A stretch of DNA of 47,818 bases from Deltaproteobacteria bacterium (GTDB lineage Bacteria > SAR324 > NAC60-12): the NCBI GenBank assembly GCA_002683785.1, contig NYUB01000030.1, forward strand, positions 59,066-106,883, given 5' to 3'. Shown piece after piece: positions 1-47,818 of the stretch. The notes below the pieces were generated by a model, which ran no database searches, was not told the origin of the DNA, and saw only the letters and a program-made list of their open reading frames with translations. Position 1 is the stretch's first letter, and the number at the start of each line of letters is the position of its first letter. The position numbers and the translations under genes were made by a program.

Positions 1-1434
1 TATCAGGGAAGCATGATGCAGTTTTACCTCAATCATGTTCAACCCTCAGTTCCATTTCAGGACCCTTTGCTACAATTGATGAACAAACTAAGATATGACG
101 CCATGACCCTGGGTAATCATGATCTGGAAATGCCATTGGATAAATTGAGTTGGAGGATGAGAAAAGCTTCATTCCCGTTTCTTGGGGCAAATATTCAATG
201 GAAAACAGAGACATTGGGAGAGTTTTCGAAATCAACCAACTCGATTACAACTCCTTTCCAGAATCTTCATCCCTATCATGTTCAAGAACGAAATGGGGTC
301 CGGCTGGGCATATTGGGTATGACGACCCCTGGAGTCCCTATCTGGTTGGATCCCCTTCAAATTAAGGATTTTAGGATCAAGGAAATTCTTTCAAGTTCCC
401 GCAAATGGATTTCTGTACTCAGAGACGAGGAAAAAGTGGATTTGCTGATTGGCCTTTTTCACAGTGGAGCGGATAAGGATTATGATGATAGGACGGCTAT
501 CAAACTTGGATTACCAAGCCCCAATGCAAGCGGGCAGGTAGCGAAAGTTCTCAAACAATTTGACCTTCTCATAGCCGGCCACACGCATCAAACCATACCA
601 AAGTATGCTCTTGACGAACTTCCACGTTTTTCAGTGCCTATCATTTTCCCAGGAGCCTATGCTAAAGGGGTGAGTGTCGTGAAAATTAAATTGATCGAAA
701 ACCAACAACGGTGGCAGATCTATGATATGAAATTTGATTTCAAATCAGCCCGCATTAATCAGGACCCAATGTCTATTAAGGAGGAAATAGGACTTTCGGA
801 TGAAATGTTAGAATCAGTTCGAAACTATAGATCCCAACCTTCTAAAGTGATTTTAAAGGAAATCCCCCAAAAGGTCGTGAGAAATGATTGTCTGAGCAAA
901 CTGAGCCATGTTGCACTTCAGCAACCTGGAAAGGAATCAAAGTTCAGCCTGCTTCCAGGTAGTTGGCATACTGCAGATATTAAAAGGGAAGATCTAGGTA
1001 AACCGATTCTTCGAAAACATCTTTTTCAGTGGATGCGCTATGACAATCTTCCAGTTTTAGCCAATCTTTACGGACTGCAGATACGAATCATGTTGAACCC
1101 CATGCTACGAAAATTCCAAGAACGTAGAATTCGCTCCAGCACATATCTTGTGCCCGGGGGCTTTGAGGCTGTTCCAGTAGTTGAAGACGGGCCGGTACGT
1201 CTATCACTAAAGGAATGGAACGGGAGCACGATCAGAGAGGATGAACTTTATAAAGTCTGGATGACCAATTATCACTGGAACGGAGGTTCAGATATCCGTT
1301 CTCGAGCATTGCTTCATGATTCACAACTACTGAAGAGAGAACAAAGATTTTTACGCGATGCAGTCTTCGATTTTCTGGCAGCAAAACATCCAAAACTTCC
1401 TTTATCCTGCAAACAATTTCTAGAACCAATCTGA
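1..1434 (+). CDS. 5'-nucleotidase / 2',3'-cyclic nucleotide phosphodiesterase family protein, 5'-partial
   Basis: The reading frame is open to the window edge (Y-Q-G-S before the first Met), so the true start and the first metal-binding DxH motif lie upstream. Counting from the Met at 13, a calcineurin-like phosphoesterase domain shows GNHD at about residues 34-37, a conserved His in LFHSGAD near 150 and GHTHQ near 190, the usual di-metal ligands. The C-terminal half contains MRYDNLP and TNYHWNGGSDI, matching the substrate-binding 5'-nucleotidase C domain. The family hydrolyses nucleotides, normally in the periplasm, to salvage phosphate and nucleosides. The signal peptide would be outside the window. 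It converges with the dehydrogenase gene after a 93-nt gap that shows no clear terminator. Confidence 0.85.
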   Translation, partial: YQGSMMQFYLNHVQPSVPFQDPLLQLMNKLRYDAMTLGNHDLEMPLDKLSWRMRKASFPFLGANIQWKTETLGEFSKSTNSITTPFQNLHPYHVQERNGVRLGILGMTTPGVPIWLDPLQIKDFRIKEILSSSRKWISVLRDEEKVDLLIGLFHSGADKDYDDRTAIKLGLPSPNASGQVAKVLKQFDLLIAGHTHQTIPKYALDELPRFSVPIIFPGAYAKGVSVVKIKLIENQQRWQIYDMKFDFKSARINQDPMSIKEEIGLSDEMLESVRNYRSQPSKVILKEIPQKVVRNDCLSKLSHVALQQPGKESKFSLLPGSWHTADIKREDLGKPILRKHLFQWMRYDNLPVLANLYGLQIRIMLNPMLRKFQERRIRSSTYLVPGGFEAVPVVEDGPVRLSLKEWNGSTIREDELYKVWMTNYHWNGGSDIRSRALLHDSQLLKREQRFLRDAVFDFLAAKHPKLPLSCKQFLEPI

Positions 1435-1527
1435 AAATAAATATTGTATCAGAGGTTGTGCGTAATTCTGAATCAGTGCCTTCTTCCAAATTCCACAAAC
1501 GAGAAAGAACGGAGTGATTCAGATTTT

Positions 1528-2832
1528 CTACCAGTACGAAAGTGAGGATTCAAAAAGATCTTTCATTTGATCCCGGCTGACAGGACAGGGGGCATTATCA
1601 ATCAGCCTTTTTTGCGCATAAGCTCTTTCAGTGAGGTCCTCAAGGTGTTCACTTCCATAGCCTACACCCTCCAATCCGTTTGGGATCCCGGTTTCTTTCA
1701 TCAAATAGATGAGCCGATCAGCAAGCAAGTGTCCCCCATCCTGAATTCCTGCCCCCCTGGTTTCAGCACCCATCGCCCAAGCCGCCTGAAGATGACGTTC
1801 TTGACATGCGTCTGCAGTGAAGCGAAAGACTGCAGGAGAATTGACGATGACTGAAATGCCATGGGGAACTAGGGCGTGATCTGAGGACCAACCATCGGGA
1901 TGGTAATCTTTGCAAAGACCTGCCACCGCATAGGACATTCCGTGGGGGAGATGACATCCTGCATTTCCAAAGCCTATTCCGGCAAGCATTCCAGCAAACA
2001 TCAGGGACTCAAGATTTTCATTATGAGGCTCAAGAACCCCTTGGATCAGGTTTTTCCCGACTAATCGGATTGCTTCAAGGCAGGCGATGTCACTGTATGG
2101 ATTGGCTCCCTGACTCAAAGGGCGGCGGGCAGGGTGATCCGGTGCCTGGCGATGGGTAAAAGGGCGTGCGGTGAGGGATTCACAGGCATGACTGAAAACA
2201 TCAAAGGCATTTGCGGCCCGGATCATTGGATGCAGGGTGTTTAGGGATAGTGGATCAAGCAAACCGAGTTCAGGACGGATCCTGGGGCTGACAATGCCGG
2301 TTTTGGCTTCCATTTCGAGCAGATCAAATATAGCGATACCAGTACACTCACTCGCAGTTCCAAAAGTGGTCGGACATGCGATATGAGGTTTCAATCGACC
2401 AGGTACGGGAATGGCTCTACCTATCGGAGCGTTGACGTAGTCTAAAAAATCTGTGGGATAGCATGAATAAAGATTGGAAGCTTTACAGGTGTCCATAACG
2501 GATCCCCCGCCTAATGAAACAAAACCATCGAATTTGCCTTCAGAAGCGAAGCTTGAACCGGCTTTGAAGGAACGGTCCGTAGGTTCCACTTCTACTTCGT
2601 CATAGACCTCACAGTCCAAGCCTGTTTTTTTCAATGAATCCAAAGCAATGGTCAAAGATTCTTGTTGAGCAACTCTATGATCTGTGAATAGAGCGACTCT
2701 TTTCATGCCAAGTGTTTCTGCATCCTGCCCGAGTTCCTTGAGAACTCCATTTCCAAATTTGATTTTAGGGGCTTCGACTGAAAATACCCTGTCTCCTCCT
2801 GGTTTCCTTGTGAAATAGCTTTGATCAGGCAT
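1528..2832 (-). CDS. Hydroxyacid-oxoacid transhydrogenase (ADHFE1-type iron alcohol dehydrogenase)
   Basis: This 434-aa group III iron-dependent dehydrogenase has the nucleotide-binding GGGSVMD, the Asp/His metal pair in NAFDVFSHACES, and two further His ligands in LPHGMSYAV and LVPHGISV. The insert RRPLSQGANPYSD and the strings GIGFGNAG and SPAVFRFTA are hallmarks of the ADHFE1/HOT branch rather than of ordinary butanol or glycerol dehydrogenases. HOT enzymes couple oxidation of a 4-hydroxyacid such as 4-hydroxybutyrate to reduction of 2-oxoglutarate; the substrate here is inferred from the family only. It is divergent from the IclR regulator gene, with a palindromic operator candidate between them, so it is a plausible regulatory target. 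No strong Shine-Dalgarno sequence precedes the ATG. Confidence 0.85.
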   Translation of the reverse strand: MPDQSYFTRKPGGDRVFSVEAPKIKFGNGVLKELGQDAETLGMKRVALFTDHRVAQQESLTIALDSLKKTGLDCEVYDEVEVEPTDRSFKAGSSFASEGKFDGFVSLGGGSVMDTCKASNLYSCYPTDFLDYVNAPIGRAIPVPGRLKPHIACPTTFGTASECTGIAIFDLLEMEAKTGIVSPRIRPELGLLDPLSLNTLHPMIRAANAFDVFSHACESLTARPFTHRQAPDHPARRPLSQGANPYSDIACLEAIRLVGKNLIQGVLEPHNENLESLMFAGMLAGIGFGNAGCHLPHGMSYAVAGLCKDYHPDGWSSDHALVPHGISVIVNSPAVFRFTADACQERHLQAAWAMGAETRGAGIQDGGHLLADRLIYLMKETGIPNGLEGVGYGSEHLEDLTERAYAQKRLIDNAPCPVSRDQMKDLFESSLSYW

Positions 2833-3007
2833 GGTTTATTTTTGTAGAAATTTCCAACTTTTCTTTGAATTTTATAGCTTTCCAAAGCTTGGCTAATGTA
2901 GCGAATTTACACAAAGCCAACAAGGAATTTGAAGGTAATAACAATAAATTATGATATAGGCGCTTTTGGGACTTTCTTTCTTGACTTGAACTGGGGGTGT
3001 TACATCG

Positions 3008-3024
3008 TGAGACTTATAGTCTCA
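3008..3024. promoter_or_regulatory. Palindromic operator candidate upstream of the IclR gene
   Basis: TGAGACTTATAGTCTCA is an inverted repeat with perfect 7-bp arms around a 3-bp centre. It lies 14 bp before the first possible start of the IclR gene and encloses TATAGT (3015-3020), a good -10 hexamer, so a bound protein would block transcription. IclR-family regulators bind palindromes of about this size and are usually autoregulated. A similar site lies at the xsc promoter at 45849. Binding by this particular IclR protein is inferred. Confidence 0.55.
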
Positions 3025-3037
3025 TTAATGATGGTTT

Positions 3038-3862
3038 TTGGTGAAAAATGATGATGAGAAAGCAACTTTACTAAAATTAATTTCCGTGGAAACAGATCAA
3101 AAGCACAAAGGTTCCCACCTAACCCGTGCTCTCGCAGTAATTGAAAAAGTGGCATTATCTGAAAGGCCATTGACACCAACAGAAATCAATAACGAACTTC
3201 AACTGCCTAAAGCAACCATTCATCGGCTTTGCCAGTTTCTTGAAGATGAGCAGTTTCTTCAGCGAGATTTAGAAGCAAAAAGACTGATTCCTGGTCTACG
3301 ACTCAGGCAGATAGCCTTAGGGGTTTTCCGAAATGATCAATTCCGTTTAGAACGAACGGTGGTTCTTCAGAACCTCTCAGAAGACATTGGAGAAACCTGC
3401 AATATCTCAGTGCCTGATGGAATGCAGATGCGATATGTTGACCGTGCGGAGAGCCATTGGCCACTGAGAATGCAGCTTCCTGTTGGAACTAAAGTCCCAT
3501 TGTACTGTACTTCAAGTGGGAAATTGTATCTAAGTACCCTTCAAGAAGGGAAGCTTGATAAACTAATTGGGAGTTTCAGGCTTGAAGCCCATACTTCAAA
3601 CACCTTGACTTCTCAACAGGCATTGAAACAGGAACTGGATCAAATCCGTAAAGAAGGTGTAGGAACGGATAGAGAAGAATTTCTTGAAGGGATGGTCTGT
3701 GTTGCAGTACCCATTTTAGATCAGCAGCAAAGATTTTTTGCAACACTATCTTTTCATGCACCTAGTAGTCGTCTTTCATTGGAAGAGGGTCTTGGATATG
3801 TTCCCCGACTAAGGGAGGCATCAGCCGAATTGAGCAGTCTGCTGAAGGAAGAGAGTCACTAA
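3038..3862 (+). CDS. IclR-family transcriptional regulator
   Basis: This 274-aa protein has an N-terminal winged helix (about residues 28-90, with LTRALAVIEKVA and LPKATIHRLCQFL) and a C-terminal IclR effector domain (GETCNISVPDG, RMQLPVGTKVPLYCTSSGK, and GVCVAVPI-like GMVCVAVPIL). The family are dimeric or tetrameric ligand-responsive regulators of catabolic genes. The start is TTG at 3038 or GTG at 3041; no in-frame ATG is near and no strong ribosome-binding site is visible. It is divergent from the transhydrogenase and 14 nt upstream of the asparaginase gene, which is probably co-transcribed. The effector is unknown. Candidate operators are the palindrome in its own leader and the related site at xsc. 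Confidence 0.9.
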   Translation: MVKNDDEKATLLKLISVETDQKHKGSHLTRALAVIEKVALSERPLTPTEINNELQLPKATIHRLCQFLEDEQFLQRDLEAKRLIPGLRLRQIALGVFRNDQFRLERTVVLQNLSEDIGETCNISVPDGMQMRYVDRAESHWPLRMQLPVGTKVPLYCTSSGKLYLSTLQEGKLDKLIGSFRLEAHTSNTLTSQQALKQELDQIRKEGVGTDREEFLEGMVCVAVPILDQQQRFFATLSFHAPSSRLSLEEGLGYVPRLREASAELSSLLKEESH

Positions 3863-3876
3863 ACCTAGAAAGAGTT

Positions 3877-4878
3877 ATGAAGAATCATTTCCGGGACCCT
3901 ATATGCGTTGAAGTAACAAGAGCAGGTAGCATAGAAAGTCAACACCAGCTTTTTGCAGTGCTGATGCAACCTGATGGTAAAATTAAAGAGTGTTGGGGAG
4001 ATCCTGAAATGTTTGTCTTTCCACGTTCGGCAGTCAAGCCGCTTCAGGCGATGGCCTTAGTGAGTTCAGGTGCAGTGGAAAAGTACGACCTTAGTTCCCA
4101 GGAAATTGCACTGGCCTGTGCTTCCCATGGAGGTGAACCGGTTCATGTTGAGGTAGTAAAAAATTGGCTCTCAAAAGTTGGCTTGAATCCTTCCGATCTG
4201 GAATGCGGATTTCACTGGCCTTCTCATCAGGAATCAGCCCATAAAATGATTGCTGAAGGATATCTCCCTCAATCGGTCCATAACAATTGTTCAGGCAAGC
4301 ATTCTGGATTTTTAACTTTAGCCCTTCAAATGGGTCATACGCATGAGCATTATGTCCAACCCGATCATCCTGTTCAGCTTCGGATTCAAGAGATCCTGGA
4401 AAAGGCATGTGATGTTGATCTATCAAAATCTGAACGAGCAATTGACGGTTGTTCGGTTCCCACTTGGTCTATTCCGCTCAAAAACTTAGCATTGGGAATG
4501 GCTCGTTGGGGAACAGGGGTGATGCTTGATCCAAAGCTTTCCCGGGCAGCAGAAGTCATATCAAAAGCTATGGCCCTTCATCCATACATGGTAGCAGGAC
4601 AAGGACGATGCTGTACCAGAGTTTTAAGGCATTTTCAGGGTAAAGTACTGGTGAAAACTGGTGCTGAAGGTGTGTATTGTGCAGTATTCCCAGAACTTGG
4701 ACTAGGGTTGGCCCTGAAGTGTCTTGATGGCCAAAAAAGAGCCTCGGAAGCCGCACTTGTGGCTCTCATACGTAAACTGGGTATGGTTGATGAGCAAGAT
4801 ACCGAAATTCTTTCTCCCAGTATTATAAGAAACCATAATCAGATACTCGTTGGAGGCATAAGAGTGGTTGTCCCTTAA
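3877..4878 (+). CDS. L-asparaginase II family protein (Rhizobium AnsA type)
   Basis: At 333 aa the protein matches the length of the asparaginase II family (PF06089), which is unrelated to the classical E. coli AnsA/AnsB fold. Recognisable strings are FPRSAVKPLQAMAL near the N terminus, ALACASHGGEP, NNCSGKHSGFL and DGCSVPTWSIPL. These carry the Ser, Lys and Cys residues conserved in the family. The expected reaction is hydrolysis of L-asparagine to aspartate and ammonia in the cytoplasm. It starts 14 nt after the IclR gene on the same strand, so it may share its control. No signal peptide is seen. Confidence 0.87.
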   Translation: MKNHFRDPICVEVTRAGSIESQHQLFAVLMQPDGKIKECWGDPEMFVFPRSAVKPLQAMALVSSGAVEKYDLSSQEIALACASHGGEPVHVEVVKNWLSKVGLNPSDLECGFHWPSHQESAHKMIAEGYLPQSVHNNCSGKHSGFLTLALQMGHTHEHYVQPDHPVQLRIQEILEKACDVDLSKSERAIDGCSVPTWSIPLKNLALGMARWGTGVMLDPKLSRAAEVISKAMALHPYMVAGQGRCCTRVLRHFQGKVLVKTGAEGVYCAVFPELGLGLALKCLDGQKRASEAALVALIRKLGMVDEQDTEILSPSIIRNHNQILVGGIRVVVP

Positions 4879-5009
4879 AATGGTGATTACACGTAAGATA
4901 AGAACATACGACTCGAAATGTTAATCGCTGTATGATTTGAAAACAAATGGAAACAACAGGTGTTTACAATTACCGGAGTTGATTTGTAATTCTAAAAAAA
5001 AGCTATTGT

Positions 5010-5879
5010 TCAGGGGCAGGAATTCTCTACCAGGCTTTGATAAAGTTCAGGACGTCGATCACGAAAAACTTCCCAGGCCTGTCGGGTTTTGGAGATTTCT
5101 TCCAAGTCGAATGTTGAGGCAAGGACTGATTCTTCATCTCTTCCGGCTTGAGTCACGATTTCTCCAGTGGGCCCGCAAATGAAGGAATTGCCGTAAAAGG
5201 TGATACTGGATTCATTTCCGTCTTCGTGTCCAATTCTGTTGGCTGCAGCAACAGGGACCAGATTCGCTGAGGCGTGCCCCTGCATCACTCTTTGCCAATG
5301 ACTACTTGTGTCCATGGAAGGAGCCTGAGGCTCAGAGCCTATCGCGGTTGGATAGAGCAGTATTTCCGCACCCTGAAGGACCATAGCCCTTGCAGCTTCT
5401 GGAAACCATTGGTCCCAGCAGATTCCAACCCCCAATTTGCCAAATCTCGTGTCCCAGACCTTAAAACCTGTGTTACCAGGGGTAAAATAGTATTTTTCCT
5501 GATACCCGGGCCCGTCAGGGATATGAGACTTTCGGTAAATCCCCTGGCAACTTCCATCTGCATCCAGCAAAGCCATTGAGTTGTAAAAAACATTGGTAGC
5601 GGATTCAAAAAAACTAAGTGGAAGTATGACTTCCAATTCCTTTGCCAATGCAGAAAACCTTTCCAGCAGTGGATTCCCATCCGCTGGTTGAGTCCATTGC
5701 AAATAATCGGGATTCTGATCTTTACAGAAATAAGGACGTTCAAAAAGCTCCTGAAGCAGGATGATCTTGGCACCCTTAGATGCTGCGTCCCGGACCAAAT
5801 ATTCTCCACGATCTTGATTTTCTAGAGGCTCAGCACTACACGTCATTTGGGTGATTGCAAGGGTGACGGTCCGGCTCAT
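5010..5879 (-). CDS. aguB: N-carbamoylputrescine amidase
   Basis: This 289-aa nitrilase-superfamily hydrolase shows the Glu-Lys-Cys catalytic triad: Glu in LLQELFE, Lys in YRKSHIPDGPGYQEKYYF and Cys in GVGICWDQWFPEAAR. The long stretch around YQEKYYFTPGNTGF is typical of N-carbamoylputrescine amidases. It converts N-carbamoylputrescine to putrescine, CO2 and ammonia. It lies 31 nt downstream of aguA on the same strand, which completes the agmatine deiminase route and makes the assignment firm. The gene converges with the asparaginase gene. Confidence 0.95.
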   Translation of the reverse strand: MSRTVTLAITQMTCSAEPLENQDRGEYLVRDAASKGAKIILLQELFERPYFCKDQNPDYLQWTQPADGNPLLERFSALAKELEVILPLSFFESATNVFYNSMALLDADGSCQGIYRKSHIPDGPGYQEKYYFTPGNTGFKVWDTRFGKLGVGICWDQWFPEAARAMVLQGAEILLYPTAIGSEPQAPSMDTSSHWQRVMQGHASANLVPVAAANRIGHEDGNESSITFYGNSFICGPTGEIVTQAGRDEESVLASTFDLEEISKTRQAWEVFRDRRPELYQSLVENSCP

Positions 5880-5910
5880 GTATTTAAAGGGCGAAAAGTT
5901 TTACAGGGTT

Positions 5911-6939
5911 TTATCCCATTGATGCGACTTTAGGCTGTTGTTGAGTAATGCAGTGGATCCCTCCTCCTCCCATCACGATTTCCTGTGCATCAAGCTGGAT
6001 GATTTTTCGGGAGGGAAAGATTTTTTCAAAAGTGGCTCTTGCACTTTCGTCTCGTTGAGGATCATTGAATGCTGGTATCACGATTCCCTGATTGGGAAGG
6101 TAGAAATTAATGTAGGACTGGGCCAACCGTTCATCCTCTTTCCATCGGGCTTTGGGCTGTTCTACAGTGACGATTTCGAGATTTCGTTCACGGGCATCTT
6201 TGGCATTTTTCAGCCGCAGGAGGTTGTCTTGTAAAACTTCGTAATTTTCATCTTCCGGATCATTGCTGATTAATGCCATGACCGCCCCGGGTTTGATGAA
6301 GCAAGCAAGGTTATCAACGTGACCGTCGGTTTCATCATCCATAAGTCCTTCTCCAAGCCAAAGGATGCTATGGACATTTAAATATTCTCGAAGCAGTTGT
6401 TCAATTTCTTCCTGGTCCAGTTCCGGATTCCGGTTGGGGTGGAGCAGGCACTGTTCTGTCGTGATCAAAGTGCCATCACCATCGACATGAATCGATCCTC
6501 CTTCAAGGACGAAGGTCGCTTTGAAATGTTCAATGTCTGAGTGATTCAAAAGGGCTCTAGCAAAATCAGCATCATCCTCACAGTCGGGATAGTCGGCACC
6601 CCACTGGTTGAATTCCCAATCGATTCCTGCGATTCTCCCTTTACGGTCAATGACAAATGTCGGACCACTATCACGAGTCCAGGAGTCATCTATTGGTAAC
6701 GATATGATTTCGATTTTAGGACCGCACATCATTTGTGCCTCCTCGGCATCCTCTGGATGACACGTCATCTTGACAGGTTCGAACTGGTTGATAGCATGGG
6801 CAACTTCGACATAGGCCTGCTTGGCCTGGTCCATCCTCTCACCCCATGTTTTGATACGACAAGGCCATCCCATCCAGCAGCATTGATGAGGATGCCATTC
6901 TGCAGGCATGTAAAATCCTTGAGAACTGATGCTTCCCAT
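5911..6939 (-). CDS. aguA: Agmatine deiminase
   Basis: This 342-aa member of the peptidyl-arginine-deiminase-like family starts with the typical MPAEWHPHQCCWMGWP. It contains the active-site WTRDSGPTF, the EGGSIHVDGDGTLITTEQCLL and GHVDNLACF segments, and the nucleophilic Cys in GGGGIHCITQQ near the C terminus. It hydrolyses agmatine to N-carbamoylputrescine and ammonia, feeding the adjacent aguB for putrescine synthesis. The track start at 6939 adds a few residues before MPAEW; a start at that Met is also possible. No arginine decarboxylase gene is in the window, so the agmatine source is unknown. Confidence 0.95.
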   Translation of the reverse strand: MGSISSQGFYMPAEWHPHQCCWMGWPCRIKTWGERMDQAKQAYVEVAHAINQFEPVKMTCHPEDAEEAQMMCGPKIEIISLPIDDSWTRDSGPTFVIDRKGRIAGIDWEFNQWGADYPDCEDDADFARALLNHSDIEHFKATFVLEGGSIHVDGDGTLITTEQCLLHPNRNPELDQEEIEQLLREYLNVHSILWLGEGLMDDETDGHVDNLACFIKPGAVMALISNDPEDENYEVLQDNLLRLKNAKDARERNLEIVTVEQPKARWKEDERLAQSYINFYLPNQGIVIPAFNDPQRDESARATFEKIFPSRKIIQLDAQEIVMGGGGIHCITQQQPKVASMG

Positions 6940-6981
6940 AAGCTGTTTATGACATGACTTTTGGAATTGGGGACGTAGGTG

Positions 6982-7476
6982 TCAAAGCAAACGCATTCCG
7001 GTTTTCCACCAGACTTTCCAGGGGAATTCAATCCAGACCTGTTGCTGGTTCTGATTCAACTCTCGGACATAGTAATCCGGAGTAAAATCTTGATCCGCAT
7101 TCGAATAGAGAGAGGCGAATCGGACATTCGGACCTTCGTCGACTTTGGTTTGATTCAGAATATCTTCCCGGATACGGGTGAAGGTTGCACCACTGTCACA
7201 GATATCGTCCACGATCAAAATGTCATGATCGGTTGGATAAGGCATGTATTCTTCCCATTGTGGAAAATGCCTTAGACTGGATTGAAGGGGTTTTAAAGGG
7301 ATATCGTAATAGGCACTGAGCATCACTGCAGGAGGGAGCCCTCCCCGACTGATGCCAACAATCACCTGGGGTCTAAAATGGTCAATCGACATTTGCCGCA
7401 CTAATTCATGCAGATCCTGAATCGATTCTTCCCATGAATAATAAATAACCTTCATGGTTTCATCATGTTTTCTCAT
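6982..7476 (-). CDS. Purine phosphoribosyltransferase, XGPRT-like
   Basis: This 164-aa type I phosphoribosyltransferase has the PRPP-binding loop ILIVDDICDSGATF and an upstream VGISRGGLPPAVMLS. The ending (DYYVRELNQ then VWIEFPWK) resembles the E. coli Gpt tail with its WIE-PW motif, which favours xanthine/guanine phosphoribosyltransferase over hypoxanthine or adenine enzymes. The role would be salvage of a purine base to the nucleotide in the cytoplasm. It is the first gene of the minus-strand aguA-aguB cluster, 42 nt before aguA, and is divergent from the carboxyltransferase gene. A functional link to polyamine synthesis is not obvious. Confidence 0.8.
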   Translation of the reverse strand: MRKHDETMKVIYYSWEESIQDLHELVRQMSIDHFRPQVIVGISRGGLPPAVMLSAYYDIPLKPLQSSLRHFPQWEEYMPYPTDHDILIVDDICDSGATFTRIREDILNQTKVDEGPNVRFASLYSNADQDFTPDYYVRELNQNQQQVWIEFPWKVWWKTGMRLL

Positions 7477-7619
7477 ACAATCTCTGTTTGAAATTATAAT
7501 TAACTTTTTTGCATAATATTTGATGAAGGTTCAAGATATTCTGTTAGCATTAACAAAAATGAGGTTTGCATATTAGGAATATTTGAAGGGCATACTTTTC
7601 ACACTAGCAATATTTGCTC

Positions 7620-9230
7620 ATGAAGGTTTTCAAATCCAGGATCGATACTGAATCTGAAGAATTTAAAATAAATTCCCTGCATCATAGGAATCTCTCTAAT
7701 GAGTTGAAGAAAGAATTGGAGAGGATTATTAGCGGAGGTAAAGAATCCTCAAAGCTTCTTCATCAATCCAGAGGGAAACTCCTACCGCGTGAACGGGTCA
7801 ATCAACTACTTGACCCTGGATCGCCATTTCTCGAATTTTCTCAAATGGCAGCTTTTGGACTCTATGAAAATGAAGTTCCCTCCGCTGGGATCATCTGCGG
7901 ATTGGGAAGGGTGGGAGGAACAGAGGCAGTTATTCTGGCCAATGATGCGACGGTCAAGGGTGGAACTTATTACCCGATGACGGTCAAGAAACATTTGAGA
8001 GCCCAGGAAATTGCGATGGAAAACCGCCTGCCGTGCATCTACCTGGTAGATTCTGGAGGAGCCTTCCTGCCGCTTCAGGATGAGGTTTTTCCAGATCGGG
8101 ATCATTTTGGGCGAATTTTCTACAATCAGGCGAGGCTCTCATCGGAAGGGCTTTCCCAGATTGCAGTGGTGCTGGGATCCTGCACCGCTGGTGGAGCCTA
8201 TGTGCCAGCCATGTGTGATGAAACCGTGATTGTTGAAAACCAAGGGACCATTTTTTTGGGAGGCCCGCCATTGGTTAAGGCAGCAACAGGAATGGAGGTC
8301 AGTTCTGAAGAATTGGGAGGTGGTGAAGTTCATGCGAGAATTTCCGGCGTTGCAGATCATCTTGCTCGGAATGATGCCCATGCACTAGAAATTACCCGAA
8401 ATATTTTGTCAGTGACGAATCAAAGTATTCAGAAAGCAAATGGTTTTTCTTCAGAGATTCAGGAGCCTCTTTATCCGGCACAAGATTTATATGGTCTCCT
8501 TCCCGCGGATCCACGCCAGAGCTATGATGTACGCGAGTTGATAGCAAGAATGGTTGATGGATCCGAATTTCAGGAATTCAAAAGCCTGTATGGAACCACC
8601 TTGGTGACGGCCTTTGCGAAAATCAACGGGTTTCCACTGGGTATTGTTGCAAACAATGGGATCCTTTTTTCAGAATCAGCTCTAAAGGGAGCACATTTCG
8701 TTGAACTTTGTGGTCAACGGAAAATCCCATTAATTTTTCTTCAGAACATCAGTGGGTTCATGGTTGGTAAGGAGTATGAACATAAAGGAATAGCCAAAGA
8801 CGGAGCAAAGATGGTCATGGCCGTTTCATGCGTCAATGTCCCAAAGTTTACGGTCATCATTGGTGGTTCACACGGTGCTGGAAATTATGGAATGTGTGGC
8901 AGAGCTTACAGTCCAAGAATGCTCTGGACGTGGCCCAATGCAAGAATATCTGTGATGGGTGGGGAACAGGCAGCCTCAGTCTTGTCTCAGGTTAAACGTG
9001 ATAAACTTGTGGAAAATTATGCTGATTGGACTGCCGAGGAGGAGGAATCCTTTAAAAAGCCGATTCGTGATCAATACGAGACACAAGGACATCCCTATTA
9101 TGCTACAGCAAGACTCTGGGACGATGGGATTCTGGATCCAGTGGAAACGAGACGGGTGTTGGGACTTGCCCTCGCGATAGCTGACAGTGGAACTACGGGT
9201 CAAACGAAATATGGAGTTTTTCGTATGTAA
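7620..9230 (+). CDS. Methylcrotonyl-CoA carboxylase carboxyltransferase (beta) subunit
   Basis: The protein is about 536 aa, the usual length for MCC beta. It opens with the family pattern ([29 protein letters not shown]) and carries both crotonase-fold halves, including [46 protein letters not shown] and [16 protein letters not shown]. It transfers the carboxyl group from biotin to methylcrotonyl-CoA in leucine degradation; geranyl-CoA or a related acyl-CoA is an alternative. The ATG at 7620 is preferred to the TTG at 7614. The biotin-carrying alpha subunit and other leucine genes are not beside it. Confidence 0.88.
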
Positions 9231-9325
9231 TCTTCTGTTCCACCTCATTCAACCATTCATTCTGGCTTGCTCCCTGCATTGAAAAAAAATCCCAAACCAT
9301 TTAAATATTATTTGCTAGGAGCGTA

Positions 9326-10090
9326 ATGAATTCATCTTTTATCCTGAAATTCTCATTACTGATTTCTTTGCTGGCATTGGCCTCGACTCATCATGCACTG
9401 GCTGCTAAGAAACAGCGTAACTGGAGGATCGGATTAGGAAGGATGATCAATACGGTCTATTATGGGTATGATACAAAAAAAGGTGATTCTGATTTAACAA
9501 AAGTCTCAACAAACAGTTCTGGACAATTATACAGTACCTCTCTGGTCATGGAATACCTCTTTGGAGGCCGTAAAAGCCCAGCTCTTTTTGGAGTTGAATT
9601 TGATTTGGGCACCAGTACTGGACAAAGAAATTATACTCTTGAAAATAAAAATAAGAAAATTGGTGATATTTTACAAAAACTTAATACCAATTTCCTCTAC
9701 GGGGGTAATATCTTTTTTTCTGATGGAGGGGAAGAAGGCTTTAACTGGTCTTTGGGATTAATGACCGGAACAATCACAGTAAAGCAGACTTTTCAAAATG
9801 GTAACGTTTATGATGGTTCCTCCGATCCAGATTCGGACATAACTTATAATACTACACAGGAATCAAGCCATACCGTTCCTGTTGAAATCATGAAGCTTGG
9901 GCTAGAGTGGATACTTGAAACGGCTGTGTTTCGTTTTGAATACTTCAGTACAAAACAGACATTATTTGGATCAGAGGATGCACATATGATCACTTCTGAA
10001 GACTTAGGTTATTTGGGAACCAACAGGCCTCAAACTGAAACAATTAAGTTGCAAGGTGGTCTAGCACTTGTGGTTCAAGGAAGATTCTAA
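9326..10090 (+). CDS. Exported outer-membrane-like protein of unknown function
   Basis: I do not recognise a family. The 254-aa product begins with a signal peptide (positive charge, then FSLLISLLALAST, likely cleaved after HHALA near residue 27). The mature part has many alternating short hydrophobic/polar strands and ends in VVQGRF; a terminal Phe is the usual signature of an outer-membrane beta-barrel. There is a good ribosome-binding site, TAGGAGCGTA, before the ATG. It follows the carboxyltransferase gene by 95 nt but appears unrelated, and it converges with the dehydratase gene. Confidence 0.7.
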   Translation: MNSSFILKFSLLISLLALASTHHALAAKKQRNWRIGLGRMINTVYYGYDTKKGDSDLTKVSTNSSGQLYSTSLVMEYLFGGRKSPALFGVEFDLGTSTGQRNYTLENKNKKIGDILQKLNTNFLYGGNIFFSDGGEEGFNWSLGLMTGTITVKQTFQNGNVYDGSSDPDSDITYNTTQESSHTVPVEIMKLGLEWILETAVFRFEYFSTKQTLFGSEDAHMITSEDLGYLGTNRPQTETIKLQGGLALVVQGRF

Positions 10091-10127
10091 TGATGTAAAA
10101 ATATGTTGTTTTCCTGGATTAAGAACG

Positions 10128-11069
10128 TTATCTAATTCCAGGATCGTAATTCCCTCCACTTGCAATTACCCCGATTCGCTTTCCCTCAAAAATATCTGAA
10201 TGGTTTAGTACAACTGCAAGCGGTACCGCTCCAGAGGGCTCTACGACCATTTTCATCCTTTGCCAGATCAAGCGGGTTGCAGAGATGATCGGTTCCTCAG
10301 AGACGGTTAAGATGGTTTCCACGTACTTTTGAATCAAAGGAAAAGTCAAACTTCCCAGGGAGGTTCTTAAACCGTCGGCAATTGTGTCAGTCCGTGTAGC
10401 AGGAATGAGTCTGCCTGCATCAAGTGAGCGTTTTGCATCATCGGCATTCAGCGGTTCAGCACCTACCAGCCGAATTTGAGGCCATTCTGTTTGAAGGGCC
10501 AATGCGGTTCCGCTCAACAACCCTCCTCCTCCAACTGGAGTCACTACAAAATCCAAGTCTGGAATTTCATTACAGAGTTCGAGAGCCGCAGTTCCTTGTC
10601 CTGAAATAATCCGAGAATCGTTATAGGGAGGGATTTCTTCAGCCTCCAGTTTTTTGAGGATTTTCTTTAAGGTCGATTCACGTGCATCCAGAGTGGGTTC
10701 GCAGTGCGTGATGATTCCATCATAAGCCTGAACTGCTTCTTGTTTTACTTTTGGAGCATTATTGGGCATCACAATCTGGGCTTCAACCCCTCGATCGGCT
10801 GCAGCTTTGGCGAGGGCTGCACCATGATTTCCCGAAGAATGGGTGGCAACAGCTCTTGGAAGTCCTTGTTCGGCAAGTATCTGTAGAGCATTGCTTGCAC
10901 CACGGAATTTAAAAGAACCTGTTTTTTGCAGGTTTTCACACTTGAAGAAAAGTTCTGCTCCACTGAGATCGTTGAGGCTTTTGCAGGTAAAGATTGAAGT
11001 TTGTTCGATACATCCACGGATTCTGTGCGCAGCTTTCAAAACATCTTCCGGGACGGGTAGTTCTGTCAT
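10128..11069 (-). CDS. PLP-dependent threonine/serine dehydratase (or serine racemase)
   Basis: The start is taken at the internal Met (MTELPVPEDV), because the longer tracked ORF overlaps the upstream lipoprotein gene and its first 64 residues look non-coding. The resulting 313-aa fold-type II PLP enzyme has the Schiff-base Lys in GSFKFRGASNAL, the phosphate-contacting SSGNHGAALAKAA, the glycine loop VGGGGLLSG and the final ASGGNYDPG. There is no C-terminal ACT regulatory domain, so it resembles catabolic threonine dehydratase or serine racemase rather than biosynthetic IlvA. It would deaminate serine/threonine to pyruvate/2-oxobutyrate. The lipoprotein gene ends 10 nt upstream, indicating co-transcription. 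Confidence 0.85.
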   Translation of the reverse strand: MTELPVPEDVLKAAHRIRGCIEQTSIFTCKSLNDLSGAELFFKCENLQKTGSFKFRGASNALQILAEQGLPRAVATHSSGNHGAALAKAAADRGVEAQIVMPNNAPKVKQEAVQAYDGIITHCEPTLDARESTLKKILKKLEAEEIPPYNDSRIISGQGTAALELCNEIPDLDFVVTPVGGGGLLSGTALALQTEWPQIRLVGAEPLNADDAKRSLDAGRLIPATRTDTIADGLRTSLGSLTFPLIQKYVETILTVSEEPIISATRLIWQRMKMVVEPSGAVPLAVVLNHSDIFEGKRIGVIASGGNYDPGIR

Positions 11070-11079
11070 CAAACCCAAC

Positions 11080-11373
11080 TCACTGTTTGATTTCTTCGAT
11101 GATGGTGCGCATGACCGGAATCTGGACATATCCAGTTTCGTTGCTCCAAAAATAGTAATAGCCAATGGCATTTCCGCCGGAATCCTTTTCGCTGGTAACC
11201 TTGCCATCTCTAACCGTCCAGGATTTAACGATCTTACCGTTGTCGGCAACATACGAAACACGAAGGTCCTTGCCCAGCAGATTATCTGCCTGTTTAAACA
11301 TCTGGTTCCGGGACTCTTCAGTACATGCAGAAAAAAGGAAGGCCAGGAAAAAAATCGTGATCAAATTCTTCAT
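11080..11373 (-). CDS. Small predicted lipoprotein of unknown function
   Basis: This 97-aa product has a clear lipoprotein signal, MKNLITIFFLAFLFSAC, in which LFSAC is the lipobox, so Cys17 would be acylated and the protein membrane-anchored. The mature part is polar with aromatic short strands (VSYVADNGKIVKSWTV, IGYYYFW), suggesting a small beta-rich domain. I do not recognise a family. It precedes the dehydratase gene by 10 nt. The plus-strand ORFs over the same region are shadows. Confidence 0.75.
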   Translation of the reverse strand: MKNLITIFFLAFLFSACTEESRNQMFKQADNLLGKDLRVSYVADNGKIVKSWTVRDGKVTSEKDSGGNAIGYYYFWSNETGYVQIPVMRTIIEEIKQ

Positions 11374-11462
11374 AGGTGTATTTTGATGATTTATCGTTAT
11401 GTTAACTGATAAGGCAGGCTCTTTCTTCGCCGGATTAGATTCTGCAAATACCTGAATGCTTT

Positions 11463-11481
11463 ATGTTCAATCTTTGAACAT
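11463..11481. promoter_or_regulatory. Palindrome upstream of the NusG-like gene, operator candidate
   Basis: ATGTTCAATCTTTGAACAT is a 19-bp inverted repeat with perfect 8-bp arms and a 3-bp centre, lying in the divergent region 67 nt before the NusG-like start. It is AT-rich and has no following T-run on either strand, so a protein-binding site is more likely than a terminator. No regulator can be named. Confidence 0.45.
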
Positions 11482-11548
11482 TGAGCTTGCTTCGTTTTGA
11501 AAACCTTATTATTTTGACGGAAAATACACTGAAAACAAAGTATTTATT

Positions 11549-12085
11549 ATGCGATATTCCTCAGAATTAAATTGGTATGCGGTCCGCACAAGGTCACAAG
11601 GTGAGGAGTTGGCCAGGCACGGATTGAGCAAAAAAGGATTTGAACCACTGATGCCTACTTTTCAAGCGGTTAGTCTGAGAAAGGACAGACATAAAATTTT
11701 GACGAAGCCTATTTTCAAAGGTTACTTGTTCGTCCGTCTCCAACTCAACGCAACGAAGCATCTTGAAGTGCTCAAGACTCTGGGAGTGGTTGAAATCTTA
11801 AAAAACAGTCAAGGACCACGAACGATCCCTCAAAACGAGATTGAAAACATCAGACTTCTTGAAAATCACGTTGGAGCTTGTTTTGATGCTCCAGAATTTA
11901 TGGTAGGTGAGAAGGTTGTGGTCCGGGAAGGTCCGCTCAAAGGACTGAGGGGAGTGGTGGACAAGATCGAAAATCGTCTTCTTCGAGTAGGAATAGAAGC
12001 CGTTCCTGGTGCGATCATGATTGAGATAGACCCACAGCAAGTGATTTCTGAAGAGTCAGGAATTTATCACACGGTAGCATCCTGA
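11549..12085 (+). CDS. NusG paralogue (RfaH/UpxY-like specialised elongation factor)
   Basis: This 178-aa protein has an N-terminal NGN domain (NWYAVRTRSQGEELARHGL, then FKGYLFVRL) and a C-terminal KOW domain (EKVVVREGPLKGLRGVVDKI). The N-terminal domain lacks features I would expect of housekeeping NusG, and the neighbours are not secE/rplK, so it is likely a specialised NusG paralogue such as RfaH, UpxY or LoaP. These bind RNA polymerase and suppress pausing or termination in long operons, often for surface polysaccharides. No such operon is present here, so its target lies elsewhere. It is divergent from the lipoprotein gene and converges on the channel gene through a shared hairpin. Confidence 0.85.
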   Translation: MRYSSELNWYAVRTRSQGEELARHGLSKKGFEPLMPTFQAVSLRKDRHKILTKPIFKGYLFVRLQLNATKHLEVLKTLGVVEILKNSQGPRTIPQNEIENIRLLENHVGACFDAPEFMVGEKVVVREGPLKGLRGVVDKIENRLLRVGIEAVPGAIMIEIDPQQVISEESGIYHTVAS

Positions 12086-12107
12086 TGAAAGCTAATCAGC
12101 TTTCATC
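12084..12107. terminator. Bidirectional hairpin between convergent genes
   Basis: GATGAAAGCT-AATC-AGCTTTCATC forms a perfect 10-bp stem with a 4-nt loop. It overlaps the stop codons of both the NusG-like gene and the channel gene, which leave only 10 nt between them. The following T-tract is poor on both sides, so termination strength is uncertain, but the position suits a shared terminator. Confidence 0.6.
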
Positions 12108-14060
12108 TTCCGCCAGAGTAATCAAAGCATCTCCAGGTTGAAACTTGTAGGAAGTCTTTTTGTTGGGGATCAAATTAATCCCGAAAGACTTTGACGAGTC
12201 AAATTCTTCAGCACGGATTTTTATACCGAAACAGATTTCAGAACGCTTTTGTGCGGCAAGTACACAGTCTGCAAAACTGATATCTTCCTTTTCGAACTCT
12301 TCGAAGTAGAGGCTGATTGGTTTGACATAAACCTCACTGCCTTCTTCAGAAAATAGGTCATCATAAACCCTCATCACATCAGGATCTTCAGCAACCTGTG
12401 CAAAAATCTTAGAGACGAACTGATTCGAAATCAGAAAATCTTTGACTCCAGCTTTCAGCACCAGTTCAGTGTTTTCGGATTCAACGATTTCTGTGATCAA
12501 TTTGGTCTGAATCTCATTTCCAGTTGCACGTGTATGTTCCTGAAAGATATTACGAATCTGAAGCAGACGCATGATTGTTTTTGAATCGATTTCTTCAGCT
12601 TCCTCTCCCCTACCTGCAAGAATTGAAACGGTTGTATATTCCTGAAGTTTCAGCCTTTTTAATTGTTCTTTGGAGTGATAATCGATTTGTTTGCATTTCA
12701 TTTCGATATCAGAAAATTGCTTTCTGATATCTTCAAATTCTTTTTTTATTTCAGGATTCAAATTTTCTACGACGAGGTTTACTGCAGAACCTTTGATCAT
12801 GTAACTCGCATATTCCTTTAATACTATGGGAGCTTTATTGTTCCAACCTACGATCATGTGTTTTTCTACTGGGATTTCTGCACGATCAGTGGAGTATGTA
12901 TGAGTTTTTGGTTCGATGACTTGATTATCTGAATAATTAATTGTTGAGTCATCCTCAGCGAGGACTATGATATCGTCATCATCATTTAAGACATAATCCA
13001 GAGGAGGATTCATCGTGATTGTACCCTCAGAATTTCTAACTCCCAAAGGCACTGTTTCCATAAAACGATATTGAAGTTCTCCAAAATTTTGTGTCCCCCA
13101 TCCTTGATCTGGACGGAAGAAATAAAATTCATTACCCTCAAATCCTACTAAATCCATGTAGACCATAGAGAGCCCTTCACATCTGGACGTTTGTACCAGC
13201 ATCCTAGCCAAAAGATCAGCTTCATTTAATGTGGTAATTTTACCTTCAACAATGGTTTCAGCGAGATTCCTGTATCGATCAATGTGAACTTCAGCAACGA
13301 CAGGTGGGACAGAATCTTCACCCTTTGCAGCAACAACAGCCATAATAGTTTTTAGAACTTTGGCATCTGCTGCCTCCTTCACATCATTATTATCGGAAGC
13401 TTTTGCTGTATTTAATACGACAACTGAGTGTGCGACATCGATCCCAGCGTTCTGAAGATTGATTAAGCTTGTTGTTGACCCGCTTCGAGTGATTACTCGT
13501 GTTGACTGTAGGTCAACAATTCGATCACGGAGATAATCATCCATCTCTTCTTTGTCCATATCAGCAAGAATAGCAATAACACCCTCATCGGATTCGTTGG
13601 CTAGTACAATTTCTCGGATGATGTCAATCACGCGCTCGCTGAAACCCACAATAAGAATATGATCTTCCTCAATCACCTTGCTTTTCCCTTTTCGAAGCAT
13701 TGCAAGGCGCTTATCAAATTCTTGGGTGATGAAAGCCACCATGCTCGAGAAAAGAACAATTCCTAATGATATGGTAGCTATTCCTACAAGTTTTCCGGCA
13801 AGGTTTGAATCTGTATCTAACTCTGCAAGAGCCCCTGAATCAGTAATCTGGGAGAAAGCATGCCAAATCAGCTGTAATGGATCTTCGATATTGGGATCAT
13901 GAAAGAAAAAGAATATGATCACTCGTACTGCTCCCATTACGATAAATGCGACCATAAACATGAGGAGCAGAGCAAGAAAAACATATAACCCTCCTTTTGA
14001 CATCAAATTGTCTAGGGTATATTTGAATTTTTCCTGGAAGGTGTATTTTTGTGAATCCAT
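12096..14060 (-). CDS. CASTOR/POLLUX-related ion channel with RCK domains
   Basis: This 654-aa protein has two membrane segments (about residues 22-52, GGLYVFLALLLMFMVAFIVMG, and 92-112, ATISLGIVLFSSMVAFI) flanking a re-entrant pore-like loop with FSQITDSGA. The segments are followed by a long cytosolic region starting DHILIVGFSERVIDIIREI, a TrkA-N-like Rossmann (RCK) domain, and a second such half after HMIVGWNNKAPIVLKEY. This is the layout of the CASTOR/POLLUX (DMI1) channels of plants and their bacterial relatives, which gate cation flux. The C-terminal part (LIPNKKTSYKFQPGDALITLAED) resembles a TrkA-C ligand-sensing domain. Ion selectivity and ligand cannot be read from the sequence. Confidence 0.85.
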   Translation of the reverse strand: MDSQKYTFQEKFKYTLDNLMSKGGLYVFLALLLMFMVAFIVMGAVRVIIFFFFHDPNIEDPLQLIWHAFSQITDSGALAELDTDSNLAGKLVGIATISLGIVLFSSMVAFITQEFDKRLAMLRKGKSKVIEEDHILIVGFSERVIDIIREIVLANESDEGVIAILADMDKEEMDDYLRDRIVDLQSTRVITRSGSTTSLINLQNAGIDVAHSVVVLNTAKASDNNDVKEAADAKVLKTIMAVVAAKGEDSVPPVVAEVHIDRYRNLAETIVEGKITTLNEADLLARMLVQTSRCEGLSMVYMDLVGFEGNEFYFFRPDQGWGTQNFGELQYRFMETVPLGVRNSEGTITMNPPLDYVLNDDDDIIVLAEDDSTINYSDNQVIEPKTHTYSTDRAEIPVEKHMIVGWNNKAPIVLKEYASYMIKGSAVNLVVENLNPEIKKEFEDIRKQFSDIEMKCKQIDYHSKEQLKRLKLQEYTTVSILAGRGEEAEEIDSKTIMRLLQIRNIFQEHTRATGNEIQTKLITEIVESENTELVLKAGVKDFLISNQFVSKIFAQVAEDPDVMRVYDDLFSEEGSEVYVKPISLYFEEFEKEDISFADCVLAAQKRSEICFGIKIRAEEFDSSKSFGINLIPNKKTSYKFQPGDALITLAEDES

Positions 14061-14357
14061 TTTTGCTCTATGCCTTTTTGTGGCTCGAATAACCTGACAT
14101 TAGTTTTATTAAAATCACTCTTAGGTTTAAATTAATGATTTGATTTACAAACGAATATATCAAGTAACCCTCATCATAGGGAACCTTTTAGGTATGGTCA
14201 ATCGATCTCTATCAAAGGCAGATGTTATTGAAAAAATCTAGTCATGACACAGAAGGAAAGAAGAACTAGCCGAGGTGATGATTTGTACCTAATATAATGG
14301 GATCAACATATGAAATCATAGTAAACCACTAACCTTATCTTTCAACAATAATTTTCT

Positions 14358-14588
14358 ATGTCTTGGTATGACCCATTAAAACTCAATAGCCGAAAATGGA
14401 GTGAACGGAGTGCAACTGGAAAGAAGATCTATGTCATCTATTACCTGATTCTGATCTCTTTCCTGGGAGTCATGCTATGGGTAGGTGAGTTTAGCGAGGA
14501 AGCGAAAACTCGTAATCAGCAGGAACTTCTTGAATGGCAGGAATCAAGAAAAAATGAAGAGGCAAGATCAACGGAAACTTTAAACTAG
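14358..14588 (+). CDS. Small single-span membrane protein
   Basis: This 76-aa product has a charged N-terminal 22 residues, one predicted membrane helix (IYVIYYLILISFLGVMLWVG) and a polar, charged C-terminal tail likely to be helical or coiled (EEAKTRNQQELLEW). No family is recognised. The 297-nt region upstream contains TATAAT (14293-14298) but no matching -35 or strong ribosome-binding site. It is divergent from the ion channel gene. Confidence 0.55.
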   Translation: MSWYDPLKLNSRKWSERSATGKKIYVIYYLILISFLGVMLWVGEFSEEAKTRNQQELLEWQESRKNEEARSTETLN

Positions 14589-14720
14589 ATTGAATTTTAT
14601 GAGGTTAAGCAGGATTGAATGGGCCTCCAAGGTGTCACAGATAGTGGGATTTCGGGAATTTGAGAAATTCTTTGGAGAGGATAGCATCTTCGCTGAAGAT
14701 GATTGGTTTAAAGAAAGGGT

Positions 14721-14738
14721 CCTGCCCCTAGGGGCAGG
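14721..14738 (-). terminator. GC-rich palindromic hairpin, probable terminator of the 55-aa ORF
   Basis: CCTGCCCCTAGGGGCAGG is a perfect 18-bp palindrome that can fold to a 7-bp GC stem with a CTAG loop. On the minus strand it begins 21 nt after the stop of the 55-aa ORF and is followed by ACCCTTTCTTT, a modest T-rich tract. Confidence 0.5.
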
Positions 14739-14759
14739 TAATAGCATGGGGATTTCACT

Positions 14760-14927
14760 TCATTCCGTCGGATTCGTTCTTTGATGTCGTGACTTGACGA
14801 AAATCAAAGATCGCAAAGGACTTGTTTTGGGTAAAGTTGCATCAACAGGTTCCACACTTTTCTTCACCAACGCTTCTTCCAAAAAATAATCGAACGAATT
14901 CGAATCGCTGGTTATGTTACAAATCAT
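14760..14927 (-). CDS. 55-aa small protein of unknown function (not in ORF track)
   Basis: Reading the minus strand from the ATG at 14927 gives a 55-aa product beginning MICNITSDSNSFDYFLEEAL and ending HQRTNPTE. It is preceded by an unusually strong ribosome-binding site, CAAGGAGTGATT, before ATG. The protein is polar, with an acidic N-terminal half and a basic C-terminal half, and has no membrane segment or signal peptide. It was missed because the track stops at about 60 aa. A folded leader with further AAGGAG copies lies upstream and a GC hairpin downstream, so it looks like an independent transcription unit, divergent from sucA. No family is recognised. Confidence 0.6.
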   Translation of the reverse strand: MICNITSDSNSFDYFLEEALVKKSVEPVDATLPKTSPLRSLIFVKSRHQRTNPTE

Positions 14928-15010
14928 AATCACTCCTTGAAAATTTAGGTTTGGCCCCTCCTTGGGCCTAAATTCCTCCTTGATCAGATAAGGACCCCGT
15001 CCCTGGGGTA
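14928..15010 (-). promoter_or_regulatory. Structured leader with repeated Shine-Dalgarno-like sequences
   Basis: On the minus strand the leader of the 55-aa ORF carries three AAGGAG copies. The middle copy is enclosed in a hairpin (14943-14975) whose outer stem is AATTTAGG/CCTAAATT and inner stem GGCCC/GGGCC, with AAGGAGG near the loop. A second small hairpin, ACCCC/GGGGT around six bases (14995-15010), lies 5' of it. Such an arrangement could tune translation initiation; the class of RNA is not recognised. Confidence 0.45.
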
Positions 15011-15189
15011 TGGCCTTCCCTGGACTTGATTCCTTATCGGAATATTTTTAAAAGTCTTAACAAGAAAATTTCATTCGCGAATCTTAGTAGAGGAGTTTTT
15101 TGTTCCATTTCGGGTATACGCTTGATATAAGATCAACTCTTCAATAAACCTTCCGGCAAAAACTAAAACGCGATCAATCCGATTGAGCT

Positions 15190-17937
15190 ATGAGTTCATT
15201 TCTGAGTAATGGGGATCCAGCAGCGATAGAAGGGTTATACCTCAAATTTTGTCAAAATCCAGATTCAGTCGATCCTGAATGGCGATGTTTTTTCCAGGGA
15301 TTTGAATTTTCCAAGGCGGAATTTCATGAGAACGGGGAGAACCGTTCAAGTATGCCGCCTGTGGATCAAAAAGTTGCAATTTCAAAGAAAGAAATTGCCG
15401 TGAGCAATCTGATCGATGCTTACCGTCAACGGGGGCATCTTTTTGCCAGGACAAATCCAGTGCGTCCTCGGCGTATACACGAAATGCCGATCATCCTTGA
15501 AGACTTCAGTCTTGGAGAAGGGGATATGGAAACGATATTCCAGAGTGGAGAAAGGATTGGAATTGGTCCGGCATCCTTAAAAAATATCCTCACTTTCTTA
15601 GAAAAAACTTACTGCAGTTCTGTTGGAGTAGAATATAAATTTGTAAGAAATCCGGAAGTATTACGTTGGTTAGAAGAAAAGATGGAATCGTGTTCCAATG
15701 CTCCAGAATATTCGATTGAAGAACAGGTTGATCATTTAAAGAAAATAAATGAAGCAGTGACCTTTGAGTCTTTTTTGCACACCAAGTTTGTGGGGCAGAA
15801 GCGATTTTCCCTGGAGGGATCTGAGGCAATAATTCCAGCGCTGGACACCCTTGTTGAAAAAGGGGCGCTTTTAGGTGTTGAGGAATTCATCATCGGCATG
15901 GCTCACCGGGGTCGCCTGAATGTACTGGCCAACATCCTGGGCAAGCCTTATGAAGACATTTTCATGGAATTCGAAGGCAAGATGGTGGGTTCCGATGGAT
16001 TTGATGGAGATGTGAAATACCACATGGGTCATTCCAGTGACCGTCTCATTAGAAATGGCAATACCGTCCACCTAAGCCTGACACCAAACCCGTCCCACCT
16101 GGAAGCTGTCAATCCTGTGGTTGCGGGCATTTCCCGTGGGAAGATCGATCGACGTTATCATGGTGATGTAGACAAACTTGTTCCGATTCTGATTCATGGA
16201 GACGCTTCGATTGCCGGTCAAGGCATTGTCTATGAAACACTGCAGATGTCACAACTCCCAGGGTATCACATTGGAGGAACGGTTCATGTGGTACTCAATA
16301 ATCAGGTTGGTTTTACAGCGGATTATTTCGAGGGGAGATCCAGTACTTACTGTACTGATGTTGCGAAAACCACACTTTCTCCCGTGTTTCATGTCAATGC
16401 GGATGACTTAGATGCTGTTGCTTATGTAACAGAGCTTGCACTGGAATTCCGGCAGAAATTTCATCGCGATGTTTTTGTTGATATCGTCGGATATCGCCGA
16501 CATGGACACAATGAGTCTGATGAGCCTCGTTTCACCCAACCCTCTCTGTATAAACGTATTGCTGAACACCCCAATCCTCTCAAGGTTTATTCTCAACGAT
16601 TGATCCAGGATGGAAGGATTTCTGAAGCGGCGGTTCAGAAGTTAGTTGAGGATTTCAAGAAACAACTTTCCGAACGACTGGAAAGTACGAAAAAACAGGA
16701 AATTTCGGCTTCAACCTCTTTTCTTGAAGGAGCATGGGCTGGAATTCGGCAACCTGGAGTTATTGATTTTGAACAGTCTCCAGAAACTGGGGTGGATCGT
16801 GAAACTTTTCTTAGGTTGGCCCAGAGGGTGACTGACCTTCCGGAACAGATGAATTTTTTCCCTAAAATCCGAAAGCTCTATGCAGAACGCAGGGCCATGA
16901 TTCTGGAAAAAGAAATACTTGACTGGGGGGCCGGAGAAACAATGGCCTTTGCGACCATGCTGGAAGAATACCGCCCTGTCCGTATCAGTGGCCAGGATTC
17001 AGGAAGGGGGACCTTTGCTCATCGTCATGCAATTGTTACCACGGAGGAAGATTCGAAATATGTTCCACTCAATCACCTCTCAGACAAGCAAGCACCCTTT
17101 TCAGTCTATAATTCTCTACTTTCTGAATACGGAGTACTTGGATTTGAATTTGGATACGCCTATTCCACACCAAGAAGTCTGACGATCTGGGAAGCTCAAT
17201 TTGGAGACTTTGGAAACGGAGCCCAGATTATTTTTGATCAATTCATCAGTTCTGCAGAAACCAAATGGCACCGCATGAACGGTCTCGTTATGCTCTTGCC
17301 TCATGGTTACGAGGGGCAGGGACCGGAACACTCATCCGCCCGGATCGAACGTTATATGGAACTTTGTGCAGACAAAAACCTTATGATTGCCAACTGCACT
17401 CTACCGGCAAATATTTATCATGTCTTGCGGAGGCAAGTGAATCAGTCCTTCAGAAAACCTTTGATCATCTTTACCCCCAAAAGCCTGCTTCGACATCCTA
17501 AATGCACCAGTCCGCTTCAAGATTTTATAAGTGGATCAAGGTTCAGGGAAGTACTCGATGACACCAAGGTTGAACCTGAGAAAGTCCGTAAAGTGCTGTT
17601 CTGTTCAGGTAAGGTTTTTTATGACCTTGAGGCATTTCAGGATGAAAAAGCACAGGATCATGTGGCAATTGTCCGACTTGAACAGCTATACCCATTGCCG
17701 ATTAAACAGTTGGAAAATGTGATTGCTCGTTATCCAAATTGTCAAACCTGGTGTTGGGTCCAGGAGGAGCCAGAGAACATGGGAGCCTGGAGCTTCATGA
17801 ATCGAAAATTCCGTTTCACCCCAAAACCACTCCAGTTAGTATCACGAAAAGAGACCTCTTCGCCTGCAGGAGGTTTTGTGAAAAAACATACTCTCAATCA
17901 ACAAGCTTTGATTGAAAGGGCGTTCAGTATCGGATAA
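15190..17937 (+). CDS. sucA: 2-oxoglutarate dehydrogenase E1 component
   Basis: At 915 aa it has the normal E1o length. The N terminus ([26 protein letters not shown]) is the E2-binding region of this subfamily. The ThDP domain carries [35 protein letters not shown] and the metal/ThDP segment [15 protein letters not shown], and the C-terminal half has [11 protein letters not shown] and [20 protein letters not shown]. It decarboxylates 2-oxoglutarate and succinylates the lipoyl group of SucB in the TCA cycle. sucB follows after 20 nt, making a sucA-sucB-lpd operon. sucCD is not adjacent. Confidence 0.97.
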
Positions 17938-17957
17938 CAAATCAAAAGTATAAGAAC

Positions 17958-19250
17958 ATGTCTGTTCATGAAATTAAAATTCCCAGTCCGGGAGAATCGA
18001 TCACGGAAGTTGAAATCGGAAATTGGCTCAAAAAGGATGGTGATTTGGTTCAGATCGATGAATCTCTATGTGAGATTGAGACTGACAAAGCAACCCTTCC
18101 TTTAGTGGCAGAAGTCGCTGGGAAACTGAAAATTTTCCTGGAACAGGGGGCGACCGCCAATGTTGGAGATGTTGCCTGCAGTATTGACCCTGATAAGGCG
18201 GGTTCCATCCCAGTAGAAGAGATTGGTACAACAACTTTAGGATCAGATCAACCAGGAGATCCAGTTGAAGAAAAAAAGTCTTCTTCCCAGGAGACTGTCT
18301 ACGCAAAAGGACACCCTTCTCCTGCGGCTCAGAAAATAATGAATCAAGAGGGAATGAAAGCAGGTCAGATTGAAGGTACAGGCCCTGGGGGTAGGATCCT
18401 AAAACAGGATGTTAGTGATGCGATGTCTGAGCCAACGAATGATGTGAAGCTCACTGAAAAGCCAGTTTCTAATCATGAAGTTCGTGTTGAGGTCAAAAAT
18501 TCGACACCCATTCCATCTTCATCCTCTCCTGTTTCTGTTCCTTCCGGACAGCGTGAAGTGAAGCGCCAGCGAATGTCCCGTTTGCGAAGAAAACTTTCGG
18601 AAAGGTTGGTCTCTGTTAAAAATGAAACAGCGATGCTTACGACCTTCAATGAAGTCGATATGCAGTCGATTTATGATCTAAGGTCAAAGTACAAGGATGG
18701 TTTTGAGAAAAAACATGATGTAAGGCTTGGTTTCATGGGTTTTTTCGTCAAAGCCTGTTCTGAGGCTCTCAGAGAGTTCCCTGCAGTCAATTCTCAGATC
18801 GATGGAGAAGAAATCGTTTCCTTCGAATATGTGGACATGGGGATCGCCGTTAGTGCCCCAAAAGGATTGATGGTTCCGGTGATCCGTAATGCTGAAACAC
18901 TCAGCATTGCTGAAATCGAGACGGAAATCCGCAGATTGGCAGCCAGGGCCAGGGAGAATCAATTGAGTCTTGCAGAAATGGAAGGCGGGACTTTCTCGAT
19001 TACCAATGGTGGGGTTTTTGGTTCCATGCTTTCCACACCAATCCTCAATCCTCCCCAGGCAGCTATTTTGGGAATGCACAATATTGTGGAAAGACCCATG
19101 GCGATAAATGGAGAAGTCAAAATCCGTCCGGTAATGTTTATAGCTCTGTCCTATGACCATCGACTGATTGATGGTCAACAGTCGGTCAGTTTTTTAGTCC
19201 GGCTTAAAGAACTGCTTGAAACACCTGCCCGGATGATTTTGGGAGTCTGA
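17958..19250 (+). CDS. sucB: 2-oxoglutarate dehydrogenase E2, dihydrolipoyl succinyltransferase
   Basis: This 430-aa protein has three modules. A lipoyl domain (residues 1-80) carries the modified Lys in EIETDKATL. An E3/E1-binding domain (about 115-155) shows [12 protein letters not shown] and [15 protein letters not shown]-terminal catalytic domain (about 200-430) includes [32 protein letters not shown] and the active-site [12 protein letters not shown] with catalytic His and Asp. Ser/Pro/Val-rich linkers separate the modules. It transfers succinyl groups to CoA as the core of the complex with sucA and lpd. Leu-Pro-Leu following ETDKAT is a slight variant of the more common ETDKV pattern. 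Confidence 0.96.
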
Positions 19251-19343
19251 AAAGTAGATGCGTTAAATGAACGGCCTGCTGTTGAATTTATAGAGGTGCT
19301 TAAATAATTTCTTTTTTCATAATTTTTATCCATCAAAGCGTTA

Positions 19344-20747
19344 ATGTCGAAATTTGATGCCACTGTAATCGGTTCTGGTCCGGGTGGCTATGTTGCCGCC
19401 ATTCGCTGCGCCCAGTTGGGGATGAAAACCGCGATTATTGAACGATATCCTACCCTGGGAGGTACATGTCTCAATGTTGGCTGCATTCCTTCCAAAGCTC
19501 TGCTGGATTCAAGTGAACACTACCACAATGCGTTGAAGCATTTTGGCAAACATGGGATTGAAACCGATGGACTTAGTCTAAACTGGCCGTCGATGCTTGC
19601 GAGAAAGGATGAAGTTGTTTCACAAACCTGTACAGGTGTGGAATACCTGATGAAAAAAAACGAGATTGAGGTTTTTCATGGAAACGGTGCATTTCTCTCC
19701 TCCCAATCAATTCAAATTACAAGGGATGACGGAACCCAAATTCAAATCGAGTCGGAAAAAGTCATCATTGCAACAGGTTCCAAACCTTCAAGCATCCCTG
19801 GTGTGGAAATAGATAAGCAACGAATCATCACTTCTACGGAAGCTCTTAAATTGAAGGAAGTTCCCAAAAGCTTGCTGGTCATTGGAGGAGGAATTATTGG
19901 CCTGGAGCTCGGCTCGGTCTATTCACGTTTGGGCTCTGAAGTACAAGTGGTTGAATATCTGGACTGCCTGATACCATCAATGGATGGGAGCCTGAGTAAA
20001 GAAATGTTAAGAACTCTAAAAAAACAAGGAATAAAGTTTTTTCTCAGCCATGCCGTTCAGGAAGTCAAATCTTCTCAAAACAAGGTGTTGATCAGCGCAC
20101 TGAATAAAAAAGAGGAGAAGGTTGAATTTGAAGCGGATTATTGTTTGGTTGCAGTCGGAAGGCACCCTTATACCGAGGGACTCAATCTGGAGGCGGCAGG
20201 TTTAAAAGTCGATGAAAGAGGTCGGGTCCCAGTCGATGAAAATCTCCAAACAACGGTTCAAGGCATATATGCCATCGGAGATGTGGTCAAAGGAGCAATG
20301 CTGGCTCATAAAGCAGAAGAAGAAGGCGTCTTTGTTGCTGAAACAATGGCCGGTGAAAAGCCTCACATGAACTATCGAAATATTCCGAGTGTACTTTATA
20401 CTTGGCCTGAAGCTGCTGGCGTGGGCTATACCGAAGAGGAACTGATATCTGAAGAGAGGGATTATAAATCCGGGAGCTTCCCTTTCAGGGCGTTGGGGCG
20501 AGCCCGAGCCGCGATGGAAACTGATGGTTTGGTGAAGATCCTCGCCGACCCGGTCACGGATGAAATTTTGGGCATCCACATGATGGGGGCGAGGGTTGCC
20601 GATTTAATTGCAGAAGCCGTGGTGGCCCTGGAATTCCGTGCCAGTACAGAAGATCTTGCCCGCATCTCCCATGCTCACCCGACCTTTGCTGAAGCAGTCA
20701 AAGAAGCGGCCCTGGATGCTACGGCAAAACGCCCACTGCATCTTTGA
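19344..20747 (+). CDS. lpd: Dihydrolipoyl dehydrogenase (E3)
   Basis: This 467-aa flavoprotein disulfide reductase has the FAD motif VIGSGPGGYVAAIRCAQLG, the redox disulfide GGTCLNVGCIPSKALL, the NAD motif VIGGGIIGLELGSVYSRLG, the second FAD motif GIYAIGDVVKGAMLAHKAEEEG and the C-terminal His-Glu pair in SHAHPTFAEAVKEAAL. It reoxidises dihydrolipoamide with NAD+, and it lies 93 nt behind sucB as the third gene of the 2-oxoglutarate dehydrogenase cluster. It may also serve pyruvate dehydrogenase or glycine cleavage if no other copy exists. Confidence 0.96.
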   Translation: MSKFDATVIGSGPGGYVAAIRCAQLGMKTAIIERYPTLGGTCLNVGCIPSKALLDSSEHYHNALKHFGKHGIETDGLSLNWPSMLARKDEVVSQTCTGVEYLMKKNEIEVFHGNGAFLSSQSIQITRDDGTQIQIESEKVIIATGSKPSSIPGVEIDKQRIITSTEALKLKEVPKSLLVIGGGIIGLELGSVYSRLGSEVQVVEYLDCLIPSMDGSLSKEMLRTLKKQGIKFFLSHAVQEVKSSQNKVLISALNKKEEKVEFEADYCLVAVGRHPYTEGLNLEAAGLKVDERGRVPVDENLQTTVQGIYAIGDVVKGAMLAHKAEEEGVFVAETMAGEKPHMNYRNIPSVLYTWPEAAGVGYTEEELISEERDYKSGSFPFRALGRARAAMETDGLVKILADPVTDEILGIHMMGARVADLIAEAVVALEFRASTEDLARISHAHPTFAEAVKEAALDATAKRPLHL

Positions 20748-20798
20748 ACCAAAGCAACTGATAATATTTTTTTTAAAGAAACTCTCCTTTGGTCTGCT

Positions 20799-21176
20799 AT
20801 GATGCAGTCCATCACTTTCCGTTATAAAATAGCTGGGACCCTGAGTGTTTTTATCCTCCTAGTCTTACTTTGGAAAATTCCCGAATCCCTTCAGGATGAG
20901 TCACCTTGGACAGACAAAGTGATCCATGTGTTTATTTTCATGGTCATAGGAGCGAGCTACCTGAATGCAGGCACCAACAGCTTCAAGAATTTCAAAAATT
21001 CCAGGTTTGGAAAATCCCTGTTGGCTGCGGTTTTCTTTTCAATACTGACTGAAGCATTACAACTTCTTGTGCCCTGGCGTCATGGTGAGTTCTTGGACTT
21101 GGCAGCAAACATCCTGGGTGTTTGTTTTTCCGGCATCCTGGCAAAAATAATGTTTCATAACTTATGCGTTGACTGA
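20799..21176 (+). CDS. VanZ-like membrane protein
   Basis: This 125-aa protein has several hydrophobic segments: GTLSVFILLVLLWKIP, VIHVFIFMVIGASYL, SLLAAVFFSILTEALQLLV and LAANILGVCFSGILAKIMF. The conserved polar pattern WTDKVIHVFIFM, then LTEALQLLVPWRHGEFLDLAANILGV, is the VanZ-like signature, in which a Glu/Gln pair and an Asp line the fold. VanZ proteins confer slight teicoplanin resistance in enterococci; in other bacteria the role is unknown. The start may be the first or second of two adjacent ATGs. It follows lpd by about 50 nt. Confidence 0.75.
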   Translation: MMQSITFRYKIAGTLSVFILLVLLWKIPESLQDESPWTDKVIHVFIFMVIGASYLNAGTNSFKNFKNSRFGKSLLAAVFFSILTEALQLLVPWRHGEFLDLAANILGVCFSGILAKIMFHNLCVD

Positions 21177-21383
21177 TCTTCGCTGTTGGTTTTAGGTTCC
21201 CTCTCTAATCATTGAGCAGAATATTTTACCTTTTTTTGAAATAGGATTGTTCCATCATTGAGTCTGGATTAGGGTTATAATGTTTCATCCAATGAACGTC
21301 CACTTAAGATTCGTATACTCTCAATAAATGCTTTTTCATGAACTACCTCGCATTCTGTGGGACCCTTTTAGATTCATGATATA

Positions 21384-22493
21384 ATGTCTGCTCATGACCA
21401 GATTCTGATTGTTGACGATCAGGAAAACAACCGACTGGTAGTCGAAGACCATCTTCGCAAGCTTCGTTGCAACATCCATGGAGCTTCTTCAGGAGAGGAA
21501 GCACTGGAAATGCTCTCTGCTATAGAACCTGATTGTATACTGATGGATATCATGATGCCCGGAATGGATGGTGTGGAGACTACTCGTAAGATCAAGTCCC
21601 AAAAAGACTTCGAAGAGGTGCCTGTTCTAATGATTACCGCTCGGGACGAAACTTCTGCCCTCCAGGATGCATTTGATGCAGGTGCTGTAGATTACCTTGT
21701 CAAACCGGTTGATCAGACGGCGTTGCTTGCGAGGGTCCGTTCCGCACTTAGAACCCGTCATGCATTTCAGCAGGTTAGAGACCTCAATCGTGACCTGTTG
21801 GCTCAAAAACAGGAATTGAGCAATTTCACCCACATGGTCAGTCACGATCTCAAATCTCCAGTGGTTGGAGCTGCCAGTTTGTTTAATTTTTTTCTTTACC
21901 GTCTTCGTGATGATTATCCTGGAATTCTGGAGGATGAGGGGATGAATGAAATGCTTCAGAGGATTCCTGATACTTTTACCAAACTGCTTTCTTTCATCAA
22001 TACCATGCTTGACTATGCTGAGGCAGGACGTGTTATCGGAAAGCAGGAAATGGTTTCCATGGACAAAGTCCTTCGTGCGGTAGTGCAAAATTTTGAATAT
22101 GCAGAGAAAGAAGGCATGGTTTATTTTGAGTGGGAAGGAGATTTTCCGGAAGTCTGGTGTGATCCCGTAAGAATGGTCCAAGTTTGGCAAAATCTGATTT
22201 CTAATGCGATTAAGTATCGTGGAGAGAAAAACCCTGTCCAAATAAATCTTGGAGGAAGTCTGGTGGAAAACCGGTGGAAATTTTGGGTGGAAGATAATGG
22301 TCCAGGAATTCCTGAAGATGAACATGAAAACATCTTCCAGCCTTTCGTCAGGGTGGATCATGATACGGAAGGAAGCGGAATTGGACTGGCAACAACGGAA
22401 CGTATTTTAAAGGCTCATGGGGGGCAAATCCAAGTGGAGCAGAAAATGACTGAAGGTGCACGTTTTGTCTTTGAACTTCCCAAGCCGAATTGA
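21384..22493 (+). CDS. Response regulator-histidine kinase fusion
   Basis: This 369-aa cytosolic protein has a receiver domain at the N terminus (residues 5-120; phospho-acceptor Asp in DCILMDIMMPGMDG, Lys in DYLVKPVD). A HisKA helix follows (phospho-acceptor His in FTHMVSHDLKSPVVG, about residue 155), then a HATPase domain with WQNLISNAIKYRG (N box), EDNGPGIPEDEHENIFQPF (G1/F) and GSGIGLATTERI (G2). No membrane segment is present, so input must come through phosphorylation of the receiver by another kinase or through partner proteins. No separate output regulator is nearby. It overlaps the next gene's possible TTG start and sits 5 nt before its ATG, so the two are translationally linked. Confidence 0.9.
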   Translation: MSAHDQILIVDDQENNRLVVEDHLRKLRCNIHGASSGEEALEMLSAIEPDCILMDIMMPGMDGVETTRKIKSQKDFEEVPVLMITARDETSALQDAFDAGAVDYLVKPVDQTALLARVRSALRTRHAFQQVRDLNRDLLAQKQELSNFTHMVSHDLKSPVVGAASLFNFFLYRLRDDYPGILEDEGMNEMLQRIPDTFTKLLSFINTMLDYAEAGRVIGKQEMVSMDKVLRAVVQNFEYAEKEGMVYFEWEGDFPEVWCDPVRMVQVWQNLISNAIKYRGEKNPVQINLGGSLVENRWKFWVEDNGPGIPEDEHENIFQPFVRVDHDTEGSGIGLATTERILKAHGGQIQVEQKMTEGARFVFELPKPN

Positions 22494-22498
22494 ATCCC

Positions 22499-24328
22499 AT
22501 GTCAATGGCTAAGTCCTTCTCCCCAGTCCGGTGGTATCATGGCAAATATTCGGAGGGCTATGATTTACGTCCGGTACGAAGTGCCAGAATAGCCGGCAGA
22601 ACATTAAAATTCTTGGCTTTGGCGATCAGGGTGCCTTTGCTGAAAGGCTTAATCGGGCGAGTGATTCTTTGGCAGTTGGGAGTTTTCAGGTTCCGCAGAC
22701 ACAGTCCCTCAGGGGAAGCGGTCATGCATCCGGTTCATCCGAACCAGCGTCAACTCACGAAAAAAGAGTCGAGGATTTCACTTCAACATTTTTTCCAATC
22801 GGCAAAGGATAAACATTCACCACGAACCAAACTTGCTCTGCAAAAAAAAGAACAAGGAAAAAAGAGTAAATCCCAGAAATCCAGTGAGATGGAGAAGGTG
22901 GAGGGGGTTTTTGATTTCCACAATGCCTATCTTCAGGGGTTCACCACCCCATTGCAGGTCGCTCAAAGGTTTTTGGATGTAATCCGCAGTATGGAGGAAA
23001 GCGCGGTGCCTTTAAAACCAATGATGATGTGGGATGCCAAGGATATCCTCCATCAGGCGGAACTCTCGACGAAACGGTTTGAACAAGGGAAACCGTTTGG
23101 GATTCTGGATGGGGTTCCTGTTGCCATTAAAGATGAATTGGACCTCTTGCCCTATAAAACCATGGCTGGGACCCGTTTTTACTCACAATCCGCACCGCAC
23201 CAGGATGCAACGGCGGCAGCAAGGCTCCGTCGGGCTGGGGCCTTGATGGTAGGGAAAAGCAGTATGCATGAACTGGGGATGGGAGTGACAGGAATGAATA
23301 CGACCTGTGGGACTGCCAGAAATCCACACCATTTGGATCATTATCCAGGTGGTTCAAGCAGTGGTTCGGCGGTCGCAGTTGCTTCAGGGATATGTCCGCT
23401 TGCATTAGGTTTGGATGGTGGAGGATCGATCCGGACCCCCGCCAGTCTTTCAGGAGTAGTTGGCCTAAAGACGACATGGGGCAGGGTCAGCCGTTCTGGA
23501 ACAACTCCTCTTTCGTGGAGTGTTTCAACGGTAGGACCTTTAGGTGCTACTGTTGAGGACACCGCGGTAGGGTATGCAATGATAGCAGGTCCGGATGAAA
23601 ATGATGCATGGTCCATGAATCAGCCAGAAGTGCATCTTAAGGGGGTTTTCGATTCGAACCTGGAAGGGATTCGGTTGGGATGGTTTCCGGACTGGCTGCA
23701 TCATTCCAAGCCTGAGGTCGCCAATGCGGTCAAAAAAACATTTGATTACCTTAAAGAAGCAGGTGCGACCATTCATGAAATCAGTATCCCAGGTTTGGAT
23801 GCAGCACATTTGTCCCTGTTGATATCTATTGTGAGTGAAATGCGTTCTTCGCTCCACGTCTTTTCAGAGAGATGGAACTCTCCCTTATGTTTGGAAAATT
23901 TCATTAATCTCAGGGTTGCCAAATTGCTCCGAGCCGAGGATTACCTTAGGGCTCAGCGGATTCGTGCGGAAGCTATGAAAAATTTTAGTCAGGTTTTTCA
24001 GAATGTGGATGCTTTGATCACTCCTTCTACTGCCTGCACTGCCCCTGAGATTGCTGTAGACGGTCAGAATGCTGGAGAATCAGACATGGCCAAGACAAAT
24101 GAGCTAATGCGTTTTATAACCCCTGCCAACCTTACAGGGTTACCTGCGATTTCAATGCCGGTAGGATATGATGGTCGTGGACTGCCAATTGGACTTCAGT
24201 TCATGGGTGATGCATGGCAGGAAGCTTTATTATTGAGGTTGGCGTATGTACTGGAACAATCCATAGAACGAAAAATGCCTATGCTTCATTACTCTCTTCT
24301 TCAGGAACAACGTCCTCATGACGCATGA
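22499..24328 (+). CDS. Amidase-signature family hydrolase with N-terminal extension
   Basis: This roughly 609-aa protein has an extra 140 residues before the amidase domain. The extension holds a basic, hydrophobic helix (GRTLKFLALAIRVPLLKGLI) and a Lys/Ser-rich linker. The catalytic triad is visible: Lys in GVPVAIKDELD, cis-Ser in GGSIRTPASLSGVVGLK, and nucleophile Ser in PGGSSSGSAVAVASG preceding it. The layout resembles fatty-acid amide hydrolases, which also carry an N-terminal membrane-associating segment, but the substrate cannot be assigned. It begins 5 nt after the response-regulator/kinase stop, so expression is probably coupled. ATG at 22499 or 22505 is preferred to the overlapping TTG. 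Confidence 0.85.
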   Translation: MSMAKSFSPVRWYHGKYSEGYDLRPVRSARIAGRTLKFLALAIRVPLLKGLIGRVILWQLGVFRFRRHSPSGEAVMHPVHPNQRQLTKKESRISLQHFFQSAKDKHSPRTKLALQKKEQGKKSKSQKSSEMEKVEGVFDFHNAYLQGFTTPLQVAQRFLDVIRSMEESAVPLKPMMMWDAKDILHQAELSTKRFEQGKPFGILDGVPVAIKDELDLLPYKTMAGTRFYSQSAPHQDATAAARLRRAGALMVGKSSMHELGMGVTGMNTTCGTARNPHHLDHYPGGSSSGSAVAVASGICPLALGLDGGGSIRTPASLSGVVGLKTTWGRVSRSGTTPLSWSVSTVGPLGATVEDTAVGYAMIAGPDENDAWSMNQPEVHLKGVFDSNLEGIRLGWFPDWLHHSKPEVANAVKKTFDYLKEAGATIHEISIPGLDAAHLSLLISIVSEMRSSLHVFSERWNSPLCLENFINLRVAKLLRAEDYLRAQRIRAEAMKNFSQVFQNVDALITPSTACTAPEIAVDGQNAGESDMAKTNELMRFITPANLTGLPAISMPVGYDGRGLPIGLQFMGDAWQEALLLRLAYVLEQSIERKMPMLHYSLLQEQRPHDA

Positions 24329-24393
24329 TCCAACTCCAAAAGTCTTGATGCGTCCATCATGGCTCATTTATAATTGGCAATATTTGTTTCATG

Positions 24394-24431
24394 TCACTTA
24401 TCAGTTGATTCATTTTTCAATGACTAAGTGA
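24394..24431. repeat. Inverted repeat between the amidase and the tRNA gene
   Basis: TCACTTA and TAAGTGA form a 7-bp outer stem and TTGA/TCAA a 4-bp inner stem, separated by a 4x4 internal loop. It lies 14 nt before the tRNA and 66 nt after the amidase. No T-run follows, so a terminator role is doubtful. Confidence 0.3.
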
Positions 24432-24444
24432 ATTAAGGAAAAAA

Positions 24445-24521
24445 GGGCCAGTAGCTCAGTTGGTTAGAGCAGTCGACTCATAATCGATCGGTCGCAGGTT
24501 CAAGTCCTGCCTGGCCCACCA
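24445..24521 (+). tRNA. tRNA with CAT anticodon, probably tRNA-Ile2 (lysidine type)
   Basis: The 77-nt cloverleaf is complete: acceptor GGGCCAG/CTGGCCC, D stem GCTC/GAGC, anticodon stem GTCGA/TCGAT with loop CTCATAA, T stem GCAGG/CCTGC with loop TTCAAGT, discriminator A and encoded CCA. The anticodon is CAT. The arm GACTCATAATCG and the following GGTCGC closely resemble E. coli ileX rather than elongator metT, favouring the isoleucine tRNA whose C34 is changed to lysidine. Elongator tRNA-Met remains possible. A small ORF starts 17 nt downstream. Confidence 0.93.
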
Positions 24522-24537
24522 TAGATTTGAAATCAAA

Positions 24538-24765
24538 ATGAATGATAGATCAGAAAAAGAAAAAGAACTTGAAGAAAAGATCAAGGAACTGGAATTCCGA
24601 ATTGAAATGGATGAGAGTTTATACAACGAATTAGCCAATCATCACAAAGTCAATCGAACTTTGATCAATAACTACAGGGAAACTCTCAAAGAGTTGAAAC
24701 TTCAAAATCTAGGTGATGAAATTTCTTCTAGAATTGATGAATTAAGTAAAGAGAAAGCAGATTAA
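24538..24765 (+). CDS. Small coiled-coil protein
   Basis: This 75-aa, highly charged product is helical throughout, with heptad-like Leu/Ile spacing (EKELEEKIKELEFRIEM, then NNYRETLKELKLQNLGDEI). No family or localisation signal is recognised. The gene begins 17 nt after the tRNA, so it may be read through from the tRNA promoter. No strong ribosome-binding site is seen (AATCAAAATG). The minus-strand ORF across the tRNA is a shadow and encodes the tRNA artefact WWARQDLNLRP. Confidence 0.6.
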   Translation: MNDRSEKEKELEEKIKELEFRIEMDESLYNELANHHKVNRTLINNYRETLKELKLQNLGDEISSRIDELSKEKAD

Positions 24766-24849
24766 AATCTATGCGCTTAATCATGAATTATTCATAGAAT
24801 AGCCTTTTTGCCATAATAATTAATTAGTATTGAAAATGACTTTTGCTTT

Positions 24850-25167
24850 ATGAGTTATGTGGTTCATGTTACCGCTGTTGTGGAGGGGGACATCGAAAAA
24901 ATAGAGGGACTGATCAATCAGTATCGTTACAAGTGCCTTGAACACCAACCTGGAATGCAGCAATTTTTCGTCTGCAGGCATCTTGAACAGAAAAATGTCT
25001 TTCTCTATACCCAGATTTTTAAAGATCAGGATGCCCATCATTCACATCTTGAGGGAGAAGATCCTAAATGGTTCTTTCAGCAAATGGAAGAGAACGAATT
25101 CAGTTTCCAGGGGCAATGGGTAGCAGGTACAGAAATAGAATCTTCAGTGGGTCAGATACTCAATTAA
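24850..25167 (+). CDS. ABM-fold (YgiN-like) monooxygenase-type protein, copy 1
   Basis: This 105-aa protein fits the small ferredoxin-like antibiotic-biosynthesis-monooxygenase/YgiN family in size and pattern: a first strand SYVVHVTAVVE, a helix ending CLEHQPGMQQFFVC, then FLYTQIFKDQDAHHSHLEGE, where a conserved aromatic/acid and His-rich helix line the pocket. Members are dimeric oxygenases or quinol-modifying enzymes without a metal cofactor. The next gene is a diverged tandem copy sharing MSYVV at the start and ILN at the end, which points to local duplication. The substrate is unknown. Confidence 0.7.
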   Translation: MSYVVHVTAVVEGDIEKIEGLINQYRYKCLEHQPGMQQFFVCRHLEQKNVFLYTQIFKDQDAHHSHLEGEDPKWFFQQMEENEFSFQGQWVAGTEIESSVGQILN

Positions 25168-25212
25168 TATATTCCTCACTCCTTTCTTATTTTCAAGTAA
25201 AGATCCCCCAGC

Positions 25213-25530
25213 ATGAGTTATGTCGTTGCGATAAGGATTCAACTTGAAGGAGATCCTAATATTTTCAGGGAAATGGTGATGCAATATCGGGAAAATTGTC
25301 TTTCGCATGAAAGAGGAATGGAACAATTTCTGATCTGTTCTGTGACTGATGATGATAATGGATTTTTGCTGTTGGAAGTTTTTGAGGATCAGGAGGCTCA
25401 TCAATTTCATTCAGAAGGTGAAGACTTGAAAAATCTTATTCAATCAATGCAGGAGAAAAACATGCGGATGGAAGTGATGATGATGGGAGGAGAGGAAATC
25501 GAACCGGAGGATAAACCTATTCTCAACTAA
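25213..25530 (+). CDS. ABM-fold (YgiN-like) monooxygenase-type protein, copy 2
   Basis: This is a paralogue of the preceding gene with identical length (105 aa) and aligned landmarks: MSYVV, EGD, QYR--CL-H--GM-QF-C, VFEDQEAHQFHSEGED and the terminal ILN. Identity is about one third, so the duplication is old or the copies have diverged in substrate or formed a heterodimer. It lies 45 nt downstream on the same strand. The C-terminal strand is Met-rich (NMRMEVMMMGGEE), unlike copy 1. Confidence 0.7.
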   Translation: MSYVVAIRIQLEGDPNIFREMVMQYRENCLSHERGMEQFLICSVTDDDNGFLLLEVFEDQEAHQFHSEGEDLKNLIQSMQEKNMRMEVMMMGGEEIEPEDKPILN

Positions 25531-25573
25531 TATTTTAAGTCAGTATTTCTTTTTTCACGGATTATTTTTCATT

Positions 25574-25846
25574 CTATATCATCACCAGGACGACTCCGGT
25601 TACAGCCAGGACAGAAAGTTCAAAACCAAAAAAAGAGAAAAATACTGAAAATACCAGCAAATCATCAGAAGTCTGTTGAGGAGTTGCCACTGATGCTGTG
25701 ACCGGTTTTTCAATATTGACAATTTTTTCAACTACCACTTTTTCCACCACGGGGTCTGGTTTTTGAGCTTTGTCTACGGTTTGTAGCACTTGATCTGCCA
25801 CAGATAATTCATTGATAAGATGATCCAGTTCAAAAGTTTTTGACAT
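25574..25846 (-). CDS. Small C-tail-anchored membrane protein
   Basis: This 90-aa product has a helical acidic N terminus (FELDHLINELSVADQVL), a low-complexity Pro/Val/Lys middle (DPVVEKVVVEKIVNIEKP) and one C-terminal hydrophobic helix, LLVFSVFFSFFGFELSVLAVTG. The topology suggests a cytosolic domain tethered to the membrane by its tail. No family is recognised. It lies 70 nt downstream of the TerB-like gene on the same strand. Confidence 0.55.
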   Translation of the reverse strand: MSKTFELDHLINELSVADQVLQTVDKAQKPDPVVEKVVVEKIVNIEKPVTASVATPQQTSDDLLVFSVFFSFFGFELSVLAVTGVVLVMI

Positions 25847-25916
25847 GGTTTTTACAGTCTTTCAATTCTCAAACAAGTTGGCAAAAATTTTATCATTCAT
25901 GAATGCTTCATGGGAT

Positions 25917-26282
25917 TCAGAAAACTGATTGAGCATGTCGGAATTGCTCTTCTGAAATGTGAAGATCTTTAATCACCTTTCTGAAGAAATGATCCTCCTC
26001 TTCCAAAAAAAGATCATCGGAAAGTAGCATTTCAAAAAGATATACAATTATCTTCAAGCGTTCGTCCTGGGGGTGTTGATTGATTTCGGTAATGCATGCC
26101 TGGTAAATTAGATCTGTTTGATGATTTTTGTGATGATTTTGAAGCCCTTCGATATCAAGTGGGATCTTTTCATGGTTGGAAACTTTTTGAATGTATTCAC
26201 GTTCAGAATCTGCTATTTCATTGTCCACTGAAGCTCCAAGCCAGAGCAGGTGAATCAGTGCATGATGAGCATCGAATTCCAT
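25917..26282 (-). CDS. TerB-like helical protein
   Basis: This 121-aa all-helical protein resembles the TerB/DjlA N-terminal fold: an initial helix HALIHLLWLGASVDNEIADSE with the acidic turn that often binds metal in the family, then a second repeat-like unit with LFEMLLSDDLFLEEEDHFFRKV. The internal symmetry of two (hydrophobic helix)-(D-x-E-rich turn) units is typical. TerB proteins are linked to tellurite resistance and envelope stress, but no other ter genes are present, so the role is open. Confidence 0.6.
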   Translation of the reverse strand: MEFDAHHALIHLLWLGASVDNEIADSEREYIQKVSNHEKIPLDIEGLQNHHKNHQTDLIYQACITEINQHPQDERLKIIVYLFEMLLSDDLFLEEEDHFFRKVIKDLHISEEQFRHAQSVF

Positions 26283-26491
26283 GAATGGACGGCTACCGAA
26301 TTGATATCAATTATCAAGCGCGGCATGCGCTTAATTTTTTAAACAGGTGAAGGTTTAATTTTCTCTTTTTCAGCAGAACGGTTCCAGTTTATTTTTCTTA
26401 CTGTTTTTTCCCAAAATAAACTGAATTGATAGTATATGGTTCCCAAACCATGGAAAAAAACAATACTAATTCTGGTTGGATTCTTTTCCAT

Positions 26492-26641
26492 CTATAAAGT
26501 CCAAAAACTAAAGGCATAATACGAAGCAGCACTGATCATCGATAAAGAGACAATAATGGCTAAATATTTCCACATGCTATGAGGATGATCTCCCCTAGCA
26601 TTTTGGGTTCCTCTTATTGGTTTGGCAAAATCCTGAATCAT
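26492..26641 (-). CDS. 49-aa single-span membrane protein (not in ORF track)
   Basis: On the minus strand an ATG at 26641 opens a 49-aa frame beginning MIQDFAKPIRGTQNARGDHP and ending SFWTL. Residues about 24-47 form one clear membrane helix (MWKYLAIIVSLSMISAASYY) after a polar, basic N terminus. No strong ribosome-binding site is visible. It occupies an otherwise empty 508-nt gap; I see no further gene or clear RNA in the rest of that gap (26283-26491, 26642-26790). No family is recognised. Confidence 0.5.
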   Translation of the reverse strand: MIQDFAKPIRGTQNARGDHPHSMWKYLAIIVSLSMISAASYYAFSFWTL

Positions 26642-26790
26642 GTATCTAAAAATAACTTTGTCACTGCTCAGACGTTTGTAACGATCTTTAATTATACAGC
26701 TTCAACTTTGATGCCAAAGAACGATTATTTACTAGAGTTGGGAGTGTAAAAAACAGGACAAAGATTGCTGATTCCAGAGATAGAAGGAAT

Positions 26791-27288
26791 TCAGTTTTTC
26801 AGAATTCCTTTAACGGAATAGGCTATCACTGCAGCAACCTGTTCGGGTGAACGGCAAACGGCATCAGCAGCAGCATCGATTTCCTTCAAAGCATGATCGT
26901 GTTCTTCGTCATGGAGAATGATGATTGATTTGTTAAAGGCGTGAGCGATACCTGCTTCATAGGCGGCATTCCACTGCTTGTATTTTTTGCCAAATCGGAC
27001 TACCACGATATCAGCCTCCTGGATCAGTTTTCTCCTTCGGATACCGTTCAATCCTGCACCTTTTTGGTCATGCCAGAAGCGATCACTTTCTGAGCCCAGG
27101 AGTATTGCTCCACAATCGTCACTATTTTCATGAACTGTATTAGGTTCTGAAAATAAGATAGGAACCTGATACGTATTCAGTACATCCTTGATTTGTTCAC
27201 GCCAATCGGTGTGGATTTCTCCTGAAAGGTAGACATTCCAGGGGTTTCCAGGTTCGTTCTTCAGCTCTGTATCTTTTTTTACTCTCAT
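26791..27288 (-). CDS. YtoQ-family protein
   Basis: The start is set at the internal Met (MRVKKDTELK), giving 165 aa, because the first 88 residues of the longer ORF have no counterpart in the family and look non-coding. The core matches Bacillus YtoQ from start to end: WNVYLSGEIHTDWREQIK, a middle with IRRRKLIQEADIVVVRFGKKYKQWN, then AAYEAGIAHAFNKSIIIL and HALKEIDAAADAV. The fold resembles nucleoside 2-deoxyribosyltransferases and TIR-like domains, but no activity is established. It is divergent from fliG. Confidence 0.8.
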   Translation of the reverse strand: MRVKKDTELKNEPGNPWNVYLSGEIHTDWREQIKDVLNTYQVPILFSEPNTVHENSDDCGAILLGSESDRFWHDQKGAGLNGIRRRKLIQEADIVVVRFGKKYKQWNAAYEAGIAHAFNKSIIILHDEEHDHALKEIDAAADAVCRSPEQVAAVIAYSVKGILKN

Positions 27289-27770
27289 TCTTGGTGCATC
27301 TTTGTGGGTTGTGAAAACAATTTTCTGAGATGAGTTAATTCGATAATTAGAAGGCTTTAGAGATAGAAAATAATTTCTACCAAATCGACTAAAGCGTTCC
27401 AGATTCTCTCTCATAGTTAAAAAACAGCAATATAGGATAGAGGTCGCAATAACTGCATGCAAGTCGGTCATGGAAACTTCGAGAACACTTTTTGAAAAGA
27501 AACTGGAAGTCTGAATTTCATGGTGTAAGCTATGTTTTCTTACGAGAATCAATCCAATAAATGTTTACAATATTTTCTTTCCCAAGCATTCAAAAGATCT
27601 ATTTTGAAGGGTTCCAGGGTAAGGGAAAACATGTTTTTCAAAACTTTTCGAACAATATGCAGATGGTGCTACGAGAATTGCATATGTGTTCAAACCTGGA
27701 ATTCCATTCAGCAGGGGAATCTGAGAAGGGATGATCCAGCCTTGATGATGAACCAAGATGAGAAAAAAGT
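27289..27770. other. Gene-poor interval between ytoQ and fliG
   Basis: I see no supportable gene in these 482 nt. The minus-strand N-terminal extension of the YtoQ ORF and the plus-strand 80-aa ORF ending at 27774 both have erratic composition (WCYENCICVQTW) and no family resemblance. No sigma-54 type GG-N10-GC promoter was found before fliG. The interval presumably holds the divergent promoters. Confidence 0.4.
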
Positions 27771-28781
27771 ATGAGTGTTGGTAAACTGACCGGACCCAAA
27801 AAAGCAGCGATTCTTCTCTTAGCACTTGGTGAAGATGCAGCAGCGGAAGTGTTGAAAAACCTTGAGGAAGTTGAAATCCAGCAGGTGGGTTATTTCATGA
27901 CACGATTTACGGATATTTCTCCTGAAGAAGTAGATATCGTGCTGGAAGAATTTTATCGAAATTCAGTGACCCAGGAAGAAGGAGTGAATATCAATGCCTC
28001 CCCAGATTTTGTCCGTAATGCTCTGAATAAGGCGGTTGGACCGGATCGAGCCAAAGAATTGTCAGACAACCTTAGTGCGACAGGAGAGGATGCAGGACTG
28101 GATGCATTGAGATTTATTGAACCCGTAATGATTTCGAACTATATCCGGAATGAACATCCTCAGACCATCGCCCTGGTTCTTTCCTACCTGAACAACCTTG
28201 AGCAGGCTTCAACTGTGTTGAGGACTCTTCCTGAAAGCGTGCAGGCTGATGTGGTCTATAGGATGGCAGTGATGGAAAGCATTCCCCCAGGAGTTGTTCA
28301 GGAAATGAATGATGTGCTGACGGAGGAAATGAAGGCTGCGGGAAGTGGAGGTGCTAAAGTGGGTGGTGTGGAACCGGTAGCAGAAATTTTGAACTCCGTT
28401 GACAAGGCAACGGAAACTCGGATTCTTTCAACCATTGAAGAATCAAATCCGGATCTTGCTGAACAGATTCGCGAACTGATGTTCACTTTCGAAGATCTGG
28501 CTCTTATCGACGCCAAGCAAATGCAAACGGTGATGAAAGACGTGGATCAGGCCGATATGGTTCTTGCCCTGAAGACGGCGAGCGACGCGATCAAAGAACT
28601 CATTTTCAGCAGCATGTCCACCCGTGCTGCGGAGATGGTTCGTGATGATTTAGAAAACCTTGGACCTGTAAAAGTTTCTGACGTAGAAACAGCTCAACAG
28701 AAAATCATCAAAGTCGTTAAAAAGCTTGAAGAAGATGGTACAATTGTTATTGCTGGTGCAGGAGGAGGAGATGTGGTATAA
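27771..28781 (+). CDS. fliG: Flagellar motor switch protein FliG
   Basis: This 336-aa protein has all three FliG domains. The N domain (KKAAILLLALGEDAAAEVLKNL) anchors to the MS ring. The middle domain has the EHPQTIALVLSYL motif that binds FliM. The C domain (MFTFEDLALIDAKQMQTV, SSMSTRAAEMVRDDLENLGPV) carries the charged residues that interact with the stator MotA. The charge pattern R-x5-RDD-x4-GPV is intact, so it should be functional. The gene stands alone here without fliF, fliH or fliI, which is unusual, and is followed by a terminator. The C-terminal tail is Gly-rich (GAGGGDVV). Confidence 0.96.
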   Translation: MSVGKLTGPKKAAILLLALGEDAAAEVLKNLEEVEIQQVGYFMTRFTDISPEEVDIVLEEFYRNSVTQEEGVNINASPDFVRNALNKAVGPDRAKELSDNLSATGEDAGLDALRFIEPVMISNYIRNEHPQTIALVLSYLNNLEQASTVLRTLPESVQADVVYRMAVMESIPPGVVQEMNDVLTEEMKAAGSGGAKVGGVEPVAEILNSVDKATETRILSTIEESNPDLAEQIRELMFTFEDLALIDAKQMQTVMKDVDQADMVLALKTASDAIKELIFSSMSTRAAEMVRDDLENLGPVKVSDVETAQQKIIKVVKKLEEDGTIVIAGAGGGDVV

Positions 28782-28832
28782 ATATAAGTTTGGTGAAATT
28801 TTCTGCATTTTTTGCTGATAAATTCATCGTTA

Positions 28833-28859
28833 TGTTCCCATTGGGAACAGTTTTGTTTA
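28833..28859 (+). terminator. Rho-independent terminator after fliG
   Basis: TGTTCCC-ATT-GGGAACA makes a 7-bp stem with a 3-nt loop, followed by GTTTTGTTT. It lies 51 nt after the fliG stop and before the csp gene, isolating the two transcripts. Confidence 0.8.
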
Positions 28860-28923
28860 GGTCTGTTATTCGGTGCTATGTCAGCGCAGAGAGCTTCAGA
28901 CCCCATGAAATGAAAGGATAATC

Positions 28924-29124
28924 ATGGCAGTTGGAACGGTAAAATGGTTTAACCCTACCAAGGGATATGGATTCATCCAGCCCGACGGGGGTGGTAGTGA
29001 TGTGTTTGTACATAAAAACGACCTTCACGGGACCTTCATCAACGAAGGCGACCGAGTGGAATTTGAAATCGGTGAGGGACGTAAAGGGCCTGCGGCTCAA
29101 GACGTTCGCAAGCTCACAGATTAA
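28924..29124 (+). CDS. Cold-shock-type nucleic-acid-binding protein
   Basis: This 66-aa CspA-like OB-fold protein has RNP1 KGYGFIQPD and RNP2 DVFVHKND and starts with the canonical GTVKWFNPTKG. It binds single-stranded RNA/DNA as a chaperone. A strong AAAGGATAATC ribosome-binding site precedes the ATG. It is preceded by the fliG terminator and followed by a multi-stem structured 3' region with a T-tract, so it is probably monocistronic. Whether it is cold-induced cannot be told; the leader is short. Confidence 0.95.
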   Translation: MAVGTVKWFNPTKGYGFIQPDGGGSDVFVHKNDLHGTFINEGDRVEFEIGEGRKGPAAQDVRKLTD

Positions 29125-29142
29125 TTTTCCTTCAAACTATAT

Positions 29143-29230
29143 CGGGGTCCCGGCACTTCTTCCGGGTTGTGATCGTGAGGGTTGCGCCTTTCAGGCCCAT
29201 TCTTTTGACCCCGTTCCTTCCTTTTTTTAT
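29143..29230 (+). ncRNA. Structured 3' region of the csp transcript (multi-stem terminator or small RNA)
   Basis: An outer stem CGGGGTC/GACCCCG (29143-29149 with 29207-29213) encloses a hairpin CCCGG/CCGGG (29149-29166, sharing one C) and a smaller hairpin GCCT/AGGC (29186-29196). A T-rich tail, TTCCTTCCTTTTTTT, follows at once. It begins 18 nt after the csp stop. The closed multi-branch form is more elaborate than a simple terminator, so a stable 3'-derived RNA is possible. Confidence 0.5.
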
Positions 29231-29331
29231 ACCACAAAAAAGAATTTCTAGAAAAATTATTTCGAATTTTGAAAGCAATTTTTGGAGTACTGTTCAAGCC
29301 TAGTGAATTAACTTCAAGCCAGGGTGCTTGA

Positions 29332-29511
29332 TTATAGATCGTAAAGTGTTCTTTTGAGGTAATTTCTGACTGAGGGATCCTGTTTCAAAAAATCCATCAG
29401 TTCCTGCATTTCGAGGAGGATCCCGTCTTCCGATTCAAACGGTTGGTTCAGGTCGCATTTGTGCTGAAGTTCCCGAAGTCTTTGCAGGGCGTATTTTTTT
29501 GAAAGTTGCAT
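29332..29511 (-). CDS. 59-aa small helical protein (not in ORF track)
   Basis: On the minus strand the ATG at 29511 opens a 59-aa frame starting MQLSKKYALQRLRELQHKC and ending YLKRTLYDL. It is strongly helical and charged, with regular Leu spacing (ILLEMQELMDFLKQDPSV), and has no membrane segment. GAAAGAG precedes the ATG as a weak ribosome-binding site. It is one residue under the track cut-off. It lies downstream of the 184-aa exported protein on the same strand with a 43-nt gap, so the two may form one unit. No family is recognised. Confidence 0.55.
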   Translation of the reverse strand: MQLSKKYALQRLRELQHKCDLNQPFESEDGILLEMQELMDFLKQDPSVRNYLKRTLYDL

Positions 29512-29554
29512 ACTCTTTCATCTTCAACTTCAATGCCAAGATAGGAAAAGAGTC

Positions 29555-30109
29555 TCATTGACTGCGAAGCTTCTCACGTTTTTGAAGTTGAATCTGGAAA
29601 TCCTGGAAACCTACAGCCCAGAGTGGTTCCTGCTTCCACCTGTAATTTTGTTTAAAAAACAATCTTAATTGATTCAGGATGCAGGATTTGATTTTTCCTG
29701 GCGAAGGTCCCTGAGAATTAGCGATACGCATACATTTTTTGATAAGCCGTTCAGCAGTGATATCTCGAATGGTAAGGTACTGAAAAGCGGCATGGGTTAC
29801 GATCAATTCTACAGAAAGAAAGAGGTGTGTCTGACCATCCTTGAGTAATTCACGGAATTTACTGAACATGAACGACCGATATCCATGCGGTTTCATAGGT
29901 CTTTTCAGCACATCCTGATAACGTGATTTTTCTTCAACACCTTTCAGGAGGACGCAGCTTTGAATTTCATGGGGGGTTGTCCAGATTTCGTGGCATTCTT
30001 CAAGATTTCCTGCAGAAGCATGATCACTGAGAAGAAGAATTACTCCCCATAAAACAATCATGAAGGGATAATTGAAAAATGTTTTGTAAAATGATGCTAA
30101 GGTTTTCAA
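29555..30109 (-). CDS. Exported protein of unknown function, Cys-containing
   Basis: This 184-aa product has an N-terminal hydrophobic segment, PFMIVLWGVILLLSDHASAG, that reads as a signal peptide cleaved after ASA near residue 33. The mature region is helical and basic, with four Cys residues (CHEIW, SCVLLKG, KKCMRI, KSCILN), spaced as if for two disulfides in the periplasm. No family is recognised. It is divergent from the acetyltransferase gene and upstream of the 59-aa ORF. Confidence 0.6.
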   Translation of the reverse strand: MKTLASFYKTFFNYPFMIVLWGVILLLSDHASAGNLEECHEIWTTPHEIQSCVLLKGVEEKSRYQDVLKRPMKPHGYRSFMFSKFRELLKDGQTHLFLSVELIVTHAAFQYLTIRDITAERLIKKCMRIANSQGPSPGKIKSCILNQLRLFFKQNYRWKQEPLWAVGFQDFQIQLQKREKLRSQ

Positions 30110-30264
30110 ATGGATAATGTGTGTTGTGTTTGTAGTGGCATAAGAAATGATGCAGATCCAGGATTAACGATACTTTGTTATTCTGGAAAGAAATGCAGGT
30201 TCCGACCCTTCAAGATCCAAGATGTTCAGCCCAAATAAATAAACAAAAACAAACAGGTCTCTAG

Positions 30265-30993
30265 ATGAAAAATCCTACCAATGAATGGAAACAAACGGTT
30301 GGGTTTTCAGTTGAAACCTGGAGTTCTGTAGGGCTTCCGGATGCTGAACCCCTGAATGGATATTTTTCTCGAATGGAAAGGTTGAGGAAGGATCACCCCC
30401 TTGAAGAACTCTTTCATGCCTTCACAAGGAGTCAGGATGAAGAACGCTGGACTTACCTGCCCTATGGGCCCTTCAAGAATTTCCCATCATTTGAAACATG
30501 GATCAATGAATTTGCTCTAAGCGAGGATCCATTCTTTTATCTGATTTTCTCTAGTGATTCTCGAGAACCCCTTGGGTTATCATCTTATACGAGAATCGAT
30601 CCAGAGAACGGCGTGATAGAGGTGGGACATATCCATTTTTCCAAAGGGTTACAAAAGCATGCTGCTGCTACAGAGGCCATGTTCCTGATGATGAAAAACG
30701 CATTCGATATGGGATACCGTCGTTATGAATGGAAATGTGACTCTTTGAATCAACCATCCTGTCGTGCTGCTGAAAGACTTGGTTTTTCATTTGAAGGGAT
30801 TTTTCGCCAGGCAAGAATTTATAAAGGACGCAACCGAGACACCATATGGTTTTCGATCATTGATCAAGAATGGCCAGGACTTCAAAGAGTATTTCAACAA
30901 TGGTTGGCGCCCCAGAACTTTGACGAAAAAGGTCGACAAAAAATATCCCTGACTCAATTGACCCTGCCGATAATCAAAGCACGGACATCCTGA
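30265..30993 (+). CDS. GNAT-family N-acetyltransferase (RimJ/RimL-like)
   Basis: This 242-aa protein has an Acetyltransf_3-type fold: EPLGLSSYTRIDPENGVIEVGHIHFS forms the central strands. MFLMMKNAFDMGYRRYEWKCDSLNQPSCRAAERLGFSFEGIFRQA is the acetyl-CoA and C-terminal motif typical of RimJ/RimL enzymes. An N-terminal 50-residue region (ERLRKDHPLEELFHAF) is characteristic of a subgroup acting on small molecules or N termini of unknown identity. It converges with the flavoenzyme gene. Confidence 0.85.
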   Translation: MKNPTNEWKQTVGFSVETWSSVGLPDAEPLNGYFSRMERLRKDHPLEELFHAFTRSQDEERWTYLPYGPFKNFPSFETWINEFALSEDPFFYLIFSSDSREPLGLSSYTRIDPENGVIEVGHIHFSKGLQKHAAATEAMFLMMKNAFDMGYRRYEWKCDSLNQPSCRAAERLGFSFEGIFRQARIYKGRNRDTIWFSIIDQEWPGLQRVFQQWLAPQNFDEKGRQKISLTQLTLPIIKARTS

Positions 30994-31007
30994 AAAAATC
31001 AGGTTTT
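30989..31007 (+). terminator. Short terminator between convergent genes
   Basis: CCTGA-AAAAA-TCAGG overlaps the stop codon of the acetyltransferase gene and is followed by TTTT. The 5-bp stem is weak, but the position between two convergent genes fits. Confidence 0.4.
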
Positions 31008-31018
31008 GATCAAGATAT

Positions 31019-32158
31019 TCAGGAACGTAGCCTTTCCGGTGAAAGGTCAGAGGGGTTGACGCCTAGTGCAGTTACCTCTTCGGGAAATTCTTGTTTTAAG
31101 ACGAGTGACGCAGCTACTCTTGAAAGAGCAGGTGAGGTCTGAATGCCATACCCCCCTTGTCCGGCAAGCCAGAAAAAACCAGGATGGTCCGGGTCGTACC
31201 CAGCAACCGGTGTTTTGTCTGCAACAAAACTTCTCAAACCTGCCCATGTTTTTGAAGCACTTTTTATAGGGAAATCCAATGCCTTTTCGATTCGTTCTAC
31301 TGCCAGGGCGAGGTCCCAGTCCTGCGGTCTGGCATCTTGAGGTTCAACCGGAGTTTCATCTGCTGGTGAACCAAGCAAATGCCCTCCTTCTGGTTTGAAA
31401 TAGAAAGACTCTTCGACATCCACGACCGCTGGCCATGCTCTGCAATTGATGTCATGAGGAGGTTCAAAAAGCATTGCGGTTCTTCTTTTCGGGACAAGAC
31501 TGACAGGAGCAACCCCACAATTTAGAGCAACTTGATCCGCCCAAGCACCTGCGGCATTGATCAAGATTTCGGTATGGATAAGGGTTTTTTCTAAAAAAGC
31601 TTTCCAGCTGTTTCCGTCTTTTTCGGCTTTCAGGAGTTTATGTTCCGTCAAGATTTCTCCGCCGGAGTTACGAATGCCTCTCAAAAATCCCTGATGCAGG
31701 ACATCCACGTCGATATCCTGGGATTCGGGCTCAAGCACTGCTGACGCGAAATAATCCTTCCGGAGGGATGAAACCAATTCCAGGGTCTCTTGCTGATCAA
31801 GCCATTTCACAGTCGGACAAAGTTCTTGAATTTCATGGAAAAAGATTTGAAGTTTCTCCAACTGGTCTTCACGTGCTAACATCAAAACCCCCCTTGGAAG
31901 AATAAGAGGATGATCAGCAAATCCTGCAGGAGGATTTCTAAAGAATTCTCCACTCACTGTGGTCAGGGCGCGAATGACACGATTGCCATAACTCTCTGCA
32001 AAAAGAGCTGCAGAACGACCCGTTGAATGATATCCAGGTTGCTCCTCCATCTCCAACAATAGGACCTTGCCCTGTCCTGAAAGTCGATAAGCAATCGAAG
32101 CTCCTGCGATGCCTGCTCCAATTACCAAAAAATCACATCGATGTCCTTTTTTGACCAT
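31019..32158 (-). CDS. FAD-dependent D-amino acid dehydrogenase, DauA-like
   Basis: This roughly 379-aa flavoenzyme of the DAO family has the dinucleotide motif DFLVIGAGIAGASIAYRL, then YHSTGRSAA, NAAGAWADQVA, VPKRRTAMLF, the KTWAGLRSFV segment and FFWLAGQGGYGIQTSPA. The match along the whole length to Pseudomonas D-arginine dehydrogenase (DauA) as I remember it is close. That enzyme oxidises D-arginine and D-lysine to 2-oxoacids. The His that follows GRSAA in DauA is Leu here, so substrate preference may differ. ATG at 32158 is chosen over an upstream TTG. It lies 37 nt after the SPOR gene on the same strand. Confidence 0.82.
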   Translation of the reverse strand: MVKKGHRCDFLVIGAGIAGASIAYRLSGQGKVLLLEMEEQPGYHSTGRSAALFAESYGNRVIRALTTVSGEFFRNPPAGFADHPLILPRGVLMLAREDQLEKLQIFFHEIQELCPTVKWLDQQETLELVSSLRKDYFASAVLEPESQDIDVDVLHQGFLRGIRNSGGEILTEHKLLKAEKDGNSWKAFLEKTLIHTEILINAAGAWADQVALNCGVAPVSLVPKRRTAMLFEPPHDINCRAWPAVVDVEESFYFKPEGGHLLGSPADETPVEPQDARPQDWDLALAVERIEKALDFPIKSASKTWAGLRSFVADKTPVAGYDPDHPGFFWLAGQGGYGIQTSPALSRVAASLVLKQEFPEEVTALGVNPSDLSPERLRS

Positions 32159-32195
32159 GAAGGGTGGTCGAATCAAATTTTAATGAGCATGGTTT

Positions 32196-33233
32196 TCATT
32201 GTTTCCCAAGACGTATGATGTGTGATTTTTTAAAAATCGACCATTGTCGGGCAAACATATATTTTTGTTTTTTTGCCTCGGATGAAGTTTCAAAAAATCC
32301 CAATCTTATTCGAAATTCAGGTTCTAAAGTTTTGCCGTCAATTTTTCTGGATAAGTAACTAAAATCGCTCATTAGTGCTGCCAAAGCCAGATCCTCTAAG
32401 GCTTTATTTTGTTTCGGATAAACAGGGAATTGAATCACCCACGGTTTGTTTCTGGGTTGTTTCAGGTTGATCAGTTCGCGGGACATTTCGCGTGAATCGG
32501 GAATCACCGACCAGATCCTCCCCTCAATTTGGATGGATTGCCTCAAACGTTGCTGTATCTTCAAACCTTCTTCCAGTGCGTCTTCCGTGTTTTTAAAAAA
32601 ACCAACTCTAACCCGATACCAGTATTTCTTTTCGAATTTTTCTTCGGTTCGATGGAGGTAGGTATAATAGCCTTCATCAATCAAACGTCTGGTCCAACTG
32701 ATTGCTTCAGTGAAATTGTCGGATTTAAACGACCCCAATTGGACCGAATATTTCCCTTGTTTTTTCCTGGAAAGGATGTCTTTACGAGCATCGAGTTCAG
32801 AACGGAATTGGATCCGGATTTTATCCCCGACTAGCGCCCATTCCCAATCTCGAGAAGTCTCAGGAGTGAGTGGAAGATTAATTTTCAGGTGGTTCTGCAG
32901 CACCAGAATCATCCACTGATCCAGAGGTTGTTCATTAATGTGTTGGTCGAATATATTGAAATAAGAATCTCCTGCTTCAACCAAAGCAGAACGGTTGGTC
33001 ATTGCAATTGGTTCAGAAGAATTTTCTGCAATGCTCTTATTGTCTGTGGAACTGATCGAAGTCTCATCAATTAGATCTATTCCGTCTTCTTCCCACTGCA
33101 GGGTTTGCCTGACCATGACCTCCTGTTGGAGATCGTAGGTTTGGATTCTGACCAGGCGATAGGCTGTAAATGTCAGTAGAATCACTCCTGACCAAATGAA
33201 GATCAGCAGTGTCCAGGAAACATTCTTGTTCAC
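32196..33233 (-). CDS. Membrane-anchored protein with two SPOR-like domains
   Basis: This 345-aa protein has one N-terminal membrane span (WTLLIFIWSGVILLTFTAYRL, residues 6-26) and a predicted periplasmic body. About residues 140-225 form a SPOR domain (YSVQLGSFKSDNFTEAISW, YWYRVRVGFFKNTEDALEEG), and residues 265-345 a second, more diverged one (WVIQFPVYPKQNKALEDL, FRIRLGFFETSSEA). SPOR domains bind glycan strands lacking stem peptides at division septa. It is divergent from lysA and may be co-transcribed with the flavoenzyme gene. Confidence 0.8.
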   Translation of the reverse strand: MNKNVSWTLLIFIWSGVILLTFTAYRLVRIQTYDLQQEVMVRQTLQWEEDGIDLIDETSISSTDNKSIAENSSEPIAMTNRSALVEAGDSYFNIFDQHINEQPLDQWMILVLQNHLKINLPLTPETSRDWEWALVGDKIRIQFRSELDARKDILSRKKQGKYSVQLGSFKSDNFTEAISWTRRLIDEGYYTYLHRTEEKFEKKYWYRVRVGFFKNTEDALEEGLKIQQRLRQSIQIEGRIWSVIPDSREMSRELINLKQPRNKPWVIQFPVYPKQNKALEDLALAALMSDFSYLSRKIDGKTLEPEFRIRLGFFETSSEAKKQKYMFARQWSIFKKSHIIRLGKQ

Positions 33234-33298
33234 GAATGAGAGGAGATGAAGTATTTTGTCATGCCATATCTATCAACCTGATCAGAAACAGGAAGTCA

Positions 33299-34555
33299 AT
33301 GGAAGTGAGTGAGGGACTACTTTATCTGGGTGGCATTTCAGCAGATTCACTGCTCGAACGTTTTGGCTCACCCCTTTACGTCTATGAGAAGGATGTGCTG
33401 ATCAACCGCTTCAGGAAGATGATTAACTGCTTTCCGTCTGATGAAGTAGACATTCATTATGCCATGAAAGCAAATTACAATCCATCCCTGCTGAATCTTC
33501 TTCGTGTGGAAGGGGCTTGCATTGACGCCGTCTCAATGGGAGATGTTCAGATGGCATTGGAGGTAGGATTTCAACCTCAGCAGATACTTTTCACAGGCAA
33601 TAACTCCCGATTTTCCGAGATTGAATTCAGTATGGAAAGGGGAGTCCCCGTCAATCTTGGCTCTCTTGATCTGTTGCAGCAATATGCGATCCGATATCCT
33701 GGAACCTCAGTTTCTATCCGTGTTAATCCAGGCATGGGTGCAGGTCACCATGCTCACTGTATCACCGGAGGACCTGACTCCAAATTCGGGATCTACCAGG
33801 ATCGTTTGAATGATGCATTACGCATCTCGGAAACCCACAGCCTGAAAATCACTGGCATACACTCACACATTGGTACTGGAATCCGAAAAACCGAGGCAAT
33901 GCTTGAAGCAATGGATCTGATTCTTGATGCTGCAAAAAGGTTCCCGGATCTAGAGTTTGTTGATTTCGGAGGAGGATTCGATATTCCCTATCGTGATTCG
34001 GATGAAGAACTGGATCTTGAAGAATTGGGCCAGTGTATGCGTCAACGTTTTGAGCAATTCTGTCGGGATTACGGTAGTGTTTTGAAGATGAAAATCGAAC
34101 CTGGTCGATTCATCATTGGGCCTGCAGGAACTTTATTGGCAACCGTCACCAATCTCACTGAAACACCGGCAAAAAGGTTTGTCGGCTTGGACACGGGATT
34201 CAATCATTTGGTCCGTCCTATCATGTATGGTTCTTACCATCGTATTGTCAATGCTTCACGGATGAATGACCCTACTCAGGAAGTTGCAGTAGCCGGGAAT
34301 ATCTGCGAAAGCGGAGATGTTTTTACGCGTGATTTGGAAAATTCTACTCGGACGTTGGGAATTCCCCAATTGGGTGATTGTATAGCAATCTTAGATACCG
34401 GGGCGTATGGCTTATCAATGGGGTCTCAATATAATCTTCGCGAACTGCCAGAAGAAGTGTTGGTGAGTGGAGGGGATGCAATTGTGATTCGACGTAGACA
34501 AACTTTCAAAGATTTAATTCAGAACTTTAATTGGTTTGATGAAAAAAGATTTTAA
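33299..34555 (+). CDS. lysA: Diaminopimelate decarboxylase
   Basis: The start is taken at ATG 33299, after ACAGGAAG; the longer tracked ORF would overlap the divergent SPOR gene. The 418-aa fold-type III PLP decarboxylase has the PLP Lys in IHYAMKANYNPSLL, the His in GIHSHIGTGI, the phosphate loop DFGGGFDIPY, and KIEPGRFIIG. The substrate-binding CESGDVF and AYGLSMGSQYN complete the DapDC signature. It makes L-lysine from meso-diaminopimelate. No other lysine genes are adjacent. Confidence 0.92.
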   Translation: MEVSEGLLYLGGISADSLLERFGSPLYVYEKDVLINRFRKMINCFPSDEVDIHYAMKANYNPSLLNLLRVEGACIDAVSMGDVQMALEVGFQPQQILFTGNNSRFSEIEFSMERGVPVNLGSLDLLQQYAIRYPGTSVSIRVNPGMGAGHHAHCITGGPDSKFGIYQDRLNDALRISETHSLKITGIHSHIGTGIRKTEAMLEAMDLILDAAKRFPDLEFVDFGGGFDIPYRDSDEELDLEELGQCMRQRFEQFCRDYGSVLKMKIEPGRFIIGPAGTLLATVTNLTETPAKRFVGLDTGFNHLVRPIMYGSYHRIVNASRMNDPTQEVAVAGNICESGDVFTRDLENSTRTLGIPQLGDCIAILDTGAYGLSMGSQYNLRELPEEVLVSGGDAIVIRRRQTFKDLIQNFNWFDEKRF

Positions 34556-34614
34556 ATTGTTTTTGTTCCAGTACGTTTTCGTTTGACCAAGCCACGCAAG
34601 GCCTTCGCAGTTAG

Positions 34615-34740
34615 TCAAAACCAGTCTGGAAGGCCGAGTCGAGGTCCAAAATAATAATTGAATCCGACCCAAACTATCAGGAAAACTCCAGCAAGTACCC
34701 AAGCCATCAACGTCATGAAATCCCAGTCATTTATTGTCAT
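34615..34740 (-). CDS. 41-aa membrane protein, second of two overlapping tiny genes
   Basis: From ATG 34740 the product is 41 aa with a single membrane helix (LMAWVLAGVFLIVWVGFNYY) and a short tail ending GLPDWF. The tracked 70-aa version begins upstream in another gene's frame; the shorter start is preferred because a separate ORF occupies that stretch. The start overlaps the end of the preceding 39-aa ORF by 14 nt. No family is recognised. It converges with lysA. Confidence 0.45.
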   Translation of the reverse strand: MTINDWDFMTLMAWVLAGVFLIVWVGFNYYFGPRLGLPDWF

Positions 34741-34846
34741 TTTTAAACTGGGTGAAGATGTCTGACTGTACTTTACGGAGTTGTTCGTCCTTTCCACTTT
34801 TCGCAGCTTGGACCAACTTGTAGGCAAAAAATCGTGAAAAATTCAT
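34727..34846 (-). CDS. 39-aa basic helical protein, first of two overlapping tiny genes (not in ORF track)
   Basis: From ATG 34846 the product is 39 aa, starting MNFSRFFAYKLVQAAKSGKD and ending FKNDNK. It is basic and helical and has no membrane span. ACAGGTT before the ATG is a modest ribosome-binding site. It lies in the 435-nt gap between lysA and the reductase gene and overlaps the next ORF by 14 nt, which suggests translational coupling. No family is recognised. Confidence 0.45.
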   Translation of the reverse strand: MNFSRFFAYKLVQAAKSGKDEQLRKVQSDIFTQFKNDNK

Positions 34847-34990
34847 AACCTGTAAAATGTTGGAGGTGTAAAAACTACCCTTTCATACGCCTCGCTCATT
34901 AAATTGGTTTTATGCTTTTCTGATTATTCAGATTTAAATGCCTCGTTTGAACCATGAAATAAGAAAAAACTAAGCCAGGATTTAAACACT

Positions 34991-35887
34991 CTATTCTTTA
35001 TTCCTGTGTTTTTTCTTAAGGAAAGGATAAATCTGGGTGAAGTCCTTAAGGGGTTCAAGTTCTGAAAATTGTTCCCAGTATTCCTGGACAATTTTCCCAA
35101 CAGGGGACAGTGTTTGTGCTTTGAGTACCGATTCTCTAAAGAGACTGATGTCCTTTGACATCATGGTGTTGCTAAAACCAGCAGCATAGCGATTGGTGAC
35201 AACTTGTTTAGGGAATTTATCAAGTGTTGCGGAATTGACACCAGTGGAAACATTCAGTACTTCGAACATCTGCTGTGGGTCCAGTTCCTGACTCATTCCA
35301 AATGCATAAGCCTCGCTTGTTGCCAACATGGCTGTTCCGGAAAGGAAGTTATTCAAAAGCTTCATCGCCTGACCCTGGCCACATCTATTGCCTACATAAA
35401 AGATGTTGGCTGCCATGCTCTGAAGAATTTCATCCAGTTCACGGAATCTGGATTCAGATCCTGATCCCATGAAGGTCAGAGTCCCGGCCTGTGCTCCAGA
35501 TTGACCACCTGAAACCGGACAGTCGAGGTAAACGATTTTGGCTTTTTCTACAATAGGTTCGACATGTTTCACAGCATCAACACCGATGGTGGAAGTATCC
35601 ACCAGGGTATTGCAGGAGTGCTCCTCAATCAGGACCATTTCCTGAGCTGTTTGGATGACAGATTTTCCGTCGGGTAGACTCAAAAAAATTGTATCACAAG
35701 AACCAACAATTTCTTCCAGGGAATGGCAGCATACCGTGCCCTCAGGTGCTCGTTCATCAGTGCCTGCGATATCAAAAACACGTAGCATGCTAACTGCATT
35801 TGAGAGGTTTTTGGCCATCGGGGCGCCCATGCTGCCTAAGCCGATGAAACCGAAACGCTCCTCAGGTAGGGGGGATGGTAGACTCAT
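34991..35887 (-). CDS. 3-hydroxyisobutyrate dehydrogenase / tartronate semialdehyde reductase family
   Basis: This 298-aa beta-hydroxyacid dehydrogenase has the NAD(P) motif GFIGLGSMGAPMAKNL, the substrate segment LDCPVSGGQSGAQAGTLTFM and the catalytic Lys region GQAMKLLNNFLSGTAMLATSEA. The family reduces or oxidises small 3-hydroxyacids such as 3-hydroxyisobutyrate or tartronate semialdehyde; the exact substrate is not readable. Its start overlaps the stop of the carboxymuconolactone-decarboxylase-like gene by 4 nt (ATGA type), so both are in one operon downstream of the selenoprotein. Confidence 0.85.
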   Translation of the reverse strand: MSLPSPLPEERFGFIGLGSMGAPMAKNLSNAVSMLRVFDIAGTDERAPEGTVCCHSLEEIVGSCDTIFLSLPDGKSVIQTAQEMVLIEEHSCNTLVDTSTIGVDAVKHVEPIVEKAKIVYLDCPVSGGQSGAQAGTLTFMGSGSESRFRELDEILQSMAANIFYVGNRCGQGQAMKLLNNFLSGTAMLATSEAYAFGMSQELDPQQMFEVLNVSTGVNSATLDKFPKQVVTNRYAAGFSNTMMSKDISLFRESVLKAQTLSPVGKIVQEYWEQFSELEPLKDFTQIYPFLKKKHRNKE

Positions 35888-36264
35888 TCTCCGTTGACTT
35901 CATTCAAAACTTCTCGAGCCAGTCTGAAGCTTTCCACTCCAGCAGGAAAACCGCAGTAACCGGTAATTTGAAGCAATACGTCCTTCAGTTCCTTGATGCT
36001 GACTCCATTGTTCAGTGCTCCGCGAAAATGCAGTTTGAATTCATGGGAACGTCCCAGGGCAGCGAGCATGCCAAGATTCAGGATGCTTCTCTGTTTGCGG
36101 TCCAGCCCATTACCGCTCCAGATTTTCCCCCAGCAGTATTCGTTGAGCACTTCCTGAAGTTCTTGATTGAAGTCATCGGCCTGACTCAGCGAACGTTCAA
36201 CATATTCTGCACCTAGTACTTCTTTACGATTCGCAAGTCCTTGATCGTGGAGTTTTTGATCCAT
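35884..36264 (-). CDS. Carboxymuconolactone decarboxylase family protein
   Basis: This 126-aa helical protein matches the CMD/PcaC family: an N-terminal EYVERSLSQADDFNQELQEV, then GLDRKQRSILNLGMLAALGRSHEFKLH, NGVSIKELKDVLLQITGYCGFPAG and the closing helix ESFRLAREVL. It lacks the CxxC of AhpD-type peroxidases, so a decarboxylase or lyase on a lactone or related substrate is more likely than a peroxidase. It sits between the selenoprotein gene (75 nt upstream) and the reductase gene (4-nt overlap downstream), hinting at a shared catabolic route. Confidence 0.82.
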   Translation of the reverse strand: MDQKLHDQGLANRKEVLGAEYVERSLSQADDFNQELQEVLNEYCWGKIWSGNGLDRKQRSILNLGMLAALGRSHEFKLHFRGALNNGVSIKELKDVLLQITGYCGFPAGVESFRLAREVLNEVNGE

Positions 36265-36339
36265 CAGTTTCCTTCTATTACTTGGTTTAAGAAAATTGCA
36301 CTAGCAGTGCATTGAATTTCTGATTTAAGAGAAAATATT

Positions 36340-37221
36340 TTAATCGGTGTTCCTTTTTTCCTTCTGTTTTTTCCTTCTCTCTTCTCCTGCAAGAGCCAAC
36401 GCTTCGATGTTTCCATCATGTACGGCCATATAATTCTGTCTCCATTCGTTCGAGCCCCATCTGAAAGGGGACTGCAATGTGGTTCGAGGCTGAGTTGATG
36501 AGGATAACAATTCAAGTGCCATATCCAACAATTGTAATTGCATCTGAGGATTTCGAGGTTTGCCGCAGGGGTTTCCCAAGGGGAAATCGGTGAAGAGGAA
36601 TCGAGGGACTCCGCATTCTTCAACAATATCTTTTGCGGATCCCATGATTACGGTTGCGATTCCACCATTTTCGAGTGTTCGTGCAGCCAGGCTCACGACC
36701 TGATGGCAAACGGGTCAGACAGGCACCAGAAGAACAGCATCCACTGCGTCTTCCCGGCACCAGCTGAGGATTTGTTGAGCATCTTCAAGGGATCTCCGCT
36801 GGCTGTAATCGGTAGGGATTCCATAAAAACGTTGGGAAACAGCGCCGATTTTACCCTCCTGTTTTTTTTGCATCAAAGCCTGCAAAGGTAGATAACTCCC
36901 GAGGTCATCCATGTCTGTGGCCTGCTTATCCCAAGACACATCATCTGTATAGAGTTTTACCGGTATCGGGTCGGAAGGAGCTGCATACGGTCTCTTCGGT
37001 GGTGCTTCAGGTACCCCCTCGGGTTCATCTCCTTTAGGGAAAAAAGCTGTGGTGACGATGCCAATGGTGCAATCTGTGACTAACCGGTGCAACTGTGTGA
37101 AAGGTGAGTCTTCATGAAAGGCCCAGCCATAAGGGCTAGGATATCCCTGAGCTTCATAATATTCCCTGGACTTGTCAATGTAGCTGACAAAAGAACGATT
37201 GGATAAACGTTGATGTGCCAT
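36340..37221 (-). CDS. GrdB-like reductase selenoprotein (in-frame UGA read as selenocysteine)
   Basis: The track shows two ORFs in one frame, 36715-37221 and 36340-36696, separated by a single TGA. Read through, they give a 293-aa protein with Sec at residue 169 in the motif V-P-V-U-P-V-C-H-Q. The first half has SREYYEAQGYPSPYGWAF and LGSYLPLQALMQKKQEGKIG. The second has GGIATVIMGSAKDIVEECG and PRFLFTDFPLGNPCGKP. This matches the glycine/sarcosine/betaine reductase selenoprotein B-like family, in which I recall Cys at this site (CPVCHQ). A SECIS-like hairpin follows the UGA. It is a predicted redox enzyme; its substrate is unknown. It heads the operon with the CMD-like and reductase genes. 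No strong ribosome-binding site precedes the ATG. Confidence 0.85.
36686..36707 (-). promoter_or_regulatory. Bacterial SECIS-like hairpin in the selenoprotein mRNA
   Basis: On the minus strand, 7 nt after the UGA, GCC-(ATC)-AGG pairs with CCT-GGC, leaving the loop TCGTGAG. The three-base bulge in the stem and the GT within the loop resemble the E. coli fdhF element recognised by SelB. The distance from the UGA to the upper stem (13 nt) is close to that in known bacterial elements. Confidence 0.6.
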
Positions 37222-37481
37222 TTAAAAAAATAACTTTGACTGGATGTGTTGATGGTTCATGAGCTTCATCGAAGATATATTTTTTCAAAAACCGTATTGG
37301 AGCAGAATCAAGGATTGAATGTAAAGTGAACTTTATTTTGAAATTTAGAGGAAAATATAAATTGCAGAGGTTCCTATGATGCATTCAAGCTATAGAAAAT
37401 TCCTTCTGGCACATATTATTGCATGGAGAACGATAACATCCTGTACAATTATATAGGGTCGTTGTGCCTGAAAACCAGAAA

Positions 37482-37817
37482 ATGAAAATGAGAAAGAAAT
37501 TCACGATCATTCTATTTTTGACAAGCCTTGTGCTATATCCCGCAAAAGGTGAAGAAATTAAGGAATATCATCCTGAATTACCTGACTGGCTCCAAGAACG
37601 ACCGCGATCTACAAGGTCTGAAGACAACAATGCTTTTCATCCACGTAGACCTTTTAAATGGTGGAATGCTGAAGAAATACGTGATACTCAGAAAATGCTT
37701 TTCGGTATCATTTATGATGAAAAGACTCAGCGCAGGTCGATGGAAGTATCCAAGGGACGTTGGGAACAAGGCGCCCAAACTGCAAAGAACTGTTCCATTC
37801 ATCGTTGTGGAAACTGA
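37482..37817 (+). CDS. Small secreted protein with C-terminal NCSIxxC motif, copy 1
   Basis: From ATG 37482 the product is 111 aa with a signal peptide (MRKKFTIILFLTSLVLYPAKG, cleavage near AKG-EE). The mature part has LPDWLQERPRSTRSED, NNAFHPRRPFKWW and the C-terminal AKNCSIHRCGN, with a Cys pair likely to form a disulfide. A GTG at 37464 is an alternative start. No family is recognised. The next gene is a tandem paralogue starting within its stop codon (TGATG). A 242-nt upstream region shared with the divergent selenoprotein gene holds the promoter but shows no clear hexamers. Confidence 0.65.
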   Translation: MKMRKKFTIILFLTSLVLYPAKGEEIKEYHPELPDWLQERPRSTRSEDNNAFHPRRPFKWWNAEEIRDTQKMLFGIIYDEKTQRRSMEVSKGRWEQGAQTAKNCSIHRCGN

Positions 37818-38155
37818 TGAAAAAAAATCTATGGCCTCTGTTGTTCTCATTGTTCATGATGCCTTTTACCGTTTGGTCTGAATCTCCTTGGGAGGTGGAT
37901 CCTAAAAAGTACCGTCCATCCCTTCCGCCTTGGCTTCTTCCCAGGAATAAAATTCAACTCTCCAAGGAGTCCAATGCTTTTTATCCGGAAATCTATCTCA
38001 ACTGGAAAGAGCGGCTTGTTCGGAGTGACCAGCAGAAGATCCTAAAAATGATCAGCCAAGAGAGTCAGACTGGTATGCGTCAGCATACTCGACTCAAGTA
38101 TGATCACCAATCCAAGATCGCAAAAAATTGTTCCATTGCCAAGTGCAGTCAGTGA
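37817..38155 (+). CDS. Small secreted protein with C-terminal NCSIxxC motif, copy 2
   Basis: From ATG 37817 the product is 112 aa with a signal peptide (MKKNLWPLLFSLFMMPFTVWS). The mature part aligns with copy 1: PSLPPWLLPRN, SKESNAFYPEI, a Trp, RSDQQKILKMI, ES-QTG-R, and the ending KIAKNCSIAKCSQ. The track start at 37760 lies inside copy 1 and is rejected. The ATG overlaps the stop of copy 1 by one base, so translation is coupled. No family is recognised; the shared end suggests a binding or disulfide motif under selection. Confidence 0.65.
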   Translation: MKKNLWPLLFSLFMMPFTVWSESPWEVDPKKYRPSLPPWLLPRNKIQLSKESNAFYPEIYLNWKERLVRSDQQKILKMISQESQTGMRQHTRLKYDHQSKIAKNCSIAKCSQ

Positions 38156-38197
38156 CTTGGGATCGTTTTTTGTGTAAGTCCTTCAGCGCTAAAGGAA

Positions 38198-38217
38198 CCC
38201 AATCTGCATGGATTGGG
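38198..38217 (+). terminator. Hairpin between the secreted pair and the outer-membrane-like gene
   Basis: CCCAATC-TGCATG-GATTGGG forms a 7-bp stem 43 nt after copy 2. The tracked start of the next gene (38208) falls in its loop. No T-run follows directly, so it may be a weak terminator or a leader hairpin. Confidence 0.35.
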
Positions 38218-38246
38218 GGTCGGTCTCTTTCGATTCAATTTATGAT

Positions 38247-39341
38247 ATGAGTTCTGTTCCTTTTACATTTATTTCTTGGATCACCCTAGGGCTTCAGCGT
38301 CTTTCAAAAACTGAGTTTAAAAACCTTAGTTCAGGATGGATCCAATTATCCATCAAAACCGTTATTGTGTTTTTGTTTTTGACTACAACGTTGATGGCGC
38401 AGAATGCGGTTCCCAATATGGATAATGATGTAAACAGTAATCCTGCTTTACTCGGCTTGAGCGACCGGGTTTCAGTCAATCTTGTGGGCACCTCTTATGT
38501 AGATGAAGAGAGCTATTTTGGCACCAAGGTTTATGAAACGAGCATGACCGCGTCCCAGGCCAGCATTGGACTCAGAAGTCGCTTACTCAACACCGAATTG
38601 GGTTCATCATCGTCCAAAGTTCAGATGATTGAGGTGTCAAGCGGACGCAAGGTGACGGAAACTGAAAGTAGGGCGCCATTGTTTCAGGGATCGTTGACGA
38701 TCAGTTCTAATTTTTCTTTGGGTGCGGGCTTGATCAGAAACAGTAGAGACTACCGGAATTATGATAATTCAAGCCTCAATGGAATCCGGACGGTCGATCG
38801 ATATAATGCAGGAACCGTTTTGAACCTGGGCCCCCTTTTTTTCGGTTACCAACAGTTCATCAGCCACTATGGGGAGTCCCCTGCTAGGGTGGCTTTCAGC
38901 CGGCGGGGTACGATTGCTTCCATTGGTGTAGTCGCTGGCAGTTTGTGGGGAGATATGGGGTCGATCGAATATGCACGAACCACTCAGGATGCTGTCAAGA
39001 AAGAGTCGGATGGAGAACGTGCCGGGATCGATGTAGGAGAAATCAGCGGTTATTCTTTCAGTTTTTCGGCCGTTGTCAATAATATCATGTTAGGACTCTA
39101 CAGAGGGGAGCAAACGGCCAAACAATCCCCTTTGTTTGTCGAAATATTGGATGATTATCGTTATTCCGTAACCGTTTACAAACTCGGCTATCGTCCTCGA
39201 ATGGGTTTTTCTATTTTTGTGGCGTCGATAAGTGATAAATCAAGAATGACCTTCGAAGGACTATATCAATCCTACTTCGGAAGCGAATATTTTACTGCTA
39301 AAGGATCCGGTACCACGGTCGGGATGGGATATACATTTTGA
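38247..39341 (+). CDS. Outer-membrane-like beta-barrel protein of unknown function
   Basis: The start is placed at ATG 38247, after the hairpin, giving 364 aa; a start nearer to the signal sequence is possible. An export signal, TVIVFLFLTTTLMAQNA, is followed by MDNDVNSNPALLGL, a pattern (N-P-A-L near the mature N terminus) common in barrel proteins. The rest is a succession of amphipathic strands with Tyr/Phe at edges (RYNAGTVLNLGPLFFGYQQF, YSFSFSAVVNNIMLGLYRG), ending GMGYTF with a terminal Phe. A FadL-like or porin-like transporter is possible, but no family is assigned. Confidence 0.65.
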   Translation: MSSVPFTFISWITLGLQRLSKTEFKNLSSGWIQLSIKTVIVFLFLTTTLMAQNAVPNMDNDVNSNPALLGLSDRVSVNLVGTSYVDEESYFGTKVYETSMTASQASIGLRSRLLNTELGSSSSKVQMIEVSSGRKVTETESRAPLFQGSLTISSNFSLGAGLIRNSRDYRNYDNSSLNGIRTVDRYNAGTVLNLGPLFFGYQQFISHYGESPARVAFSRRGTIASIGVVAGSLWGDMGSIEYARTTQDAVKKESDGERAGIDVGEISGYSFSFSAVVNNIMLGLYRGEQTAKQSPLFVEILDDYRYSVTVYKLGYRPRMGFSIFVASISDKSRMTFEGLYQSYFGSEYFTAKGSGTTVGMGYTF

Positions 39342-39443
39342 ACAAGCTTCTACCGTAAAATAGCATCTCCTAGCGTGCTCAGTTTTATGAAATTCAAGGC
39401 TCCTTTCTCAGACTCATTCTTATTTTGTGTAAAGTACTTCAGA

Positions 39444-39770
39444 TCAAGGCATGCTGTGGGGATAGAAATCAACATTCTGCATCAATTGATTTTCCTGCCT
39501 GATCAAGTATCCTGCTTCTCGGCTTGACTTAAGGTAGTTCTGCCATTCCGGATCCGCTTTCATATTATTTCTTCGTTCTTCCCGGTCTGCTGCATTTTTA
39601 TAAACCCAAATATGGATGTAACGGTTTGGGTTGCCGGTTTCTCCAATCAGATAGGCGAGTGGGGTGCCCAAAGCTCGAGATTGAGGTGCTTTGCCGTATT
39701 TTTCATAAATTTCCAGGTGCATCATGAGCGTTCCAGGGAGACATTCATAGGTTCTGACATCGTATAGCAT
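39444..39770 (-). CDS. NIPSNAP-family protein
   Basis: The start is set at MLYDVRTYECLPG, which is preceded by GAGGAAG, giving 108 aa rather than the tracked 119. The ferredoxin-like dimeric alpha/beta barrel pattern is clear: YDVRTYECLPGTLMMHLEIY, AYLIGETGNPNRYIHIWVYK, ADREERRNNMKADPEWQNYL. NIPSNAP proteins are often found beside catabolic enzymes for xenobiotics or amino acids, but their biochemical role is unclear. It converges with the outer-membrane-like gene and is divergent from sfsA. Confidence 0.85.
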   Translation of the reverse strand: MLYDVRTYECLPGTLMMHLEIYEKYGKAPQSRALGTPLAYLIGETGNPNRYIHIWVYKNAADREERRNNMKADPEWQNYLKSSREAGYLIRQENQLMQNVDFYPHSMP

Positions 39771-39872
39771 AACTCTTCCTCTTTTTGTGTCGTAGATTAA
39801 CAATCATCATTGGCCCGCTTTGGTGTTCAAGTCGAGATCAAAAAATTTTCATCATAACAACACCAGTCACAC

Positions 39873-40586
39873 ATGAAACTACCTCCGCTTGAAGAAGGAC
39901 GGTTGATCCAGCGTTACAAACGTTTTCTAGCCGATGTGGAGTTTCCTTCAGGCGTCGAGACCGTCCATTGTCCGAACCCAGGAGCCATGACCGGATTGAA
40001 AGATCCTGGATTACGGGTCTGGTGTTCTGTTTCCGAAAATCCTAAGCGCAAACTGAAAAAGACTCTGGAGTTGTTGGAAGTGGAAGGAGGTCTGGTTGGG
40101 ATCCATACCGGCCGTCCAAATACGATAGTTCATGAGGCCCTGGAAAAGGGGACCATCGCAGAATTATCAGGTTGGTCACAAATTCGAAGGGAATTCAATT
40201 GGCGCCCGGGAACCCGGTTTGATTTTTGCCTGAACAGGGATACTGAAACCATGGGGATGCTTCTTGAGGTGAAAAACGTGCACCTCCTCCGACCAGATGG
40301 CCCCAATCCCGGTGCTGCAGAATTTCCGGATTCTGTCACCGCCCGTGGAACAAAGCACCTGCGCCACATTGCAGAATCCATTGAGGAGGGTTGGCAGGCA
40401 GGCATGCTCTTTGTGGTACAACGTACGGACGTGGATCGGTTCACGACAGCGGCAGACATTGATTCAGTTTATGCTCAGGAATTGCTTCGTGTGAGGAAAT
40501 TAGGGGTTCAGATCCATGCATGGGTTTGTCGTCTCAGTCTTGATGAAATAAAACTCGAACGCCCCCTTCCAATCGATCTGGATTGA
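39873..40586 (+). CDS. sfsA: SfsA-family DNA/RNA nuclease-like protein
   Basis: This 237-aa protein matches SfsA: RLIQRYKRFLADVEF at the start, VHCPNPGAMTGL, IHTGRPNTIVHEAL and the PD-(D/E)XK-like core FDFCL-x8-MLLEVKNVHLL, then FPDSVTARGTKHLRHI and MLFVVQRTD. SfsA was first described as a sugar-fermentation stimulation factor; the fold is a nucleic-acid-binding OB domain joined to a nuclease-like domain. It stands alone on the plus strand. Confidence 0.93.
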   Translation: MKLPPLEEGRLIQRYKRFLADVEFPSGVETVHCPNPGAMTGLKDPGLRVWCSVSENPKRKLKKTLELLEVEGGLVGIHTGRPNTIVHEALEKGTIAELSGWSQIRREFNWRPGTRFDFCLNRDTETMGMLLEVKNVHLLRPDGPNPGAAEFPDSVTARGTKHLRHIAESIEEGWQAGMLFVVQRTDVDRFTTAADIDSVYAQELLRVRKLGVQIHAWVCRLSLDEIKLERPLPIDLD

Positions 40587-40675
40587 CCCTCAAATCGATC
40601 TGCTTATCAGGATTCCTTCTTGCCTCTTTGGATTAAATCCCTAGAAGATGGGCCCTCTTCAAAATTAAATGAATT

Positions 40676-40698
40676 CTGGAAATGCTAAATGTTTCCAG
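40676..40698. repeat. Inverted repeat upstream of the enoyl-CoA hydratase gene
   Basis: CTGGAAA-TGCTAAATG-TTTCCAG has 7-bp arms and a 9-nt centre, about 100 nt before the hydratase start in a 214-nt gap. It could be an operator or an mRNA hairpin; nothing else in the gap is clear. Confidence 0.35.
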
Positions 40699-40800
40699 GA
40701 GGTGTCTGGTTTAAAAAACTATCGATTGACAACTAAAATTTATAAAAAAATTCATTTAAAATCACGAAACTTAAAAGACTAGATTAATGAAAAGTGAATC

Positions 40801-41592
40801 ATGAAATATGAAACCATCAAATTTGAAATTCTTGAACATGTTGCATGCATCACCCTCAACCGTGAGGAAGCGGCCAATGCTCTGAATCTAAAAATGGCCG
40901 AAGAACTGATGGAAGCCGCAATCAGATGTGATACGGATGAACAAATCCGTGCGGTTTTGATTACGGCCCGTGGAAAGATGTTCTGTGCTGGAGGGGACCT
41001 CAAAGTATTCTCTGAAGCAGAAAGTGAGGTTGGCAAGCTGGCGAAGCAGATCACCACATCACTTCATGCTGCCATCTCACGTTTTGCCAGAATGGCTCCC
41101 CCTCTGGTTGTTGCAGCCAACGGAACTGCTGCTGGTGGTGGACTGTCTTTGGTACTCGTTGCAGATATGGTCCTGGCAGCTCGTTCTGCAAAATTCACCT
41201 TGGCCTATACCCGTGCTGGACTGGTTCCAGATGGAAGTTCGACCTATTTCCTGCCGCGGCTGATTGGATTACGTAGAACCCGCGAACTGATTTTTAGCAA
41301 TCGGGTTTTGACTGCAGAAGAGGCCCTCGACTGGCAGTTGATCAACCGTGTTCTTGATGATGATCAATTGCAGGATGAGGCAGAACGACTGGCAAAAACT
41401 CTCTCGGAAGGACCTTTGCAAACCCACGGAATGATCAAACAACTGCTTTCCGATACCTTCAGCAGTGAGTTGGAAAGTCAGATGGAAGCAGAATCAAGAG
41501 GGCTTGCTACGGCACTTTCAGGAGACGAAGGTCAGGAAGGCATCCGCGCTTTCCTCGAAAAACGGAAACCTCGTTTTCCCGGGAGTGAATAA
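40801..41592 (+). CDS. Enoyl-CoA hydratase/isomerase family protein
   Basis: This 263-aa crotonase-fold protein has the oxyanion-hole segments ARGKMFCAGGDLKVF and VAANGTAAGGGLSLVLVADM, then AKFTLAYTRAGLVPDGSSTYFLPRLIG. The second catalytic position corresponds to Asp in VPDGSS rather than the Glu of typical hydratases, which favours an isomerase (PaaG-like) reaction; this is inference from one residue. It would act on acyl-CoA in beta-oxidation or aromatic degradation. It converges with the DUF429 gene. Confidence 0.88.
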   Translation: MKYETIKFEILEHVACITLNREEAANALNLKMAEELMEAAIRCDTDEQIRAVLITARGKMFCAGGDLKVFSEAESEVGKLAKQITTSLHAAISRFARMAPPLVVAANGTAAGGGLSLVLVADMVLAARSAKFTLAYTRAGLVPDGSSTYFLPRLIGLRRTRELIFSNRVLTAEEALDWQLINRVLDDDQLQDEAERLAKTLSEGPLQTHGMIKQLLSDTFSSELESQMEAESRGLATALSGDEGQEGIRAFLEKRKPRFPGSE

Positions 41593-41617
41593 GTTCCCTC
41601 CCTTTTATTTTTCATAC

Positions 41618-42334
41618 TTATGACTTAAAGCCGGGATAGCAGATCTGCATCGGCAGACCCGTTTCATCGGATTTAGGAAGATCAGGGAGGAATTTGAGGG
41701 AGGAATAACGTTCTGTTGCAGCTATACACAGAACCAGTGCATCGAGCAGGTCATCGGCCGCAGCGAATTTGGAAGAAAAATCTTTATGTTCTTGATCGAA
41801 CCATGGATCGATTTTTTTGAAGAATTTCCGGAGGATGGTTTTTCTTTCCAAACGTCCCTCAAGACTTTTCTTGGATTGCTTTAAAAAATCTCCTTTGTTG
41901 AAAGCCTGAAAAGCAAGTTCGGGGTGTGCTTCCTTCCACAGAGGAATCAATCCTTCATGATTTTGGAAGAGCAGATCTGCTTCCTGAATTTTGGGACAGA
42001 TGTTCCAAGTCTGGATTGATAGTTTCTTACCTAGCAATGTTTCGTTGATTTGGCAGGCTTCACGATAATCTTTGGTGAAGAGAGCCTCACGGCAGGGAGG
42101 TGAGAAAACACTCGAACGTCTTGGGCCGAGTTTCTGTCGGGCGAGACGGTCACAAAGACGAGGTTCTGTTTTTGGAAGTCCAATCGGAATATCGATTAAA
42201 ACCTGATGCTTTTCCGGAAGTTCCTCGAGAAGTTTCTCAAGGCTGGAATGGATTTCACAGGAGAAACTGGAGTCATACTCTGAAGACACCGCCAACCAAC
42301 CTGCCCTGCAACCGTCAATGCCTAGATAGATCAC
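41618..42334 (-). CDS. DUF429 family protein
   Basis: This 238-aa protein has the family's opening YLGIDGCRAGWLAV, an RNase H-like first strand with an acidic residue, followed by LIDIPIGLPKTEPRLCDRLAR, RRSSVFSPPCREAL and the late acidic DDLLDALVLCIAATER. Those conserved Asp/Glu positions suggest a nuclease-like active site, but no activity is established. It is the last gene of the tex-DUF2237-acetyltransferase cluster, 16 nt after the acetyltransferase. Confidence 0.82.
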   Translation of the reverse strand: MIYLGIDGCRAGWLAVSSEYDSSFSCEIHSSLEKLLEELPEKHQVLIDIPIGLPKTEPRLCDRLARQKLGPRRSSVFSPPCREALFTKDYREACQINETLLGKKLSIQTWNICPKIQEADLLFQNHEGLIPLWKEAHPELAFQAFNKGDFLKQSKKSLEGRLERKTILRKFFKKIDPWFDQEHKDFSSKFAAADDLLDALVLCIAATERYSSLKFLPDLPKSDETGLPMQICYPGFKS

Positions 42335-42350
42335 TGAGTTTACCTAAAAA

Positions 42351-42785
42351 TCACACATCATCAGGGATCAGACGTTTGCCCATGTTGATAACTTCATCCT
42401 TCAGAAAACCCTGATTTGTATAAAAATCGATGACTTCCTGATTGGAGGCCCGGATCTGAAGGTTGATTTTCGGGCATTCAAAATTCGATAGATACGCTTC
42501 GGCGGTTTCCATCATTTTCCGACCCAAACCCTGCTGGCGGAATTGCGGATCCACGGCGAGATAATTGATCCATCCTCGATGACCTTCGTAACCTGCCATT
42601 ACTGATGCAACAAGCTTCTGTTCTAACCATCCTAGCAGAAGTCCATCAGGATCCCGGGATACTTTGCGCTGGATGTCTTTGGAAGGATCGTTCCAGTGAA
42701 CCACCAATCCACAGGTCTTCCAGAGATTAACAAGCTGTTCATGATCCTCTTCCTGATAAATACGGATTTGGAAAATTTCAGACAT
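42351..42785 (-). CDS. GNAT acetyltransferase, YpeA-like
   Basis: This 144-aa GNAT protein closely follows E. coli YpeA: IRIYQEEDHEQLVNLWKTCGL at the start, WNDPSKDIQRK, GYEGHRGWINYLAVDPQFRQQGLGRKMM (acetyl-CoA-binding R/Q-x-x-G-x-G/A), KINLQIRASNQEVIDFYTNQGF and the closing LIPDD. The substrate is unknown. It is in a minus-strand operon with tex and DUF2237 upstream and DUF429 downstream. Confidence 0.88.
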   Translation of the reverse strand: MSEIFQIRIYQEEDHEQLVNLWKTCGLVVHWNDPSKDIQRKVSRDPDGLLLGWLEQKLVASVMAGYEGHRGWINYLAVDPQFRQQGLGRKMMETAEAYLSNFECPKINLQIRASNQEVIDFYTNQGFLKDEVINMGKRLIPDDV

Positions 42786-42854
42786 TGTGATGAAAAAAAT
42801 GGATCAAGAATAAAGAATCACACCAGAAAAAAAGAAACAGGAAACAAAGGTGTT

Positions 42855-43226
42855 TCAGTTGACGTCAACGGCGTGTTTCTGAAGATTTCCTAACTCGATA
42901 ATTTTGAGTGTTACCTGGTGGGTGGATTCAAGGAAGACATCAGGCGCCATCCCTGATTCGAAGGCTTCTTGCCAACGTGCTGCACAAAGGCACCATCGAT
43001 CTCCAGGCTTAAGCCCATCGAAACCGAATTCTGGTCTGGAAGTACTCAAGTCGTTGCCTCTGGATTTGGAAAATTCGAGAAAATCTGAAGTCATACGTGC
43101 ACAAACGGTGTGTAATCCATGGTCTTCAGTCCCCGTGTCACAACAACCGTTGCGGTAAAACCCCGTTATGGGGTCAAGTCCACATTCTTTGAGCGTTTCG
43201 CTAAGTACATTCAGTGATTCGTCCAT
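42855..43226 (-). CDS. DUF2237 family protein
   Basis: This 123-aa protein matches DUF2237: NVLSETLKECGLDPITGFYRNGCC, GLHTVCARMTSDFLEFSKSRGNDL, the GLKPGDRWCLCAARWQEAFESG block and LESTHQVTL at the end. The conserved Cys residues (GCC, TVC, WCLC) could bind metal or be redox-active. No function is established. It starts 12 nt after the tex stop and is therefore co-transcribed. Confidence 0.88.
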   Translation of the reverse strand: MDESLNVLSETLKECGLDPITGFYRNGCCDTGTEDHGLHTVCARMTSDFLEFSKSRGNDLSTSRPEFGFDGLKPGDRWCLCAARWQEAFESGMAPDVFLESTHQVTLKIIELGNLQKHAVDVN

Positions 43227-43238
43227 GACAAAGAAGAC

Positions 43239-45626
43239 TTAATGCTGATTGAATTTTTCCATTAAAGCAGCCATATCCTCATCAAAATTCCCGCTGCTTT
43301 TGCGAATGGGAGTTTCCGTTTTTTGGGAGCTGGAACGTTTCTTTTCTCTATTTTTCTTTTTCTTTTCAGAAGAGTGACTTTTTTTCGATGGACCTTTTTC
43401 TTTGTTTGGAGCTGAAGAATCTGAGCTTCTTCCTTCCCCTGGATCGTTGAGGGAAAGTGAGATGCGTTTCCGTTCCTCATCAATTTCCAGGACCCAGGCA
43501 TCAACTTTTTGACCCACGGTACATACTTCCAGAGGATCCTTGATGTATTTTTTTGAGAGCCTGGAAATGTGAACCAGTCCGTCCTGATGGACACCGATGT
43601 CGATGAATGCACCAAAATGTGTGACGTTGGTGATCACACCTGGGAGTTTCATCCCCTTTTCCAAGTCTCCAATCTCACTGACAGAATCGTCGAATTGAAC
43701 GGTTTGATGATCATCACGTGGATCTCGTCCAGGTTTGTGGAGTTCGTCGATGATGTCTTTTAGGGTGTATGAACCAATTCCTTGTTCTTCATAACGTTTG
43801 ACATCAATCAGTTTCAGTTTTTCCTCATTACCCACCATTTTTTGAAGGGGTATTTCAAGCTGCTCCGCCATTTGTTCGACTAAGGAATAATTTTCTGGAT
43901 GAACAGCAGAGTGATCAAGTGGATTTTCACTTTCAGGAACACGAAGAAATCCTGCTGCCTGCTCAAAGGTCCTTTTTCCCATTCCCTTGACTTGCAAGAG
44001 TTCATTTCGAGCCGAATAGGATCCATTCAAATTTCTATGTTGGACTATATTTCGAGCAAGACCTGGATTGATTCCCGATACATGCTCCAGAAGTTGAAAG
44101 GATGCACGGTTGAGGTCGACTCCCACAAAATTCACACATGATTCTACCGTACGGTCCAGTGACTGCTTGAGCCGACTCTGATTCACGTCATGCTGATATT
44201 GACCAACACCTATCGATTTTGGTTCGATTTTCACCAGTTCGGCCAGAGGGTCCTGATAACGTCGTGCGATCGAAACAGCCCCACGGACAGTCAAATCGAG
44301 ATCTGGAAATTCCTCACGGGCAGTTTTTGAAGCAGAATAAACAGATGCACCCGATTCATTGACCACCAACGTTTCCAATGAATGACCTTCTTCCTGGATC
44401 CAATCCCGGACAAAACGAAAGACTTCTCTGGAAGCAGTTCCATTTCCAATAGCCACGATGTCGACTTTGTGTTCTTTCAGCAGTGCATTGAGTTCTTGGC
44501 GAGCTTCTTCGATTTTGTTTTTGGGAGGTACAGGATAGATCACACCATGTTTGACAAATCGTCCGGTGTGGTTAACCAAGACCCATTTGGTCCCGGTTCG
44601 AAATGCAGGGTCGAGTCCAAGCACATTGCGTGCTCCACCTGGTGGTTGAAGCATCAACTGTCGAAGGTTTTTGCTGAACATTTCGATCGAAGAAGCGTCG
44701 GCCTGAATTTTAAGATCCACCCGGATGTCGGTTTCAATGCTTCCAGAGAGCAACCTTTTGTAGGACTCTTCGAAAATTTCCAACCAGAGTTCTCTCAGTT
44801 CGGGGCTCCGTCCTTTCATCCAGTGATTCGAAATTAATGTCATCACAGAACCTTCCGCGACATTCACTTGGATTTTGAGTACATGGTCTTTTTCACCACG
44901 CCGCATAGCCAAAACGCGGTGAGGTGGAATTCGTGATAGTTTTTCTTCGTATTGATAATACATCTCGAATTTGGAGGATTTTCCTTCAAACTCAGATTTG
45001 ACATTGGAGACGAGACTGCCTTCACGTGAAGTAAGTTCTCTCAGTTCTCTTCGAAGATCGGCATCTTCAGAAATTTGTTCTGCTAAGATGTCCTTTGCTC
45101 CCTGAAGAACTTTGTGATCCTCGAGTTTTTCCTCGCGTTCTTTATTGAACTCCTGGATCCAATCATTCAGGACTTCCATATTGCTGTCCTGGTTCATCAT
45201 CAGTTCTGCAAGGGGTTCAAGTCCAAGTTCCTTGGCGATGATAGCACGAGTTCTTCGTTTGGGTTTATAGGGTAGATAGAGGTCTTCAAGAGTTTGTTTT
45301 GAATCGGCCTCTCGGATCGATTTTTCCAGTTCCGGTGTAAGCTTTTCCTGTTCCTGGATACTGTTCAGAATCACATTTCTACGTTCTTCAAGGTCACTCA
45401 AATACTGGTAACGGTCTTGAATTTGACCAATCTGAACTTCATCCAGTCCTCCAGTCGCTTCTTTCCTGTATCGGGCAATGAAGGGAATGGAGTTATCACT
45501 AAGCAAAAGCTCAAGTGTCCCCTGGATTCGGTTGGAAGGAAGTCCCAGTTCACTGGAAAGTTTTGGAGTGAACTGCTGAATGGAAGAGTTTGCTTCCCCG
45601 GTTCTGCCGGGCTTGGAATCGCTCAT
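43239..45626 (-). CDS. tex: Tex-family RNA-binding transcription accessory protein
   Basis: This 795-aa protein has the Tex architecture: an N-terminal helical region (NSIPFIARYRKEATGGLDEVQI, YLPYKPKRRTRA), the YqgF/RuvC-like domain (VLGLDPAFRTGTKW, IGNGTASRE), tandem HhH motifs (INPGLARNIVQHR, VKGMGKRTFEQAAGFLRV) and an S1 domain (VITNVTHFGAFIDIGVHQDG). A Lys/Ser-rich low-complexity tail of about 65 residues follows. Tex binds RNA and influences transcription and stability of structured transcripts. It heads the DUF2237-ypeA-DUF429 operon and is divergent from xsc. Confidence 0.95.
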   Translation of the reverse strand: MSDSKPGRTGEANSSIQQFTPKLSSELGLPSNRIQGTLELLLSDNSIPFIARYRKEATGGLDEVQIGQIQDRYQYLSDLEERRNVILNSIQEQEKLTPELEKSIREADSKQTLEDLYLPYKPKRRTRAIIAKELGLEPLAELMMNQDSNMEVLNDWIQEFNKEREEKLEDHKVLQGAKDILAEQISEDADLRRELRELTSREGSLVSNVKSEFEGKSSKFEMYYQYEEKLSRIPPHRVLAMRRGEKDHVLKIQVNVAEGSVMTLISNHWMKGRSPELRELWLEIFEESYKRLLSGSIETDIRVDLKIQADASSIEMFSKNLRQLMLQPPGGARNVLGLDPAFRTGTKWVLVNHTGRFVKHGVIYPVPPKNKIEEARQELNALLKEHKVDIVAIGNGTASREVFRFVRDWIQEEGHSLETLVVNESGASVYSASKTAREEFPDLDLTVRGAVSIARRYQDPLAELVKIEPKSIGVGQYQHDVNQSRLKQSLDRTVESCVNFVGVDLNRASFQLLEHVSGINPGLARNIVQHRNLNGSYSARNELLQVKGMGKRTFEQAAGFLRVPESENPLDHSAVHPENYSLVEQMAEQLEIPLQKMVGNEEKLKLIDVKRYEEQGIGSYTLKDIIDELHKPGRDPRDDHQTVQFDDSVSEIGDLEKGMKLPGVITNVTHFGAFIDIGVHQDGLVHISRLSKKYIKDPLEVCTVGQKVDAWVLEIDEERKRISLSLNDPGEGRSSDSSAPNKEKGPSKKSHSSEKKKKNREKKRSSSQKTETPIRKSSGNFDEDMAALMEKFNQH

Positions 45627-45819
45627 GGATACGGAAGATAACAGATTGTATGAATGATGAGATTTAAATCAAAACTCAAAATATTAACCCTTGCAGAAAC
45701 CATTTGCAAACTTCAACGAATTTGCTTGCATGTCCCATGAAGAGTAAGTTAAGGAGATTTGTTGAAAGAGCTTTGTAAAAATATCTAAAAATGATGCCTT
45801 CTTTGTATCCTCAATATTC

Positions 45820-45848
45820 TTGACAAGATACCCTTAGAATGGCATAAA
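45820..45848 (+). promoter_or_regulatory. Sigma-70-type promoter of xsc
   Basis: TTGACA (45820-45825) is a perfect -35 box, followed by a 17-nt spacer and CATAAA (45843-45848) as a fair -10. It lies 68 nt before the xsc ATG, and the palindrome at 45849 abuts the -10, which points to repressor control at the transcription start. Confidence 0.65.
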
Positions 45849-45865
45849 TGAGATTAGTATTCTCA
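45849..45865. promoter_or_regulatory. Operator candidate at the xsc promoter
   Basis: TGAGATTAGTATTCTCA has 5-bp arms (TGAGA/TCTCA) around seven bases, the same 17-bp frame as the site before the IclR gene, with 13 of 17 positions identical. It abuts the -10 box. A half-site, TGAGACTTA (45871-45879), identical to the left nine bases of the IclR-gene site, follows 22 nt later, two helical turns away. Confidence 0.5.
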
Positions 45866-45915
45866 CCAGATGAGACTTAAAAAATAAAAAAACTCAGAAT
45901 TCAAGGTTTACAGCT

Positions 45916-47688
45916 ATGAAAATGACAACGGAAGAAGCATTCGTCAAAGTGCTCCAGAGGCAGGGAATTGAACATGCTTTTGGAATCATAGGTTCGGCCT
46001 TCATGCCGATTTCCCACTATTTCCCTGAAGCAGGGATCACCTTCTGGGATGTTGGACACGAATGCAACGGGGGTTACATGGCCGATGGTTTTACCCGTTC
46101 GACAGGCAAGATGGCAATGATTATTGCCCAAAATGGACCTGGCATCACCAATTTTGTTACCTGTGTCAAAACCGCCTATTGGAATCATACTCCGATGCTC
46201 CTGGTAACTCCCCAAGCGGCAAACAAGACCATTGGACAAGGGGGATTCCAGGAAGTTGAACAAATGGCAGTCTTCAAGGACATGGTAGGATATCAGGAAG
46301 AAGTTCGTGATCCCTCTCGAACTGCAGAGGTACTGAACCGTGTCATCACCAAGGCTCGTCGGCTTTCTGCTCCTGCACAAATCAATATCCCACGAGATTT
46401 CTGGACTCAAGTCATTGATGTCGAAATTCCAGAAGCTCTTGAATTCGAAATTCCTACAGGAGGAAACGATGCTGTTGCAGAAGCGGCTCAGTTGCTTTCC
46501 AATGCTGATTTTCCTGTGATCCTCAACGGGGCTGGAGTCGTTTTAGGTGGAGCAATAGATGCTTCCAGAAAACTTGCAGAGCGATTGGATGCTCCAGTCT
46601 GCTGCAACTACCAGCACAATGATGCATTTCCCGGTTCACATCCGCTCTATGCTGGGCCTTTAGGATACAATGGATCTAAGGCAGCCATGGAATTGATCAA
46701 CAAGGCCGATGTAGTACTTGCGCTTGGAACACGTCTCAACCCCTTTTCCACCTTGCCGGGTTACAGTCTGGATTATTGGCCGAATTCTGCAAAACTGATT
46801 CAGGTTGATATAAACCCTGAACGCATCGGCTTGACCAAACCGGTTACTGTTGGAATTGCAGGAGATGCTCGAAAAACTGCAGAAGCAATTCTGGAAAAAC
46901 TTTCACCGTCTTCTAGCGCGAGTGTCAGACAGCAAAGACGGGATCTGGTGGCTCAGAAAAAAGCATCTTGGTCTGAAACCCTTTCTTCCATGGATCATGA
47001 AGATGATGATCCTGGTACCACATGGAACGAACGGGCCCGAGAAAATCAACCTACCTACATGTCTCCAAGGATGAGTTGGCGTGCAATCATCAAGGCCCTC
47101 CCGAAAGAGGCGATCATTTCCTCAGATATCGGAAATAATTGTGCAATCGGAAATGCCTATCCAACCTTTGAGGCAGGGAGGAAATATCTGGCTCCGGGGC
47201 TTTTTGGCCCATGTGGCTATGGATTTCCTTCGATCATAGGTGCTAAGATCGGGAATCCTGATACTCCCGTTGTAGGGTTTGCTGGGGATGGTGCTTTTGG
47301 CATATCGATGAATGAGATGACTGCAATAGGAAGGGAAGATTGGCCTGCTATCACCATGATTATTTTCCGAAATTACCAGTGGGGTGCTGAAAAGCGTAAT
47401 ACGACTCTTTGGTATTCAGATAATTTTGTCGGGACTGAACTCGACCTTCAGGTTTCTTATGCAGATATTGCAAAGGCATGCGGGGTCAAAGGGGTCCAGG
47501 CGAAAAGCATGGAGGAACTCACCACGACTCTGGAAACAGCGGTACAAGAACAAATGAATCAGGGAGTGACCACTTTTATTGAAGTCATCCTGAATCAGGA
47601 ACTTGGAGAACCGTTCAGAAGAGATGCAATGAAAACTCCGGTCTCAGTTGCTGGTATTCGGAGAGAAGACATGCGCCCACAGGTATGA
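45916..47688 (+). CDS. xsc: Sulfoacetaldehyde acetyltransferase
   Basis: This 590-aa ThDP enzyme has EEAFVKVLQRQGIEHAFGI at the start, the cofactor Glu in VGHECNGGYMADG, and the central domain IPTGGNDAVAEAAQLL. The C-terminal ThDP/Mg motif is GFAGDGAFGISMNEMTAIG, with N-Y-Q-W-G-A-E following. These strings and the whole length match Xsc rather than acetolactate synthase. It converts sulfoacetaldehyde and phosphate to acetyl phosphate and sulfite, the desulfonation step of taurine degradation. The aminotransferase gene 23 nt downstream would supply sulfoacetaldehyde. Regulation by an IclR-type protein is suggested by the operator-like sites. Confidence 0.94.
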   Translation: MKMTTEEAFVKVLQRQGIEHAFGIIGSAFMPISHYFPEAGITFWDVGHECNGGYMADGFTRSTGKMAMIIAQNGPGITNFVTCVKTAYWNHTPMLLVTPQAANKTIGQGGFQEVEQMAVFKDMVGYQEEVRDPSRTAEVLNRVITKARRLSAPAQINIPRDFWTQVIDVEIPEALEFEIPTGGNDAVAEAAQLLSNADFPVILNGAGVVLGGAIDASRKLAERLDAPVCCNYQHNDAFPGSHPLYAGPLGYNGSKAAMELINKADVVLALGTRLNPFSTLPGYSLDYWPNSAKLIQVDINPERIGLTKPVTVGIAGDARKTAEAILEKLSPSSSASVRQQRRDLVAQKKASWSETLSSMDHEDDDPGTTWNERARENQPTYMSPRMSWRAIIKALPKEAIISSDIGNNCAIGNAYPTFEAGRKYLAPGLFGPCGYGFPSIIGAKIGNPDTPVVGFAGDGAFGISMNEMTAIGREDWPAITMIIFRNYQWGAEKRNTTLWYSDNFVGTELDLQVSYADIAKACGVKGVQAKSMEELTTTLETAVQEQMNQGVTTFIEVILNQELGEPFRRDAMKTPVSVAGIRREDMRPQV

Positions 47689-47711
47689 ATCAAAACTTTA
47701 TTACAGGTAAA

Positions 47712-47818
47712 ATGATGGAAAAAACTGAAATTAGCACACCGGATGCACTTTGGCGTCCAATGACCCAGCATCAAATGATGCGTGGAAAGGATGCTCCCAG
47801 CAAGATCGTTCGTGGAGA
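47712..47818 (+). CDS. Class III aminotransferase, probably taurine:pyruvate, 3'-partial
   Basis: Only the first 35 codons are present (MMEKTEISTPDALWRPMTQH, ending KIVRGE at the window edge). The pattern W-x-P-M-T-Q-H followed by I-V-R-G-E is the usual N-terminal region of class III omega-aminotransferases. Its place directly after xsc suggests taurine:pyruvate aminotransferase, which makes sulfoacetaldehyde and alanine. Either of two adjacent ATGs (47712, 47715) can be the start; ACAGGTAAA precedes them. Confidence 0.6.
   Translation, partial: MMEKTEISTPDALWRPMTQHQMMRGKDAPSKIVRG

Follow-up and report, generated by a model that had tools for sequence, protein, structure and literature searches.

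A regulator of the IclR type is already part of the annotation of C2-sulfonate metabolism. In Ruegeria pomeroyi DSS-3 the isethionate genes follow the order iseJ, iseK, iseL, iseM, iseR, and iseR (SPO2355) is annotated as 'isethionate dissimilation regulator' (PMC4334477). TauR is a regulator of another family, a MocR-type protein that joins a GntR-type DNA-binding domain to an aminotransferase-like domain. It is described as an activator, and its published regulons include OppABCDF transporters (PMC5320631). A third system is that of Cupriavidus necator, where SauR responds to a sulfonate, sulfoacetate, and regulates the sau genes from a position divergent from sauSTU (PMC7057948). The literature that we searched, mostly papers outside subscription, describes no IseR operator and no IclR-type regulator of xsc.

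Here we compare these systems with a locus from SAR324. The window, by which we mean the whole stretch of DNA that was analysed (47,818 nucleotides), belongs to a draft genome of 3.64 Mb that is assembled in 173 contigs. A first-pass annotation had proposed that one operator is common to the promoters of an iclR gene and of xsc. It had also held that the regulators known for this pathway all belong to another family (TauR-type), which the annotated iseR (PMC4334477), of the IclR type by its gene order, contradicts.

Results

The features of the window are collected in Table 1. The IclR protein matches the Pfam models HTH_IclR (40.3 bits, cut-off 22) and IclR_C (136.8 bits, cut-off 24). We doubt the TTG start at 3038, as the protein of the relative G001 begins at the residue that matches GTG 3086. 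Outside the window the xsc operon comprises a tpa-like aminotransferase, alanine dehydrogenase (ald), an acylating sulfoacetaldehyde dehydrogenase (SauS) and a SauT-like acyl-CoA ligase. A gene for a long protein with MORN-like repeats lies downstream of the operon region, also beyond the window (L006:13166-15016).

Table 1. Genes and regulatory elements of the window
Feature	Position	Strand	Remarks
operator palindrome TGAGACTTATAGTCTCA before iclR	3008..3024	.	read; kept before iclR in 9 SAR324 genomes
iclR, IseR-type IclR-family regulator (predicted)	3038..3862	+	HTH_IclR + IclR_C; clade with alphaproteobacterial ise-cluster regulators
promoter-like element of xsc, TTGACA-N17-CATAAA	45820..45848	+	read directly; TTGACA 45820-45825, 17 nt spacer, CATAAA 45843-45848; TTGACA-N17-GATAAA in sister species
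operator palindrome TGAGATTAGTATTCTCA before xsc	45849..45865	.	before xsc in 9/9 iclR-bearing genomes
extra half-site TGAGACTTA at xsc	45871..45879	+	22 bp after first arm
xsc, sulfoacetaldehyde acetyltransferase	45916..47688	+	NCBIfam TIGR03457, 895.7 bits vs cut-off 676.4
tpa-like aminotransferase, start only	47685..47818	+	operon runs on beyond window

The positions and sequences that had been given for both palindromes, the xsc promoter element and the half-site were all correct on reading. The two palindromes have identical arms and agree at 13 of 17 bases; the xsc arms of the window genus have T/A and not C/G as their sixth base. The half-site had been placed two turns past the xsc palindrome, and there it is, 22 bp after the first arm in the two species of the window genus alike. 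It is kept at xsc in relatives, as TGAGACTAA with identical spacing in G001 and as a weaker TGAAA-like sequence, equally spaced, in a second genus, g7. The iclR sites carry no such half-site. A scan for the sigma-70 consensus omits the xsc element, since its rule demands T as the last base of the second hexamer. The '-10 box' that had been claimed at the iclR palindrome did not hold up: a sigma-70-like pair was not found there, and the TATAGT of the window reads AAAAGT in the nearest relative, whose IclR protein is 83% identical. No clear -10 element can be assigned to iclR in the window.

Within the window TGAGA-N7-TCTCA occurs exactly twice, at the iclR and xsc sites, against 0.14 expected; two matches were reached by 3 of 100 shuffled windows. 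The whole genome has five exact matches, against one for the reversed control pattern, and the remaining three, whose core differs, are located at gene ends or between them and were judged to be chance. This single-genome excess is modest and makes the case suggestive, and it is the comparative evidence that is decisive. Matches with one mismatch were not above control genome-wide and, among those inspected, no gene was common to different genomes; the regulon therefore looks small. A loose pattern, YGAGANNNNNNNTCTCR, stayed close to the control level in most genomes, which tells us that bases 6-7 of each arm matter.

Orthologs of the regulator are present in 10 of the 31 genomes of the family. 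The palindrome precedes iclR in all nine SAR324 genomes that have the upstream region on the contig (two or three of these sites show one or two altered bases), and it precedes xsc in each of the nine iclR-bearing genomes that have xsc. Across 16 genomes we counted 14 perfect matches to the strict pattern YGAGACYNNNRGTCTCR. Of these, iclR and xsc are each preceded by six, an Opp-type ABC transporter by one, and one is unexplained; the six genomes without iclR have none. One perfect site, G022:C235:307, stands 561 bp upstream of a gene for an ion channel; it occurs in a single genome and was judged to be chance. The consensus of 19 sites is TGAGACTNNNAGTCTCA; its arms hardly vary, and its centre is free. 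The scan of the genome and its relatives had been suggested by the first-pass annotation as a check; the matches cluster at xsc and iclR and are not chance-like. Conserved sites before both genes across SAR324 genomes support a single common operator, and their conservation at xsc supports the proposed tie between the IclR protein and sulfoacetaldehyde/taurine catabolism. These comparisons indicate that the palindrome is a real, conserved operator of the putative IseR-type IclR regulator, standing in SAR324 before the regulator gene itself and before the xsc operon.

Since draft genomes may miss genes by accident, absence of iclR was judged by synteny, and G030 and G024 were left out as uninformative (contig ends). 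The iclR of genus g7 has mobA and a glutathione-transferase-like gene as neighbours. Over this region the 5-contig assembly of G025 aligns to G017 save for the ~1.09 kb holding iclR. The former iclR-side site of G025 differs from that of G017 at one base, and three arm bases of its xsc site are changed. The same neighbour genes are present without iclR in G021, G011 and G029. The right arm of the xsc site is ruined in G021, and G029 has no recognisable operator before xsc. Upstream of xsc in G011 (L046) the operator is replaced by a differently spaced perfect 18-bp repeat, TGAGAAGCGTTATTCTCA, possibly an altered operator that serves a different regulator. The xsc site is found in 9/9 genomes with iclR and in 0/4 without (Fisher exact 1/715, relatedness ignored). 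The iclR label switches roughly four times over the xsc tree without clustering, with only two of the contrasts on well-supported branches; the apparent joint loss of iclR and the xsc site is to be read as a consistent picture rather than as a test of significance.

Outside SAR324 a protein search returned 21 relatives, 37-50% identical and from alphaproteobacteria or unplaced proteobacteria, all of them linked to a GMC dehydrogenase, to TRAP genes, or to both. Two arrangements were seen. In one the GMC gene is divergent from the TRAP genes, which are followed by iclR, and this equals the iseJ-K-L-M-R order of R. pomeroyi; in the other the GMC gene is divergent from iclR. The SAR324 regulator and the 21 ise-cluster proteins form one clade against 18 other IclR proteins (SH-aLRT 97), and the recognition helix LPK-x-T-[IV]-HRLC is common to most clade members. 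When a matrix was built from SAR324 sites only, its best place was the iseR/iseJ or iseJ/iseK promoter in most of the 21 loci; a search of the alphaproteobacterial loci that required perfect arms of 7 bases immediately ahead of iclR had missed these sites. A site also lies ~130 bp before the tauR-xsc genes of Sulfitobacter aestuariivivens and between iseK and iseJ-xsc in Marinovum algicola, and a clear site near xsc is absent in 12 of 14 alphaproteobacterial genomes.

From its clade and the shared operator, the predicted SAR324 protein is an IseR-type IclR regulator. We use this name and not IseR because in the window the gene is not beside iseJ or iseKLM. Its neighbours in the window and in the sister species are a divergent Fe-ADH gene (1528-2832 in the window) and, downstream, an asparaginase II gene (3877-4878). 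As a sulfoacetaldehyde reductase SarD the Fe-ADH is unsupported (154 bits, cut-off 700). Three ise loci of alphaproteobacteria (L072, L074, L075) likewise have an Fe-ADH relative, ~55% identical, at ~5 kb from the regulator gene. Further along, at 5010-6939, a carbon-nitrogen hydrolase gene adjoins a peptidyl-arginine-deiminase-like gene, the usual pair for agmatine breakdown. The GMC dehydrogenases of SAR324 were rejected as IseJ (39-45% identity, no operator).

A third target may be an Opp-type ABC transporter whose binding protein is of family 5. In G017 and G022 (L013, L016) it is divergent from iclR and shares an intergenic region with it; in G007 the same transporter is unlinked from iclR and has a perfect operator of its own (L110:5049-9543, G007:C9). 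Given the operator at the transporter and the OppABCDF transporters that TauR regulons likewise include (PMC5320631), we regard it as a candidate sulfonate importer. Its predicted membership in the regulon extends only to G007, G017 and G022; the copy in the window genome, 90% identical to that of G007, has no site and was rejected as a member there. The G007 transporter adjoins a 2-aminoethylphosphonate aminotransferase gene. Between two different genera the binding protein is 90% identical (G000:C60:14161-16200, L127, and G007:C9:14681-16753, L126), and the xsc proteins of these genera are ~81% identical. That the binding protein exceeds xsc in identity hints at a transfer between the two.

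Discussion

We think it very probable that the observations as a whole are best explained by an IseR-type IclR repressor that controls both desulfonation and its own gene, would act through the shared operator and would probably be relieved by sulfoacetaldehyde or a C2 sulfonate that is its precursor. The computations show that conserved sites are shared, that the xsc site is lost together with the regulator, and that the protein belongs to the clade; binding, dimer arrangement, repression and effector we infer. The protein would bind the palindrome, with consensus TGAGAC-N5-GTCTCA, before its own gene and likewise the palindrome before the xsc-tpa-ald(-sauS-sauT) operon. The extra half-site there, two turns downstream, would probably admit a second dimer.

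The placement of the sites, at or just past the -10 element, makes repression by blocking RNA polymerase (occlusion or road-block) the most likely outcome. In the window genus the xsc site is directly 3' of the -10 element. In genus g7 it lies ~21 nt past a TTGACT-N17-TATAAA-like pair, and the iclR site ~8 nt past a TTGAGA-N17-TACAAT-like pair. These positions past promoter-like elements in both genera support the earlier suggestion that the sites stand where a repressor would act. Isethionate, taurine and sulfoacetate converge on sulfoacetaldehyde, which is why sulfoacetaldehyde, or one of these C2 sulfonates yielding it, would be the likeliest signal for relief.

The strongest alternative, and in our opinion an unlikely one, is that the IclR protein is an activator, or a dual regulator, at xsc and a repressor at its own gene alone. 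The IclR family does include activators, and in a survey of inducible systems that covers the IclR type 15 of 16 are activators or dual (PMC7057948). However, the xsc site is downstream of the promoter-like element in both genera, not upstream of the -35, an arrangement that suits repression. We think it very improbable that a different regulator owns the sites and controls both iclR and xsc. Binding of the sites by the IclR protein is a prediction, and TauR-type proteins do regulate xsc elsewhere (PMC5320631), but the xsc site is decayed or missing exactly where iclR has been lost, and in alphaproteobacteria too the site goes with the iclR clade, standing there at promoters of the regulator's own cluster. 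That the two palindromes are alike by chance is scarcely credible: the shuffles of the window alone and the one-mismatch counts leave some room for it, but position-specific conservation across two genera and into alphaproteobacteria already contradicts it.

Repression through a shared operator by an IseR-type protein is our preferred reading. There is also a wider one, which we hold tentatively and with somewhat less than even confidence. An ancient IclR regulator and its operator would form a C2-sulfonate regulon parallel to TauR and spanning alphaproteobacteria and SAR324. In SAR324 it would sense sulfoacetaldehyde and control desulfonation whatever the sulfonate, together with the Opp-type (SBP family 5) sulfonate transporter. 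Taurine, isethionate and other sulfonates are important marine currencies of carbon, nitrogen and sulfur, and SAR324 is widespread and poorly understood. It is described as an uncultivated clade (PMC8364033), so that its regulation must be read from sequence. This work provides a specific putative operator for an IclR-type sulfonate regulator, extended from alphaproteobacteria to SAR324, a proposed switch in target, with the xsc operon taking the place of the isethionate genes, and a named candidate for a sulfonate transporter. The operator can also help to pick out additional members of the regulon in metagenomic data.

Among known systems, BhcR and the IclR of Escherichia coli have the two-domain architecture of the SAR324 protein and different target genes. 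BhcR is the best-scoring NCBIfam model for the SAR324 protein (141.6 bits, below the cut-off of 350), and the effector domain aligns with that of E. coli IclR. The sau system resembles the SAR324 locus in that SauS and a SauT-like gene end the xsc operon; SauR differs in its divergent placement. With TauR the SAR324 regulator would share xsc and taurine genes as targets and Opp-type ABC transporters in the regulon (PMC5320631). Unlike TauR, it has IclR domains only, without the GntR-type and aminotransferase-like pair, and its operator is another. The closest counterpart is IseR. The alphaproteobacterial clade-mates of the SAR324 protein sit in the iseJ-K-L-M-R order, a likeness that takes the family of SPO2355 from gene order and not from a direct sequence comparison with the SAR324 protein, and the operator is shared between SAR324 and the IseR-type ise loci. 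The difference is one of position: the SAR324 regulator stands away from iseJ and the TRAP genes, and we propose that it controls xsc-tpa-ald at a distance.
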